This document shows positions 1 through 64,000 of a DNA stretch of 64,000 bases, in pieces. The DNA lies in contig NZ_CP009048.1 of NCBI RefSeq assembly GCF_000746525.1, positions 471,001-535,000 on the forward strand, written 5' to 3'. The translations under genes and the position numbers were made by a program. The notes beneath the pieces are model-generated. The model had not been told where the DNA came from. It did no database searches and saw nothing but the letters and a program-made list of their open reading frames with translations. This stretch comes from Pseudomonas alkylphenolica. Its GTDB lineage: Bacteria > Pseudomonadota > Gammaproteobacteria > Pseudomonadales > Pseudomonadaceae. Each line of letters starts with the position of its first letter. Position 1 is the stretch's first letter.

Positions 1-343
1 CCACATAGTGATAGAACGCCGTGGACGATACCGGGAAACGCATACCGCCAAGCTCGGCGATGATCCCGTCGGTACCTTCGAAGGTCTGCGAGCGCAGGCG
101 GCCACCCATCTTCGACGCTTCGTAGACCACCGGTTTGAGGCCCAGCTTCATCAGCTCGTAGGCCGCCACCAGGCCGGCGATACCGGCACCGACAATCGCC
201 ACTTCTTCACCCTGGCGTTCGGCCGGGATACTGCCCAGGCCAGCGGGGTGCTCGATCCAGTCGTCAAAGGCGAACGGAAAGTCCGGGCCGAAGATGGTGA
301 CAGGTTTCTTGCCGTCGGCGGGGTGGCGATTGTTCTTGTTCAT
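1..343 (-). CDS. davB: Lysine 2-monooxygenase DavB, N-terminal part (cut by window start)
   Basis: FAD-dependent amino-acid monooxygenase of the flavin amine oxidase family. It converts L-lysine to 5-aminovaleramide in the P. putida aminovalerate route. Only the first 114 or so residues are in the window, starting from ATG at 343. The dinucleotide-binding motif GAGIAG lies at residues 52-57, and the GGRLRSQ signature of amine oxidases follows near residue 80. The N-terminus (MNKNNRHPADGKKP, then FGPDFPFAFDDW) matches what I recall of P. putida DavB, which is why I prefer it to tryptophan 2-monooxygenase. The gene lies downstream of an Lrp/AsnC regulator read in the same direction, now separated from it by an IS. 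The family is clear; the exact substrate is inferred. Confidence 0.85.
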   Translation of the reverse strand, partial: MNKNNRHPADGKKPVTIFGPDFPFAFDDWIEHPAGLGSIPAERQGEEVAIVGAGIAGLVAAYELMKLGLKPVVYEASKMGGRLRSQTFEGTDGIIAELGGMRFPVSSTAFYHYV

Positions 344-510
344 AGATGACCTTGCCAGGGCTGCGCAGGATGCGGAGCTTGAGTATAGGAAAACGCTGGC
401 GGTCAGTTTAGAGGCTGGGAGTTACGTAATTAAGATGCAGAGTGTCGTCTATTTGTGGTGTTATTTGTCGTTTTGAGTGGTTTGTTCGTCATATCGGCAG
501 GGTGCATGCT

Positions 511-584
511 GTGGGAGCGGGCTTGCCCCGCGAAAAGCATGTGCTGAATGCACTGGCCCCATCGCGGGGCAAGCCCGCTCCTAC
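511..584. repeat. Inverted pair of REP elements
   Basis: Two copies of the Pseudomonas REP hairpin face each other: 511-533 (GTGGGAGCGGGCTTGCCCCG form) and its reverse complement at 562-584, with 28 bases between. Each can fold alone through the GCGGG/CCCGC core, and the pair can form a longer stem. The last bases of the second copy (581-583, cta) are the reverse complement of the original TAG stop of the Lrp gene reconstructed across the IS, so the REP abuts that gene's original 3' end. The rest of 344-613 is the davB upstream region and shows nothing else I can support. Confidence 0.9.
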
Positions 585-607
585 CCTCGGTCAACCTTGC
601 TGCTGAG

Positions 608-613
608 GATGAT
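608..613. repeat. Target-site duplication of the IS21 element, left copy
   Basis: GATGAT directly precedes the left IS end (TGCGGATTCC at 614) and is repeated exactly at 3234-3239, just after the right IS end (GGAATCCGCA ending at 3233). A 6-bp direct repeat is within the range generated by IS21-family transposition. Deleting one copy plus the IS restores a continuous Lrp reading frame, which confirms the boundaries. Confidence 0.93.
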
Positions 614-711
614 TGCGGATTCCACGCCATCCGGCCACCCAGTCCGCTCTCATCTGGCCAGGCATTCCAGGGCCATCTGGCCACCTGTTCCACGGCCATC
701 CGGCCGGGCAG
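614..711. repeat. IS21 left-end terminal repeat array
   Basis: Repeated units of the type TTCCACG(G)CCATCCGGCCAC recur in the first 98 bases of the element, for example GATTCCACGCCATCCGGCC, CATTCCAGGGCCATCTGGCC and GTTCCACGGCCATCCGGCC. In IS21-family elements such arrays are the binding sites of the IstA transposase. The right end (3115-3233) carries the same unit in opposite orientation, five times. Confidence 0.85.
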
Positions 712-741
712 TCGGAGCGCAGCGACGCAGGGGTGGCATTG

Positions 742-1497
742 TTAGTCCGGGTTGGCTGGCGTCGTCAATTTCTGCGTCCGTTTGCGCATTGATTCACCCT
801 TCAGATTGATCCGGTAAGCGTTGTGCACCAGGCGGTCGAGGATAGCGTCGGCCAGGGTCGGATCGCCGATCAGTTCGTGCCAGTTGTCCACCGGCATCTG
901 GCTGGTAACGATGGTCGAGCGCTGGCCGTAGCGGTCGTCCAGTAGCTCCAGCATGTCGCGCCGCTGTTCGGCGGTGAACGGGGCCAAGCCCCAGTCATCG
1001 AGGATCAGCAGGTCGGTCTTGGCGTAGCTGCTCATCAGCTTGGCGAAGCGCCCGTCGCCATGGGCCAGACCCAGTTCTTCCAGCAAACGCGGCAAGCGCA
1101 GGTAACGCACGCTGTAGCCTTCTCGGCAGGCCTGGTGGGCCAGGGCGCAGGCCAGCCAGGTTTTACCGACACCGGTGGGGCCGCCGATGATCAGGTTGAG
1201 GCCGTCGCGTAGCCACTGGCCGCCGCTCAGTTGCAGGATCAGCGCCTTATCCAGCCCGCGCGGGCTGCGGTAGTCGATGTCTTCGAGGCAGGCGTTGTGC
1301 TTGAGCCGGGCCTGGCGCAGGCGGCTGCTCAGGCGCTTGTCGTCGCGTTCAGTCAGCTCGCGGTCGACCAGCAGGCCGAGGCGTTCCTCGAAGCTCAGGC
1401 TGTCGATGTCCGGGGTTTTCAGTTGTTCGTTCAGCGCCTTGAGCATGCCGTGCAGGCGCAGGGTTTGCAGCTTGTCCAGGGTCGGATGGGGCAGCAT
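742..1497 (-). CDS. istB: IS21-family helper ATPase IstB
   Basis: AAA+ ATPase that helps the IstA transposase choose targets. The protein is 251 residues from ATG at 1497, a usual IstB length. Walker A GPTGVGKT lies at residues 106-113 and Walker B LLILDD at 163-168. The start begins MLPHPTLDKL and lies 17 bases after the istA stop. The open frame continues upstream through istA in another frame, but that longer version is a shadow of istA. The gene ends just inside the left terminal repeats and appears intact. Confidence 0.93.
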   Translation of the reverse strand: MLPHPTLDKLQTLRLHGMLKALNEQLKTPDIDSLSFEERLGLLVDRELTERDDKRLSSRLRQARLKHNACLEDIDYRSPRGLDKALILQLSGGQWLRDGLNLIIGGPTGVGKTWLACALAHQACREGYSVRYLRLPRLLEELGLAHGDGRFAKLMSSYAKTDLLILDDWGLAPFTAEQRRDMLELLDDRYGQRSTIVTSQMPVDNWHELIGDPTLADAILDRLVHNAYRINLKGESMRKRTQKLTTPANPD

Positions 1498-1514
1498 GGT
1501 GGGATTCCTTGTGT

Positions 1515-3044
1515 TCAGTGGTAGTAGCCGGGGCCGCGCAGGTTGGCGTGGTCGTCCGGCAGCAGGGGCAGGTGCTGCTGGGCCAGCGGCAGGTTCTCCA
1601 GCCCCTGGCGCAGGATCGATTCGAGGCTCTTGTAGCTGCACGTGCCGAGGCTGATGGCGCGACGGCAGGCCAACTCCAGGCGCACTTCGCCGTGGGTTTT
1701 GCCCAGGCGCAGGATGCCCAGGCAGGCCCGGTAGCCCTGCTGCGGATGGATGCGCCGTTCGAGGATGTGCCGGATCACGCCGGCGGTGTTCGGCCCGGTC
1801 TGCTCGGCCCAGCGGATCAGCCGTTGTGGCGTCCACTCGGCATGCTCGCGATGGCTCTTGGGCATGTGCTCGGCCTGCGTGCTGTGCCGGCCCTTGTGCA
1901 TTGAGCGCAGGTGGCTGGCCACTCGCTGGTTGGCGTGGAAACACTCGACGGTGCGCGCCGTCAGGCGCACCTCCAGCTGCTTCTTCACCAGTTGATACGG
2001 CACCGAGTAGTAATGCCCATCGACCTCGACGTGGTAGTCGATGTGCACCCGCGCTTTCTTCCACTCGGCGTAGACGTAGGGTTGCTCCGGCAGGGGGCGC
2101 AGCGCCGGACGATCCAGGCTGTCGAAGGCCGTCTGGCGCGAGCCCGGCAGCTTCTTGAACGGGCGTTGGTTGAGCCGCTCCAGCAACACGGAGATGGCGC
2201 TGTTGAGTTCGTCCAAGGAGAAGAACTGACGGTTGCGCAGGGCCGCGAGGATCCAACGCTCGACCACCTGCACGCCGACTTCGGCCTTGGCCTTGTCGCG
2301 CGGTTTGCGTGCCCGCGCCGGCACCACCGCCACTCCGTAGTGCTCGGCAAGGTCGCGGTAGCTGGGGTTGATGTCCGGCTCGTAACGATGGGCCTTGCTC
2401 ACCGCGCTGCGCAGGTTGTCCGGCACCACGATCTCCGGCACGCCGCCGAGGAAGGCGAAGCAACGGGTATGCGAGCCTAGCCAGTCCGGCAGCTGCTGCG
2501 ACCAGGTGGCTTCGGCGAAGGTGTAGCTGGACGCGCCGAGCACCGCGACGAACACCTGCGCCTGGCGGATCTCGCCGCTGTGGCGGTCGATAACCGGCAC
2601 CGTCTGGCCGGCATAGTCGACGAACAGCTTCTCGCCGACGCGGTGCTCCTGACGCATCACCACGTCCAGCTTGCCCTGCCAGGCCCGGTAGTGCTCACAG
2701 AACCAGCTGTACTGAAAGCCCTGCGGCTGGCTCAGGCGGTACTCCTGCCAGAGCAGCGCCAGGGTCACCCCGGGGCGGCGCAGTTCGGCATGCACCCATG
2801 CCCAATCGGGTAAAGGCCGCTTCTCGCTGGCAACCGCCGGGGCCGGCGGGAACAGTTGCTGCTCCAACTCGGCATCGGACAACGAACAGGGCCAACTGAG
2901 ACCACTGGCGGCAAAACGATTGAGGTAGTCGCCGACGGTGACACGACCGACCTGCACGCTGACCGCAATCTGGCGAGCTGATAGTCCGACCTCGAACTTG
3001 AGACGTAGTACTTCGCGAATCTTACGCATGGATAAACGCTCCAC
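1515..3044 (-). CDS. istA: IS21-family transposase IstA
   Basis: DDE-type transposase/integrase of 509 residues. An N-terminal helix-turn-helix (about residues 6-45, SARQIAVSVQVGRVTVGDYL) precedes an integrase core with D143 (FVDYAGQ), D209 (VVPDNLR) and E255 (KAKAEVGVQ) in the right order and spacing. The upstream start used here is GTG at 3044 (MERLSMRKIREVL); ATG at 3029 is an alternative. The gene is followed after 17 bases by istB. No frameshift or internal stop is seen, so the transposase should be functional. Confidence 0.93.
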   Translation of the reverse strand: MERLSMRKIREVLRLKFEVGLSARQIAVSVQVGRVTVGDYLNRFAASGLSWPCSLSDAELEQQLFPPAPAVASEKRPLPDWAWVHAELRRPGVTLALLWQEYRLSQPQGFQYSWFCEHYRAWQGKLDVVMRQEHRVGEKLFVDYAGQTVPVIDRHSGEIRQAQVFVAVLGASSYTFAEATWSQQLPDWLGSHTRCFAFLGGVPEIVVPDNLRSAVSKAHRYEPDINPSYRDLAEHYGVAVVPARARKPRDKAKAEVGVQVVERWILAALRNRQFFSLDELNSAISVLLERLNQRPFKKLPGSRQTAFDSLDRPALRPLPEQPYVYAEWKKARVHIDYHVEVDGHYYSVPYQLVKKQLEVRLTARTVECFHANQRVASHLRSMHKGRHSTQAEHMPKSHREHAEWTPQRLIRWAEQTGPNTAGVIRHILERRIHPQQGYRACLGILRLGKTHGEVRLELACRRAISLGTCSYKSLESILRQGLENLPLAQQHLPLLPDDHANLRGPGYYH

Positions 3045-3114
3045 GACGACCTCTCTGCTTCGAAAAAGAGGTCGATGGTAGTGAAGAAATCCTGCGTAGC
3101 TGCCTGCCCGGTTG

Positions 3115-3233
3115 AGTGGCCGGATGGCCGTGGAATCAGTGGCCGGATGCGCGTGGAATGGGTGGCCGGATCAGCGTGGAATCGGTGGTCAGATGCTCAT
3201 GGAATGGGTGGCCAGATGACCGTGGAATCCGCA
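3115..3233. repeat. IS21 right-end terminal repeat array
   Basis: Five consecutive units of about 22-24 bases (GTGGCCGGATNNNCGTGGAAT and variants) run up to the right tip at 3233. They mirror the left-end array. The outermost unit forms part of the chimeric 3' end of the Lrp gene. Confidence 0.85.
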
Positions 3234-3659
3234 GATGATCGAGGTCGTGGTCTTTTCCACACCATCGACACTGCCGATCTGGTCGAGCAACTGGTCCAGT
3301 TGCTCCGGTGAATCACTGCGCAGCCAGGCCACGTAGTCGAACTCGCCACTGACCGCGCACAACTGCTGGACTTGTCCCATGGCACTCAGGCGGCGCACCA
3401 CGTCCTTGCCCGAGCGTGGTTGCACTTTGATCCCGACATAGGCCTGCAAGCCGCCGTCGATCAGGCGCTGGCCCAGGCGTACGCCATAGCCGCTGATGAC
3501 CTTGGTCTTTTCCAGTCGCGCCAGGCGCGAGGTCACCGTGGTGCGTGCGATGCCCAGCTGCCGGGCCAGCATGGCGACACTTTCGCGGGCATTGATCTGC
3601 AGTAGCGAAATCAGTTGGCGGTCGATTTCATCGAGGGCGACGGGACGGCTGTCGGACAT
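3189..3659 (-). CDS. Lrp/AsnC-family regulator with IS-derived C-terminus
   Basis: Feast/famine-type regulator: N-terminal winged helix-turn-helix (about residues 8-55, ARQLGIARTTVTSRLARLEK as recognition region) and a C-terminal RAM/ligand domain. The ATG at 3659 is the natural start. The IS21 element entered near the 3' end. Residues 1-142, ending SII, are native, and the last 14 (CGFHGHLATHSMSI) are read from the IS end. Removing the IS and one GATGAT copy gives SII-LSSKVDRG and a TAG stop at 581, so the original protein was about 150 residues. Only the last eight residues, beyond the conserved core, are lost, so activity may remain. By position it may control davB. Confidence 0.9.
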   Translation of the reverse strand: MSDSRPVALDEIDRQLISLLQINARESVAMLARQLGIARTTVTSRLARLEKTKVISGYGVRLGQRLIDGGLQAYVGIKVQPRSGKDVVRRLSAMGQVQQLCAVSGEFDYVAWLRSDSPEQLDQLLDQIGSVDGVEKTTTSIICGFHGHLATHSMSI

Positions 3660-3751
3660 GGAGACTCTCGGGTGTGCGCCGCGTAGTACGGCGCATGAAC
3701 TGAATGCATTAGCCTATCCACACCGCACGCTGGCGAGCAAGCCGCGCTTGC

Positions 3752-4543
3752 TCAGCTGCGCACCAGTGCCTGCACTTCATCGAGGGTTTTGTAAGGAATC
3801 ACTGTGCGTGGCAGTCGGGAGGTGGGCGACAGGTTGTAGACGGCGAAATCCTTGTCGACCACCGACTCGGCCAGCAACTCGAAGGACGGCAGGATGCGCG
3901 AATCGAAGTGTTGGTCCAGGCCGCAAGGTGACAGCTTGGAATGTCGGTTTTCGTAGAACCTGCCAGCATTCTGGTTCAAGTCCACTCCCACCATGAAGAC
4001 CTTGTTGAAACCCGCATGGTAGGCAATCTGCAGCGCTACGTAAGCCACCGTGCGAGCATCAAAGAAGCCGCGGTGCAGGTTCTTGCTGAACCCCAGGGGT
4101 TTCCGGCGACTGCCCGGGAAGGGGCGATTGCGGATGAGTTCAGGGTCTTTTCGCAGCAGGTCGGAAAACTTCGCCTTGCGGGCTTTGCGCAGAAAATACA
4201 GCTCGCCGCTGGCGGCAACACCGGCGGACTTGTAGTGGTCCTCCCAGAGCGCAACCCGTTCACTGCGGCGCATGGCTTCGGCAAACAGCTCGGGTTGCTG
4301 GTTGGAAAAGTCCTTGTCCGTGCAGACATAAAAAAATGGCTTGATCGGCGTATCGACGAACATGGAGATCGCGCCGTTCATCGTGATCATCGGGATGTCG
4401 GAGAATTCCTGAAAAGGAAAGTCCTTTGCCGAACTGCCCGAGGCAATCACGAAAACCGAGCCTGACCCTGCATTGCGGCAATCATCGAAATGGCTGACGC
4501 TGAATGGCACGTCAGAAATCAACTGTGCTGTGGAAGCGTCCAT
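3752..4543 (-). CDS. WaaZ/RfaZ-like LPS core Kdo-transferase family protein
   Basis: A 263-residue protein resembling, from memory, E. coli WaaZ, which adds a third Kdo residue to the LPS inner core. Shared features in order: an N-terminal FVIASGSSAKDFP segment, IPMITMNGAISMF, IKPFFYVCTD, GFSKNLHRGFFDARTVAYVA, a VFMVGVDLN strand, RFYENRH, and a C-terminal YNLSPTSRLPRTVIPY. There is no signal peptide or membrane segment, so the protein is cytoplasmic. A hexapeptide acetyltransferase is encoded divergently 306 bases away and may also act on LPS. Codon use is somewhat less GC-biased than the housekeeping neighbours. The family call is good; the precise acceptor is unknown. Confidence 0.75.
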   Translation of the reverse strand: MDASTAQLISDVPFSVSHFDDCRNAGSGSVFVIASGSSAKDFPFQEFSDIPMITMNGAISMFVDTPIKPFFYVCTDKDFSNQQPELFAEAMRRSERVALWEDHYKSAGVAASGELYFLRKARKAKFSDLLRKDPELIRNRPFPGSRRKPLGFSKNLHRGFFDARTVAYVALQIAYHAGFNKVFMVGVDLNQNAGRFYENRHSKLSPCGLDQHFDSRILPSFELLAESVVDKDFAVYNLSPTSRLPRTVIPYKTLDEVQALVRS

Positions 4544-4849
4544 TTTAGAAATCCTTAACTTGCATCGATGATTGGGGGGATGGCTGGGCGAAGACCTCTT
4601 ATTTTATAAGTTTTCCTGACCTGATTGCTAATCGCCTGCGTGGGTAGCCTGATAGAGGGTGCTGCGCCCACCATCGAGCAAGCGCTTGAGCAGTTCTGTC
4701 TATTCGGTCGACAGGGGGGGCGGGAGTTCCGTCCATCCCGCCGAATGTGTCGGCGCTATGTCGAATTCGATACAATTGCGCCATCTATAGAGAAACTGTC
4801 CAGGCGGATGGATTCGGATTCATCCGGGAGAAGATCGCAAGTGGAATAC
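4544..4849. other. Divergent intergenic region between the WaaZ-like and acetyltransferase genes
   Basis: This 306-base gap lies between two divergent starts. It has AT-rich patches (TTATTTTATAAG near 4599; TCGATACAATTG near 4767) that could carry promoters for both genes, but I cannot assign -35/-10 pairs with confidence. The acetyltransferase frame stays open back to 4625 with an ATG at 4808, so part of the gap could be coding if an upstream start is used. Confidence 0.4.
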
Positions 4850-5395
4850 ATGGATTGGGAGAATCTGAAGAGATTCTGGCGCATCGAAGTGATGGGCGGT
4901 GAAGAAAAGAAATTGAAGTTCAAACGGATATTTCGACGTATTCGCCTAAAAGAACAAGAGCATTATCTGTTCTGGTTCAGGCTGGCGCAGCATCTTCACC
5001 GACGCCGGAAAGGGGTGCTCAATTACCCCAAGATTGCCCGTCGAATCCACGCAAGTTTAGTGCGTACCCATGGCATCGATATCATGCTGGCGGCGGAAAT
5101 CGGTCCTGGTCTGAGCTTCTCTCACCGTGTAGGGATAGTGATCGCGGATGCGGCACGCATAGGCAAAAACCTGTCCATTCGCCAAAACACCACTATCGGT
5201 GTGAAAACCGCTGGCCAGAAAGGTTTGATCCACATCGGCGACAACGTAGTAGTAGGGGCCAATGTTTGCATAATCGGCGACAACCTACGCATCGGCGACA
5301 ATGTAACCATCGGAGCAATGGCCTTTATCAACAAGGATGTACCGGATAACAGCACTTGCTTTACCCGGCACGTAACGACGATCAATCAGAAGTGA
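4850..5395 (+). CDS. Serine-acetyltransferase-like hexapeptide acetyltransferase
   Basis: A protein of 181 residues from ATG at 4850 (MDWENLKRFWRIEV). A basic helical N-terminal half precedes a left-handed beta-helix of hexapeptide repeats (about residues 85-165, with IGDN, IGKN and IGAN-type turns). H92 in GLSFSHRVGIVI sits where the catalytic His of serine acetyltransferases lies. It lacks the CysE N-terminal domain, so it more likely acetylates a sugar or lipid than serine. Its divergent WaaZ-like neighbour suggests LPS. The start is uncertain: ATG at 4808, with AGGCGG just before it, would add 14 residues. A strong terminator follows. Confidence 0.75.
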   Translation: MDWENLKRFWRIEVMGGEEKKLKFKRIFRRIRLKEQEHYLFWFRLAQHLHRRRKGVLNYPKIARRIHASLVRTHGIDIMLAAEIGPGLSFSHRVGIVIADAARIGKNLSIRQNTTIGVKTAGQKGLIHIGDNVVVGANVCIIGDNLRIGDNVTIGAMAFINKDVPDNSTCFTRHVTTINQK

Positions 5396-5459
5396 ATGAC
5401 TGTAGCGGGCCTGGAGTCGAAACCCCTGGTCTGCTGTGTTGATGATTCCCTGAAACGAC

Positions 5460-5490
5460 GAAAGCCGCGCAATGCGCGGCTTTCTGTTTT
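5460..5490 (+). terminator. Rho-independent terminator
   Basis: An 11-bp perfect stem GAAAGCCGCGC / GCGCGGCTTTC (5460-5470 with 5474-5484, loop AAT) is followed by TGTTTT on the plus strand. It ends the acetyltransferase gene and, read the other way, follows the tRNA directly, so it may serve both. Confidence 0.85.
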
Positions 5491-5566
5491 GGTGGGCCCA
5501 CACGGACTTGAACCGTGGACCAAAGGATTATGAGTCCTCTGCTCTAACCAACTGAGCTATAGGCCC
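5490..5566 (-). tRNA. tRNA with CAU anticodon, probably tRNA-Ile2
   Basis: A 77-nt cloverleaf with the CCA end encoded. The acceptor stem GGGCCTA pairs with TGGGCCC (one T-G wobble). The D arm is AGCTCAGTTGGTTAGAGC, the anticodon stem-loop GAGGACTCATAATCCTT has anticodon CAT, and the T arm is CACGGTTCAAGTCCGTG. The G/C-rich acceptor and anticodon stem resemble the minor Ile tRNA whose C34 is modified to lysidine by TilS to read AUA. Elongator Met tRNA (GGCTACG acceptor type) looks different. Annotation software may label it Met. Confidence 0.85.
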
Positions 5567-5579
5567 CAGTGGTCGCGAA

Positions 5580-8500
5580 TTATAACGAGGGTTTCCAGGC
5601 AGTGCCATCCGAAAGATCCGAAACTGCTATACGAAGGAATGACGCGGCGAATTCCTCCGCAGGTAACGGCAGGCTGACGATGTAGCCCTGGATCTGCTCG
5701 CAGCCTTCAGCGGCGAGAAATTGCTGTTGGGCCTGGTTCTCGACACCTTCGGCAATGATGGTCAATTGCATACTGCGCCCCAGGGCTATGATCGCCCGGG
5801 CGATGGCGGCATCGTGAGGGTCATCCGGCAGGCCGCGAATGAACGATTGGTCGATCTTGAGGATGTCCAGCGGCAGGCGCTTGAGGTAGCTCAGTGACGA
5901 GTAGCCGGTGCCAAAGTCGTCGATCGCCAGTTGCACTCCCAGGTGCTTGAGCTGGTGCAGAATGGCCAGGGCTTCTTCGGCCTGGCTCATGATGAAGTTC
6001 TCGGTAATTTCCAGTTGCAGGTCACCGGCTTTGAGCTGGTGAGTCTTGAGCAGCTGTTCTATGCGTTTGATCAAACTGGTTTGACGCAGTTGGGCGCCGG
6101 CCAGGTTGACCGACAGCGGACCGAAGGCCTGGTAGCGTTTCTTCCAGATCTGCATTTGCCGACAGGCCTGTTCCAGCACCCAGTCGCCCAGTTGCAGAAT
6201 CATGCCGTTCTCTTCGGCCAGGCCGATGAAATGTTCTGGAGGCACGTCGCCAAACAGTGGGTGGGTCCAGCGAATCAGGGCTTCGGCGCCCACCAGACTC
6301 TGGGTTTTCAGGCTGAATTTGGGCTGGTAGCACAGGCTCAGCTCGTTGCGTTCTATGGCCCGGCGCAACTCGTGCTCCAGGGCAATGCGCTCGCTGGCCT
6401 GGGCCGTGAGGTCGCGGGTGTAGCATTCGACCCGGTTGCGGCCTTTGGCCTTGGAACGGTACATCGCCGCGTCGGCATTGCGGATCAATGAGGCGACGTC
6501 GGTGCCGTCCTGCGGGTACAGGCTGGTGCCAATGCTCGCGCTGGTGAAGAACTCGTGTTCGCCGGCCTGGAACGGCGCGCTGAAGCAGGCCAGCAGTTTG
6601 TTGGCGATATGACTGGCGTCGCTGGGCTGATGCAGGCCGGGCAACAGGATGATGAACTCATCACCGCCCAAACGCGCCACTGTATCGATATCGCGCACCT
6701 GTTCTTTCAGGCGTTGGGCGATGCCTTTGAGCAGCAGGTCGCCGACCGGATGGCCAAGGCTGTCGTTGATGTGCTTGAAACGGTCGAGGTCGAGAAACAG
6801 CACGGCCCCCTGACGTTTGGAGCTCTGGGCACAGGTGAGGGCCGCTTGCAGGCGGTTTTCGAACAGCGTGCGGTTGGGCAAGCCAGTGAGTGGATCATGG
6901 TGAGCCTGGTAGTCGAGTTTCGCCTGGGCATGTTTGAGGCTGGAAATATCGGCGAACACCGCGACAAAGTGGGTGATGGCCCGTTCGCTGTTGCGCACGG
7001 CACTGATGGTCAGCCAGCTGGGATACAGCTCGCCATTTTTGCGCCGGTTATGGATTTCGCCTTGCCAGTGCCCTTCGGCGGTCAACTGGTGCCACATGGC
7101 GGCATAAAAAGCGCTGTCGTGCTGACCTGAGGCGAGCAAGCGCGGTGTTTGCCCCAAAGCTTCGAATTCGCTGTAACCGGTGATTTCGCTGAAGGCCCGG
7201 TTGACGGCGCTGATGCGCTGTTCGGTGTCAGTGATCAACACACCTTCGGCGGTATTTTCAAATACGGTGGCGGCCAGTTGCAGCTTTTCCTGCATCAGGT
7301 GGCGTTCGGTGATGTCGCGGGCGATGGTCAGCATGCAGTCGACACCGGCTATCGGCAATGGCCGGGCAGACAGCTCGCACAGGCGTATCTGGCCGTCGCT
7401 GCGGCGGATATGGCAGCTGAAATCACGGACGAAGCCGTCTTTTTTCAGCATCTCCAGCAGGCGCCGACGTTCGTTAAGGTCCACCCAGATGCCCAGGTCC
7501 AGCGAGGTGTGATCCAGCGAGGTATGGCTGTCGAAGCCGGTCAGGCGGCAGAAACCTTCGTTGACCTCAAGCAGCAAGCCATCACTCTGGCGTGACAACA
7601 GCAGACCGTCAGGCGAGGCGTGGAAGGCCTTGGCGAACTTCTCTTCGGAGGTTTGCAGTTGCTCCTGGGTTTCCTTGAGCTGGCTGATATCGCGCACGGC
7701 CACGACCAGGGCTGGTGTGTTGTCGAGCTCAAAGGTCTCCGCCGAGATCAAACCGGTGAACAACTGGCCGTTGCTGCGCCGGAACAGCGTTTCCAGGTTG
7801 CGAATGCTGCCTGACTGCAGGCGCAGGAGTAATCCTGGGCCGATCCCGTCGACTCCCCAGATGCTCAACTCTGTAGCGGTGCGGCCAATGACCTCTGCCG
7901 AGCTCAGGCCGATCTGCTCTTCGAAGGCCTCGTTGACCTCCAGCAAACAGCCGTCGCTGAGGCGGGCGATCAGCAGGATGTCCGGGCACTGCTGGAATAC
8001 CGAGGCGAATTTCTGCTCCGACAGGCGCAGGGCATCCTCGGCATTCTTGGTTTCGCTGATATCGATCATCAAGCCGCGCATCACCGGCTTGTGCCCGTGC
8101 TCGATCAGGCTGACGATATCGCGCACCCACAGGCTGCGGCCATCGGCGCAAATCACCCGATAATCGAGGCTGTGGTCGCGCCCGGCAGCGGTCTCGCTGT
8201 CGCAGTAGGCCTGGGCCCAAAGGGCGTCATCGGGGTGAATGATGCTGCGCCAGAAGCCCGGGCGCAGCCAATGACCCAGCGGGTAGCCGAGCAGGTCTTC
8301 GGCATGCGGCGAGACGTAGCTGTAAGTGAAGTCGTTGGCATCGGCTTCCCAGGCGATCGCCGAGAGGCTTTCGATCAGGCCGCGGTAGTGGTATTCGCTG
8401 CTGCGCAGTTCCTGTTCCAGGGCGATGCGGCGGGAAATTTCCGAACTCAGCCGCCGGTTGACCCGCATCATTGCCGCCAGTATTGCCACCAACAGCAATA

Positions 8501-9323
8501 TGCCGGGCAGTCCGTAGATCAACAGGTCGTACCAGAGGGTCCGGTGATCGAGGACATTGCCGACCCAGCGCTCCTGGATCTTGCTGATTTCGCTGGTGCT
8601 CATGTCGGCCATGACTTTGTCGAGAATGCCGACCAGGATCTTTTGCTCCCGCGGTACCGCCATGGCCAGCTGGTAGCGGTAGTTGGTTTCACCGCTGACA
8701 TACAGACCGTCGAGTTTGAGCTGACGCAGGCTCCAGATGCTCGATGCGAGGTCGCCGACCACCGCGTCGACTTCATCGGTGGCCAGTGCCTGCAGTGCCG
8801 AGCTGACGTTGGGCAAGGCCACCAGGTTCAGGTCAGGGTGATGGGTGCGCAGCAGTTCATGCGGCGCATAGTTCTCCACCACGGCAATCTTCAGCCCGTA
8901 GAGGTCCTTCAGGGTACGCGGTTGTGCTCCGCCCTCATGGGCCAGAATGACGATCGGGAAATCCAGGTAGGGGCGGGTGAAGGCCAGGAAACCCTGACGC
9001 TCCGGTGTCGACATGACTCCAGGGAGTAACTCCAGCTGGTTTCGCCGTGCCTGTTCAAGCACGGCAGACCAACTGGACGGCTCGACCGGTTTGAACACTA
9101 CGCCCAGTCGTTCCTGAATAAGGGCAATGTAATCGGCAGCCAATCCCTGGTAGCGACCGTCCTGGTCACGGTATTCAAACGGTGGCCAGGATGCGTCGAC
9201 GCCCAGGCGCAGCTGCGGGTGGGCGCTGAGCCAGGCTTGTTCTTCGTCGGTCAGGGTCAAGGCGCCGGCCGTTGCGCTCCAGAGCATCTGGAACAGCAAC
9301 AGGAGGGCCGGCATTTTGGGCAT
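5580..9323 (-). CDS. Membrane GGDEF/EAL protein with periplasmic solute-binding sensor and multiple PAS domains
   Basis: Predicted cyclic-di-GMP enzyme of 1247 residues. A signal peptide (MPKMPALLLLF...) is followed by a periplasmic bacterial family-3 solute-binding domain (about 25-255), one membrane helix (about 264-286), four PAS/PAC repeats (about 305-800), a GGDEF domain with intact RLGGDEF near residue 886, and an EAL domain with GAEALIRW near 1013 plus DDFGTGYSSL and IIAEGVE motifs. Both catalytic motifs look complete, so synthesis and hydrolysis are both possible; in such tandems one is often regulatory. ATG at 9323 is chosen over upstream starts because those run into the rpoD terminator. 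GAGG precedes it. The ligand is probably a small amino-acid-like solute. Confidence 0.9.
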   Translation of the reverse strand: MPKMPALLLLFQMLWSATAGALTLTDEEQAWLSAHPQLRLGVDASWPPFEYRDQDGRYQGLAADYIALIQERLGVVFKPVEPSSWSAVLEQARRNQLELLPGVMSTPERQGFLAFTRPYLDFPIVILAHEGGAQPRTLKDLYGLKIAVVENYAPHELLRTHHPDLNLVALPNVSSALQALATDEVDAVVGDLASSIWSLRQLKLDGLYVSGETNYRYQLAMAVPREQKILVGILDKVMADMSTSEISKIQERWVGNVLDHRTLWYDLLIYGLPGILLLVAILAAMMRVNRRLSSEISRRIALEQELRSSEYHYRGLIESLSAIAWEADANDFTYSYVSPHAEDLLGYPLGHWLRPGFWRSIIHPDDALWAQAYCDSETAAGRDHSLDYRVICADGRSLWVRDIVSLIEHGHKPVMRGLMIDISETKNAEDALRLSEQKFASVFQQCPDILLIARLSDGCLLEVNEAFEEQIGLSSAEVIGRTATELSIWGVDGIGPGLLLRLQSGSIRNLETLFRRSNGQLFTGLISAETFELDNTPALVVAVRDISQLKETQEQLQTSEEKFAKAFHASPDGLLLSRQSDGLLLEVNEGFCRLTGFDSHTSLDHTSLDLGIWVDLNERRRLLEMLKKDGFVRDFSCHIRRSDGQIRLCELSARPLPIAGVDCMLTIARDITERHLMQEKLQLAATVFENTAEGVLITDTEQRISAVNRAFSEITGYSEFEALGQTPRLLASGQHDSAFYAAMWHQLTAEGHWQGEIHNRRKNGELYPSWLTISAVRNSERAITHFVAVFADISSLKHAQAKLDYQAHHDPLTGLPNRTLFENRLQAALTCAQSSKRQGAVLFLDLDRFKHINDSLGHPVGDLLLKGIAQRLKEQVRDIDTVARLGGDEFIILLPGLHQPSDASHIANKLLACFSAPFQAGEHEFFTSASIGTSLYPQDGTDVASLIRNADAAMYRSKAKGRNRVECYTRDLTAQASERIALEHELRRAIERNELSLCYQPKFSLKTQSLVGAEALIRWTHPLFGDVPPEHFIGLAEENGMILQLGDWVLEQACRQMQIWKKRYQAFGPLSVNLAGAQLRQTSLIKRIEQLLKTHQLKAGDLQLEITENFIMSQAEEALAILHQLKHLGVQLAIDDFGTGYSSLSYLKRLPLDILKIDQSFIRGLPDDPHDAAIARAIIALGRSMQLTIIAEGVENQAQQQFLAAEGCEQIQGYIVSLPLPAEEFAASFLRIAVSDLSDGTAWKPSL

Positions 9324-9414
9324 AACGGCCTCGTCACACAGATGAACTGCTTCGAGTGTAGACGGGCATTTCTGCGCCAGGGTAGTGGCGAAAGACTTAA
9401 AGTGTGTGATCGCA

Positions 9415-9446
9415 GAAAAGAAAAACCCCGGCCTGGGCCGGGGTTT
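9415..9446 (-). terminator. Terminator of rpoD
   Basis: On the minus strand AAACCCCGGCC pairs with GGCCGGGGTTT (9436-9446 with 9423-9433) and is followed by TTTCTTTTC. It lies immediately after the rpoD stop, between rpoD and the GGDEF/EAL gene. Confidence 0.9.
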
Positions 9447-9450
9447 GTCA

Positions 9451-11301
<1,851 letters not shown>

Positions 11302-11368
11302 AACACCCTATCCACTGAAGGTCTTGGCGGGCAAAAAACAAGCCGAGGATTATACCCGAGCTAGGACC

Positions 11369-13339
11369 TCACGCGCCAGTTGAGGTCGGGGTTTGTGCGG
11401 GAACATTCCGGCTTAACAGGTCGCGCAGCTGATTTTTTTCCTCTGCGCTCAGTTCACTTTGACGTGCTTTCCTGAGCAAATGTTCCAGGCTTCGCTCGCG
11501 TTGGCGAGCGGACAAGCTAGTTATAGTGTCGAAAAACTGTTGTTCAAGGTTGTCGGCATCGATCAGCCATTCCTTTTCTGCCAATGCCCGCAGCAATCGG
11601 CCTTGTTCGGTGCCGTGCCAGCGTGCAATCAGCTGTAGTGAGCGTAGCTCAGGATTCTTTTGCAACGCTTCCAGCAGCGCCACCAGCAACTGGGCGTAGA
11701 CGTGTTCTTCGGCCGCGAAATGGCCGGCATCTTCGACTTTTTTGGCCAGCTGCGGATGGTGCAGTAGGGTGCGCAAAGCGCTCAAGGTCGGGGGTTCCAC
11801 CGAAGTCGGCACCCGTGGCGGCGCATCCTGGCGTTGACCGTTGCGTTCCCAGGGCTTGCCCTTCTTGTCCCACGGTTTGCCTTCCCATTTCTTCTTGCCG
11901 CCCTTGTTCGGCGTCCACTGCTGTTGCGCTGGTGCGTACTCGGGTTGGTGGAAGTCGCCGTAGTCCGGGGTGTAGTCGGGAATGGCGTCGTAATCGATGC
12001 CCGGGTCGTAGCTGGGTGGCGCTTCGGTGGGGGCGCTATGGCTCAGTTGCTCGACCTGCTGGTTGTCGAGCCCGGTGATTTCCTTGAGATGATTGCGCAT
12101 CAGCGTGCGAAGGTTGGCACCGGGCACTTTTTCGATCAACGGTGCTGCCAGGGTGGCCATATGCGCCTTGCCCTCAAGCGAGCGCGGGTCGGCTTCTTCG
12201 GTCAACTGCTGGAAAAAGTAGTCGGCCAGAGGTTGGGCATGCTGGTTGATGCGGGCGCGGAACGCGTCAGTGCCTTCGGCGCGGATCAGGGTGTCCGGGT
12301 CTTCACCTTCGGGCAGGAACAGGAAACGCGCTTTGCGACCGTCCTGCAGGCTCGAAAGGGTGGCCTCCAGGGCGCGCCAGGCGGCATTGCGGCCAGCCTG
12401 GTCGCCGTCGAAGCAGAACAATACGCTGGGAACCACGCGGAACAGGCGCTTGAGGTGCTCTTCGCTGGTGGCGGTACCCAGGGTCGCCACCGCATTGCGC
12501 AGGCCTTGCTGGGCCAGGGCAATGACGTCCATGTAACCTTCGACAACGATGATTTCATCGAGGTTGCGGTTGAACTTGCGCGCCTCGTAGAGCCCGTACA
12601 GCTCCTGGCCTTTGTGGAACACCGGGGTTTCCGGGGAGTTCAGGTACTTGGGCTTGTCGTCGCCGAGCACCCGGCCGCCAAAGGCGATGACCCGGCCGCG
12701 GCTGTCGCGGATCGGAAACATGACCCGGTCACGGAAGCGATCGTAGCGCTTGCCGGACTCGGCGTTCTCGATCAACAGGCCGGCATCGATCATGGCCTTT
12801 TGTTGCAGGGTATCGCTGCTCAAATGTTTGAACAGGTTGTCCCAGCCAGGCGGGGCATAGCCGAGACCGAAGTCGCGAGCGATTTCCCCGGACAGGCCGC
12901 GGCCCTTGAGGTATTCCACCGCCGAGCGACGGGTCGGATGGCTTTTCAGGGCCTGGCGATAAAATTCGGCAGCCGCTTCCAGCAGGGGGTACAGCGGCGA
13001 GTCGGTAGGTTGCCGGGGCTTTTGCCCGCGTCCACCTTCCTCGCGAGGGACTTCCATGCCGGCAGCCTTGGCCAGCTCCTCGACGGCCTGGGGGAAATCC
13101 AGGTTGTCGTGGTCCATGATGAAGCCAAGGGCGTTGCCGCCCGCGCCGCAGCCAAAGCAGTAATAGAACTGCTTGTCGGGGCTGACGCTGAAGGACGGGG
13201 TTTTTTCCTTGTGGAACGGGCAGCAGGCGGTGAGGTTCTTGCCGGCCTTTTTCAGCTGCACGCGCGAACTCACCACATCGACGATGTCGGTACGGTTGAG
13301 GAGGTCGTCGATGAAGCTTTGGGGAATCAGCCCGGCCAT
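11369..13339 (-). CDS. dnaG: DNA primase DnaG
   Basis: A 656-residue primase that makes RNA primers at replication forks. The N-terminal zinc-binding domain carries CPFH and the paired FYYCFGCG cysteines (about residues 40-65). The TOPRIM core has the VVEGYMD acidic motif and an FCFDGDQAG metal-binding segment. The C-terminal third is the DnaB-interacting domain, separated by a Pro/Lys/Trp-rich linker (about 445-510) that looks low-complexity. It is the middle gene of the macromolecular synthesis operon. Confidence 0.98.
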   Translation of the reverse strand: MAGLIPQSFIDDLLNRTDIVDVVSSRVQLKKAGKNLTACCPFHKEKTPSFSVSPDKQFYYCFGCGAGGNALGFIMDHDNLDFPQAVEELAKAAGMEVPREEGGRGQKPRQPTDSPLYPLLEAAAEFYRQALKSHPTRRSAVEYLKGRGLSGEIARDFGLGYAPPGWDNLFKHLSSDTLQQKAMIDAGLLIENAESGKRYDRFRDRVMFPIRDSRGRVIAFGGRVLGDDKPKYLNSPETPVFHKGQELYGLYEARKFNRNLDEIIVVEGYMDVIALAQQGLRNAVATLGTATSEEHLKRLFRVVPSVLFCFDGDQAGRNAAWRALEATLSSLQDGRKARFLFLPEGEDPDTLIRAEGTDAFRARINQHAQPLADYFFQQLTEEADPRSLEGKAHMATLAAPLIEKVPGANLRTLMRNHLKEITGLDNQQVEQLSHSAPTEAPPSYDPGIDYDAIPDYTPDYGDFHQPEYAPAQQQWTPNKGGKKKWEGKPWDKKGKPWERNGQRQDAPPRVPTSVEPPTLSALRTLLHHPQLAKKVEDAGHFAAEEHVYAQLLVALLEALQKNPELRSLQLIARWHGTEQGRLLRALAEKEWLIDADNLEQQFFDTITSLSARQRERSLEHLLRKARQSELSAEEKNQLRDLLSRNVPAQTPTSTGA

Positions 13340-13643
13340 GGCACTCTCATCATCAGGCGATAAGCAAGTGTAATCGCTAATGCTGCGGGAACGGCTGCGC
13401 GTTCGAGCGATGTCGAATGGCGTAACACAAAATTCGGAAAGACGTGCTCGTCTGTAGCCGGTGAGGGCTCGTCAGTAATGACGTGCACAGCTGGCGTTGA
13501 GGCCAGTTCTGACGTTTCAGGCAGGTTGTCCACACTGCAGGGCAATGGGACGCCTCGGACACGAAGGTCTGAGGATCAAACAACTACTGCCGGCAGCCCG
13601 GCTTTGGGCCGGGCGAGGCAGAAGCTTGCGACGGACGTCTGTA
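13340..13643 (-). other. rpsU-dnaG intercistronic region with hairpin
   Basis: These 304 bases between rpsU and dnaG contain no gene I can support. A GC stem GCCCGGC / GCCGGGC (13596-13602 with 13608-13614) lies about 30 bases after the rpsU stop and is not followed by a T tract. In E. coli a partial terminator at this place lowers dnaG and rpoD expression relative to rpsU. By position this hairpin could do the same, or be an RNA-processing site; that is inference. Confidence 0.5.
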
Positions 13644-13859
13644 TTAGTACAGACGAACGGCGCGGCGCTGTTCGCGCTGAACTTTCTTGGCGTGACGTTT
13701 AACAGCGGCTGCTGCTTTGCGCTTACGCTCAGAAGTCGGCTTCTCGTAAAATTCGCGGCTACGAACTTCAGCCAGAACACCGGCTTTTTCGCAGGAGCGC
13801 TTGAAACGACGCAGAGCTACGTCGAAGGGTTCATTCTCTTTAACTTTGACGGCTGGCAT
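13644..13859 (-). CDS. rpsU: 30S ribosomal protein S21
   Basis: A 71-residue, very basic small-subunit protein ([20 protein letters not shown]...) of typical S21 length, important for initiation on the 30S subunit. It is the first gene of the rpsU-dnaG-rpoD operon. Its start at 13859 is divergent from tsaD, 202 bases away. Confidence 0.98.
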
Positions 13860-14061
13860 CCAGAGCTACCTTCATTCATTACCGGGGGTCAACGAACTCG
13901 TGGCAAAACTGTGCACTGGAGAACGTCGGTTTTTAAGGGTTGCGGATGTTAACCCTTAGCCAGCCGGAATGCAAAGCCTCTGATCGAAAACCGCTGGTCG
14001 GCACCGGGAGTGGGGACTATCATGCGCGCCTTCGAATTCAGCCTCCACAAGGCGCAGACCC

Positions 14062-15087
14062 ATGCTAGTACTGGGATTGGAAACATCCTGCGACGAAACC
14101 GGCGTCGCATTATACGACAGTGAACGCGGCCTTTTGGCCGATGCATTGTTCAGTCAAATCGACCTGCACCGTGCCTATGGCGGCGTGGTGCCGGAGCTCG
14201 CCTCGCGCGATCACGTCAAGCGTATGCTGCCGTTGATCCGCCAGGTGCTGGACGAGGCCGACTGTGTCGCTACCGAAATTGATGCCATTGCCTATACCGC
14301 CGGCCCCGGGCTGGTCGGCGCGCTGCTGGTAGGGGCGTCCTGCGCCCAGGCCCTGGCGTTTGCCTGGGGTATTCCGGCGTTGGGCGTACATCACATGGAA
14401 GGTCATCTGCTCGCGCCGATGCTCGAAGAGCAGCCGCCTGAGTTCCCGTTTGTCGCCTTGCTGGTGTCCGGTGGACATACCCAGCTGGTGCGCGTGGACG
14501 GCATTGGCCGTTACCAATTGCTGGGTGAAACCCTTGATGACGCAGCGGGCGAGGCGTTCGACAAGACCGCCAAGCTGATGGGACTGAATTATCCAGGTGG
14601 CCCGGAAATCGCCCGTCTTGCGACCCAGGGCGTTCCAGGGCGTTTCGTTTTCCCGCGGCCGATGACCGATCGACCTGGCCTGGATTTCAGCTTCAGCGGC
14701 CTCAAGACCTTTGCCTTGAACACCTGGCAGCAGTGCCAGAGTGCTGGAGACGACGGCGAGCAAACCCGTTGCGACGTGTCGCTGGCCTTCCAGCAGGCGG
14801 TGGTGGAGACTCTGACCATCAAGTGCAAGCGTGCCCTGAAGCAGACCGGCCTCAAGCGCCTGGTGATCGCCGGTGGTGTCAGTGCCAACAAGGCCCTGCG
14901 GACCTCGCTGGAAGACATGCTCGAGGGCATCAAGGGCAATGTGTACTACGCCCGCCCACAGTTCTGCACCGACAATGGCGCCATGATCGCCTATGCCGGT
15001 TGCCAGCGGTTGGCTGCTGGGCAGCAGGAAAGCCTGGCGATCAGTGTGCAGGCACGTTGGCCAATGGAACAGCTGGCGCCGCTGTGA
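14062..15087 (+). CDS. tsaD: tRNA threonylcarbamoyladenosine synthase subunit TsaD
   Basis: A 341-residue member of the Kae1/TsaD family that, with TsaB and TsaE, transfers threonylcarbamoyl to A37 of ANN-decoding tRNAs. The N-terminal ASKHA phosphate motif is [15 protein letters not shown]. The metal-binding histidines are H111 and H115 (HHMEGH). SGGHTQL and [10 protein letters not shown] form the nucleotide pocket. Divergent from rpsU, as in many gamma-proteobacteria. Confidence 0.97.
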
Positions 15088-15110
15088 TGAGCGGCGTTCA
15101 TGCGTCCGAT

Positions 15111-15680
15111 TCAGAAATGCCGTTCGCGGCCGGCAAAAAGGTCGCGTAGATTGCCGCGGTGACGCCAGACGATCAGCACGGTCAGCACGCTGATTGGCAA
15201 TAGCGCTTCCGGCTCGCGCCAGGCCAGCAGTGGCAGGGTCAGAGGTGTGGCGATCAGTGCCGCGAGGGAGCTGGTGCGGGTCAGGTAGAAGGTCAGCAGC
15301 CAGGCGCAGATGGCCAGCAGTGCTGCTGGCGGGTAGAGCCCCAGTAACAGGCCGGCAGCGGTGGCGACACCTTTGCCGCCGCGAAAGCAGAAGTACACCG
15401 GAAACAGGTGGCCGATGACCGCACACACGCCGATCCAGGCCTGTTGTTGCAGGTCAAGGCCGGCAAGATTGGCGACCAGTACGGGCAACAAGCCCTTGCA
15501 CAGGTCGCCAAGCAGGGTCAGGACCGCCAGCTTGCGGCCGGCCAGACGCAGCATGTTGGTTGCCCCGGCGTTGCCAGAACCGCTCATGCGCGGGTCCGGG
15601 CTGCCATTGAGGCGGCTGAGGAGTATGGCAAAGGACAGCGAGCCAAGCAGGTAGGCGAGCAGCGCCAGTAACCAAAACAT
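15111..15680 (-). CDS. plsY: Acyl-phosphate glycerol-3-phosphate acyltransferase PlsY
   Basis: A 189-residue inner-membrane enzyme that makes lysophosphatidic acid from acyl-phosphate and glycerol-3-phosphate, the first step of phospholipid synthesis in this pathway. It has about five membrane helices and the three PlsY motifs: [11 protein letters not shown] near residue 36, [15 protein letters not shown] in the middle, and the distal WREPEALLP loop. Divergent from folB and convergent with tsaD. Confidence 0.96.
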
Positions 15681-15754
15681 GCTAACTATTCCGGGCGAGG
15701 ACGCCTTGATTCTAACGGCGCCAGTCGCCCTTGTCGTGCAGTGGAGAGAAGTGC

Positions 15755-16108
15755 TTGGACAGAGTGTTCATCGAAGGCCTGGAAGTCGATACCGTCATCG
15801 GTGCCTATGACTGGGAGCGTGGCATTCGCCAGTGCCTGCGCCTGGACCTGCGTTTTGCCTGGGACAACCGGCCGGCAGCGGCGGGCGACGACCTGACCCT
15901 GGCCCTGGACTATGCCAGTGTGACTGCGCGTATCCAGGCGTTTGCCGAGCAGTCCGAGTTCCAGTTGGTCGAGACCTTTGCCGAGCGCCTGGCCGCGGTG
16001 CTGATGAGCGAGTTCCAGATTCCCTGGCTGCAGCTCAAACTGACCAAGCCCGGCGCCGTGTCGGCCGCCACTGGAGTGGGCGTGGAGATCGAGCGCGGAT
16101 GTCTCTGA
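15755..16108 (+). CDS. folB: Dihydroneopterin aldolase FolB (TTG start)
   Basis: A 117-residue folate enzyme that cleaves dihydroneopterin to 6-hydroxymethyl-dihydropterin. Family features are [20 protein letters not shown] at the N-terminus, [12 protein letters not shown] in the centre and KLTKPGA near the C-terminus. No ATG or GTG fits. TTG at 15755 gives the family N-terminus and has GGAGAG at 15743-15748 at good spacing, whereas the TTG at 15731 would add eight residues not expected in the family. The stop overlaps the folK start by 10 bases, indicating coupling. Confidence 0.93.
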
Positions 16109-16608
16109 ACCGGGTTTACCTTGGCCTTGGCAGCAATGTCGAGCGTGAACGGCATTTGACGGCGGGGCTGGATGCGCTGGCCGTTTTTCTGCAGGACATG
16201 CAGTGTTCGCCAGTGTTCGAAAGCCAGGCGGTAGGCATCAAAAGCGGCCCGTTCTTCAATCTGGTAGTGACCGGGTTGACCGATATGCCGTTGATGGAGC
16301 TGGACCGTCGGCTCAAGTTCATCGAGGCTGACAATGGCCGCTATGCGCCAGAGCGCAAAGGCCTGCCGCTGGATATCGATGTGCTGATGTACAACGATCT
16401 GCATGGCAGTTTTGACGGACTGGTGCTGCCCCGCGCCGAGATCCTCAAGAATGCCTTTGTGCTGTGGCCGCTTTCGTTGATTGCCCCTGAGTTGCTGCAT
16501 CCGGGAGCTGGCAAAACCATGGGCCGGTTGTGGGAAGAGGCGCAGATCGACCAGGTGCTTGCGCCTGTACCCTTTGAGTGGCACGGGCAGCAGTTGACCT
16601 GTCTCTGA
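16099..16608 (+). CDS. folK: 6-hydroxymethyl-7,8-dihydropterin pyrophosphokinase FolK
   Basis: A 169-residue HPPK that adds pyrophosphate to the FolB product, the next step in folate synthesis. Motifs: YLGLGSNVERERHL at the N-terminus, FFNLVV, and the metal-binding LPLDIDVLMYND, with PRAEILKNAFVLWPLSLIAP in the C-terminal third. The first ATG (16099) lies inside the end of folB. It is followed by a REP pair and the convergent cca gene. Confidence 0.96.
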   Translation: MSLNRVYLGLGSNVERERHLTAGLDALAVFLQDMQCSPVFESQAVGIKSGPFFNLVVTGLTDMPLMELDRRLKFIEADNGRYAPERKGLPLDIDVLMYNDLHGSFDGLVLPRAEILKNAFVLWPLSLIAPELLHPGAGKTMGRLWEEAQIDQVLAPVPFEWHGQQLTCL

Positions 16609-16625
16609 GCTTTTTCTGGTCCCTG

Positions 16626-16678
16626 TCGCGGGGCAAGCCCGCTCCCACCGGTTCTGTGGGGGCGGGCTTGCCCCGCGA
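16626..16678. repeat. Inverted pair of REP elements
   Basis: TCGCGGGGCAAGCCCGCTCC (16626-16648) faces its complement at 16656-16678, only seven bases apart. The pair forms a long near-perfect hairpin between the convergent folK and cca genes and probably protects or terminates both transcripts. Confidence 0.9.
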
Positions 16679-16683
16679 TGCTT

Positions 16684-17913
16684 TCAGGCGCCGAAGTTGT
16701 TCTTGTAGGCCTTCAAGGCTTTCAAGCGCTCGCCCTTGAGCGCCTCTCCCAGCGCTTGCCCGGTCAGCCCTTGCTGCACCAGTGGCTGCACCTGTACTGC
16801 CCGCGCTGCCGCCGCCGCACCGCGCAGGTAATCGGCTTGTGGGTACTGCCGCTGCTCCAGCCCCTTGCGTCCCCGGGCGTCCATTTCGCACGCTGCGATG
16901 AACTCCTCAAAACGCTGCGGCCGACGATAAACATCGAAGCTTTGCAGCAGTTCAAGCAAGGTCGAGGCCCTGAGCTCCAGAGCGCGGTGGCAGTGCGTGT
17001 GGTACTCACCGACCAGTGCCGCCAACTCCTGGCACTCGCGTGGCACCTTGAAGCGCTGGTTGACGGCCTTGATCAGCTTGAGCCCGCGTTGCTCGTGAGC
17101 GATGTGCCGCGGCCATTCCTCCTCCGGGGTAAGCCCTTTGCCCAGATCGTGGAGCAGGCAAGCCCAGCGCACACTCAGGGGTTGCTGATGCTGTGCGGCT
17201 TGTTCGAGGACCGAGAGGGTGTGGATGCCACTGTCGATTTCCGGGTGGTGGGCCGCAGGTTGCGGTACGCCGAACAGGGCGTCGAGTTCAGGCATCAGCT
17301 CCTTGAGAGCGCCACAATCGCGCAGCACCTGAATGAACACCTGGGGTTGATCTTCCATCAGTGCCCGGGCAATTTCTTTCCAGCTGCGCTCGACGGTGAG
17401 TGCCTGGAGTTCACCGGATTCGCTGAGCTGGCGCATCAGCTCAATGGTTTGCGGCGCTACCTTGAAACCCATTGCGGCGTAGCGCGCGGCAAAACGGGCG
17501 ACGCGCAGGACTCGCAAGGGATCTTCGGCGAATGCCGGGGAAACATGGCGCAAAATGCGGGCTTCGAGATCTTTCTGGCCGCCATAAGGATCGCTGACGT
17601 TACCCTGCTCATCTTCGGCCATGGCATTGATGGTCAGGTCGCGCCGGATCAGGTCTTCCTCGAGGGTTACCTCGGGGCTGGCGTGAAAGGTGAAGCCACC
17701 GTAACCGCGGCCACTCTTGCGCTCGGTGCGCGCCAGGGCGTATTCCTCGCCGCTTTTGGGGTGGATGAACACCGGAAAGTCGGCACCCACGGGCCGATAG
17801 CCGAGCGCCTGCATTTGCTCTGCGCTAGCGCCGACCACAACCCAGTCGATATCACTGACCGGCCGGCCGAGCAGGCGGTCGCGTACGGCACCGCCGACTT
17901 TGTAGATCTGCAT
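16684..17913 (-). CDS. cca: CCA tRNA nucleotidyltransferase (multifunctional Cca)
   Basis: A 409-residue class II enzyme that adds or repairs the tRNA 3' CCA. The N-terminal polymerase-beta fold has [10 protein letters not shown] and the catalytic DIDWVVVGA acidic pair, then [15 protein letters not shown]. The C-terminal half has an HD domain (LLHDLGKG), the usual sign of the longer multifunctional gamma-proteobacterial form with phosphatase/phosphodiesterase activity. ATG at 17913 has GGAGGA upstream; starts further upstream lack family similarity. Confidence 0.96.
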
Positions 17914-17968
17914 GAAAATCCTCCGTTGATGCCACAGGATACCCTGTCTGGCAGCAACGGAGGGCTGG

Positions 17969-19531
17969 CTAGAGGTGCACGACCGCCAGGTCCAGGCGCC
18001 CGTACTCGGCCTCGCCATGCTCGCCCTTGGGCGGCACGTGGTGGGTTTTCATGATCTGGTCACCCTGCAGGGTTTCCAGGTGGATATCGAAGCCCCAGAG
18101 GCGGTGCAGGTGCTTGAGCACCTCCTCGGTCGAGTCGCCTAGCGGCTTGCGATCGTGTTGCTGGTGGCGCAGGGTCAGGGAGCGGTCGCCACGACGGTCG
18201 ATGCTCCAGATCTGCACGTTGGGTTCGCGGTTGCCCAGGTTGTATTGAGCGGCCAGGGTTTCACGGATGATCCGGTAGCCGCTTTCGTCATGGATGGCCG
18301 GTACCAGCAGGTCATCGCGCTGGTCGTCATCGAGGATGCTGAACAGCTTGAGGTCGCGGATCACCGTGGGTGACAGGTATTGCAGGATGAAGCTCTCGTC
18401 CTTGAAACTGCTCATGGCGAACTTGATGGTCGACAGCCAGTCGCTGCCGGCGATTTCCGGGAACCAGCGGCGGTCCTCTTCGGTGGGGTGTTCACACATG
18501 CGCCGGATGTCCCGGTACATGGCAAAACCCAGGGCGTAGGGGTTGATGCCGCTGTAGTAGGGGCTGTCGAAGCCGGGCTGGAACACCACGCTGGTGTGCG
18601 ACTGCAGGAACTCCATCATGAAGCCCTCGGTAACCAGGCCTTCGTCGTACAGGTCGTTCATCAGGGTGTAGTGCCAGAAAGTCGCCCAGCCTTCGTTCAT
18701 TACCTGGGTCTGGCGCTGCGGGTAGAAGTACTGGGCGATCTTGCGCACGATGCGCACGATCTCGCGTTGCCAGGGCTCGAGCAGCGGTGCGTGTTTCTCG
18801 ATGAAGTAGAGAATGTTCTCCTGGGGCTCGGCCGGAAAGCGCGCGTTGTCACGGTCGCTGTTCTTGTCGGCGCCTTTGGGGATGGTCCGCCACAGGTCGT
18901 TGATCTGCTTTTGCAGGTGTTCTTCGCGCTCCTTCTGCCGCCGTCGTTCCTCCTCGGCGGAAATCGGGTAGGGGCGCTTGTAGCGGTCGACACCGTAGTT
19001 CATCAGGGCGTGGCAGGAGTCGAGCAGGTCTTCCACCGCATCGATGCCGTGGCGTTCCTCGCACTGGGTGATGTACTGCTTGGCGAACACCAGGTAGTCG
19101 ATGATCGAGCTGGCATCGGTCCAGGTACGGAACAGGTAATTGCCCTTGAAGAAACTGTTGTGCCCGTAACAGGCGTGAGCAACCACCAGGGCCTGCATGC
19201 AGATGGTGTTTTCTTCCATCAGGTAGGCAATGCACGGGTCGGAGTTGATCACGATCTCGTAGGCCAGGCCCATTTGGCCCCGGCTGTAGGACTTCTCGGT
19301 GCTGAGGAAGTGTTTGCCGTAGGACCAATGGTGATAGCCCAGAGGCATGCCGACGGACGCGTAGGCATCCATCATCTGCTCGGCGGTGATCACTTCGATC
19401 TGGTTGGGGTAGGTGTCCAGGGCATAGCGCTCGGCCAGGCGGCTGATTTCCCGGTCATAGGCCTGGATCAGTTCGAATGTCCATTCAGACCCGGTGGAAA
19501 TGGGTTGGCGCTTCTGCTCTCTAGCGGTCAT
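17969..19531 (-). CDS. SpoVR family protein (YcgB-like)
   Basis: A 520-residue protein of the SpoVR/YcgB family, named after a Bacillus spore-cortex gene but widespread in non-spore-forming proteobacteria. It has no signal peptide. Conserved stretches include [39 protein letters not shown] and [20 protein letters not shown], several of them His/Glu-rich and suggestive of metal binding. The start ATG overlaps the stop of the upstream yeaH-like gene by four bases. The molecular function is not established; the conserved link with PrkA and YeaH points to a stress or nitrogen-starvation response. Confidence 0.93.
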
Positions 19532-20799
19532 GTCACTAACCTGCGCTGGAAGAGTTCACGGAAGACCGGATAGATATCGCCGGCCGACACCAGCTGCTGC
19601 TGGGCGAACGTATCGGCAAAGGCTTCGCCGATGCGTTCATATTCGAACCACAATGCCTGATGTTCGCGGGGGGTGATCTCAACGTAAGTGTAGTACTGGA
19701 CGAACGGCATGATCTGCTTGGTGAGGATTTCGCGGCAGATCGGTGAATCATCGTTCCAGTTGTCGCCGTCAGAGGCTTGGGCGGCATAGATGTTCCATTC
19801 ATTGGCCGGGTAGCGTTCGGCCATGATTTCCTGCATCAGTTTAAGGGCGCTGGAGACGATGGTGCCGCCGGTTTCCCGGGAGTAGAAGAACTCCTCTTCG
19901 TCGACTTCGCGGGCACTGGTGTGGTGGCGGATGAACACCACTTCGATCTTGTCGTAGTTGCGCTTGAGAAACAGGTACAAAAGGATGAAAAAGCGCTTGG
20001 CGATGTCTTTGGTGGCCTGGGTCATGGATCCGGAAACGTCCATCAGGCAGAACATCACCGCTTTCGAGCTGGGGTTGGGTTGCTTGATCAGCAAGTTGTA
20101 TTTGAGGTCGAAGGTGTCGAGGAAAGGTACGCGGTTTATACGTGCGCTCAAACGCTCAATTTCGGCTTCTATTTCCTGAATATCGCCGAAATTGTCTGGT
20201 TCTTCCCGTTTAAGTCGCGCCAGTTCCTCTTGCGCTACACGCAGCTTGGCGCGGCTGCTGCCAGACAAGGCGATGCGTCGGGCGTGAGCCGAACGCAGCG
20301 TGCGGATGATGTTGATGCGCGACGGGTTGCCTTCGTTGCTGATACCGGCTCGCACGGTCTTGAAGGTGTCAGTGCCGGCCAGATGGCGTTTGACCAGGTT
20401 GGGCAACTCCAGGTCCTCGAACATGAATTCGAGAAATTCCTCCTGGGTAATCTGGAAGACGAATTCGTCCATGCCCTCGCCGGAATTGCCGGCCTTGCCT
20501 CGCCCACCGCCGCCACCGCCACCCTGTGGCCGGGCGATGTGTTCGCCGGCGGTGAATTCCTTGTTGCCTGGGTGGACCACGGTCTGCTTGCCGCCGCGGC
20601 CGTGGTGAAGCACCGGTTCGTCGATATCACGACCGGGAATGCTGATCTGCTCACCATGCTCCATGTCGGTAATGGAGCGGCGACTTACGGCCTCCTCGAC
20701 GGCTTTCTTGATGTGGTCACGGTAACGCCGCAGGAAACGCTGGCGGTTGACCGTGCTCTTGTTCTTGCCGTTCAGGCGTCGGTCGATCACATAGCTCAT
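19528..20799 (-). CDS. DUF444 family protein (YeaH-like)
   Basis: A 423-residue DUF444 protein, middle member of the prkA-yeaH-spoVR module. It has an N-terminal [21 protein letters not shown] signature region, a glycine-rich patch ([11 protein letters not shown] near residue 95-105), and a C-terminal von Willebrand A-like fold with the MIDAS-type sequence MDVSGSMTQ. Such proteins often partner an AAA+ ATPase, here probably PrkA. The biochemical role is unknown. Four-base overlap with the SpoVR gene. Confidence 0.93.
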
Positions 20800-20831
20800 A
20801 GGCCCCTCCGGGGAGCTGAAGACTCAAGCTT

Positions 20832-20888
20832 CAAGCCGCAAGCCGGGCCAGGCGGCTGACAAGAGCCTGGCGCAGAGCTTGCGGCTTG
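20832..20888. repeat. Inverted repeat between prkA and yeaH
   Basis: CAAGCCGCAAGC (20832-20843) is repeated as its exact complement at 20877-20888, leaving a 33-base loop. The sequence differs from the REP family seen elsewhere in the window. It lies in the 104-base gap between prkA and the yeaH-like gene, where a hairpin could set their relative mRNA levels. Confidence 0.75.
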
Positions 20889-20903
20889 CCACTTACAGCT
20901 CGG

Positions 20904-22826
20904 TCACTGCGATTTTCTGACCCGCAGGTACCATTCCGAGAGCAGCCGAACTTGCTTGTCTGTGTAGCCGCGTTCCACCATTCGAGTGACGAAGTCGTTG
21001 TGTTTCTGTTGATCCTCTTTGCTCGCCTTGGCGTTGAAGCTGATGACCGGTAGCAGGTCTTCGGTGTTGGAGAACATTTTCTTCTCGATCACTACCCGCA
21101 GTTTTTCGTAGCTGAGCCAGGTCGGGTTCTTGCCGTTGTTGTTGGCCCGGGCGCGCAACACGAAGTTGACGATCTCGTTGCGGAAATCCTTCGGATTGCT
21201 GATGCCCGCCGGTTTCTCGATTTTTTCCAGCTCTTCGTTGAGGGCGATGCGGTTGAGAATTTCGCCGGTTTCCGGGTCGCGGTACTCCTGGTCCTGGATC
21301 CAGAAGTCGGCGTACAGCACGTAGCGGTCGAAGATGTTCTGTCCGTACTCGCTGTAGGACTCCAGGTAAGCCGTCTGGATTTCCTTGCCGATGAACTCGA
21401 TGTAACGCGGTGCCAGGTACTCTTTCAGGTAGCGCAGGTAGCGCTCGCGCACTTCGGCCGGGAACTGTTCCTGTTCGATCTGCTGCTCCAGCACGTAGAG
21501 CAAGTGCACCGGGTTGGCAGCGATCTCGTGAGGATCGAAGTTGAACACCTTCGACAGGATCTTGAAGGCGAAGCGGGTCGACAGGCCGTTCATGCCTTCG
21601 TCCACCCCGGCAGCGTCGCGGTATTCCTGGATCGATTTGGCTTTGGGGTCGGTGTCTTTGAGATTTTCGCCGTCGTAGACGCGCATCTTCGAATAGATGT
21701 TCGAGTTTTCCGGCTCTTTGAGTCGCGACAGCACGGTGAACTGGGCGAGCATCTTCAGGGTGTCAGGTGCGCAATGGGCCTTGGCCAGCGAGCTGTTGAA
21801 CAGCAGTTTGTCGTAGATCTTGATCTCGTCGCTGACCCGCAGGCAGTAAGGCACCTTGACGATGTAGATCCGGTCGATGAACGCTTCGTTGTTCTTGTTG
21901 TTGCGGAAGCTGTGCCATTCCGATTCGTTGGAGTGGGCCAGCAGGATCCCGGAATAGGGGATCGAACCAAGGCCTTCGGTACTGTTGTAGTTACCTTCCT
22001 GGGTGGCAGTCAGCAGCGGGTGCAGAACCTTGATGGGCGCCTTGAACATCTCGACGAATTCCATCAGGCCCTGGTTGGCCCGGCACAGTGCGCCCGAGTA
22101 GCTGTAGGCGTCGGCGTCGTTCTGTGGGTATTCCTCGAGTTTGCGGATATCGACCTTACCGACCAGGGCGGAAATATCCTGGTTGTTCTCGTCACCCGGT
22201 TCGGTTTTGGCGATGGCGATCTGGTTGAGGATCGACGGGTACAGTTTGACCACCTTGAACTGGCTGATGTCGCCCCCGAACTCGGCCAGTCGCTTGGTCG
22301 CCCAGGGCGACATGATGGTATTCAGGTAACGCCGCGGAATACCGAAGTCTTCTTCGAGAATCGCACCGTCTTCCGTGGCGTTGAACAGCCCCAGAGGCGA
22401 CTCGAAGACCGGTGAGCCCTTGATGGCATAGAAGGGCACCTTCTCCATCAGTTGCTTCAGTTTTTCGGCCAGGGAGGACTTGCCGCCACCCACGGGGCCG
22501 AGCAGGTAGAGGATCTGTTTCTTTTCTTCCAGGCCCTGAGCGGCATGGCGGAAGTAGGAGACGATCTGATCGATGCACTCCTCCATGCCATGGAAGTCCT
22601 CAAAGGACGGATAACGGCGGATCACCTTGTTGGAGAAGATTCGCGACAGCCTTGAGTTGTTCGAGGTGTCGACCAGTTCCGGCTCGCCGATGGCCATCAA
22701 CAGGCGTTCAGCCGCCGACGCGTAAGCACTGCGATCGCTTTTGCAGAGCTCAAGGTACTCTTGCAGCGAAAACTCTTCCTGACGGGTGGACTCGAAACGT
22801 TGTTGGAAGTGGCTAAAAATACTCAT
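20904..22826 (-). CDS. PrkA family serine protein kinase / AAA+ protein (YeaG-like)
   Basis: A 640-residue protein. The N-terminal AAA+ module has Walker A LGPVGGGKSS (residues 109-118), preceded by the PrkA signature. The C-terminal part (from about 400) is the PrkA kinase-like domain. E. coli YeaG, the close relative, is an autophosphorylating kinase linked to nitrogen starvation. ATG at 22826 with an AGCGAGGTG ribosome site is preferred to the longer open frame upstream. It is the first gene of the leftward prkA-yeaH-spoVR module. Confidence 0.95.
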   Translation of the reverse strand: MSIFSHFQQRFESTRQEEFSLQEYLELCKSDRSAYASAAERLLMAIGEPELVDTSNNSRLSRIFSNKVIRRYPSFEDFHGMEECIDQIVSYFRHAAQGLEEKKQILYLLGPVGGGKSSLAEKLKQLMEKVPFYAIKGSPVFESPLGLFNATEDGAILEEDFGIPRRYLNTIMSPWATKRLAEFGGDISQFKVVKLYPSILNQIAIAKTEPGDENNQDISALVGKVDIRKLEEYPQNDADAYSYSGALCRANQGLMEFVEMFKAPIKVLHPLLTATQEGNYNSTEGLGSIPYSGILLAHSNESEWHSFRNNKNNEAFIDRIYIVKVPYCLRVSDEIKIYDKLLFNSSLAKAHCAPDTLKMLAQFTVLSRLKEPENSNIYSKMRVYDGENLKDTDPKAKSIQEYRDAAGVDEGMNGLSTRFAFKILSKVFNFDPHEIAANPVHLLYVLEQQIEQEQFPAEVRERYLRYLKEYLAPRYIEFIGKEIQTAYLESYSEYGQNIFDRYVLYADFWIQDQEYRDPETGEILNRIALNEELEKIEKPAGISNPKDFRNEIVNFVLRARANNNGKNPTWLSYEKLRVVIEKKMFSNTEDLLPVISFNAKASKEDQQKHNDFVTRMVERGYTDKQVRLLSEWYLRVRKSQ

Positions 22827-23108
22827 GACGTCACCTCGCTCGATACGTGGAGCCGACGCCGGATCAGTCAGCTGATGCTGGCATGCAATCGACGAGTGCC
22901 GATTGCTGTATACCCCCCAGAACACCTAGAACTCGCTACCGATGACCCGCACGCCGGTGTACCGGCTCTCCCCTTTTTGGATGGCCTGGGCTTAAGGATA
23001 GTTCGTAATCGGGGAGGTCAAGGGTGGTTGCGCATGAAGTTCGCCATGACCGTTCGTCTGGTCAGGCGCGAGCCCGCACAGGACGCGGGCTGCGGCAGGT
23101 GAAAAAAA

Positions 23109-23438
23109 TTATTCGGCAGTGCCTTGAGCAGTTTCTGCCGGGTACGTGCCACGCCACAGCTCAAAGCCACCGTCGAGGCTGTAGACGTCGGAAAAGCCCT
23201 GGCTGACCAGATAGGCCGCAGCGCTCTGGCTGGAGTTGCCGTGATAGCAGACCACCACAGTGGGGGCGTCGAGGTCGGCGCCGCGGATGAAGTCTGCCAC
23301 CGAATGGTTGTCCAGATGCCTGGAACCGCTGATGTGGCCGAGGGCATAGGTTTGCGGGTCGCGAATATCGACCACGACCGCACCTTGCTCGCGCAGCGCC
23401 TGAGCCTGCTCGGGAGGGATGCGTTTGAATTCGCTCAT
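23109..23438 (-). CDS. glpE: Thiosulfate sulfurtransferase GlpE
   Basis: A 109-residue single-domain rhodanese. The active-site loop is CYHGNSS with catalytic C64, characteristic of GlpE, which passes sulfane sulfur from thiosulfate to cyanide or thiols such as thioredoxin. [13 protein letters not shown] is the conserved N-terminal rhodanese motif. It is followed by a GC hairpin (about 23070-23090, AGCCCGC/GCGGGCT) without a T tract. It lies 14 bases downstream of apaH. Confidence 0.93.
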
Positions 23439-23452
23439 GGGTACGGTTTCCT

Positions 23453-24328
23453 TCAGGACTGGTCGCTTATTCTAGCGGGTTGTGCTGGCGCGGGTAGAGG
23501 GCGCGGTGTGCCTTCGTCGGTGCAATCGCAGCGATGCAATTGGCCGTTATCGACGTTGTACAGGGTCATTGCACCGCCCCAGACGCAGCCGGTGTCCAGG
23601 GCAATCACACCTGGCTCCTTGCAGCGGCCTTCAAGCGCCGCCCAGTGGCCAAAGATGATCTTCACATGCCGTGAGCGCCGCCCTTTATGGGCGAACCACG
23701 GCTTGTAGCCCGGCGGGGCGGTCTCGACACCTTCTTTGCCCTTGAGGTCGAGCTTGCCTTCACTGGTGCAAAAGCGCATGCGGGTGAAGTAGTTGGTGAT
23801 CACCCGCAGGCGGGTTACGCCACTGAGATCCTTGCTCCACTTGTTCGGCTCATTGCCGTACATGCCGTCCAGGTAGGGCTTGAGGCGGTTGTCGTCGCGC
23901 AGCACTTCCTCGACCTCGCTCGCCAGCTCCAGCGCCTTGCCCAGGGTCCACTGCGGTGGAATGCCAGCATGGACCAGGACTACGCCACGCTGCTCGTCGT
24001 AGTGCAGCAGTTTTTGCCGTCGCAACCAGTCAAGCAGTTCGTCAGCGTCCGGCGCCTGGAGAATCTCGAGCAGGGTGTCGCTCTTTTTCAGGCGCTCGAT
24101 GTTGTGCCAGGCCGCCAGCAGGTGAAGGTCGTGGTTGCCCAGCACACACACCAGTGAGTCGCGGATGGAGTACAGGAAGCGCAGGGTTTCCAACGACTCC
24201 GGGCCACGGTTGACCAGGTCACCCACCAGCCACAGACGGTCGACGGCGGGGTTGAAGTTGACCCGCTCAAGCAGGCACTTGAGCGGTTGCAGGCACCCTT
24301 GCAAGTCACCTACTGCGTACACCGCCAT
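23453..24328 (-). CDS. apaH: Symmetrical bis(5'-nucleosyl)-tetraphosphatase ApaH
   Basis: A 291-residue calcineurin-like phosphoesterase that splits Ap4A into two ADP and also removes Np4 caps from RNA. The metal-binding motifs appear in order: GDLQG (near residue 7), GDLVNRGP (near 36) and GNHD (near 64), with further His residues downstream. The start ATG shares one base with the apaG stop (TAATG), so translation is probably coupled. Confidence 0.96.
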
Positions 24329-24708
24329 TAGTGCAGGGCTCCGGGAACGGCCAGGCGGAACGGGGCGATGATGGCCTCGAAGCGTTTACCGTCTTCGGCG
24401 AACATCTGGTAGCTGCCCTGCATGGTGCCGACCTGGGTGCTGATCACTGCGCCACTGCTGTAGGTATGGCTCTTGCCGGGTTCGATCAGCGGTTGCTGAC
24501 CGATCACGCCGGCGCCCTTTACCTCTTCGACCTGACCATCGCCATTGGTGATCAGCCAGTGACGCGACATCAGTTTGGCCGGCACCGATCCATTGTTCTG
24601 CACGGTAATGGTATAGGCGAAGGCGAAACGCTCGTTTTCGGGGTCGGATTGTTCTTTGAGAAAGCGGGTCACGACGCTGACGTCGATCTGGTAGCGGGGA
24701 TCAGACAT
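24328..24708 (-). CDS. apaG: ApaG protein (Co2+/Mg2+ efflux-associated, DUF525)
   Basis: A 126-residue protein with the FN3-like ApaG fold. Conserved motifs are [25 protein letters not shown], the glycine-rich [16 protein letters not shown] and GSYQM. The name reflects linkage to apaH; a direct enzymatic role is not established. It sits in the standard rsmA-apaG-apaH order. Confidence 0.95.
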
Positions 24709-24776
24709 GCAAGGGGCCTTGGAAGCAGACGCGGATACGGCAATTGCGTCCAGTCTAGGCTATTGGCGGGGTTGCC

Positions 24777-24802
24777 GGCCAGTCATGCGGGCATGACTGG
24801 CC
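24777..24802 (-). terminator. Perfect 12-bp hairpin after rsmA
   Basis: GGCCAGTCATGC (24777-24788) pairs with GCATGACTGGCC (24791-24802), leaving two central bases. It sits about 12 bases past the rsmA stop, in the 105-base gap before apaG. There is no T tract, so it may be an mRNA stabiliser or a partial terminator rather than a full stop. The two-base loop means the top pairs must open. Confidence 0.6.
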
Positions 24803-24813
24803 GTTGCAGCAGC

Positions 24814-25620
24814 TTAGTGGCTGCCTTGTTGCTCGGCCAGCTTGTCAGCCAGGCGGACGAAGGCGGCCAGGTCCAACTGCTCCGGGCGCAGGCTGCCGTC
24901 GACGCCAGCGGCTTCGATGGCTTCGCTGCTGAGCAGGGCCTTGAGGGAATTGCGCAGGGTCTTGCGGCGTTGGTTGAAGGCTTCGCGGACGATGCGCTCA
25001 AGCAGGCGGTGATCCTTGGCCGGGAACGGCAGGGTTTCGTGGGGAACCAGGCGTACGATGGCCGAGTCGACCTTCGGTGGCGGATTGAACGCACCGGGGC
25101 CGACGTTGAACAGATGCTCGACCCGGCAGTGGTACTGAACCATGATCGACAGGCGGCCCCAGTCGCCACCCCCGGGACCTGCAGCCAGGCGCTCGACCAC
25201 TTCCTTCTGCAGCATGAAGTGCATGTCGCGGATCAGCTCGGCATTGGCCAGCAGGTGGAAGATCAGTGGCGTGGAGATGTTGTACGGCAGGTTGCCGACC
25301 ACGCGCAGGCTGTTTGGCGCGGCGCCCAGGCTGGTGAAGTCGAACTTCAGGGCGTCGCCCTGGTGCAGGCGGAAGTTGTCGCGGCCAGCGAATTGCTGGT
25401 TGAGGATCGGCACCAGGTCCTTGTCCAGCTCGACCACGTCAAGCTGTGCGCCGCTGCCCAGCAGGCCTTCGGTCAGGGCGCCCTGGCCCGGGCCGATTTC
25501 CAGCATGCGATCGCCCGCCTTGGCGTGGATCGAGCGCAGGATGCGGTCAATGACCCCGGCATCGTGCAGGAAGTTCTGGCCGAAGCGCTTGCGCGCCCGG
25601 TGTTGGTATTGCTCACTCAT
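24814..25620 (-). CDS. rsmA: 16S rRNA (adenine1518/1519-N6)-dimethyltransferase RsmA (KsgA)
   Basis: A 268-residue methyltransferase that dimethylates two adjacent adenines near the 16S 3' end during 30S assembly. The N-terminal [10 protein letters not shown] motif precedes the SAM-binding LEIGPGQG (residues 40-47), and the catalytic NLPYNIS motif IV follows. The start overlaps the pdxA stop by four bases, a typical coupled arrangement. Confidence 0.97.
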
Positions 25621-26606
25621 AGTCGGGTCTCGGCCATCTGGTAGGCGGTTTCCAGGGCGACTTGCAGGCTGCCGGTGTCAATCTTGCCGCTGCCGGCCAG
25701 ATCCAGGGCGGTGCCGTGATCGACCGACGTGCGGATGATCGGCAGGCCCAGAGTCACGTTGACGGCGGCGCCAAAGCCCTTGTACTTGAGTACGGGCAAG
25801 CCCTGGTCGTGGTACATCGCCAGCACTGCGTCGCAGTGCTCCAGATATTTGGGGGTAAACAGGGTATCGGCAGGCAACGGGCCGCGCAGGTCCATGCCTT
25901 CGCTGCGCAGGCGCGCCAATGTGGGTTCGATGGTGTCGATTTCTTCATGGCCAAGGTGGCCACCTTCACCGGCGTGCGGGTTCAGGCCGCAGACCAGGAT
26001 GCGCGGATTGGCAATGCCGAACTTCTGTTGCAGGTCGGCGTGCAGGATCCGCGTGACGCGTTCCAGGCGTTCCGGGGTGATGGCGTCGGCTACATCGCGC
26101 AGGGGCAGGTGAGTGGTCACCAGGGCTACGCGCAAGCCGCGAGTGGCCAACATCATCACCACTTGCGCGGTGCCGGTGAGATCGGCGAGAAATTCGGTGT
26201 GGCCGGAAAAGGCGATACCGCTCTCGTTGATCACACCCTTGTGCACAGGCGCGGTGATCATCCCGGCAAAATGCCCGTCCAGGCAGCCTTGGCCTGCGCG
26301 GGTCAGGGTTTCCAGAACGAAAGCGGCATTGGCCTTGTCCAGCTGGCCAGCCACCACCGGGTTCTGCAGCGGCGTGTCCCAGACATACAGGCTACCGGCT
26401 GGAGCAGGCTGGTCAGGAAGGGTGTCGAGGCTGACCGGGAGCAGATTGACAGCCACACCCAGCTGCGTGGCCCGCTCGGCGAGCAGGTCACGGCTGGTGA
26501 TGGCAATCAGGGGGTGAGGCTGGGCTTGCGCGGCGAGCAGCAGGCACAGGTCGGGACCTATACCGGCCGGCTCACCGGGTGTGAGGGCGAAGCGCTGAAG
26601 TTTCAC
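25617..26606 (-). CDS. pdxA: 4-hydroxythreonine-4-phosphate dehydrogenase PdxA
   Basis: A 329-residue NAD-dependent enzyme of pyridoxal-phosphate synthesis. It starts [15 protein letters not shown]. The metal-binding histidines are in APVHKGVI and [10 protein letters not shown], in HPLR-type and [10 protein letters not shown] motifs, and in a late [15 protein letters not shown] segment. The start codon is GTG at 26606, overlapping the surA stop by four bases. The cluster surA-pdxA-rsmA-apaG-apaH is conserved across gamma-proteobacteria. Confidence 0.97.
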
Positions 26607-27925
26607 TGGGAGGCCTGATCGGCGCCAGGAAGCTTGATTTCAACGTAGGCTTCGTCCCGGATCTGACGCAGCCAGGTTTGCAGCTCTTCGTCGTACTTGC
26701 GGTTACGCAGTACGTTCATCGCTTGTTGCTCACGGGCTTGCTCGGTGCTGTCAGTGGCGCGACGGCCGATGACTTCAAGGACGTGCCAGCCGTACTGGGT
26801 TTTGAACGGCTTGGTGACCTGACCCTGCTGGGCAGTGGCCATTTCTTCACGGAACTCGGGCACCAGGGCATTCGGGTCGATCCAGTTCAGGTCGCCACCG
26901 TTGAGAGCCGAACCCGGGTCTTCGGAGTAGCTCTTCGCCAGTTGGGCGAAATCTTCACCGTTCTGGATGCGCTCGTAGAGTTTCTCTGCCAGTGCTTTGG
27001 TAGCCGCTTCGCTGCGGATCTCGCTAGGCTTGATCAGGATATGGCGAACGTGCACTTCGTCACGCACCATGGTCTGGCCGCCACGCTTTTCCTGCAGCTT
27101 GAGGATGATGAAGCCGCCTGGTGTACGGACAGGCTCGGTGACATCGCCCACCGACATGGCGCTGAGCATACGGTCGAAAGGTGGTGGCAGCTGAGCCGCT
27201 TTACGCCAGCCCATCTCACCGCCTTCCAGCGCGCTTTCGCTTGCCGAACGGGCGATCGCCAGTTGAGCGAAGTCGGCACCCTGCTTGAGCTGCAGGTAAA
27301 CCTGTTCTGCTTGCTTGGCTGCGGCCTGGATGGCGGTCGAATCAGCGCGTTCCGGGGTAGGGATCAGGATGTTGGCCAGGCGGAACTCTTCCGACAGCTG
27401 CATCTTGCCCATGTCCGAGGCGAGGAAGTTCTTCACTTCCTGCTCCGACACCTGAATGCGCTCGGCGACACGACGCTGACGCACGCGGCTGATGATCATC
27501 TCGCGACGTACCTGCTCGCGAGCATCGTCATAGGACAGACCGTCGCGGGCCAGGGCCGCGCGGAACTGCTCCAGGTTCATGCCATTGCGCTGGGCGATGG
27601 TGCCGATGGCCTGGTTCAGCTCTTCGTCGGTGATGCGGATGCCGGAGCGGTCGCCGATCTGCAGTTGCAGGTTTTCGACGATCAGGCGTTCAAGCACCTG
27701 TTGATCGAGCACGCTAGCAGGTGGCACGGAGCCACCACGCTTGGCGATGGTCTGCTGGACTTCACGCACGCGGCTGTCCAGTTGGCTCTTCATCACCACG
27801 TCGTTGTCGACGATGGCCACAACGCTGTCCAGGGTTTGCACGGCGGCATGCGCCGTGCTGCTCAGCAATACAGCGCCCAGCAGCAGCGGGCGCAGACAAT
27901 CAGTAAGCTTGGTCTTCACGTTCAC
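26603..27925 (-). CDS. surA: Periplasmic peptidyl-prolyl isomerase/chaperone SurA
   Basis: A 440-residue chaperone that escorts outer-membrane proteins, LptD among them, to the Bam complex. A signal peptide ([18 protein letters not shown]) leads into the SurA N-terminal domain. Two parvulin domains follow: one near residues 175-275 ([17 protein letters not shown]) and one near 285-385 ([12 protein letters not shown], then GGDLNWIDP). The upstream start is GTG at 27925, which overlaps the lptD 3' end by 26 bases; a second GTG at 27919 is also possible. Overlap with lptD makes coupled expression likely. Confidence 0.96.
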
Positions 27926-30710
27926 GATAACCTTGAATGCCTTTGTCGAGGAAAGACTCGACCTTATTGCCCACTACGCCGCCGAGGCCTTTCAGCACAA
28001 CCTGCAGGAAGACGCCGTGGTCACCTTTTTCGTTTTGCGGAGTTGCCTGGCTGAAATCGTCGTAGTCAATCCAGTAACGGTTGATCAGACGCAGCTTCCA
28101 GCAGCAGTTGTCGTACTCGAAACCACCGAATGCTTCCAGGGTACGGTTGCGGTTGTAGTCGTGCTGCCAGCGGGCGATCGCGGTCCACTGCGGAACGATC
28201 GGCCACATGACCGAGAAGTCATGTTGCTGGATCTTGTAGTAGTCCTTGATGTAGTTCGCGTCGCCTGGCTTGCCGTAGTCACCACCCCCGACTTGCCATT
28301 GGCCAGTTGAGCTGTTGTAAATGACCATGTCGTTACGGTAACGGTAGCCGAGGTTGACGACCTTGTTGACGTCGTCTTCAGGCTGGTAGTGGAACATCGC
28401 GCTGCCCGAGCGGGTGCTGCGGCTGTCCGGGTCCCAGTTGAAGTCGGAGTTGAAGCGCCAGTCGCGGTTGTAGCGGTATTGGTATTCCAGCGCATAGGGA
28501 GAAACATCCGACTGTGCATCTTTGCGGTCTTCAAACGAGACGCCAGGCAATTGAACCTTGCGGTCTTTGAAGTACAGCGCTTGGCCGACGCTCAAGCGTT
28601 GACGTTCGAAGCCGTTGTCTTCGATCCAGCGGTTGGTTACACCCAGAGACAGCTTGTTTTCGTCGCCGATACGGTCGTTGCCGGAGAAACGGTTGTCGCG
28701 GAACAGCGAGGCGTAGTTGAACGTCGTTTCGCTGGTGTCGAAGACCGGAATGTCACGCTGGTCTTCATTCGGGACGTAAAGGTAGTACAGACGCGGTTCC
28801 AGGGTCTGACGGTAGTTTTTGCCGAACCACTGGGTATTGCGGTCAAAGTACAAGCCGCTGTCGACGCTGAAGATTGGTACGTTACGATTTTGCGTACTGC
28901 CGAACTTGCCAAAGTCTGCCGACTGGCCAGCAGACTGCTGTTTGCCCAGGCTGTCCAGATCAAGATCATAATGCGTAGACGCGTACTTCAGCGATGGCGT
29001 CAGGTAGCCGTAGGTCGCTGTCAGAGGCAGGCTGATTTTTGGCGCTGCATGCAGACGGGTGCCGTTTGCACGTGCGAGGCCAGTAACGTTCTGGTCGATA
29101 CGACCACCATCCTGGCGCACGCTTCTATCAATGTTGCCGTCTTCGTCGAATACGGTTCCGCTTTTCAGATCACGATCGAATCGAACTGCTTCAGTCTCAT
29201 AACTGAAGTCAAAGCCACCCGGATGATAAGGCAGCATGCCGTTGATGGTGATTTGCGGCAGCTTGTCATAAGGGGTGATCTGCGAAATGGTCGCCAGCTC
29301 AAAGGACTGTACGTTCAAGCGCGCAGTGTAGCTGTCGCCACGCCAGCTCAACGCACCTTGCTGATTGAGGAAGTCAGTGCTTTCGACGCCAATCTGATCC
29401 GATTCCAGATCCTGGAAGTAGAACGGATCGCTGATGTCGGTGTAGTCGACTTCAGTCAGCAGGCGCTCGTCAAGACCGCCCTTGTGTTGCCAGTTGACCA
29501 TCCAGCGTTTTTCTTCGTAGTCCGTCTGCAGCTTGCGATCGTCATTCTCGTCATTCAGGAAAGCACCACCAAACTGACCTTCGCTGGACTTGGTCAGGTA
29601 GCGGAACTCGCCTTCCATCAACAGGCCGCGATCGGCCATGTAGCGTGGATACAAGGTGGCGTCGTAGTTTGGCGCCAGGTTGAAGTAGTACGGCGTGACC
29701 AGCATGAAGCCGGTGTCACTGCTGGTACTGAACGATGGCGGCAGGAAGCCGGATTGGCGGCGGTCGTCGATCGGGAAGTAGATATACGGCGTGTAGAACA
29801 CCGGAATATCCTTGACCCGCAGGGTGACGTTGGTCGCGGTACCGAAACCGGTGGCCGGGTTCAGGGTGATGTTGTTGCCCTTGAGCTGCCAGGCGTTGCT
29901 GTTCGGCTCACAGGTGGTGTAGGTACCATCCTTGAGGCGGATGATGGCGTTCTCGGCGCGCTTGGCGTACAGCGCGCTACCGCGGATGCGCGACTTGTGC
30001 ATCACGTATTCGGCGTTGTCGACCTTGGCTTCACCGGTGTCGAGCTGAATGTCGGCATGGTCGCCGACCACCAGCGAACCGTTGTCACGGATCTTCACGT
30101 TGCCGGCGAGTTCGCCACGATTCTCGGCCTGGTACAGGTTGGCCTCGTCGGCTTCAACCTGCATGCTGCCCTGGCGCATGACCACATCACCGGCGAGGGT
30201 GGCGATCTGCTGCTCTTGCTGGTAGCGGGACACCTTGGCGCCGATGAAGGTCGGGGCTTCATCCTTTGGCGTGGTGTCATCCATGCCCGGACGGGTCGGC
30301 TCGATATAGGCGCCGGCACAGTACGGCCCGGTTTCGGCGAGCTGGGCAGGGGTCAGCTGATCACGCGGAACCCAGTCCAGGTGGCTGTAGTCGGCGCTGC
30401 GGGATTTCAGCACACGGCCTTTGCTCTCGGTAACGAGCATCGGGCCCTTGCCGGCCTCTTCGACGGCTTCGCCGGTCTCAGCGGTGGCTTCACCCGTCGA
30501 GCTGGCAGCTGCACCCGGATGCACCGGACGAGGCGGCAGCGCGGCAGCATTGGCTTTGGGCTTGCAGTCCCAGCCTCCGGCAGCGGACACTTGGCAGTCG
30601 AATTGCTCTGCGGCGACCACATACGAGGTGGCCAGAGGTTGCAGCGCCAGCAGACCGCCGGTGACCAGCAACGGGAATTTTTTACGAAACGCGGGGGATT
30701 TCAATGCCAT
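27900..30710 (-). CDS. lptD: LPS-assembly outer-membrane protein LptD
   Basis: A 936-residue outer-membrane translocon that, with LptE, places LPS in the outer leaflet; essential in most Gram-negatives. A signal peptide ending near AEQ is followed by two N-terminal cysteines (C39, C49) and an OstA jellyroll (about 180-300). The 26-strand barrel carries the adjacent C-terminal pair C869-C870, the cysteines that form the two inter-domain disulfides. ATG at 30710 gives the family start [12 protein letters not shown]; the open frame upstream is not family-like. Only 70 bases before the ATG lies the 3' end of a group II intron read in the same direction. Confidence 0.97.
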
Positions 30711-30821
30711 CTTATTAGTCCGGGCTTCCTGCGTGCCATCTGCCCGCGTGTGGGGCCGCACGCCTCTCGATGGTCTGAAAGTCGGGTGGGAACTGACCAT
30801 TACTGGCCAGTTCCCCCCTAA

Positions 30822-30855
30822 GAACCGTACGTGCGCCTTTCAGCGCATACGGCTC
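30822..30855 (-). ncRNA. Group II intron domain V catalytic hairpin
   Basis: The minus-strand sequence starts GAGCCGTATGCGC, has the GAAA loop, and ends GCACGTACGGTTC. This 34-nt hairpin carries the catalytic CGC-type triad region and conserved two-base bulge of bacterial group II introns. It overlaps the last two bases of the maturase stop codon and is followed by domain VI, as expected. Confidence 0.92.
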
Positions 30856-32563
30856 AAGCCTTTACGAAGCTCCCAGAGGGAGCCGGTTTGCTCACGTGCA
30901 GACCACGCGTGTGGAGCTGGTTGTGACAGTTGGGGTGCAAGAGTACCCGATTGCCTAGTTCATCGCCACCGCCCAAAGAGCGGTGATTGATGTGGTGGTC
31001 GTGCCACCCTGTTTCCCTAGTGATCGGTTGCCCACATAGCTGACATAGACCGCTTTGGCTGGCGAATAGAGTGCCGATTTGTTTCCGGTATTTCAGCTGT
31101 TTCAGCATCCGGTCGGTCCTCAGTTTCTCGCCTATAGCTTCCATGGCCGGATCGTAGGGATTGTAATCCCCACTCACCTTCTTATGTCGCTCGATCGGTG
31201 TACTCGCAAGCGTGTACAGCTCGACCTCCCGTTTTGTTCCAGCTTCATCAGTCACCGTGGTGGCGAACACCCAGTTCCTATCGCCTAGGGATCGGAAATA
31301 TTTCTTCCTTACCCAATCGAGGGTCTTGTTTGGGTGTCGCCTTTTCGCCCAACGCCAGAGTTTGATAAACACCCTGTAATCCATTCGGCTATACGCCTGC
31401 TTCGCGACTACTGGTTGGTGGTACAGCGCCCAGCCTCTCAGTTTTAGGTTGAGCATTCGGATCAGATCCTCCTGCTTGGCCGTCTTGTGAGAGTCGATCG
31501 CCTCTCTGATCTTGCTGTAGAACGCCTTGACGTTCTTCTTGCTCGGCTTGATCAGTAACGTTCCATCGTATTTCCGGAAATTCCATCCAAGAAAGTCGAA
31601 GCCTCCGTCGATGTGAACGATCCGCGTCTTTTTGAGTGAAAGCCGCAGTCCGCGCGTTGCGAGGAACTGCTCTACCCAAGGTTTTACTTCGTTTTCCAGC
31701 ACCTCCGGGGAGGTGCCGGTGATTACGAAGTCGTCGGCGTATCGCACCACGTTCACCTTCAGCTTCTTCGCCCTTGACATCCCCAAGTGTTCCTTGAGGA
31801 GTGTTTCCAGACCATCCAGTGCCAGATTTGCCAGCGTCGGGGAGATAATTCCCCCCTGCGGCGTGCCTGCGTCCGTTGCGTGTAACTGCCCCTTGTGAAT
31901 GACTCCAGCCTTTAACCACTGCCGAAGCATCCGTGTATCCGTGGGGGCGTTCCTTAATAGCCATTCGTGGTTGATGTTGTCGAAGAATCCCTCGATGTCC
32001 GCGTCCAATACCCAGCAAGCCGAGGCCCGCTTGGATAGGCACAAGAACAACTGCGCCATCGCATCCGCCGTACAGCGTTCGATCCTGAAGCCGTAGCTGT
32101 TCGGATCTCCTCGGGTTTCGGCGATGGGAGATAGGGCCAGCATATACAGCGCTTGCATGGCCCTATCCGTCATGGTCGGTATGCCCAAAGGGCGTTCCCG
32201 TCCATCCGATTTCGGGATGTAGACACGCCGTAATGGCCGAGCCTTGTATCCCCGCGTCTTCAATTGATCAACCGCATTCCATTTTGCGTTGGGTGTATCC
32301 CAGAGTTGCCTATCGACTCCCGCCGTGCGGCTTCCCTGATTTTCCGTGACTCTCCGTACAGCCAAGTATCTGGCCGACTTTGAGCGGGTAAGCATCCGTT
32401 GCAGGGACTTAACCTTGCGCCATTTGCTTTCCCGACAAGCCTTCGCAATTCGCAGCTGCATTTCCCGAACGTTCCGCTGAACTCGACGCCAATCGACGTC
32501 GTGCCACTGTTGCGGCTCGCTGGAAAGCGCAGACTCCGAGCATTGATGCTTGAGCGCTATCAT
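30854..32563 (-). CDS. ltrA: Group II intron reverse transcriptase/maturase with HNH endonuclease
   Basis: A 569-residue intron-encoded protein. The RT fingers/palm contain RRVYIPKSDGRERPLGIPT, GFRIERCTADAM, the DADIEGFFDNI motif, GTPQGGIISPTLANL and the catalytic YADD at residues 275-278. A maturase X domain (about 360-480) and a C-terminal HNH nuclease (CQLCGQPITRETGWHDHHIN, then LLHPNCH, about 510-558) follow. The HNH type and RT sequence suggest the chloroplast-like intron class. All motifs are intact, so splicing and retrohoming are plausible. The ATG at 32563 lies in domain IV, and the stop touches domain V. Confidence 0.95.
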   Translation of the reverse strand: MIALKHQCSESALSSEPQQWHDVDWRRVQRNVREMQLRIAKACRESKWRKVKSLQRMLTRSKSARYLAVRRVTENQGSRTAGVDRQLWDTPNAKWNAVDQLKTRGYKARPLRRVYIPKSDGRERPLGIPTMTDRAMQALYMLALSPIAETRGDPNSYGFRIERCTADAMAQLFLCLSKRASACWVLDADIEGFFDNINHEWLLRNAPTDTRMLRQWLKAGVIHKGQLHATDAGTPQGGIISPTLANLALDGLETLLKEHLGMSRAKKLKVNVVRYADDFVITGTSPEVLENEVKPWVEQFLATRGLRLSLKKTRIVHIDGGFDFLGWNFRKYDGTLLIKPSKKNVKAFYSKIREAIDSHKTAKQEDLIRMLNLKLRGWALYHQPVVAKQAYSRMDYRVFIKLWRWAKRRHPNKTLDWVRKKYFRSLGDRNWVFATTVTDEAGTKREVELYTLASTPIERHKKVSGDYNPYDPAMEAIGEKLRTDRMLKQLKYRKQIGTLFASQSGLCQLCGQPITRETGWHDHHINHRSLGGGDELGNRVLLHPNCHNQLHTRGLHVSKPAPSGSFVKA

Positions 32564-33627
32564 GCTGCTTTCCTCTCATTGTTGAATCCACCCATGGAGA
32601 GGAGTGCACGTACTACTACCCCTGGTGGGGTCGAGTGCACCCCGCCAGGGCGGAAAAGCAAGGGTCATGGACCCAAGGGTTAATGAGACAGCTTCCTGTC
32701 AGTGTAATTGCGACGAAAGACCACGCAGAAGTCTGCCCGGTTTCCCGTGAGGTGATGTTTCAACCTCTATCCAGACTATTACGGTCTGGCATTCGCTTTT
32801 TCTGCGATCCCATACCCGCATAACTAACAGTGTTCCTTACGGTCCACCTGCCCTAAGGGCAGTTATACGGGCTTACCACGTTCCCTGTCTGTCACACGAC
32901 TGGGTTAGGCCCCGCCTTTTCACCGGAGGTTATGATGGCGACGTACCCCCACATCCCACAGGGATATCCAACCTCGTACCATTTTGGTTCATGCCTAACA
33001 GCAGTTTTGGCATGGTTATCCTTACGGTGTTTATCAGCGATTCACTTGTGTTGGCCGTACCAGCCAGCCTAGCGCCTCAACCCGGTACTGCTCCGAGTCT
33101 CTGCATTCCTCCTCGCGGAAGAGATGCACCCATATGGGGGCTACGTTGTCTGACGGGCTTCACACACCACCGTTGCCAGTGATGCATGCCGTCGTAGGCT
33201 ACCGTTGGTCGCACAACGAGTCCGCTACTGCTCCATAGAGGCGGCAGTTGGACAATGACAGACAGAGCTTTCGCTCATGTCTCCTGGAAGACCGAACCAA
33301 GACAGCAAGATAGCCGTTGGTCGGAAAGTAGATGCCTCCTGATTCAAAATGAGCAGGAGGAGACCCCTGCGGGGGTCGAATCCCCCGCTTGGGTTGGTAT
33401 GTAGAGGGCTCTCCAAAACCGGATGCTGCTGGTTTTGCGGTCGTGCTACCGAGAGCTGAACGACCTTGGGTTTTGCCATCCGCCGCAGCGGTAAGTTCTT
33501 GAAGGCAATGAACTTCTGGGCGGTTTTGTTTCTTGGGGATGGATACCCAAGTATTCGATTTCCTCCCGGAAATCCCATCAAGCTGACCATACAGCTTGGT
33601 GGAGGAGACACGCTACGCGTGTCGCAC
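32564..33627 (-). ncRNA. Group II intron 5' ribozyme domains (I-III) plus an extra structured segment
   Basis: There is no gene here. Read on the minus strand, 33214-32564 has the expected structure of domains I-III: GCCCGTATAAC pairs with GTTATGCGGG, CCAGAC pairs with GTCTGG, and there is a possible exon-binding region near 32945-32985. The part 33215-33627 holds further perfect stems: GACACGC/GCGTGTC (33607-33623), GCGGGGG/CCCCCGC (33369-33388), CCTCCTG/CAGGAGG (33335-33360) and a GAGC-GAAA-GCTC tetraloop hairpin (33260-33282). Whether this segment is part of domain I or a separate insertion is open. Confidence 0.7.
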
Positions 33628-33658
33628 AAGATGCTGGATAATAAAGCATGACCCGCTT

Positions 33659-33674
33659 GACGGCTAGGGCCGTC
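33659..33674 (+). promoter_or_regulatory. Hairpin next to the amgK ribosome-binding site
   Basis: GACGGC-TAGG-GCCGTC (33659-33674) forms a perfect six-pair stem whose last base begins the GGAG ribosome site (33674-33677), eleven bases before the amgK ATG. Folding would hold the site close to a stem and might affect initiation. This is a structural observation only. Confidence 0.4.
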
Positions 33675-33687
33675 GGAGACCCTTGTA

Positions 33688-35381
<1,694 letters not shown>

Positions 35382-35382
35382 C

Positions 35383-36147
35383 ATGTTGTGGCCGAGCACA
35401 GTGATTGGTGCCGGGGCCGGCTTCGCCATTGCCAGCATTCCAGGGGCATTGCTGGGGGCGTTGCTGGGTCAGGCGATGGACCGCCGCTTGCAGTTGCACA
35501 GTTGGGCGCATGTCCGTGAGCGCCTGGGTGGGCGTCCGGTCTTGCGTGACGATGAGGTGCTGTTCGTGCTGCTTGGGCGTCTGGCCAAAAGTGACGGGCG
35601 GGTGGTCGACGGGCATATTCAGCAGGCGCGTCAGGAAATGCAGCGCCTGGAGATGAGCGAGACTGCGCGTCGCCGGGCGATTGCCGCGTTCAACCGTGGC
35701 AAGAGTGGCAAGGACCGCTTGGGTGTCTACCTGCGTCGTTTGCGGCAGCAACCCCATGCCGCCGAAGGCATGTTGCGCGCTTGCTTGCGCATGGCCTGGG
35801 CCGATGGCCGGGCAGGTCGACGCGAACGCGAGCTGTTGCTCGACTGGGGGCAGCAGCTGGGGTGGTCGGCGCCCAAGGTCCAGGCACTGGCGCTGGAATA
35901 TGAGCCCCAGCGGGCGGGCTTATCCAGCGCCAATCTTGGTTATCAGGACGCTTTGCGCATGCTCGGCGTCGAGGCGCACGCTGAGCCGGGCCAGATCAAA
36001 CAGGCATATCGGCGGCTGGTCAGCCGCCACCACCCGGACAAGCTGGTCGGCAGTGGCGCCAGCCCATCGCAGGTACGTGAAGCCACCGAGCGTACCCGTG
36101 AACTGCACCAGGCCTACGCGATCATCCGCCAGCGCCGCGGTTTCTAG
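35383..36147 (+). CDS. TerB/DjlA-like co-chaperone with C-terminal J domain
   Basis: A 254-residue protein. A glycine-rich hydrophobic N-terminus (TVIGAGAGFAIASIPGALLG) acts as a membrane anchor. A central TerB-like helical domain (about 60-170) follows. A C-terminal J domain (about 188-254) has the HPD motif (SRHHPDKLVG), so it should stimulate DnaK. The layout is that of DjlA, though sequence identity is not tested. It starts one base after murU. Its stop overlaps the convergent DUF3530 stop in the sequence CTAG. Confidence 0.88.
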   Translation: MLWPSTVIGAGAGFAIASIPGALLGALLGQAMDRRLQLHSWAHVRERLGGRPVLRDDEVLFVLLGRLAKSDGRVVDGHIQQARQEMQRLEMSETARRRAIAAFNRGKSGKDRLGVYLRRLRQQPHAAEGMLRACLRMAWADGRAGRRERELLLDWGQQLGWSAPKVQALALEYEPQRAGLSSANLGYQDALRMLGVEAHAEPGQIKQAYRRLVSRHHPDKLVGSGASPSQVREATERTRELHQAYAIIRQRRGF

Positions 36148-37148
36148 TCGGCCATTTCCGGGCTGAGCCAGCCACGCACGCGGCGGAACAGTTGTTCCTG
36201 TTCTGCCGCGCTGTTGCCGGGCATGGCGGTCAATCCTACCTGACGATAATTCTGGTCCTTGAGCCGTTTGCTGGCCTGCAGACGCTGCTCGGCCGCGCGT
36301 CGCGCCTGGGGCTGGTTGGTGTAGAAGAAGTCCGCGGTGGGGACTTTCAGCGAAGGCGCCAGGGCGTCCAGGCTTTGTTCGGCTTGAGCGGGCGTCTGCG
36401 CTGTGACCATTACCAGTTTCTGCACCTGTGCCGGTTGCCGCTCACTGAGATAGCGGGCAGCCCAGTAGGCGCCACTGCCATTGCCCAGCAGGACGATGCT
36501 CCGTGCGTTGTGCTGCTGGGCGTAAGCCACGGCGGCATCGAGACGGGCAAAGATGCGCTCGGCATCGGCTTTGTCATTGATGCCTGGGGCCTCGGGTTGG
36601 GCTGCACTTTCGCTGGCCTCACTCTCGGCGGTCGTAGCTTTTTCGACGCTGGCATTGGCGTCGTCAGGCGTGTCCTTGGCCGGTGCGCTCTGACCTTGGG
36701 CCACCGCCTGGCTTGGAGCCGGTGCAGTTTCGACACGTGCTTGCGGGCTGTCGGCCAGCAGGTCCGGCAGGCTCAGACTCAAACTATGCCAGCCGGCGTC
36801 CGGAAACTTGCGGCGCAACGGGCCGACGGTCTTAGGCCAGTCGGCGGTTTCGCCAGCGCCGGCGAGGATGATCAGTGCGCCCTCGGGTTCGCTGGTGTTG
36901 GCCGGTTTCCACAGCGCGAGGAAATTGTCGCTGCCGGCTTGCAGCATTTGTTGCTCGGCCTGGGGGACCTGCCGCTCCAGCGCCTGGGCATCTTCCTGGC
37001 TGCGTTCAGCCAGCGGTTGGCGCTGGACGCTTGCCGGTGGAGTGTTCTCAGCAGCTTGCGGTGTTTCATCTGCAGCCGCTTGTGCGCTACAAGGTAGTAT
37101 CAATACAAGGCAAAACGCCGGAAGCGTCGTGCGAAAAAGTGCGAACAT
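36144..37148 (-). CDS. DUF3530 family secreted alpha/beta-hydrolase-like protein
   Basis: A 334-residue protein from ATG at 37148, giving a clear signal peptide (MFALFRTTLPAFCLVLILPC, cut near AQAA). The body looks like an alpha/beta-hydrolase: a GALIILAGAGETADWP strand-turn, then SIVLLGNGSGAYWAARYL with the nucleophile elbow GNGSG. An Ala/Pro/Glu-rich linker (about residues 165-225) interrupts the domain. The family is DUF3530 and the function is unknown. The elbow has Ser in the GxSxG position (GNGSG), so esterase activity is possible. Convergent with the DjlA-like gene. Confidence 0.8.
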   Translation of the reverse strand: MFALFRTTLPAFCLVLILPCSAQAAADETPQAAENTPPASVQRQPLAERSQEDAQALERQVPQAEQQMLQAGSDNFLALWKPANTSEPEGALIILAGAGETADWPKTVGPLRRKFPDAGWHSLSLSLPDLLADSPQARVETAPAPSQAVAQGQSAPAKDTPDDANASVEKATTAESEASESAAQPEAPGINDKADAERIFARLDAAVAYAQQHNARSIVLLGNGSGAYWAARYLSERQPAQVQKLVMVTAQTPAQAEQSLDALAPSLKVPTADFFYTNQPQARRAAEQRLQASKRLKDQNYRQVGLTAMPGNSAAEQEQLFRRVRGWLSPEMAD

Positions 37149-37242
37149 GGAGTGGTCCAGGCCAGAATAATACCGGCAGCCTAATAGTATTTGTCCGGGA
37201 CGGCCATGCTCGGCGGCCATCCATTCTTTGATGAGCGTTTAG

Positions 37243-39633
37243 ATGAAGTCACTGCGCTGCCTGTTGGTTATCGGCTGTTTGTGCTGGTCCTTGATCGCTT
37301 GGGCGACCCCTGCAAGCACGTCGGCTGCTGTGGCTCTCGACCCTGCGCAACAGCAATGGCTCGAGCAGCACCGCAGCCTGCGGGTCGGGCTGGTGTTGCA
37401 GGCGCCGTTTGCCCAGTTCGACCGTCGCCTGCAACAGCTGTATGGGGTCAATGTCGAACTGATGAACTGGTTGGGTCGTTCGCTGGGGCTGGATCTGACC
37501 TGGCGAAACTTCCCGGATCAGGCCGCGCTGGAGCGGGCGCTGGTGGCTGGTGAGGTCGATCTGGCGCCTGGCCTGACCCAGACACCGGCCGGTCTGCGCT
37601 TGTGGCTGTTCAGCGATCCGTACATGCGTGTGCCGCAGTTGATCGTTGGGCCGCGCAGTGGAGCGGTGGCAGTGGATCTTGAAAAACTCGGCGACAATGA
37701 ACGGGTCGCGGTGCGCATGCCCAGCGCGGTGGCCGACTACCTGCGCGCCACCTACTCGAACCTCAATTTGCAGGGCGTTCCCGAGGAGCGTCAGGCGCTG
37801 CAGCTGGTACTCAGCGAACAAGCCCGCTACGCCGTGGTGGATGAAGCGCAGTTGAGCCGGCTGTCGCGCGAAAGCGAGTTCAGCGACCTGGCGGTGGTCG
37901 GCGATATCGGCTTGCCGCAATTGTTGCGCGTTGCCTCGCGACGTGACTGGCCGCAGTTGGCAGAGATTCTTGAGCGCGGTCTGCAGGCGATCCCGGCCAA
38001 GGACCTGGAACAGTTGCACCAGCGCTGGCTGGAACCCAAGTACCCGCGCTTGAGCGAATCGCCGGGTTTCTGGCAGAACCTGGGACTACTGCTTGCCGCG
38101 CTGTTGTTCAGCTGCATTGCCATCGTGGTGTGGCAGCGGCGTCAGTTGCGTCAGCTGGAGCACCACCTGCTGGCTGCGCGGGAGACCATCAGCCAGCGTC
38201 AGGCTCGGGAAGAGGCCTTGCGCTTGAGTCAGTTCTCCATCGACCAGAGTACGGTGGGCATTCTCTGGGTCAACTGGGATAGCCATGTGCGTTATGCCAA
38301 CCGCGCCGCCGAAAACATGCTCGGCTATGCCGAGGGTGCGGTGGTCGACCGGCCACTGATCGACTTCGAGCCCGGCCTGCATATGGACCGCTGGCTTGAA
38401 CTGTGGAAAGGCGCGCGCGCCAGCAACGATGTTGCCCTGCATTTCGAAACCCAGTGCCTGCGCGCCGATGGCAGCCTGCTGCCGGTGGATGTGTCGCTGA
38501 GCTTTTTGCGCTTTCGCGATGCCGAGTACCTGGTGGTGTTTCTCACTGACGTGACCGAACGGCGCCGGGCCCTGGCTGCCTTGCGCGAAAGCGAGGCCAG
38601 GCTCAAGGGGATTGCCGGCAACGTTCCGGGGCTGGTATTCCGGCTTGAGCGCAACCCGGCTGAAGGCGAGCTGGAATTCCCCTACATCAGTGAAGGCAGC
38701 GAGGCTCTGGTCGGCTATACCCCGGCCGCCTTGCAGCATCCGGACATGGGCCTGCGCAACCTGGTTCACCCGGATGACCGGGCCGATTACCACAAGGTCC
38801 AGGACCTGGCCCTGGCCACCGACCGCGACTGGTCCTGGCAAGGGCGCATCCTGACCCGCGAGGGTGAGCAGCGCTGGGCTGATATCAAGGCCAGTACCCG
38901 TAGCCTGGGCGATGGCCGCGTGGTCTGGGACGGCGTGGTCTGGGACATTACCCAGAGCAAGCGGGCCGAGCTGGAGCTGGCCCGCTCCCAGGAGCAATTG
39001 CGCGATCTGTCGGCGCACCTGGAAAGCGTTCGTGAAGAAGAGAAAGCTCGTATCGCCCGGGAAGTGCATGACGAACTGGGGCAGATGCTGACAGTGCTCA
39101 AACTGGAAACGTCGATGTGCGAGCTGGCCTACGCTGACCTTGATCCCGGCCTCAACGAGCGCCTGGGCAGCATGAAACGCCTGATTGCCCAGCTGTTCCA
39201 GTTGGTTCGAGATGTCGCCACCGCGTTGCGACCGCCGATTCTGGATGCCGGCATCGCCTCGGCGATCGAGTGGCAGGCCCGGCGTTTCGAGGCGCGCACG
39301 CAGATTCCTTGTCTGGTCCAGGTCCCGGAAAACCTGCCGCCTTTGAGCGATGCCAAAGCCATTGGCCTGTTCCGCATCCTGCAGGAGGCGCTGACCAATG
39401 TCATGCGTCACGCCCAGGCGCATACTGTGCAGATCAGCTTGAGCCTGGACGGTCGCACCCTGCGTTTGACGGTTATCGACGATGGTATCGGCTTTGCGCT
39501 GGATGAAAACCGCCCGACATCTTTCGGTCTGGTCGGGATGCGGGAACGGGTACTGATGCTGGGCGGACAAATGACCCTGGAGAGCGAACCGGGCGAGGGC
39601 ACTAGCCTGAGCGTGGCGATTCCCCTGAAATAG
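37243..39633 (+). CDS. Sensor histidine kinase with periplasmic solute-binding domain (NarL-type partner)
   Basis: A 796-residue kinase. A signal peptide precedes a periplasmic family-3 solute-binding domain (about 40-265), a membrane helix (about 276-302), and two PAS domains (about 325-440 and 455-580). A HisKA_3 dimerisation domain carries the phospho-acceptor H609 in AREVHDELGQM. The HATPase domain has the N-box LQEALTNVMRHA near 710 and the G-box DDGIGFALDE near 746. The response regulator follows after 10 bases. The extracytoplasmic ligand is unknown. Confidence 0.93.
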   Translation: MKSLRCLLVIGCLCWSLIAWATPASTSAAVALDPAQQQWLEQHRSLRVGLVLQAPFAQFDRRLQQLYGVNVELMNWLGRSLGLDLTWRNFPDQAALERALVAGEVDLAPGLTQTPAGLRLWLFSDPYMRVPQLIVGPRSGAVAVDLEKLGDNERVAVRMPSAVADYLRATYSNLNLQGVPEERQALQLVLSEQARYAVVDEAQLSRLSRESEFSDLAVVGDIGLPQLLRVASRRDWPQLAEILERGLQAIPAKDLEQLHQRWLEPKYPRLSESPGFWQNLGLLLAALLFSCIAIVVWQRRQLRQLEHHLLAARETISQRQAREEALRLSQFSIDQSTVGILWVNWDSHVRYANRAAENMLGYAEGAVVDRPLIDFEPGLHMDRWLELWKGARASNDVALHFETQCLRADGSLLPVDVSLSFLRFRDAEYLVVFLTDVTERRRALAALRESEARLKGIAGNVPGLVFRLERNPAEGELEFPYISEGSEALVGYTPAALQHPDMGLRNLVHPDDRADYHKVQDLALATDRDWSWQGRILTREGEQRWADIKASTRSLGDGRVVWDGVVWDITQSKRAELELARSQEQLRDLSAHLESVREEEKARIAREVHDELGQMLTVLKLETSMCELAYADLDPGLNERLGSMKRLIAQLFQLVRDVATALRPPILDAGIASAIEWQARRFEARTQIPCLVQVPENLPPLSDAKAIGLFRILQEALTNVMRHAQAHTVQISLSLDGRTLRLTVIDDGIGFALDENRPTSFGLVGMRERVLMLGGQMTLESEPGEGTSLSVAIPLK

Positions 39634-39643
39634 GAGCGGTATT

Positions 39644-40273
39644 GTGATTCGAGTTCTGGTTGCCGAAGACCACACCATCGTTCGTGAAGGCATCAAGCAG
39701 TTGATTGGCCTAGCCAAGGATATGCAGGTGGCAGGGGAGGCCGGTAATGGCGAGCAATTGCTGGAGACTTTGCGGCATACCGACTGCGAAGTGGTGTTGC
39801 TGGATATCTCCATGCCTGGGGTCAATGGCCTTGAGGCGATTCCGCGGATCCGCGCCTTGAGCAACCCGCCAGCGATCCTGGTGCTGTCGATGCATGACGA
39901 GGCGCAGATGGCCGCGCGGGCGCTGAAGGTCGGTGCTGCGGGCTATGCGACCAAGGACAGCGATCCGGCCTTGTTGCTGACGGCCATTCGGCGGGTGGCC
40001 GGCGGTGGTCGGTATATTGATCCGGATCTGGCTGACCGGATGGTCTTCGAGGTCGGCCTGACTGACGCCCGGCCCCTGCATTCGCTGCTGTCGGAGCGCG
40101 AGTTTTCGGTGTTCGAGCGCCTGGCCCAGGGCGCCAACGTCAACGACATTGCCCAGCAGCTGGCACTGAGCAACAAGACCATCAGCACCCACAAGGCGCG
40201 CCTGATGCAGAAGCTCAATGTGAACTCGCTGGCGGAGTTGGTGAAGTACGCCATGGAGCACAAGTTGCTCTGA
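39644..40273 (+). CDS. LuxR/NarL-family response regulator
   Basis: A 209-residue regulator starting at GTG 39644 with GGAG nine bases upstream. The receiver domain has the acidic pair AEDH near residue 6, phospho-acceptor D54 (LLDISMPG), the conserved switch Ser (LVLSMHDE) and Lys (ATKDSD). The C-terminal LuxR HTH (about 143-205) has the LSNKTISTHKARLMQKLNV recognition helix. It pairs with the upstream kinase. Target genes are unknown; the downstream polyamine-type transporter is a candidate. Confidence 0.95.
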   Translation: MIRVLVAEDHTIVREGIKQLIGLAKDMQVAGEAGNGEQLLETLRHTDCEVVLLDISMPGVNGLEAIPRIRALSNPPAILVLSMHDEAQMAARALKVGAAGYATKDSDPALLLTAIRRVAGGGRYIDPDLADRMVFEVGLTDARPLHSLLSEREFSVFERLAQGANVNDIAQQLALSNKTISTHKARLMQKLNVNSLAELVKYAMEHKLL

Positions 40274-40290
40274 GTGTTCTGATTGCGACA

Positions 40291-40323
40291 TCGCGGGGCT
40301 GTGGGAGCGGGCTTGCCCCGCGA
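40291..40323. repeat. REP element with adjoining inverted arm
   Basis: One full REP (GTGGGAGCGGGCTTGCCCCG, 40301-40323) is preceded by the partial arm TCGCGGGGC at 40291-40299, which can pair with its 3' end. It lies just after the response regulator stop. Confidence 0.85.
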
Positions 40324-40474
40324 TGACATATCCAAAAACGCCATCCTTGTAGGGCAATCCCTACCCCAAGCCTTCCATCCCGCTGATACCAATCTCTCTC
40401 CACCCCCGATTTGCGCCGCCTCGCCCCTTCACTAGGCTGTCAGCACGGCAGTCATCCAACAAGAAGGTACGGGT

Positions 40475-41599
40475 ATGAGTGAGGTGAATTCGAGCGCTGC
40501 AGCCGGCGAAGTGCTGGTCAGCTTCCGCGGTGTGCAGAAGAGCTATGACGGCGAAACGTTGATCGTCAAAGACCTCAATCTGGATATTCGCAAAGGCGAA
40601 TTCCTGACCTTGCTCGGCCCTTCCGGCTCCGGCAAGACCACCAGCCTGATGATGCTGGCAGGCTTCGAGACCCCGACCGCCGGCGAAATCCAGCTGGCCG
40701 GACGCTCGATCAACAACGTGCCGCCGCACAAACGCGACATCGGCATGGTGTTCCAGAACTACGCACTGTTCCCGCACATGACCGTGGCGGAGAACCTCGC
40801 CTTCCCTTTGAGTGTGCGCAACCTGAGCAAGACCGACATCAGCGAGCGGGTCAAGCGCGTGCTCAACATGGTCCAGCTCGATGCGTTCGCCAAGCGCTAT
40901 CCCGGCCAGTTGTCCGGCGGCCAGCAGCAGCGGGTGGCCCTGGCGCGGGCATTGGTGTTCGAGCCACAGCTGGTGCTGATGGACGAACCGCTCGGCGCGC
41001 TCGACAAGCAGCTGCGTGAACACATGCAGATGGAAATCAAACACCTGCACCAGCGCCTGGGCGTCACCGTGGTGTATGTGACCCACGACCAGGGCGAAGC
41101 TCTGACCATGTCTGATCGCGTGGCCGTGTTCCATCAGGGCGAAATCCAGCAGATCGCCGATCCGCGCACGCTCTATGAAGAGCCGAAGAACACCTTCGTC
41201 GCCAACTTCATCGGTGAAAACAACCGCATCAATGGCCGCCTGATCAGTCAGGACGGCGAGCGTTGCCTGGTGCAGCTGGCCCGCGGTGAGAAGGTCGAGG
41301 CATTGGCGGTCAATGTCGGCCAGAGCGGCGAACCGGTGACCCTGTCGATCCGCCCCGAGCGCGTACGCCTCAATGGCCACAGCGAGAGCTGCGTCAACCG
41401 CTTCTCCGGGCGGGTGGCCGAATTCATCTATCTGGGTGACCACGTACGGGTGCGCCTGGAGGTGTGCGGCAAGGCCGATTTCTTCGTGAAGCAGCCGATT
41501 GCTGAACTCGACCCGGCCCTGGCCGTGGGCGACGTGGTACCGCTTGGCTGGGAAGTGGAGCACGCCCGCGCGCTCGATCCGATCCTGGAAGCCAATTGA
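40475..41599 (+). CDS. Polyamine-type ABC transporter ATP-binding protein
   Basis: A 374-residue ATPase of the PotA/FbpC/CysA type. Walker [12 protein letters not shown] is near residues 45-55, followed by the Q-loop [11 protein letters not shown], signature [15 protein letters not shown], Walker [13 protein letters not shown] and H-loop YVTHDQ. A TOBE domain (about 285-370) forms the C-terminus. It is the first gene of a rightward four-gene ABC operon. The polyamine assignment rests on PotA likeness and the PotD/F-like binding protein that follows. Confidence 0.92.
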
Positions 41600-41639
41600 A
41601 GGTTTGCTTCACCAACCCTGTACTGTGGAGAAAATAATA

Positions 41640-42674
41640 ATGCTAAAGCACTTGAAGTTGACCGCTCTGACGCTGGGGCTGTTTGCGGCGGGCCAGGCCA
41701 TGGCGGCGGCTGACCTGACCGTGATCTCTTTCGGTGGTGCCAACAAGGCAGCCCAGACCAAAGCGTTCTACGAGCCATGGGAAAAGGCTGGCAACGGCAA
41801 GATCGTTGCGGGCGAGTACAACGGCGAAATGGCCAAGGTCAAAGCCATGGTCGACACCAAGAGCGTGTCCTGGAACCTGGTCGAGGTCGAGTCGCCGGAA
41901 CTGGCCCGTGGGTGTGACGAAGGCATGTTCGAAGAACTCGATCCGGCGCTGTTCGGCGACGAGGCCGACTATGTCCCAGGTGCTATCCAACCGTGCGGCG
42001 TCGGCTTCTTCGTCTGGTCCACGGTGATGGCTTACAACGCCGACAAACTGAAAACCGCGCCAACCAGCTGGGCCGATTTCTGGGACACCAAGCAGTTCCC
42101 GGGCAAGCGTGGTCTGCGCAAGGGCGCCAAGTACACACTGGAATTCGCCCTGATGGCCGACGGTGTCGCGCCTAAAGATGTCTACAAGGTACTCGGCACC
42201 AAAGAAGGCCAGGATCGCGCCTTCAAGAAACTCGACGAACTCAAGCCAAGCATCCAGTGGTGGGAAGCTGGCGCTCAGCCGCCACAGTACCTGGCCTCGG
42301 GTGACGTAGTCATGAGCTCGGCCTACAACGGCCGGATCGCCGCAGTACAGAAAGAAAGCAACCTGAAGGTGGTATGGAACGGCGGCATCTACGATTTCGA
42401 CGCCTGGGCCATTCCAAAGGGCGCGAAAAATGCCGAAGAAGCCAAGAAGTTCATCGCCTATTCGGTCAAGCCTGAGCAGCAGAAGATCTACTCGGAAAAC
42501 ATTGCCTACGGTCCGGCCAACTCCAAAGCGGTGAGCCTGCTCTCCGACGAGATCAAGAAAGACATGCCGACCACCCCGGAAAACATTGCCAACCAGGTGC
42601 AGATTGACGTCGCCTTCTGGGCCGACAACAGCGAGCAACTGGAGCAACGCTTCAACGCCTGGGCTGCCAAGTAA
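41640..42674 (+). CDS. Periplasmic binding protein of the polyamine-type ABC transporter
   Basis: A 344-residue solute-binding protein from ATG at 41640 with GTGGAG upstream. A signal peptide (MLKHLKLTALTLGLFAAGQA, cut after AMAA) precedes a bacterial family 1/8 solute-binding fold with DLTVISFGGANKAAQ, NLVEVESPELARG and NADKLKTAPTSWADFWD. The PotD/PotF family binds spermidine or putrescine. The acidic and aromatic residues expected in the pocket (e.g. WWEAGAQ, FDAWAIP) are present, but the exact ligand cannot be fixed here. Confidence 0.9.
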   Translation: MLKHLKLTALTLGLFAAGQAMAAADLTVISFGGANKAAQTKAFYEPWEKAGNGKIVAGEYNGEMAKVKAMVDTKSVSWNLVEVESPELARGCDEGMFEELDPALFGDEADYVPGAIQPCGVGFFVWSTVMAYNADKLKTAPTSWADFWDTKQFPGKRGLRKGAKYTLEFALMADGVAPKDVYKVLGTKEGQDRAFKKLDELKPSIQWWEAGAQPPQYLASGDVVMSSAYNGRIAAVQKESNLKVVWNGGIYDFDAWAIPKGAKNAEEAKKFIAYSVKPEQQKIYSENIAYGPANSKAVSLLSDEIKKDMPTTPENIANQVQIDVAFWADNSEQLEQRFNAWAAK

Positions 42675-42687
42675 GGTCGGCTGATGG

Positions 42688-42710
42688 AGCGTCGGCACGT
42701 CGCCGACGCT
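42688..42710 (+). promoter_or_regulatory. Hairpin between binding-protein and permease genes
   Basis: AGCGTCGGC (42688-42696) pairs perfectly with GCCGACGCT (42702-42710) around a five-base loop, 13 bases after the binding-protein stop. No T tract follows. Such hairpins often protect the binding-protein mRNA from 3' decay and so give it higher levels than the permeases. Confidence 0.6.
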
Positions 42711-42738
42711 TCCTGTTCTCAAGATTTCGGAGTTCGCT

Positions 42739-43986
42739 ATGGCCATCGCAGTGCCCCTGAATGAAGGCGCCGGTTCCACACTCAAGCAGCGTCTGGCGCG
42801 TGCCGAGCGGGTCAACCGCTGGAAGGCGCAAGCCCTGATCGCGCCGCTGGCGCTGTTCCTGCTGCTGGTTTTCCTGGTGCCGATTGCCGCGCTGCTCTAC
42901 AAGAGCGTCGGTAACCCGGAAGTTGTCACAGGCTTGCCGCAGACCGTTGCGGCGGTCACGCAGTGGGACGGCAAGGGCCTGCCGGACGAATCGGTGTACA
43001 AGGCACTGAGCGAAGACCTTGGCCAGGCGCGCAAGAACCAGACACTCGGCGACACCTCCAAGCGTCTGAACATGGAGCTGGCCGGCTATCGCAGCCTGCT
43101 GGCGAAAACCGCTCGAGCCTTGCCGTTCAAGACCGAGCCGGCTTCTTATAAAGAAGCACTGCAAGAGCTGGACGAGCGCTGGGGCGATCCGGCCTACTGG
43201 CAGGCCATTCGTCGTAACACCAGTAGCGTCACCCCGTTCTACCTGTTGGCGGCTCTGGATCACCGCATCGATGATCTCGGCGAGCTGGCCAAGGCTACCC
43301 CGGACCAGGCCATTTACCTGGACATCTTCACCCGTACCCTGTGGATGGGCTTTGTCATCACCGCCATCTGCCTGGTGCTGGCTTATCCGCTGGCCTATTT
43401 GCTGGCCAACCTGCCAACCCGGCAGAGCAACCTGTTGATGATCCTGGTACTGCTGCCGTTCTGGACTTCGATCCTGGTGCGGGTTGCCGCCTGGATCGTG
43501 CTGTTGCAATCGGGTGGCTTGATCAACAGCGCGCTGATGGCCGTGGGGATCATCGACAAACCGCTGGAGCTGGTATTCAACCGCACCGGTGTGTACATCT
43601 CCATGGTCCACATTCTGCTGCCGTTCATGATCCTGCCGATCTACAGCGTGATGAAGGGCATCTCACCCACCTACATGCGTGCGGCGATCTCCCTGGGCTG
43701 CCATCCGTTCACCAGCTTCTGGCGGGTGTACTTCCCGCAGACCTACGCAGGTGTAGGCGCGGGCTGTCTGCTGGTGTTCATCCTGGCCATCGGCTACTAC
43801 ATCACCCCGGCGCTGCTCGGCAGCCCGAACGACCAGATGGTCAGCTACTTCGTGGCGTTCTATACCAACACCAGCATCAACTGGGGCATGGCTACTGCGT
43901 TGGGCGGTCTGCTGCTGCTCGCTACTGTCATTCTGTACCTGATCTATAGCTGGCTGGTCGGCGCCAGCCGCCTGCGTCTGAGCTGA
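42739..43986 (+). CDS. ABC transporter permease (PotB-like) with large periplasmic insert
   Basis: A 415-residue inner-membrane permease. The first helix (ALIAPLALFLLLVFLVPIAA, about 30-55) is followed by an unusually long hydrophilic insert of about 130 residues (60-190). The standard permease core then contains the EAA-type loop AAISLGCHPFTSFWRVYFPQ (near 310-330), where the ATPase docks. It works with the next gene as a heterodimer. The start has GGAG-like AGTTCG only, so the ribosome site is weak. Confidence 0.93.
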   Translation: MAIAVPLNEGAGSTLKQRLARAERVNRWKAQALIAPLALFLLLVFLVPIAALLYKSVGNPEVVTGLPQTVAAVTQWDGKGLPDESVYKALSEDLGQARKNQTLGDTSKRLNMELAGYRSLLAKTARALPFKTEPASYKEALQELDERWGDPAYWQAIRRNTSSVTPFYLLAALDHRIDDLGELAKATPDQAIYLDIFTRTLWMGFVITAICLVLAYPLAYLLANLPTRQSNLLMILVLLPFWTSILVRVAAWIVLLQSGGLINSALMAVGIIDKPLELVFNRTGVYISMVHILLPFMILPIYSVMKGISPTYMRAAISLGCHPFTSFWRVYFPQTYAGVGAGCLLVFILAIGYYITPALLGSPNDQMVSYFVAFYTNTSINWGMATALGGLLLLATVILYLIYSWLVGASRLRLS

Positions 43987-43997
43987 GGAGCGTTGTC

Positions 43998-44825
43998 ATG
44001 CTGAGCCCTTACATGTCGCCCGTTGAGCGGGTCTGGTTCTACAGTTTGCGCATCCTCTGCGGGCTGATCCTGTTGTTCCTGGTGTTACCGGTACTGGTGA
44101 TCATTCCGTTGTCGTTCAACTCCGGCAGCTTCCTGGTCTATCCGCTGCAAGGCTTTTCGTTGCAGTGGTACCACGACTTCTTTGCCTCGGCCGAGTGGAT
44201 GCGGGCGTTGAAGAACAGCATCATCGTCGCCCCGGCGGCGACCGCGCTGGCCATGGTCTTTGGCACCCTGGCGTCGATCGGCCTGACCCGCGGTGACTTC
44301 CCCGGCAAGCCACTGATCATGGCTCTGGTGATTTCGCCGATGGTGGTGCCGGTGGTGATCATCGGTGTCGCCAGCTACCTGTTCTTCGCGCCGCTGGGCA
44401 TGGGTAACAGCTTCATTTCGCTGATTCTGGTGCATGCGGTGCTGGGTGTGCCGTTCGTCATCATCACTGTGTCGGCGACCCTGCAGGGCTTCAACTACAA
44501 CCTAGTGCGTGCGGCTGCCAGCCTGGGGGCTTCGCCGCTGACGGCCTTCCGTCGGGTGACCTTGCCACTGATTGCCCCCGGGGTGATCTCCGGCGCCCTG
44601 TTTGCCTTTGCCACCTCGTTCGACGAAGTGGTGGTGACCCTGTTCCTCGCCGGCCCCGAGCAGGCGACCCTGCCACGGCAGATGTTCAGCGGTATCCGCG
44701 AGAACCTCAGCCCGACCATCGCCGCGGCGGCGACCTTGCTGATTGCGTTCTCGGTCCTCTTGTTGCTGACCTTGGAATGGCTACGTGGGCGTAGTGAAAA
44801 ACTGCGGACTCAGCAACCGGGTTGA
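43998..44825 (+). CDS. ABC transporter permease (PotC-like)
   Basis: A 275-residue second permease with six predicted helices and the EAA loop ASLGASPLTAFRRVTLPLIA (near residues 173-192). It starts 11 bases after the first permease, with GAGGAGCG as the ribosome site. The length and topology are those of PotC/PotI. A REP pair follows, marking the end of the operon. Confidence 0.93.
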   Translation: MLSPYMSPVERVWFYSLRILCGLILLFLVLPVLVIIPLSFNSGSFLVYPLQGFSLQWYHDFFASAEWMRALKNSIIVAPAATALAMVFGTLASIGLTRGDFPGKPLIMALVISPMVVPVVIIGVASYLFFAPLGMGNSFISLILVHAVLGVPFVIITVSATLQGFNYNLVRAAASLGASPLTAFRRVTLPLIAPGVISGALFAFATSFDEVVVTLFLAGPEQATLPRQMFSGIRENLSPTIAAAATLLIAFSVLLLLTLEWLRGRSEKLRTQQPG

Positions 44826-44830
44826 ATTTA

Positions 44831-44885
44831 TCGCGGGGCAAGCCCGCTCCTACCGAGTCCCAGTGGGAGCGGGCTTGCCCCGCGA
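44831..44885. repeat. Inverted pair of REP elements
   Basis: TCGCGGGGCAAGCCCGCTCC at 44831-44853 faces its complement at 44863-44885, with nine bases between. It follows the transporter operon and precedes the rpe promoter region. Confidence 0.9.
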
Positions 44886-44979
44886 TCGACTTCCGACGAC
44901 CGCTTTGATACCGGTCAGCCCATGGCCATTCGCCTGAGGTACAATGCGCGCCACTGTGATTCTGCCCTACAGGTGCGCC

Positions 44980-45654
44980 ATGCAGCCCTACGCAATTGCC
45001 CCCTCGATTCTTTCTGCCGACTTCGCTCGCCTGGGCGAGGAGGTCGACAATGTACTGGCCGCTGGTGCCGACATCGTTCACTTCGACGTAATGGACAACC
45101 ACTACGTACCGAACCTGACCATCGGCCCTATGGTCTGCACCGCACTGCGCAAGTACGGCATCACCGCGCCGATCGACGTGCACCTGATGGTCAGCCCGGT
45201 CGACCGCATCATCGGCGACTTCATCGAAGCGGGCGCCAGCTACATTACCTTCCATCCGGAAGCCACCCTGCACATCGATCGTTCACTACAGTTGATTCGT
45301 GACGGTGGTTGCAAGGCCGGCCTGGTGTTCAACCCGGCAACCCCGCTCGACACCCTCAAGTACGTGATGGACAAGGTCGACATGATCCTGTTGATGAGCG
45401 TCAACCCAGGTTTTGGCGGTCAGAAATTCATTCCCGGCACCCTCGACAAGCTGCGCGAAGCCCGTGCGCTGATTGATGCCAGCGGCCGCGATATCCGTCT
45501 GGAAATCGACGGTGGGGTGAATGTGAACAACATTCGTGAGATCGCTGCCGCCGGTGCCGATACCTTCGTCGCCGGTTCGGCGATCTTCAATACCCCGAAC
45601 TACCAGGAGGTCATTGCCAAGATGCATGCCGAACTGGCCCTGGCGCGCCCATGA
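44980..45654 (+). CDS. rpe: Ribulose-phosphate 3-epimerase
   Basis: A 224-residue TIM barrel of the pentose phosphate pathway interconverting ribulose-5-P and xylulose-5-P. Motifs: [16 protein letters not shown] at the N-terminus, [17 protein letters not shown] with metal ligands, [20 protein letters not shown] and EIDGGVN. The ATG at 44980 gives the family start [11 protein letters not shown]. It overlaps gph by four bases (ATGA). Confidence 0.97.
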
Positions 45655-46469
45655 GCGGCTTCGAGCAGCTGTTCCCCGGCGCACTGCCCAAACTGGTGAT
45701 GTTTGATCTGGACGGTACCCTGATCGATTCGGTACCGGACCTGGCAGCGGCGGTGGATAACATGCTGCTCGAAATGGGGCGCAAGCCCGCTGGCCTGGAG
45801 GCGGTACGCCACTGGGTCGGTAATGGTGCCCCGGTGCTGGTGCGCCGGGCCCTGGCCGGTGGTCTGGATCATGCCGACGTCGATGAAGACGAGGCAGAAA
45901 AAGGCCTGGAGTTGTTCCTGCAGGCCTATGCCGACAACCACCAGCTAACCGTGGTGTACCCCGGCGTGCGCGACACGCTCAAGTGGTTGCACAAACAGGG
46001 CGTGGAAATGGCCCTGATCACCAACAAGCCGGAGCGCTTTGTCGCGCCGTTGCTCGACCAGATGAAAATCGGTCGTTATTTTCGCTGGATCATCGGTGGC
46101 GACACGCTGCCGCAGAAGAAGCCCGATCCGGCAGCATTGCTGTTCGTCATGAAAATGGCCAACGTCTCGGCTGAAGCCGCCTTGTTCGTTGGCGATTCGC
46201 GCAGCGACGTGCTGGCGGCCAAAGCAGCCGGGGTCAAGTGCGTGGGCTTGAGCTATGGCTACAATCACGGACGGCCGATCAGCGAAGAAGAGCCGTGCCT
46301 GGTCATCGATGACCTGCGTGCGCTGTTGCCCGGTTGCTTAGATGCGGCCACTGGGATAACGTTGGCTGACGTTCATTCCCCCAAAGATCGAGATTCCATC
46401 GTGGCGGTTACCGGCAAACTCTGGATGAAAGTCATCAAGGCCCTGGCCCGTTGGCGTTGGCGCGCCTGA
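45651..46469 (+). CDS. gph: Phosphoglycolate phosphatase Gph with trp-leader C-terminus
   Basis: A 272-residue HAD-superfamily phosphatase that salvages 2-phosphoglycolate. Motif I is [11 protein letters not shown], motif [10 protein letters not shown], motif III KPDP with the Lys, and motif [17 protein letters not shown]. Ordinary Gph proteins end near residue 225. Here about 45 residues follow, ending [14 protein letters not shown] and then the stop at 46467-46469. These last 14 residues equal a Trp-codon leader peptide for trpE, 69 bases downstream. The gene overlaps rpe by four bases. Confidence 0.95.
46425..46469 (+). CDS. trpE leader peptide, in frame within the gph 3' end
   Basis: ATG at 46425 begins a 14-codon frame [14 protein letters not shown] with two Trp codons spaced by one Arg, ending TGA. 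It is in the same frame as gph, so it may be made as the Gph tail, as an independent peptide, or both. No strong ribosome site precedes it. A near-identical peptide precedes trpG. Attenuation of trpE and trpGDC by such leaders is documented in P. putida; the in-frame arrangement here is read directly from the sequence. Confidence 0.75.
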   Translation: MKVIKALARWRWRA

Positions 46470-46478
46470 CTGTTCGCT

Positions 46479-46508
46479 GCCGGCCGTTGCCGGCCCGTTT
46501 GCCTGTTT
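46479..46508 (+). terminator. Attenuator hairpin upstream of trpE
   Basis: GCCGGC (46479-46484) pairs with GCCGGC (46489-46494) around CGTT, nine bases after the leader stop. It is followed by the T-rich run CCGTTTGCCTGTTT. The leader itself is rich in GGC/GCC (GGCCCGTTGGCGTTGGCGCGCC), allowing an alternative pairing when ribosomes stall at the Trp codons. Confidence 0.65.
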
Positions 46509-46538
46509 GACCCATTTGCTGTTTGCCACGAGGCTATC

Positions 46539-48020
46539 ATGACCCGCGAAGAATTCCTGCGCCTGGCCGCTGCCGGCTACAACCGTATTCCCCTGGCCTG
46601 CGAGACGCTGGCCGACTTCGACACGCCGTTGTCGATCTACCTGAAACTGGCCGATCAATCCAACTCCTACCTGCTTGAATCTGTGCAGGGCGGTGAGAAA
46701 TGGGGGCGTTACTCGATCATTGGTCTGCCGTGCCGCACTGTGCTGCGCGTGCATGACCATCAGGTACGCATCACCCATGACGGCGACGAAATCGAACGTC
46801 ACGACGTGGAAGATCCGCTGGCTTTCGTCGAGTCCTTCAAAGAGCGCTACAACGTCCCGACCATTGCCGGTCTGCCGCGCTTCAATGGTGGCCTGGTGGG
46901 CTACTTCGGTTATGACTGCGTGCGCTATGTCGAGAAGCGTCTGGGCAAATGCCCGAATCCGGATCCGCTGGGCGTGCCGGATATTCTGCTGATGGTGTCC
47001 GACGCCGTGGTGGTGTTCGACAATCTGGCGGGCAAGATGCACGCCATCGTGCTGGTCGATCCGGCCCAGGAACAGGCCTACGAAAACGGCCTGGCACGTC
47101 TGGAAGGCTTGCTTGAACAGCTGCGCCAGCCAATTACCCCGCGTCGCGGCCTGGAGCTGGGTGGCCCGCAAGCCGCCGAGCCGACCTTCCGTTCCAGCTT
47201 CACCCAGAGTGACTACGAGCGTGCGGTCGATACCATCAAGGAATACATCCTGGCCGGCGACTGCATGCAGGTTGTGCCGTCGCAGCGTATGTCGATCGAC
47301 TTCAAGGCAGCGCCTATCGACCTGTACCGGGCGCTGCGTTGCTTCAACCCGACGCCGTACATGTATTTCTTCAACTTCGGTGACTTCCACGTAGTGGGCA
47401 GCTCGCCGGAAGTGCTGGTTCGGGTCGAAGACAATCTGGTCACCGTGCGCCCGATTGCCGGTACCCGCCCACGTGGCGCCACCGAAGAGGCTGATCGTGC
47501 GCTGGAAGAGGATCTGCTGTCGGACGACAAGGAAATCGCCGAGCACCTGATGCTTATCGACCTGGGCCGCAACGACGCCGGCCGGGTGTCGGCAACCGGT
47601 ACGGTCAAGGTTACCGAGAAGATGGTGATCGAACGTTACTCCAACGTCATGCACATCGTTTCCAATGTCACCGGTGAACTGAAAGAAGGCCTCAGCGCGA
47701 TGGATGCGTTGCGCGCCATTCTGCCCGCCGGGACCTTGTCCGGGGCGCCGAAGATCCGCGCGATGGAAATCATCGATGAGCTTGAGCCGGTCAAGCGCGG
47801 TGTCTACGGTGGCGCGGTCGGCTACTTTGCCTGGAACGGCAACATGGACACCGCCATCGCGATCCGCACAGCGGTCATCAAGGATGGTGAGCTGCATGTC
47901 CAGGCCGGTGGCGGTATCGTTGCCGACTCGGTGCCGGCGCTGGAGTGGGAAGAGACCATCAACAAACGCCGGGCGATGTTCCGCGCGGTAGCGCTGGCGG
48001 AACAAACGCCGCGCAGCTGA
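46539..48020 (+). CDS. trpE: Anthranilate synthase component I TrpE
   Basis: A 493-residue chorismate-using subunit that makes anthranilate with TrpG. The N-terminal feedback site for Trp has [12 protein letters not shown] (near residue 45). The catalytic domain carries [39 protein letters not shown] and [16 protein letters not shown]. trpE is separated from trpGDC by estP, as in pseudomonads. It is controlled by the attenuator just upstream. Confidence 0.97.
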
Positions 48021-48026
48021 AGTTGA

Positions 48027-48060
48027 AAAAACGGCGCTCCAGATGAGCGCCGTTTTTTTA
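48027..48060. terminator. Bidirectional terminator between trpE and estP
   Basis: AAAAAACGGCGCTC pairs with GAGCGCCGTTTTTT (loop CAGAT), ending in a T run on both strands. It sits between the convergent trpE and estP genes, just before the estP stop. Confidence 0.95.
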
Positions 48061-48065
48061 TGCCG

Positions 48066-49970
48066 TCAGAAGTCCAGACTCAGGGCCAGGTTGATCCCTT
48101 GCTGGGTCAGTTCGTCACTCTTGCGCCAGTTGTATCCGGCGCGCAGTGCCAGTTGCGGTGCCAACTGATGAGCCACACCCAGGCTGGCGCGATTCATATT
48201 GCTCTGCGGGGTGTAGCCGGTGAGGGTGAAGTCGTTGCCCGGCAGGCTGTTCAGGTGCAGGCTCAGGTCCTGTTGATCATCCTCGAACTCATGCTCATGG
48301 GCGATTTCGGCAAACAGCTGGGTGGCCGGTGCAATCCGGTATTTGCCCAGCAGGCCGAGGCCCAGTCGGCGTGATTCACGTTCCTGATCATCAAAACTCA
48401 ATGCCGTAGCACGGGCGCCTTTCTCCGAGTAACCATCGACTTTCACGCGGGCATAGTCGGCACTGATAAAGGGTGACAGGTGCCAGTCGCTGTCTGCCTG
48501 AGCCAGGTCATAGCCCAGGCGCGCGGCAAAGGCCCAGACTTCGCCGTCGGTATCACCTTTTTCGCTGCGCTCGTTGATCCCCAGGGCGAATGTACGCTTC
48601 AGGTCACCATAGTCCAGGTGCCCCACGCTCAATGCGGCATCGGCCCACCACTGGTTGCGCTGGAACTGGGCGAATGCGCTGGTCAGATAACTGTCGAGCT
48701 TGTACTCGGAGTCGTGGGCACCGGCTTCGAGCTTCTGCTGATCGATACCGACGGCCAGACCGATGCGCCAGGCCTCGTCGAGGCGGTAACTGCCACCCAG
48801 GGTCAGGTTGTAGCCATGGCCATCGGCGCTGGCCGAACTGCGCTGGCCATCGATATCCAGCTTCTGTCCGCTGGCGGCAACGATGGCTTGCCACTGGCCG
48901 ACGCCTTGCCAGTCGCTCTGCCATTGGTTGCGCAGTTCGTCCTGATGCGCACGCAGGCTGGCGTGAGCCATTTCCGGCAGTAGCGTCAGTTCCCAGGGGG
49001 CGGCAAGCAGCGAGTAACCGTAGTCGGCAATCAGCTTCTGTCCGGCGCTGGTGGGGTGGACCGAGTCGTTGAACAGCAGCTTGTCTGGATCAGGCGTGGC
49101 GCTGTTGATTCCGTACAGCGGGTTTTCCAGGCAACCATTGCCGCTGTAACAGGTGCCGACCAGATTCTGGCCGACGGCAAGGCCGAACTGTTGTGGCGCG
49201 TTGACGCTTTCCTGAAGCAGCAGGGGCACGTTCAGCGGAATAATCTGCGCATCGATCTGCCCCAGTTGCCGCACCAGCTCCTGATTGAAGACACTGCTCA
49301 ACTGCGACAGTGGCCCCTGCTGTGCAGTACCGCTGAATGCTGGCGTCAGACCCAGGTCGGGCAGCAGCCAGACCATGATGTAGCGCGCTCCCCCCTGTTG
49401 CAGCGCGTGGGCGCTGGCGGCCAGGCGATCAGCTGCGGCTACGGCGCCAGCCGGGGAGGTGACCAGCCCCTGAAGGAAGTCGTTACCGCCACCGGTCAGA
49501 TAGTAGAGCGCGTTCGGGTCGGCTCGCAGGCCCCCGGCAAGATAACCGGGACGCTCACGCAAAACGGTGCCGGCTCCGGGGTTACCCGGGGGGATGACGG
49601 TCAATGAGCTACCGGTGATGGACTCGTAGATCTGGTCGGTACGGTAGCCGCCCACCGCCCAGTTGTTGCCATCGGGGCGACCCAGGGCGGTATTCACCGG
49701 GGAGGTGGAGGCGCCCAGTTCGCTCGGCGCGATACCCAGTTGTGCCCCTAGCAGCATGGGCGATACCGCAGCGTACTGGCCATTTGCGTCGCGGTTGGTG
49801 AAGCGCAGGCCGCTGCCGCTTGGGTCGCTGGGGTCCGGGAATTGCCCGGCATCACTGAGGCTGTCACCAAAAACGATCAGCGTCGAATAGGGTGAAGGCG
49901 CGGCAAATGCCTGGCTGCTGGCTAGCAGTAACGTGCCGAGTAATGAGCGGAAAAATGGAGGTTTTTGCAT
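48066..49970 (-). CDS. estP: GDSL autotransporter esterase EstP/EstA
   Basis: A 634-residue type Va autotransporter. A signal peptide ([17 protein letters not shown]) leads to a GDSL esterase passenger with nucleophile S37 (FGDSLSDAG), the GGGNDF block and the C-terminal catalytic DSVHPTSAG. The last 270 or so residues form the 12-strand translocator barrel and end in ...LALSLDF with the terminal Phe needed for Bam. P. aeruginosa EstA, the best known homologue, affects rhamnolipid production and motility. The gene lies between trpE and trpG. Confidence 0.95.
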
Positions 49971-50115
49971 CGAAGAGGTCCCTTTTCATTGTTTTTATAG
50001 AATCCGCCCGAGCGACCTTAGCAAATCAGGGGGTATTGTTTACCCGGTCATTCGTTTCCCCATGCTTCCAGCCATATTGCGTGCGCCGCTGCGGTAAGCT
50101 ACTGTGCGGGAACGT

Positions 50116-50202
50116 ATGAACGAGACCTACCCCGTGTTGATCGTCAGCAAACTCTTGATGCGCGTTATCAAGGCCCACGCCCGTTGGCGTTGGCGCGCCT
50201 GA
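50116..50202 (+). CDS. trpGDC leader peptide
   Basis: The frame ending at TGA 50202 reads MRVIKAHARWRWRA from ATG 50158, and stays open to ATG 50116, giving 28 residues (MNETYPVLIVSKLL precedes). It matches the trpE leader at 11 or more of 14 residues, and the DNA around GCCCGTTGGCGTTGGCGCGCCTGACT is the same. The two Trp codons and the following hairpin identify an attenuator. GGGAAC just before 50116 could be its ribosome site. The rest of 49971-50368 is the estP upstream region and the trpG 5' leader. Confidence 0.75.
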   Translation: MNETYPVLIVSKLLMRVIKAHARWRWRA

Positions 50203-50213
50203 CTTTATCTCCT

Positions 50214-50246
50214 GCCGGTTTTTCCGGCCCAGTATCGCTTTGCCTT
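50214..50246 (+). terminator. Attenuator hairpin upstream of trpG
   Basis: GCCGG (50214-50218) pairs with CCGGC (50224-50228) around five Ts. A T tract (CTTTGCCTTTTT) follows within about 20 bases. The position, 12 bases after the leader stop, mirrors the trpE attenuator. The stem is short and the T tract is not adjacent, so the exact terminator structure needs folding. Confidence 0.5.
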
Positions 50247-50368
50247 TTTCACACCGCTGTCACTGTCACTGCATTCGGAAATTACCGTCGCACACAGAGC
50301 GGGCCGCGTATGTCACTCGCGCGCAAGGCATGTCATTAAAGTCAGTAGATGCAAGAGGTTGAACCCAG

Positions 50369-50962
50369 ATGTTACTGATGATCGACAATTACGACTCCTT
50401 CACCTACAACGTCGTGCAGTACCTCGGCGAGCTGGGTGCAGAGGTCAAAGTCATTCGCAACGACGAACTGACCATCGCCCAGATCGAAGCCCTGAACCCC
50501 GAACGCATTGTGGTTTCCCCCGGTCCGTGCACTCCGACCGAGGCCGGTGTTTCCATCGAGGCGATTCTGCACTTTGCCGGCAAGCTGCCGATTCTCGGCG
50601 TCTGCCTGGGCCACCAGTCCATTGGCCAGGCCTTTGGCGGCGATGTTGTGCGGGCCCGCCAGGTCATGCATGGCAAGACCAGCCCGGTTATCCACAAGGA
50701 CCTGGGCGTATTTAACGGCCTGAACAACCCGCTGACCGTGACCCGCTACCACTCGCTGGTGGTCAAGCGTGAAACCCTGCCCGAGTGCCTCGAAGTAACG
50801 GCCTGGACTGCCCTTGAAGACGGTTCGGTGGACGAGATCATGGGCCTGCGGCACAAGACCCTGAATATAGAAGGGGTGCAGTTCCACCCCGAGTCGATCC
50901 TCACCGAGCAGGGCCACGAGCTGTTCGCCAACTTCCTCAAACAGACCGGCGGCCGCCGCTAA
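50369..50962 (+). CDS. trpG: Anthranilate synthase component II TrpG
   Basis: A 197-residue class I glutamine amidotransferase that supplies ammonia to Trp[21 protein letters not shown] opens the protein. The catalytic Cys is C79 in [11 protein letters not shown], and the His/Glu pair lies in VQFHPESI. It is followed after nine bases by trpD. In pseudomonads this subunit may also serve p-aminobenzoate synthase. Confidence 0.96.
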
Positions 50963-50971
50963 GGATCGATC

Positions 50972-52021
50972 ATGGATATCAAGAGCGCGCTCAGCCGCAT
51001 CGTCGGCCACCTGGACCTGAGCACTGAAGAAATGCGCGATGTGATGCGCGAGATCATGACCGGCCAGTGCAGTGAAGCGCAGATCGGTGCCTTCATGATG
51101 GGCATGCGCATGAAGAGCGAAAGCATCGACGAAATCGTCGGCGCGGTGTCGGCGATGCGCGAGCTGGCCGACAAGGTCGAACTCAATACCCTGGATCAAG
51201 TGGTCGATGTGGTCGGCACCGGTGGAGATGGCGCAAACATCTTCAACGTCTCCACCGCTTCGGCCTTCGTTGTAGCCGCCGCCGGTTGCACCGTGGCCAA
51301 GCATGGTAACCGTGCCGTTTCGGGCAAAAGCGGCAGCGCCGACCTGCTCGAAGCTGCCGGCATCTACCTGAACCTGACGCCCGTGCAGGTTGCCCGTTGC
51401 ATCGACAGCGTCGGCATCGGCTTCATGTTTGCCCAGACCCACCACAAGGCGATGAAACATGCCGCCGGCCCACGTCGTGATCTGGGCTTGCGCACCTTGT
51501 TCAACATGCTTGGCCCGCTTACGAATCCGGCCGGTGTGAAGCACCAGGTGGTCGGTGTGTTCACCCAGGCCCTGTGCCGTCCGTTGGCCGAAGTGCTGCA
51601 GCGGCTGGGCAGCAAGCATGTGCTGGTGGTGCACTCCAAGGATGGTCTGGACGAATTCAGCCTGGCCGCGCCGACTTTCGTTGCTGAGCTCAAGAATGAC
51701 CAGATTACCGAGTACTGGGTCGAGCCCGAAGATCTCGGCATGAAGAGCCAGAGCCTGCATGGCCTGGCGGTCGAGAGCCCGGAAAAGTCGCTGGAATTGA
51801 TCCGCGATGCATTGGGGCGGCGCAAGACCGAGAATGGCCAAAAGGCTGCGGAAATGATCGTGCTCAATGCCGGTGCCGCGCTGTACGCCGCCGATCACGC
51901 CATGACCCTCAAGCAAGGCGTCGAGCTTGCCCACGACGCACTGCACACCGGCCTTGCCCGGGAAAAACTCGAAGAGCTGGGCGCTTTCACCGCCGTATTC
52001 AAGCTGGAGAATGAAGGATGA
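50972..52021 (+). CDS. trpD: Anthranilate phosphoribosyltransferase TrpD
   Basis: A 349-residue enzyme that joins anthranilate and PRPP. The PRPP-binding glycine-rich loop is [35 protein letters not shown] is the anthranilate-site segment, and [14 protein letters not shown] follows. It stands alone here, not fused to TrpG as in enteric bacteria. It overlaps trpC by four bases. Confidence 0.97.
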
Positions 52022-52854
52022 GTGTACCGACGGTTCTGGAAAACATTCTCGCGCGCAAGGTTCAGGAAGTTGCCGAGCGCAGCGCCCGGGTCAGCCTCGC
52101 CGAGCTTGAGCGCCTGGCTGCCGCCGCCGATGCACCACGCGGTTTTGCCAAGGCGCTGATCGAACAGGCCAAGCGTAAACAGCCTGCAGTCATCGCCGAG
52201 ATCAAGAAGGCTTCGCCGAGCAAGGGTGTGATCCGCGAAAATTTCGTGCCGGCCGAAATCGCCGTCAGCTACGAAAAAGGTGGTGCGACCTGTCTGTCGG
52301 TGCTCACTGACGTCGACTATTTCCAGGGGGCCGATGCCTACCTGCAGCAAGCCCGTGCGGCGTGCAAGCTGCCGGTGATCCGCAAGGACTTCATGATCGA
52401 TCCGTACCAGATCGTCGAAGCCCGTGCCCTGGGCGCCGACTGTGTGCTGTTGATCGTTTCGGCGCTGGATGATGTGAAGATGGCCGAGCTGGCTGCCACC
52501 GCGAAAAGCGTCGGTCTCGATGTGCTGGTTGAGGTACACGACGGCGATGAGCTGGAGCGCGCGCTGAAAACCCTCGACACCCCGCTGGTCGGCGTCAACA
52601 ACCGCAACCTGCATACCTTTGAGGTCAGCCTGGAAACCACCCTCGACCTGCTGCCGCGGATTCCTCGCGACCGTCTGGCGATTACCGAGAGCGGTATTCT
52701 CAATCGCGCGGATGTCGAGCTGATGGAAATCAACGAGGTCTACTCGTTCCTGGTCGGTGAAGCTTTCATGCGCGCCGAGCATCCGGGGCTGGAGTTGCAG
52801 CGTCTGTTCTTCCCTGAGCGCGCCGTGCAGAATCCGGTGCACGGACTGGACTGA
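52018..52854 (+). CDS. trpC: Indole-3-glycerol-phosphate synthase TrpC
   Basis: A 278-residue TIM-barrel enzyme for the ring-closure step of Trp synthesis. [19 protein letters not shown] and the [10 protein letters not shown] segment hold the catalytic Lys and Glu residues; [14 protein letters not shown] and ITESGI complete the phosphate site. It is not fused to TrpF, as usual in Pseudomonas. Last gene of trpGDC, closed by a terminator. Confidence 0.97.
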
Positions 52855-52865
52855 TTCGACTCTGA

Positions 52866-52887
52866 AGCCGGCATTGCCGGCTTTTTT
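52866..52887 (+). terminator. Terminator of trpGDC
   Basis: AGCCGGC (52866-52872) pairs with GCCGGCT (52876-52882) around ATT and is followed by six Ts. It lies 12 bases after trpC and 21 before the next ATG. Confidence 0.9.
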
Positions 52888-52907
52888 GTATCTACAAGGT
52901 TATTGCG

Positions 52908-53612
52908 ATGACTGATCAATTAGTGGATGTGACTGTCGAGGCCGGGCTGCATGCCGAGCAGGATCTGCTGGCAGCAGTGTGCAAGGGCGAAAAGGACTAT
53001 GGCCTGTTGTTCTGGCGCCCGACCGATCATGCCCTGGTCATGCCGCGGCGCATGAGTCGTCTTGAAGGCTTCGAGGCGGCCTGTGCCGAGCTGGCGGTTG
53101 CCGGATGGCCGGTGTTGTTGCGCGAAACAGGTGGCGAGCCGGTGCCGCAATCGCCCGCGGTGATCAATATCGCGCTGATCTATGTGGCCCCTCGCAGTGA
53201 AGGCGACCACGGCCGAATCGAAAATGCCTACGAACGCCTGTGCCTGCCTTTGTGCGATGTGTTGCGTGAATGGGGCGGACTGGCCTCGGTAGGCGAAATC
53301 GAAGGGGCGTTCTGTGACGGTCGCTACAACGTCAATCTCAATGGCCGCAAACTGGTAGGCACGGCCCAGCGCTGGCGCCAGGGGCTGGGCGGCAAGCGTC
53401 CAGTGGTGCTGGTGCACGGCGCATTGTTGTTGGATAACGAGCGCGAGTCGATGGTGGCTGCGGTCAACCGCTTCAACGAATGTTGCGAGCTGGAGCAGCG
53501 TTGCCTGGCCGACAGCCATATCGCCCTGCACGAGGTGGTGCCCGAGGCGCCTTTGCTCGAGCGCCTCGGCCAGGCTTACGCTGAAGTGATCGAAGGCATC
53601 GCCCGCGACTAG
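52908..53612 (+). CDS. Lipoate-protein-ligase-like (BPL/LPL fold) protein
   Basis: A 234-residue protein. The order of motifs resembles lipoate/octanoyl-transfer enzymes: [20 protein letters not shown] stands in place of the ligase RRxGGGAVxHxxGxLN block, and [20 protein letters not shown] carries the catalytic-type Lys. The His of the glycine block is missing, so the substrate may differ from lipoate. I infer a cofactor-attachment role; the family is likely but the reaction is not. A terminator separates it from trpC. Its stop overlaps the convergent vfr stop (CTAG). Confidence 0.75.
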
Positions 53613-54253
53613 CGGGTGCCGAAGACCACCATGGTCTTGCCCTTGACGTGTACCAGGCTGCGTTCCTCAAGATCCTTGAGGACGCGGCCGACCATCTCCC
53701 GTGAACAACCGACGATACGACCGATCTCCTGACGGGTGATCTTGATCTGCATGCCGTCGGGGTGGGTCATCGCATCGGGTTGTTTGCACAGCTCCAGCAA
53801 GCAGCGGGCAACGCGTCCGGTGACATCGAAAAACGCCAGGTCACCGACTTTGCGCGTGGTGTTGCGCAGTCGCTGGGCCATCTGGCTGCCCAATGCATAG
53901 AGAATGTCGGGGTCCTGACGAGCCAGTTCGCGGAATTTCTCATAGCTGATTTCCGCTACTTCACATTCGCTCTTTGCCCGTACCCAGGCACTGCGCTGAT
54001 GTTCCTGGCCGGCAGGTTCGAACAGGCCCAGCTCGCCAAAGAAATCACCGCTGTTGAGGTAGGCAATGATCATCTCATGGCCATCGTCATCCTCGATCAG
54101 GATCGTCACTGAGCCTTTGACGATAAATGACAGGCTATCGGCTTTATCACCGGCGCAGATGATATTGCTCTTGGCCGCAAAGCGCCGCCGTTGGCAATGG
54201 GCGAGTAGCTTGTCGATGTTCTTGATCTTGGCTGGAAGGGCTGAGGCAACCAT
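53609..54253 (-). CDS. vfr: cAMP receptor-type regulator Vfr (Crp family)
   Basis: A 214-residue regulator. The N-terminal cyclic-nucleotide domain has the phosphate-binding cassette [20 protein letters not shown] (near residues 71-90). The C-terminal winged helix has [20 protein letters not shown]. In P. aeruginosa Vfr controls virulence and quorum sensing; P. putida Crp is a close homologue with tighter cAMP binding and a narrower role. Divergent from the OsmC gene. Confidence 0.95.
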
Positions 54254-54350
54254 GGCTGAATCCCGGAAAGAGGCAACGCTTGTACACTTTTATAGGTAGT
54301 CTGGCGACGCGCGCCAGTGATTTGGCGTCAGCTTATCAGACACTTGTTGT

Positions 54351-54366
54351 TATATCGGCAGATATA
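54351..54366. promoter_or_regulatory. Palindrome in the vfr-osmC divergent region
   Basis: TATATC-GGCA-GATATA (54351-54366) is a perfect 6-bp-arm inverted repeat 73 bases before the OsmC start and 98 before vfr. It could be an operator for either gene. It does not match a Crp site (TGTGA-N6-TCACA). Confidence 0.4.
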
Positions 54367-54438
54367 CTCGCACGCTTGAGCTTTTCCGCGGGCGCTTCAG
54401 GGTCTAAGCTGGCAGCCTTTTTAAGCAAGGGAGTCCGG

Positions 54439-54864
54439 ATGATGAAGGCGCGTATCCAGTGGGCAGGTGAAGCCATGTTTCTCGGCGAATCGGGCAGTGG
54501 CCATGTCGTGGTCATGGACGGCCCACCCGAGGCAGGCGGGCGTAACCTGGGTGTACGGCCGATGGAAATGCTCTTGCTGGGCCTGGGTGGCTGCAGCAAC
54601 TTCGATGTGGTCAGCATCCTGAAAAAATCCCGTCAGGCGGTGGAAAGCTGCGAAGCCTTCCTTGAAGCCGAACGCGCCAGCGAAGATCCCAAGGTGTTTA
54701 CCAAGATCCACCTGAATTTCGTGGTCAAAGGCCGCGGGCTCAAGGACGCTCAAGTGAAGCGCGCCGTAGAGCTGTCGGCAGAAAAATATTGCTCGGCGTC
54801 GATCATGCTGGGTCGTGCCGGTGTTGAGATCACCCATAGCTACGAGATTGTCGAACTCGGCTGA
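54439..54864 (+). CDS. OsmC/YhfA-family protein
   Basis: A 141-residue OsmC-like protein. Two adjacent ATGs (54439, 54442) are possible, with AAGGGAG at 54427-54433. RPMEMLLLGLGGCSNFDVVSIL carries the first redox Cys, and KYCSASIMLGRAGVEITHSY the second, as in OsmC/YhfA peroxide-reducing proteins. The gene is next to vfr, an association also known for crp and yhfA in E. coli. Confidence 0.92.
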   Translation: MMKARIQWAGEAMFLGESGSGHVVVMDGPPEAGGRNLGVRPMEMLLLGLGGCSNFDVVSILKKSRQAVESCEAFLEAERASEDPKVFTKIHLNFVVKGRGLKDAQVKRAVELSAEKYCSASIMLGRAGVEITHSYEIVELG

Positions 54865-54873
54865 TTTATGTCA

Positions 54874-54920
54874 TCGCGGGGCAAGCCCGCTCCTACTGTG
54901 GGAGCGGGCTTGCCCCGCGA
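54874..54920. repeat. Inverted pair of REP elements
   Basis: TCGCGGGGCAAGCCCGCTCC (54874-54896) and its complement (54898-54920) are separated by one base, forming one long hairpin between the convergent OsmC and DUF2157 genes. Confidence 0.9.
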
Positions 54921-54928
54921 TCAATGAA

Positions 54929-55969
54929 TCAACGGCGCAGCCCAGGCAGCAGTTGCTCCAGCCCCTTGGGTAGTAGCGCGCGCAAGCGTCGACTCAGATC
55001 TTCACGGTGTCTCTGATAAAGCAGCCCGAGCGCAATAACGCCCAGGCCGATCAGGCTCAGTATCAGCGGGAACAGCAGGGAGTCTTCAAAGACTTCGTAC
55101 GACAGGTAGCCCAGGTATGCTGCCACGCCCATGGCGCCAAAGACCATGAACATCGGTCTGCGAAGCAATACCGCCAAGCCCATCAGGCCGAGGTTGATCA
55201 GGCAGTAAAAGGCTTTGCCCAGCTGGCTGTCGCTTTCCATCAGGCTCAACCCCAGCCAGAAGGCCAGAAGACCGGCAAGGTATCCCCAGAAGGCAAAGTC
55301 CTGGCGGGTGCGGCCATCGATCACCAGGAATACAGCCAGCACTACCAGGCCGAACCACAACGACACGGCAAGGCGCTGTTCCCAGTTGAAGGTATGACCG
55401 TAGAACCATTCGCTCAGGTCCATGGACATGAACCACAGGGCCAGGGCGATCGGCATGACGATAAAAGGGAAGGGGATCACCCGCAGCATCAGCAAACCGG
55501 CGACAACCGTTGCCGCTTCCATCAGCAGCCAGCCACCTTGCACATAGGTGTAGTAGTTGTGGTAACCGGTCTGGGTGTCGTCAAGCGGCCAGAAACCGGT
55601 GAGCCGCTCCACTGCGAACACCGCCAGAGGCACAATACTGACTGCAACTGCGCCGAGCACACCGGCAGGGATGATCTGCCCGCGGCGTTGCATGAATAAC
55701 CCACCCAGAGTCAGAACGGCAATGTAGGCCACGGCGATCAGCAGCAAAGCACTGTCGCCGATACGCATCCAGGCCTCGTTGAGCAGCCAGCCCATGGCGG
55801 CCATGATCAGCAGTGCGCCGAGGTAGAACGCCACATGAGCCAGCTGGAAGCTAGCCTGCGTGCTCGGTTGGTGCTTGAGAAACTCAAGCAGGGCCTGGTC
55901 CTGGCCCGGGTTCAGAACGCCTGCGCTCACTGCGCGGGCCAGGTCCTTGGCATCGAAGCGTTCCGCCAT
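54929..55969 (-). CDS. DUF2157 multi-span membrane protein
   Basis: A 346-residue protein. A soluble N-terminal segment (about 60 residues) precedes roughly ten hydrophobic segments. The DUF2157 signature is in the first half. There is no recognised catalytic motif. It lies eight bases downstream of coq7, in the same direction. Function unknown. Confidence 0.85.
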   Translation of the reverse strand: MAERFDAKDLARAVSAGVLNPGQDQALLEFLKHQPSTQASFQLAHVAFYLGALLIMAAMGWLLNEAWMRIGDSALLLIAVAYIAVLTLGGLFMQRRGQIIPAGVLGAVAVSIVPLAVFAVERLTGFWPLDDTQTGYHNYYTYVQGGWLLMEAATVVAGLLMLRVIPFPFIVMPIALALWFMSMDLSEWFYGHTFNWEQRLAVSLWFGLVVLAVFLVIDGRTRQDFAFWGYLAGLLAFWLGLSLMESDSQLGKAFYCLINLGLMGLAVLLRRPMFMVFGAMGVAAYLGYLSYEVFEDSLLFPLILSLIGLGVIALGLLYQRHREDLSRRLRALLPKGLEQLLPGLRR

Positions 55970-55977
55970 GGCATGTC

Positions 55978-56625
55978 CTAGATACGGTAGGTACTTTTGG
56001 TCATGACCTTGGCCATCAGGCTCATGCCAAAACGCACGGGGGCAGGGAAGCGGAAGCCGCCAGCCTCCAGGGCTGATTCGGCGTGCTGTTCTTCGTCGAC
56101 GCGCATCTGTTCAAGGATAGCCCGGGATTTTTCATCTTCGCTCGGAATCTGCTCCAGGTGCTCGTCCAGGTGCTTGCACACCTGATGCTCGGTGGCGGCA
56201 ACAAAACCCAGGCTGACCTTGTCGCTGACCAGACCGGCCAGTGCGCCGATGCCAAACGACATGCCGTAGAACAGTGGATTGAGTACGCTTGGGTGACTAC
56301 CGAGCTGACGGATACGCTGTTCGCACCAGGCCAGGTGATCAATCTCTTCTTCGGCCGCGTGCTCCATGGCCTTGCGCACTTGTGGCAGCTTGGCGGTCAG
56401 GGCCTGACCCTGATACAGCGCCTGCGCGCAGACTTCACCGGTATGGTTGATACGCATGAGGCCGGCCACGTGGCGGGTCTGGGTATCGTCCAGGGTGACA
56501 TCCGGCTGGATGATGGCCGGTGACGGGCGGGATGGTTGGCCGCTGAAGGGCAGCAAGGTGCGCATGGCGGTATCGGCCTGCAGCAACAAGCGGTCGAGCG
56601 GCGAATAGTGACGTTCGGTAGCCAT
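55978..56625 (-). CDS. coq7: 2-polyprenyl-3-methyl-6-methoxy-1,4-benzoquinone monooxygenase Coq7
   Basis: A 215-residue di-iron protein of ubiquinone synthesis, hydroxylating C6. The two EXXH-type ligand motifs appear as [14 protein letters not shown] (near 92-105) and [13 protein letters not shown] (near 181-193), with further Glu residues at [12 protein letters not shown] and [18 protein letters not shown] at 56625 ([13 protein letters not shown]) is the family-like start. Pseudomonads use Coq7 in place of UbiF. Confidence 0.95.
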
Positions 56626-56690
56626 CGGGCACCTCCGCAAGAATGTGCCCGACAGTTTACCGCAATCGAGGTGATCGGGCTTGCCCTGGA

Positions 56691-57029
56691 TCAGCCCGGC
56701 GGCCAGTGCATCTGACGCTGACCCAGTACGTGCATATGGATGTGGTAGACCGTTTGGCCGCCCAGTTCATTGCAGTTCATGACTACGCGGAAACCGTCTT
56801 CACAGCCCAGTTCCTTGGCCAGCCGCTGGGCAGTGAACAGGATGTGTCCAGCCAGGCCCTTGTCGTCTTCGGTCAGATCATTGAGTGTGCGGATAGGCTT
56901 TTTCGGGATGACCAGAAAATGCACCGGCGCCTGTGGGGCGATATCGTGGAAGGCCAGAACCTGGTCGTCCTCGTAGATGATCTTGGCCGGGATTTCCCGG
57001 TTGATGATCTTGGTGAACAGAGTTTCCAC
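56691..57029 (-). CDS. HIT-family nucleotide-binding hydrolase
   Basis: A 112-residue HIT protein of the HinT type, which hydrolyses AMP-lysine-like phosphoramidates. The triad motif is [12 protein letters not shown] at 57029 gives the family start METLFTKII, with GGAG at about 10 bases upstream; longer starts are not family-like. Its N-terminal CIFCKI-type cysteines are replaced by LFTKI, so zinc binding there is lost, as in many HinTs. Confidence 0.93.
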
Positions 57030-57054
57030 TACGGTTGCTCCATGTGAGGGATCG

Positions 57055-57091
57055 GGCCTGAGTGTACTCAGGCTGGGTATCGACGCCCAGC
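57055..57091. repeat. Two overlapping hairpins after the SDR gene
   Basis: GCCTGAG-TGTA-CTCAGGC (57055-57072 region) and GGCTGGG/CCCAGCC (about 57070-57091) lie between the SDR stop and the HIT start, read leftward. They share a few bases and so compete. They may end the SDR transcript. Confidence 0.5.
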
Positions 57092-57100
57092 CCCGCGCGT

Positions 57101-57874
57101 TCAGCGTGGGCAATAGGCTTGATTGATGGCGCCCGCCAGCTTGCGGGTCATCCAGCGCGACAGCAGGCGTGGGCTGAATGCCAGCCAGCGGTTGCGCCGA
57201 CCGGGAATGATCAGCGCACGGTTCTTGTCCAGGGCGCGCACGGTGTACAGGGCGACTTCCTCGGGACTCAGGCAGCGCTTGCCCTTTTCCAGGCGCGGGA
57301 TGCGCCGCAACGGCGAGCGGACCGGGCCTGGGCAGAGCACCGAAACCTTGATGCCGGTGCGTTTGAGTTCTTCACGCAAACCTTCGGAGAAGTGCAATAC
57401 ATACGCCTTGCTCGCCGCATAGCTGCTCATCCATGGCCCTGGAGCAAAGGCTGAGAGGGATGCGACATTGAGGATCTGCCCGCCACCCTGGACGGCCATG
57501 GCATTGCCTAGCGCATGGCAAAGTCGGGTCAGGGCGAGAATGTTCACTTCGATCAGGTCCTGCTCGTCGCCCCATTCCTGGGCCAGGAACGGCCCGTAGG
57601 AGCGAATGCCGGCGCAGTTGACCAGCAGGTCGATGTGGCGCTCGCTTTCTTCAAGTTCCAGCAGGAAACCGGACAGTCGCAGTGGTTCGCCCAGATCGCA
57701 GGCGCGAAACAGCACTTCGACGCCAAAACGCTGGGTCAGCTCGATGGCGATGCTTTCCAGTGGGTCACGCTGGCGGGCCACCAGGATCAGATTGCGTCCC
57801 CGACGTGCCAGCGCCTCGGCCAGTGCCAGGCCCAGGCCGCTGGAGGCACCGGTGATCATGGCGTAACGGGTCAT
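57101..57874 (-). CDS. Short-chain dehydrogenase/reductase
   Basis: A 257-residue SDR. The NAD(P) motif GASSGLGLA is near residue 8, NCAGI marks the core, and the active-site Y-x-x-x-K is YAASKAYV (Tyr near 150), with CPGPVRSP after it. Arg residues after strand 2 (VARQRD) suggest NADP. Substrate unknown. Confidence 0.92.
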   Translation of the reverse strand: MTRYAMITGASSGLGLALAEALARRGRNLILVARQRDPLESIAIELTQRFGVEVLFRACDLGEPLRLSGFLLELEESERHIDLLVNCAGIRSYGPFLAQEWGDEQDLIEVNILALTRLCHALGNAMAVQGGGQILNVASLSAFAPGPWMSSYAASKAYVLHFSEGLREELKRTGIKVSVLCPGPVRSPLRRIPRLEKGKRCLSPEEVALYTVRALDKNRALIIPGRRNRWLAFSPRLLSRWMTRKLAGAINQAYCPR

Positions 57875-57949
57875 GCAGTTCTCCAGTCTGGAAGGGAGGC
57901 CAAAGCGCCCAGTTTACAGGTACGGCGTCGGGCGTGCTGCTGGCTGGCG

Positions 57950-58411
57950 CTAGAATCCGCCCTTGGTGGCAGCGATGCCGATAAAACCCAGGATTAGTAC
58001 TGGCCACAGGCAGGCCAGGCCCCGTTCTACTGAACTGTCGAGCGGTGGCACCGGGCCGAAGCGGTTGCTCGCTTGATTGCCTGGCAGCAGCACCAGTACC
58101 AGGACAAAGAAGTCGCCGACCCAAGGCATCAATGCCAGCCAGCAAAACCAGCCGCTCCAGTTCAGGTCGTGCAGGCGCTGGACAATCAGCAACATGCTGA
58201 GAATTCGGGCGATGAGCAAACCGGCAATCACCAGAAAACCGACCAGATCTGACGACACCGCGCTGGCCACCCAGGCCAGGACGACCAGGCCACTGATCGT
58301 TGCCACCGCCAGCGCGAAACTCCAGGCCAGCAGGCGAACCCGGCCGATCCGCCCCTTGGTGCTCATGAACTGCGGTTTGGTTGAGGTGGTGGCGATCAAG
58401 CTGTTGTTCAT
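57950..58411 (-). CDS. DUF805 membrane protein
   Basis: A 153-residue small membrane protein with four hydrophobic segments. The DUF805 features are present: RIGRVRLLAWSFAL near the start, and the QRLHDLNWSGWF motif midway. Function unknown; in the family, similar proteins are often stress-related. Confidence 0.85.
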   Translation of the reverse strand: MNNSLIATTSTKPQFMSTKGRIGRVRLLAWSFALAVATISGLVVLAWVASAVSSDLVGFLVIAGLLIARILSMLLIVQRLHDLNWSGWFCWLALMPWVGDFFVLVLVLLPGNQASNRFGPVPPLDSSVERGLACLWPVLILGFIGIAATKGGF

Positions 58412-58442
58412 GCGGGCTTCCTTTGCCGTGGTGCATCGTGGC

Positions 58443-59399
58443 TCAGCCCGGCCAGTGACGACTCAGGGCTGTGGCCGAGGCCTGTGCCTGGCGGTACTCG
58501 GCATCCAGGCTGGCGATCAGTTGCTCGACAGCGCACAGTTTGTCGATGGCGCCGACGCCTTGCCCTGCCGACCATACGGTCTTCCAGGCCTTGGCCTCAT
58601 CACTAATGGGTTTGAGTTTGGTTTCGGTGTGGCTGCGCAGGGCGGCCATGTCGAAACCGGCGTTTTCCAGGCTCTGGCGCATGAAGCTGGCAGGCACCCC
58701 GGAAACCGCAGCGGTGTGGATGATATCGGCTGCCTTGGCCGCTAGCATCATTTCTTTGTAGGGGCCTGGGGCCTGGCTTTCGTGAGTGGCGATAAAGCGG
58801 GTGCCCAGGTACGCCAGGTCTGCGCCGAGTAGCTGCGCGGCGAGAATTTCATGGCCGCGGTTGATGCAGCCGGCCAGCAGTAACGTCTTGTCGAAGAACT
58901 GGCGGATCTCGGCAATCAGCGCGAACGGGCTCCAGGTGCCCGCGTGGCCACCGGCACCGGCGGCGACAGCGATCAGTCCATCGACCCCGGCTTCAGCGGC
59001 TTTCTCGGCGTGGCGCCGGGTCGTTACGTCATGAAACACCAGACCGCCATAGCTGTGCACGGCATCGACCAGTTCCTTCACGGCACCGAGACTGGTGATG
59101 ACAATCGGCACCTTGTGTTCGACGCACAGTGCCAGGTCTGCGTGCAGGCGCGGATTACTCTGGTGCACGATCAGGTTGACCGCGTAGGGCGCAGGTTTGT
59201 CCGGGGCGGCCAGACCTGCCTCGATTTCCTCGAGCCAGGCCTTGAAGCCGCTACTGTCACGCTGGTTCAGCGCCGGGAAACTGCCGACGATCCCGTTGGC
59301 GCAACAGGCCAGCACCAGTTGCGGGTTGGAGATCAGAAACATGGGTGCCGCAACCACCGGCAGACGCAAGCGTTGTTCGAGCAGGGCAGGCAATGACAT
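58443..59399 (-). CDS. Nitronate monooxygenase family protein
   Basis: A 318-residue FMN-dependent TIM barrel related to 2-nitropropane dioxygenase. VVAAPMFLISNP forms the N-terminal FMN site, and GLIAVAAGAGGHAG and AYLGTRFIATHES are the phosphate-binding motifs. Members detoxify propionate-3-nitronate. The His of the active site appears within the HAG motif. Substrate is inferred. Confidence 0.92.
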   Translation of the reverse strand: MSLPALLEQRLRLPVVAAPMFLISNPQLVLACCANGIVGSFPALNQRDSSGFKAWLEEIEAGLAAPDKPAPYAVNLIVHQSNPRLHADLALCVEHKVPIVITSLGAVKELVDAVHSYGGLVFHDVTTRRHAEKAAEAGVDGLIAVAAGAGGHAGTWSPFALIAEIRQFFDKTLLLAGCINRGHEILAAQLLGADLAYLGTRFIATHESQAPGPYKEMMLAAKAADIIHTAAVSGVPASFMRQSLENAGFDMAALRSHTETKLKPISDEAKAWKTVWSAGQGVGAIDKLCAVEQLIASLDAEYRQAQASATALSRHWPG

Positions 59400-59432
59400 G
59401 GCAGGTATCCCGAGGCTGAGTAAGGGTTTAGG

Positions 59433-59858
59433 TTAGAACGGTTTGACCACCACCAGAATTACCACAGCCAGCAGGATCAGCACCGGTACTTCATTGAACC
59501 AGCGGTAGAACACGTGGCTTCGGGTGTTTTCGCCGCGGGCGAAGCGCTTGAGCTGGGCGCCGCACATGTGGTGATAACCGATCAGCAGGATCACCAGCGT
59601 GAGCTTGGCGTGCATCCAGCCCTGGCTGAGAAAGCTCGGGGTCAGGCTCATCAACCAGATACCGAAGACCAGCGTGGCGATCATCGAAGGCAGCATGATG
59701 CCGCGATACAGCTTGCGCTCCATGGTCACGAAGCGTTCCTGGCTGGTGCTGTCCTGGCTTTGCGCGTGGTAGACAAACAGGCGGGGCAGGTAGAACAGCC
59801 CGGCAAACCAGCAGACCACGCTGACGATATGCAGCGCTTTGATCCAGAGAAAAAGCAT
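59433..59858 (-). CDS. hemJ: Protoporphyrinogen IX oxidase HemJ (CopD-like membrane protein)
   Basis: A 141-residue protein with four membrane helices. The conserved HIVSVVCWFAGLFYLPRLFV with His10 and the WMHAKLTLVILLIGYH segment with Lys are the key HemJ residues. HemJ is the cofactor-dependent enzyme that replaces HemG/HemY in many proteobacteria. It lies divergent from argC. The family name is sound; enzyme activity rests on homology. Confidence 0.85.
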   Translation of the reverse strand: MLFLWIKALHIVSVVCWFAGLFYLPRLFVYHAQSQDSTSQERFVTMERKLYRGIMLPSMIATLVFGIWLMSLTPSFLSQGWMHAKLTLVILLIGYHHMCGAQLKRFARGENTRSHVFYRWFNEVPVLILLAVVILVVVKPF

Positions 59859-60000
59859 GGAGTTGAGTTCCTTCAGGGTTCACGGTCGTCAGATAGTAGA
59901 GGCTAGGCGCCTGGCGGGCCATCTCAACAGTTGTGGGCGTGTTTCAGGCCCCCTATTATCGTGGGCTTTCCTGTAGGTTCGTTGATAAGGGGCACGCGTT

Positions 60001-61035
60001 ATGGTCAAGGTCGGTATCGTTGGCGGCACGGGTTATACCGGGGTCGAGTTGCTGCGTCTGTTGGCACAGCATCCACAGGCTGAGGTGGCGGTAATCACTT
60101 CGCGTTCCGAAGCCGGCCTGGCGGTTGCCGACATGTACCCGAACCTGCGTGGCCATTACGACGGCCTGGCGTTCAGCGTGCCGGACGTGAAAACCCTGGC
60201 GGCCTGTGATGTGGTGTTCTTCGCCACCCCTCACGGTGTTGCCCATGCCCTGGCGGGCGAACTGTTGGCGGCAGGCACCAAGGTCATCGACCTGTCTGCT
60301 GACTTCCGTCTGCAGGATGCCGTTGAGTGGGCCAAATGGTATGGCCAGCCCCATGGCGCACCGGAACTGCTCAAAGATGCGGTCTATGGCCTGCCAGAAG
60401 TCAACCGCGAGCAGATTCGCCAGGCGCGCCTGATTGCCGTACCGGGTTGCTACCCTACCGCTACACAGCTGGGTTTCCTGCCATTGCTGGAAGCCGGTAT
60501 CGCTGACGCCTCGCGCTTGATCGCCGACTGCAAGTCGGGCGTGAGTGGTGCTGGTCGTGGCGCGGCGGTGGGTTCGCTGTTCTGTGAGGCCGGTGAAAGC
60601 ATGAAAGCCTACGCGGTCAAAGGTCACCGCCACCTGCCAGAGATTACCCAGGGCCTGCGCCGGGCGGCAGGGAGCGACGTCGGCCTGACCTTCGTTCCGC
60701 ACCTGACGCCGATGATCCGTGGCATTCATTCCACCCTGTACGCAACGGTTGCCGACACCTCGGTCGATCTGCAGGCGCTGTTCGAAAAACGCTATGCCGA
60801 TGAACCGTTCGTCGACGTGATGCCCGCCGGCAGCCACCCGGAAACCCGTAGCGTGCGCGGTGCAAACGTCTGCCGTATTGCCGTGCACCGGCCGCAGGGA
60901 GGTGACCTTGTTGTCGTGCTGTCAGTCATCGACAACCTGGTCAAAGGTGCGTCGGGCCAGGCCGTACAGAACCTCAACATCCTCTTCGGGCTGGATGAGC
61001 GCATGGGACTGTCGCATGCCGGCTTGCTGCCATAA
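60001..61035 (+). CDS. argC: N-acetyl-gamma-glutamyl-phosphate reductase ArgC
   Basis: A 344-residue dehydrogenase of arginine synthesis. The NADP motif [17 protein letters not shown] opens the protein, the catalytic Cys is C150 in [12 protein letters not shown], and KGHRHLPEI carries the second catalytic His. This is the longer type 1 form. It ends with a terminator before erpA. Confidence 0.97.
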
Positions 61036-61053
61036 GTAGTGTTGCTGATAGCG

Positions 61054-61081
61054 GGCCCGCCTTGTGCGGGCCTTGTTGTTT
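61054..61081 (+). terminator. Terminator of argC
   Basis: GGCCCGC (61054-61060) pairs with GCGGGCC (61066-61072) around CTTGT and is followed by TTGTTGTTT. Confidence 0.85.
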
Positions 61082-61191
61082 CTGCTCGGCACCCAGACGA
61101 AAGCCGCACAATTGTTGACCGATTTTCTCGGAGAAGCGGATAATGCGCGTCATCACGCATTATGGCGGCATAGCGCCGGGAGATAGTCAGC

Positions 61192-61542
61192 ATGAGCGTC
61201 GAATCCTTCACCCCTGTGGCATTGCAGTTCACTGAGGGTGCAGCGCACAAGGTGAAGACCCTGGTCGATGAAGAAGGCAATGATCGCCTGAAGTTGCGAG
61301 TGTTCGTGACCGGGGGCGGTTGCTCGGGTTTTCAATATGGTTTTACTTTTGATGAAGATGTCGCTGAAGACGACACCATCGTCGAGCGTGAAGGGGTGGC
61401 CCTGGTGGTCGACCCGATGAGCTTCCAGTACCTGGCAGGAGCCGAAGTGGATTACCAGGAAGGCTTGGAAGGCTCGCGTTTTGTCATCAAGAACCCGAAC
61501 GCCAGCACCACCTGTGGTTGCGGTTCGTCGTTCTCGATTTGA
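61192..61542 (+). CDS. erpA: Iron-sulfur insertion protein ErpA
   Basis: A 116-residue A-type Fe-S carrier needed for isoprenoid enzymes IspG/IspH. The three cluster cysteines are C44 in [10 protein letters not shown], and C108 and C110 in TTCGCGSSF. The long N-terminal part and the ending ...GSSFSI are ErpA-like. It has its own upstream region and terminator. Confidence 0.95.
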
Positions 61543-61563
61543 TCGCTGGGTTGGTTGCACCGC

Positions 61564-61590
61564 AAACGCCGCGCTAATGCGCGGCGTTTT
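61564..61590. terminator. Terminator between erpA and anmK
   Basis: AAACGCCGCGC pairs with GCGCGGCGTTT around TAAT, with a T run on the plus strand and A/T at both ends. It serves erpA and possibly the convergent anmK. Confidence 0.9.
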
Positions 61591-61602
61591 GCTGTGTGCG
61601 GT

Positions 61603-62697
<1,095 letters not shown>

Positions 62698-64000
62698 TTA
62701 GCGCTTGTTGGAAGCGAGCATGGTGGCTTTTTCCTGGTTCATGCGAGCCACCAGTGGCTGGCTCTGCTGCAGGAAGCGTTGACGCTCGGCCTTGGCGATC
62801 GGATCGGCCATCGGCAGCTTTTGCCCCAGCGGATCGACATGGACGCCGTTGACCTGGAACTCATAGTGCAGGTGCGGTCCGGTGGACAGGCCGGTGGTAC
62901 CGATATAGCCGATGACCTGGCCCTGTTTGACGGAACCGCCGGTTTTCACACCCTTGGCAAAGCCCTGCATGTGGCCGTAGAGGGTCTGGTAGCGGTTGCC
63001 ATGCTGGATGATTACGGTGTTGCCGTATCCGCCGCGACGTCCGGCGAGCAACACCTTGCCGTCACCGGCAGCCTTGATCGGGGTGCCACGTGGTGCGGCG
63101 TAGTCGACACCCTTGTGGGCGCGGATCTTGTTGAGGATCGGGTGCTTGCGACCGGCCGAGAAGCGCGAGCTGATGCGGGCGAAATCAACCGGGGTGCGGA
63201 TGAAGGCCTTGCGCATGCTGTTGCCGTCAGCGGTGTAGTAGTTGGTATTGCCCTGCTTGTTGGTGTAGCGAACGGCGGTGAAGGTCTTGCCGCGGTTGGT
63301 GAAGCGGGCAGAAATGATGTTGCCGTTGCCAACCACCTTGCCGTCCATGACCTTCTGCTCGTAGATCACGTCAAACTCGTCGCCCTGGCGGATATCCTGG
63401 GCGAAGTCGATGTCGTAGCCGAAGATCCGTGCCAGATCCATGGTCATGCTGTGGGGCAGACCGGCGCGCTGGCCGGATGCTGACAGCGAACTCTTGATTA
63501 CACCGTGGGCATAGGCCGAGCGCATCACCGGTTTGCTGACTTCGCGATTGAAGGCGTAACCGTTTGCGCCTTTGGTCAGGCGAATGGTTTCCAGGTTGCT
63601 GACTTTGCTGTGCAGGCTGGCCAGCTGACCGTCCTTGTCCAGTTCGATCTGCAGCACTTGGCCACTTTTGAGCTGGCTGAACTGTTTCGCCTGTTTGTTA
63701 CTGCTCAGTACTTCTTGCACAGCGCTGGCCGGCAGGCCGACCTTGGCGAACAGGGTCGACAGGGTGTCGCCACGGCTTACGGTCACTTCGCGATGGCTAG
63801 GGTCCTTGGCTGGGGCAGTTGGTACTGGCGCAGGTGCAGCAGCCGGCTCGACCTTGGCGGTCTCCTCGGTGGGCGCAGGGCTGTTGTCGATCTGGGCAAA
63901 CGGTGAAGCGGTGGATGCCTCTGCGTTCTGCGCCAGTGGTGCGTCCGGTTCTTGCTTGAGCTGCTCGGCAGGGCTTTCCAGCTCGAGGTTCAAGGTGGTT
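62698..64000 (-). CDS. M23 peptidase with LysM-like domain, N-terminus outside window
   Basis: About 434 residues are in the window, and the frame is open at the window end, so the N-terminus (probably a membrane anchor or signal) is missing. A Pro/Ala-rich stretch leads to a LysM-type segment (VSRGDTLSTLFAKVGL). An OapA/NlpD-like middle follows. The M23 zinc-peptidase domain has HKGVDYAAPRGTPI, GYGNTVIIQHG, LYGHM and the final GPHLHYEF. The H-x(n)-D and HxH zinc ligands are intact, so it should act as a DD-endopeptidase. It lies three bases upstream of anmK. Confidence 0.93.
   Translation of the reverse strand, partial: TTLNLELESPAEQLKQEPDAPLAQNAEASTASPFAQIDNSPAPTEETAKVEPAAAPAPVPTAPAKDPSHREVTVSRGDTLSTLFAKVGLPASAVQEVLSSNKQAKQFSQLKSGQVLQIELDKDGQLASLHSKVSNLETIRLTKGANGYAFNREVSKPVMRSAYAHGVIKSSLSASGQRAGLPHSMTMDLARIFGYDIDFAQDIRQGDEFDVIYEQKVMDGKVVGNGNIISARFTNRGKTFTAVRYTNKQGNTNYYTADGNSMRKAFIRTPVDFARISSRFSAGRKHPILNKIRAHKGVDYAAPRGTPIKAAGDGKVLLAGRRGGYGNTVIIQHGNRYQTLYGHMQGFAKGVKTGGSVKQGQVIGYIGTTGLSTGPHLHYEFQVNGVHVDPLGQKLPMADPIAKAERQRFLQQSQPLVARMNQEKATMLASNKR

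Follow-up and report, generated by a model that had tools for sequence, protein, structure and literature searches.

The window analysed here, a 64,000-nt stretch of the Pseudomonas alkylphenolica genome, carries a mobile group II intron in the 5' leader of the essential gene lptD. With a probability that we put at roughly 0.85, this intron belongs to a lineage specialised for promoters. Its two guides, EBS2 and EBS1, are complementary to promoter DNA and cover, on the coding strand, the latter half of the -10 box and everything from there to the insertion junction, and most of its relatives are found in sense at an equal distance behind -10 boxes of core genes. The lineage uses about 30 genes and tRNAs, lptD among them. 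The earlier note on this DNA had suggested that the insertion couples LPS transport to a mobile element; the intron does lie in the lptD leader, in sense, but the arrangement is not special to LPS transport.

Identity and ends of the intron

The intron spans 2847 bp (30781-33627, minus strand) and encodes an intact RT/maturase/HNH protein. The covariance-model check proposed in the earlier note recovered both expected parts of the ribozyme above the gathering scores of Rfam, namely the conserved stretch group-II-D1D4-7 (RF02012; 33073-33220, minus strand, 122.8 bits) and domains V and VI (Intron_gpII, RF00029; 30781-30857, minus strand, 64.8 bits). The termini are GTGCG at the 5' side (GTGCGAC, 33627-33621, minus strand) and AC at the 3' side (CCCGAC, 30786-30781, minus strand), in agreement with the 5' GUGYG and 3' AY ends of mobile group II introns, and the A at 30787 (minus strand) is probably the branch point. 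The protein ORF (30854-32563, minus strand), whose end overlaps the start of domain V, runs uninterrupted for 569 aa, contains RVT_N, RVT_1, GIIM (maturase X) and HNH domains (Pfam) and scores above the cut-off of TIGR04416 (group_II_RT_mat, NCBIfam). The RT, maturase X and endonuclease domains that characterise the protein of a mobile group II intron are therefore all intact. Among solved structures, its closest sequence relative was PDB 6me0 (E 4.8e-181), which we take to be the TeI4h RNP. The ORF was also open, at 561-569 aa, in all 22 intron relatives checked; an in-protein stop was seen in a few relatives (L145, L194).

Two other copies in the 5.76 Mb host genome were 100% identical over exactly 2847 bp and sat in unrelated surroundings, which fixes the ends of the window intron independently. 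Three identical copies imply recent movement. A fourth copy, located before mrcA (L004), was 86% identical. Terminator-like stems numbered seven in the scanned region, compared to 3.2 in shuffles, and the scan placed sense-strand stems within the intron at 33370-33353 and 32674-32662; given these, read-through from the intron into lptD may be incomplete.

The lptD site and its probable promoter

lptD (LPS assembly outer membrane protein, PF04453; 30710 to 27900, minus strand) is encoded on the same strand as the intron, and the part of its leader that forms the 3' exon comprises 70 bases (30711-30780, minus strand). An intron with maturase and domains V and VI, in sense and 70 bases before lptD, had been described in the earlier note, and this was confirmed to the base. 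The divergent neighbour amgK (33688-34713, plus strand, start at 33688) belongs to the APH family, with AmgK as its best NCBIfam match, below cut-off.

To compare the site with intron-less relatives, as had also been proposed, the lptD start was searched in 199 genomes of the genus, and the 30 best matches, i.e. the host's own copy and 29 relatives, were examined. All 29 relatives lacked the intron. In the nearest relative found (L032, 96% identical over the lptD start), the empty site corresponded to the two flanks of the window intron put end to end; since this closest relative has an empty site, the insertion at lptD is probably recent. A probable lptD -10 box, TATTAT (33638-33643, minus strand), lies 10 nt before the intron, as judged from the geometry of the lineage and from the empty-site relatives, where the hexamer was TATTAT in 28/29 and TATCAT in 1/29. 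The stretch that begins with CTAGCC, includes the -10 box and ends at the lptD ATG was nearly invariant in the 29 relatives, in which identity over the 481-bp query fell as low as 80%. L052 and L040 differ from the others upstream of CTAGCC and keep the remainder, and this point of divergence may mark the edge of the promoter. The leader at 30711-30780 was itself nearly invariant in the 29 aligned relatives, and the adjoining gene was not. A search for a stable or unusual fold in this leader returned a z of 0.49, no better than shuffles.

Taken on these sequence data, the native lptD promoter is very likely the TTTATTATCC stretch, which would leave only about 4-6 nt of 5' exon in the RNA, and transcription probably starts within IBS1 (33628-33633). 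A promoter at this stretch and a very short 5' exon had been raised in the earlier note, and both are supported by the same geometry at 28/37 sites of the lineage. The accompanying suggestion that lptD may depend on a promoter inside the intron was dropped, as the promoter scan listed no sense promoter-like site there, although this silence weighs little, given that a -35 box is a requirement of the scan and that the proposed lptD promoter goes unlisted too. Its one match in the region lay inside lptD, at chance level.

Occurrence of the lineage and its insertion sites

A DNA search of 398 genomes of the genus gave a match of any length in 71, and short partial matches were largely left out of placement. 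This was complemented by a protein-alignment scan of named genomes, from which the best 80 of 184 relatives were taken; seven of these 80 loci had no GTGCGACACG 5' end and were left out (L132, L141, L155, L160 and the stop-codon loci L162-L164). In total, 99 insertions with a GTGCGAC 5' end were placed in Gamma- and Betaproteobacteria, 80 of them with distinct 60-nt flanks and some present twice (same genome in two copies). Grouping by downstream gene, performed by eye, gave 37 sites. L119 and L129 have different downstream genes and were kept separate in this count, but were joined in the 36 groups used for the guide scan, the pair tables and the -35 test.

Exactly the lptD 5' flank was shared by 19/99 placed insertions (some species counted twice, L112 included), and the identity of these introns to the window intron went down to about 73%. 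In a protein tree (FastTree, 121 rows) the lptD-site rows fell in several places; the fewest changes required for this site were four, without L112 and with L078 outside the tree, and the change count over all site labels (56) was uninformative. L112 (Pseudomonas corrugata DSM 7228) has an intron with the lptD 5' flank and the tig 3' flank, and such mixed flanks would reflect either a misassembly or two intron copies that recombined. Pseudomonas sp. QTF5 harboured four diverged introns (L100, L103, L116, L117), each before another gene (lptD, tig, ahcY and the MDTMTEN gene).

Position relative to the -10 box

A hexamer was scored as a -10 box if it departed from TATAAT at no more than one position and ended 10-12 nt upstream of the junction. 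Such a box was found at 28/37 distinct sites, where 0.11 would be expected from the background of 14 hits in 14,134 upstream positions, and its distance was 10 nt at 21 sites, 11 nt at six and 12 nt at one. Counted per locus, this equated to 76/99. Exact TATAAT was present in nine groups, always at 10 or 11 nt and nowhere else within 90 nt. The nine sites without the box included six pre-gene sites with weaker hexamers (two mismatches at 10 nt before the MDTMTEN gene, before coaBC and in L122 and L128; weaker still in L130 and L135), the rpmG sites, and L001 and L002. The latter are two recent copies in the host genome with two mismatches at 10 nt, one inside a dioxygenase gene in sense and the other antisense in a DUF6708-like gene. 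Inclusion of L162-L164, the stop-codon loci with another 5' end, would change the count to 28/39. Hexamers at -35 were not clearly better than random in the 36 groups (mean of 3.22 mismatches versus 3.33; two or fewer mismatches in 9/36 versus 4.8 expected), and -35 boxes were not enriched. A conserved -35 box was rejected on these counts.

A further draw covered 299 genomes from the family of the genome that holds L150, and 16 loci with at least 60% protein identity were examined. Seven of them had the GTGCGACACG 5' end, four with flanks already known and three with new ones (L195, L198, L199). All three new flanks carried the -10 box at 10-12 nt, one being the tRNA-Leu site again. Six of the 16 belonged to a sister group with the 5' end GTGCGACTCG, and three were without a recognisable 5' end.

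Orientation and downstream genes

By our own reading of the flanks, the intron preceded a gene or tRNA in sense orientation at 34/37 sites, and all 28 sites with a -10 box were in sense upstream of a gene. The lptD site combines both features by which we propose to define the lineage: a -10 box at a fixed distance and a position in sense before a gene. Only 9/72 -10-like hexamers in the window, examined as a control with ORF-based gene calls, were in sense upstream of a gene. This control bears on the strongest alternative, namely that the lineage reads TATAAT through protein contact and EBS2 without any link to transcription, promoters being hit because they contain this hexamer. Contacts of related intron-encoded proteins (IEPs) with the distal 5' exon would allow for such recognition, those described in PMC2882425 being C-18, C-17, A-15 and A-14 for EcI5 and A-15 and C-16 for TeI4h. 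However, this reading would need strong selection on top to turn 9/72 into 28/28, and we consider it a serious contender with slightly less than an even chance.

The genes downstream (names from NCBIfam or Pfam except where stated) included lptD, mrcA, tig, def (a 70-aa piece), coaBC, guaB, pyrG, rpsO, yjbE, zapD, ahcY (two loci), fimV, ribF, hflK, secB, ubiH, an FKBP, rnt, ilvB, hisZ, ndk, lptA and a dynamin-like GTPase, as well as amgK and bamE (both below cut-off). ARAGORN identified tRNA-Met, tRNA-Leu and tRNA-Tyr, and argF, a copper chaperone, a GDT1-like protein and an FmdB-like protein were named by eye only. The MDTMTEN gene had no Pfam or NCBIfam family match. In three loci an Rfam riboswitch lay at or near the 3' junction: an SAH riboswitch started directly at the intron 3' end in L134 and with a spacing of 41 nt in L116, and a Mn riboswitch started at the intron 3' end in L129 (Rfam intervals overlap the intron end by a few bases). 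These riboswitches place the intron at the 5' end of the transcript, which is evidence independent of the box. No Rfam riboswitch match was found in L119, before the yjbE gene.

That an ordinary single intron fell by chance into the lptD leader, with lptD dependent on splicing or on an intron promoter, is highly improbable. The shared sense of intron and gene and the conserved leader would suit it, but 19 loci, judged by their 5' flank, have divergent introns at exactly this lptD position, the lineage occupies some 30 other genes, the riboswitch positions and the -10 box count disfavour it, and so, weakly, does the absence of a listed sense promoter-like site in the intron.

Guides and their targets

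All alignment columns in the first 760 nt of the intron were scanned for pairing with the exon, with no location assumed. One column behaved as EBS1, forming 5.84 of 6 pairs with its own IBS1 (-6 to -1) versus 2.66 with those of other sites (31/36 representatives), and another as EBS2, forming 4.69 pairs with its own -14 to -9 versus 3.26 with others, in one fixed register (35/36). In the window intron, EBS2 (GGATAA, 33016-33021, minus strand) lies 64 nt upstream of EBS1 (GGGATG, 32952-32957, minus strand). EBS2 forms 6/6 pairs with IBS2 (TTATCC, 5' exon -14 to -9, 33636-33641, minus strand), which overlaps the -10 box, and EBS1 forms 6/6, two of them G-T, with IBS1 (CATCTT, 5' exon -6 to -1, 33628-33633, minus strand). 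Both exon pairings of a mobile group II intron, EBS1-IBS1 and EBS2-IBS2, are therefore present.

Across the representatives EBS2 was mostly NNATTR (A in 34, T in 29, T in 22 and G or A in 35 of 36), a consensus that complements the -10 box in its final four positions. The best EBS2 register followed the box where this stood at 11 or 12 nt, with 26/27 in agreement and tig as the exception. A free EBS search was rejected as proof of pairing because 20/108 wrong pairings in its control also reached 12/12, so that pair numbers did not discriminate; covariation rests on the fixed-column test.

These guides could in principle act alone, EBS/IBS pairing directing insertion genome-wide and selection then keeping harmless promoter-proximal copies. 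The close match of guides to targets fits this account, as do the rpmG sites, which lie after a stop codon and are also harmless spots, and two of the three identical host-genome copies, which lie inside or antisense to genes, demonstrate that a guide match by itself can suffice. However, harmlessness alone would scatter insertions across the entire 5' leader, and 27/37 had the -10 box at 10 or 11 nt. T at -16 (27/37) and A at -15 (29/37) were also frequent, despite being unpaired by EBS2 in the common register. Furthermore, the motif TTATCCNNCRTCTY occurs in eleven places in the host genome, of which ten were inspected: three are occupied by the intron, six are in identical repeat copies and one further place is also unoccupied. 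The six empty repeat copies (L221, L222, L224, L225, L226, L228) have identical flanks with G at -15, which would fit a protein contact there, within a small sample that represents one repeated sequence. Guidance by pairing alone is thus rather unlikely.

Deviating groups and distant relatives

The sister group (L189, L191, L200, L201, L202, L212) failed the 10-12 nt test in 6/6 loci. By eye, -10-like hexamers were found 9-10 nt away, with one mismatch in two loci and two in four. Its 5' exons end in ATG, so that the intron follows the start codon; insertion occurs right after this ATG, which itself lies about 6 nt behind the -10-like hexamer. In L191 and L212 the 3' exon continues the reading frame (by eye), as if these were leaderless genes.

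None of 13 more distant loci, 12 of them with a plausible 5' end, passed the -10 test, and six were in a tRNA-Gly gene. By eye, the anticodon stem of tRNA-Gly was interrupted in L169, L170, L182, L205, L206 (judged by its 3' flank only), L207, L208, L209 and L219, and a working tRNA would there need splicing. Other distant introns had a box at 10-11 nt (L015, L081) or an exact TATAAT at 9 nt (L184), and the coaBC site recurred in L082 and L084. Single -10 matches can be chance, as L013 and L018 interrupt an apparent transposase gene and yet have GATAAT at 12 nt. In L097, L111, L136, L138 and L139, which are members of the lineage, and in L163, a relative, the intron immediately follows the stop codon of what looks by eye like rpmG; in L097 and L111 a terminator-like stretch follows the intron. 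Together with a groEL-like site (L011) and L012, L162 and L164 (genes by eye), these stop-codon introns share the IEP tree of the promoter introns and are partly nested among them. They likewise use non-coding spots of housekeeping operons, but insert behind a stop codon and not at a -10 box.

A model for insertion at promoters

For the promoter-specialised lineage we infer the following route. The RNP would recognise the -10 box, with EBS2 reading its last four bases and the protein perhaps its first two (-16 and -15), EBS1 would read the start region, and the RNP would reverse-splice at about +4 and copy itself in. Transcription from the host promoter would then place the intron at the beginning of the message. 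Should the RNA include no more than about 4-6 nt of 5' exon, EBS1 would serve both splicing and targeting and EBS2 DNA targeting only, IBS2 presumably staying untranscribed. As the lptD promoter, leader and ribosome-binding region are intact after insertion, unspliced, spliced or cleaved RNA could make LptD. Such harmlessness would make the site tolerable in an essential gene, and the site would secure the intron's own expression.

RNA polymerase may also act as the opener of the target. In an open promoter complex the non-template strand is already single-stranded from about -11 to +3. IBS2 and IBS1 together correspond to promoter positions about -10 to +4, and the invaded strand is the non-template strand. 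Related introns require the upstream contacts of their protein on double-stranded and not on single-stranded DNA, according to PMC2882425. Invasion of the open complex by the RNP is a tentative proposal, which we regard as plausible though short of probable.

Comparison with known target specificities

Three target specificities of bacterial group II introns are named in a 2015 review (PMC4424553), i.e. homing sites, terminators and attC sites. Like the present lineage, the group IIC (class C) introns covered there are specific for a signal of transcription and not for one particular gene. They insert after intrinsic terminators, whereas the signal here is the -10 box at the transcription start, and the window lineage differs further in its two long guides, EBS1 and EBS2, and its HNH domain. 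On the 5' exon side of the window intron (33628-33800, minus strand) no terminator-like stem of the kind that group IIC introns follow was listed. Specialised lineages of bacterial group II introns were reportedly treated by Michel and colleagues in 2007, which could bear on promoter targeting. Thermosynechococcus TeI4-type introns and EcI5 of Escherichia coli share EBS1 and EBS2 with the lineage and read their targets also by protein contacts near -15/-16, as the lineage may do, and they lie in mobile elements, intergenic sites or a tRNA gene; promoter specificity is not described for them in the part of PMC2882425 at hand. Within a limited literature search, promoter targeting by group II introns was likewise undescribed in the available parts of PMC4424553 and PMC2882425.

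If true, such a lock on the -10 box would represent a fourth target specificity and would explain how a selfish intron survives before essential genes. It would also offer a naturally evolved collection of promoter-complementary RNA guides and a retargetable tool for insertion at the starts of transcription, and the link between transcription initiation and retrotransposition would become testable.
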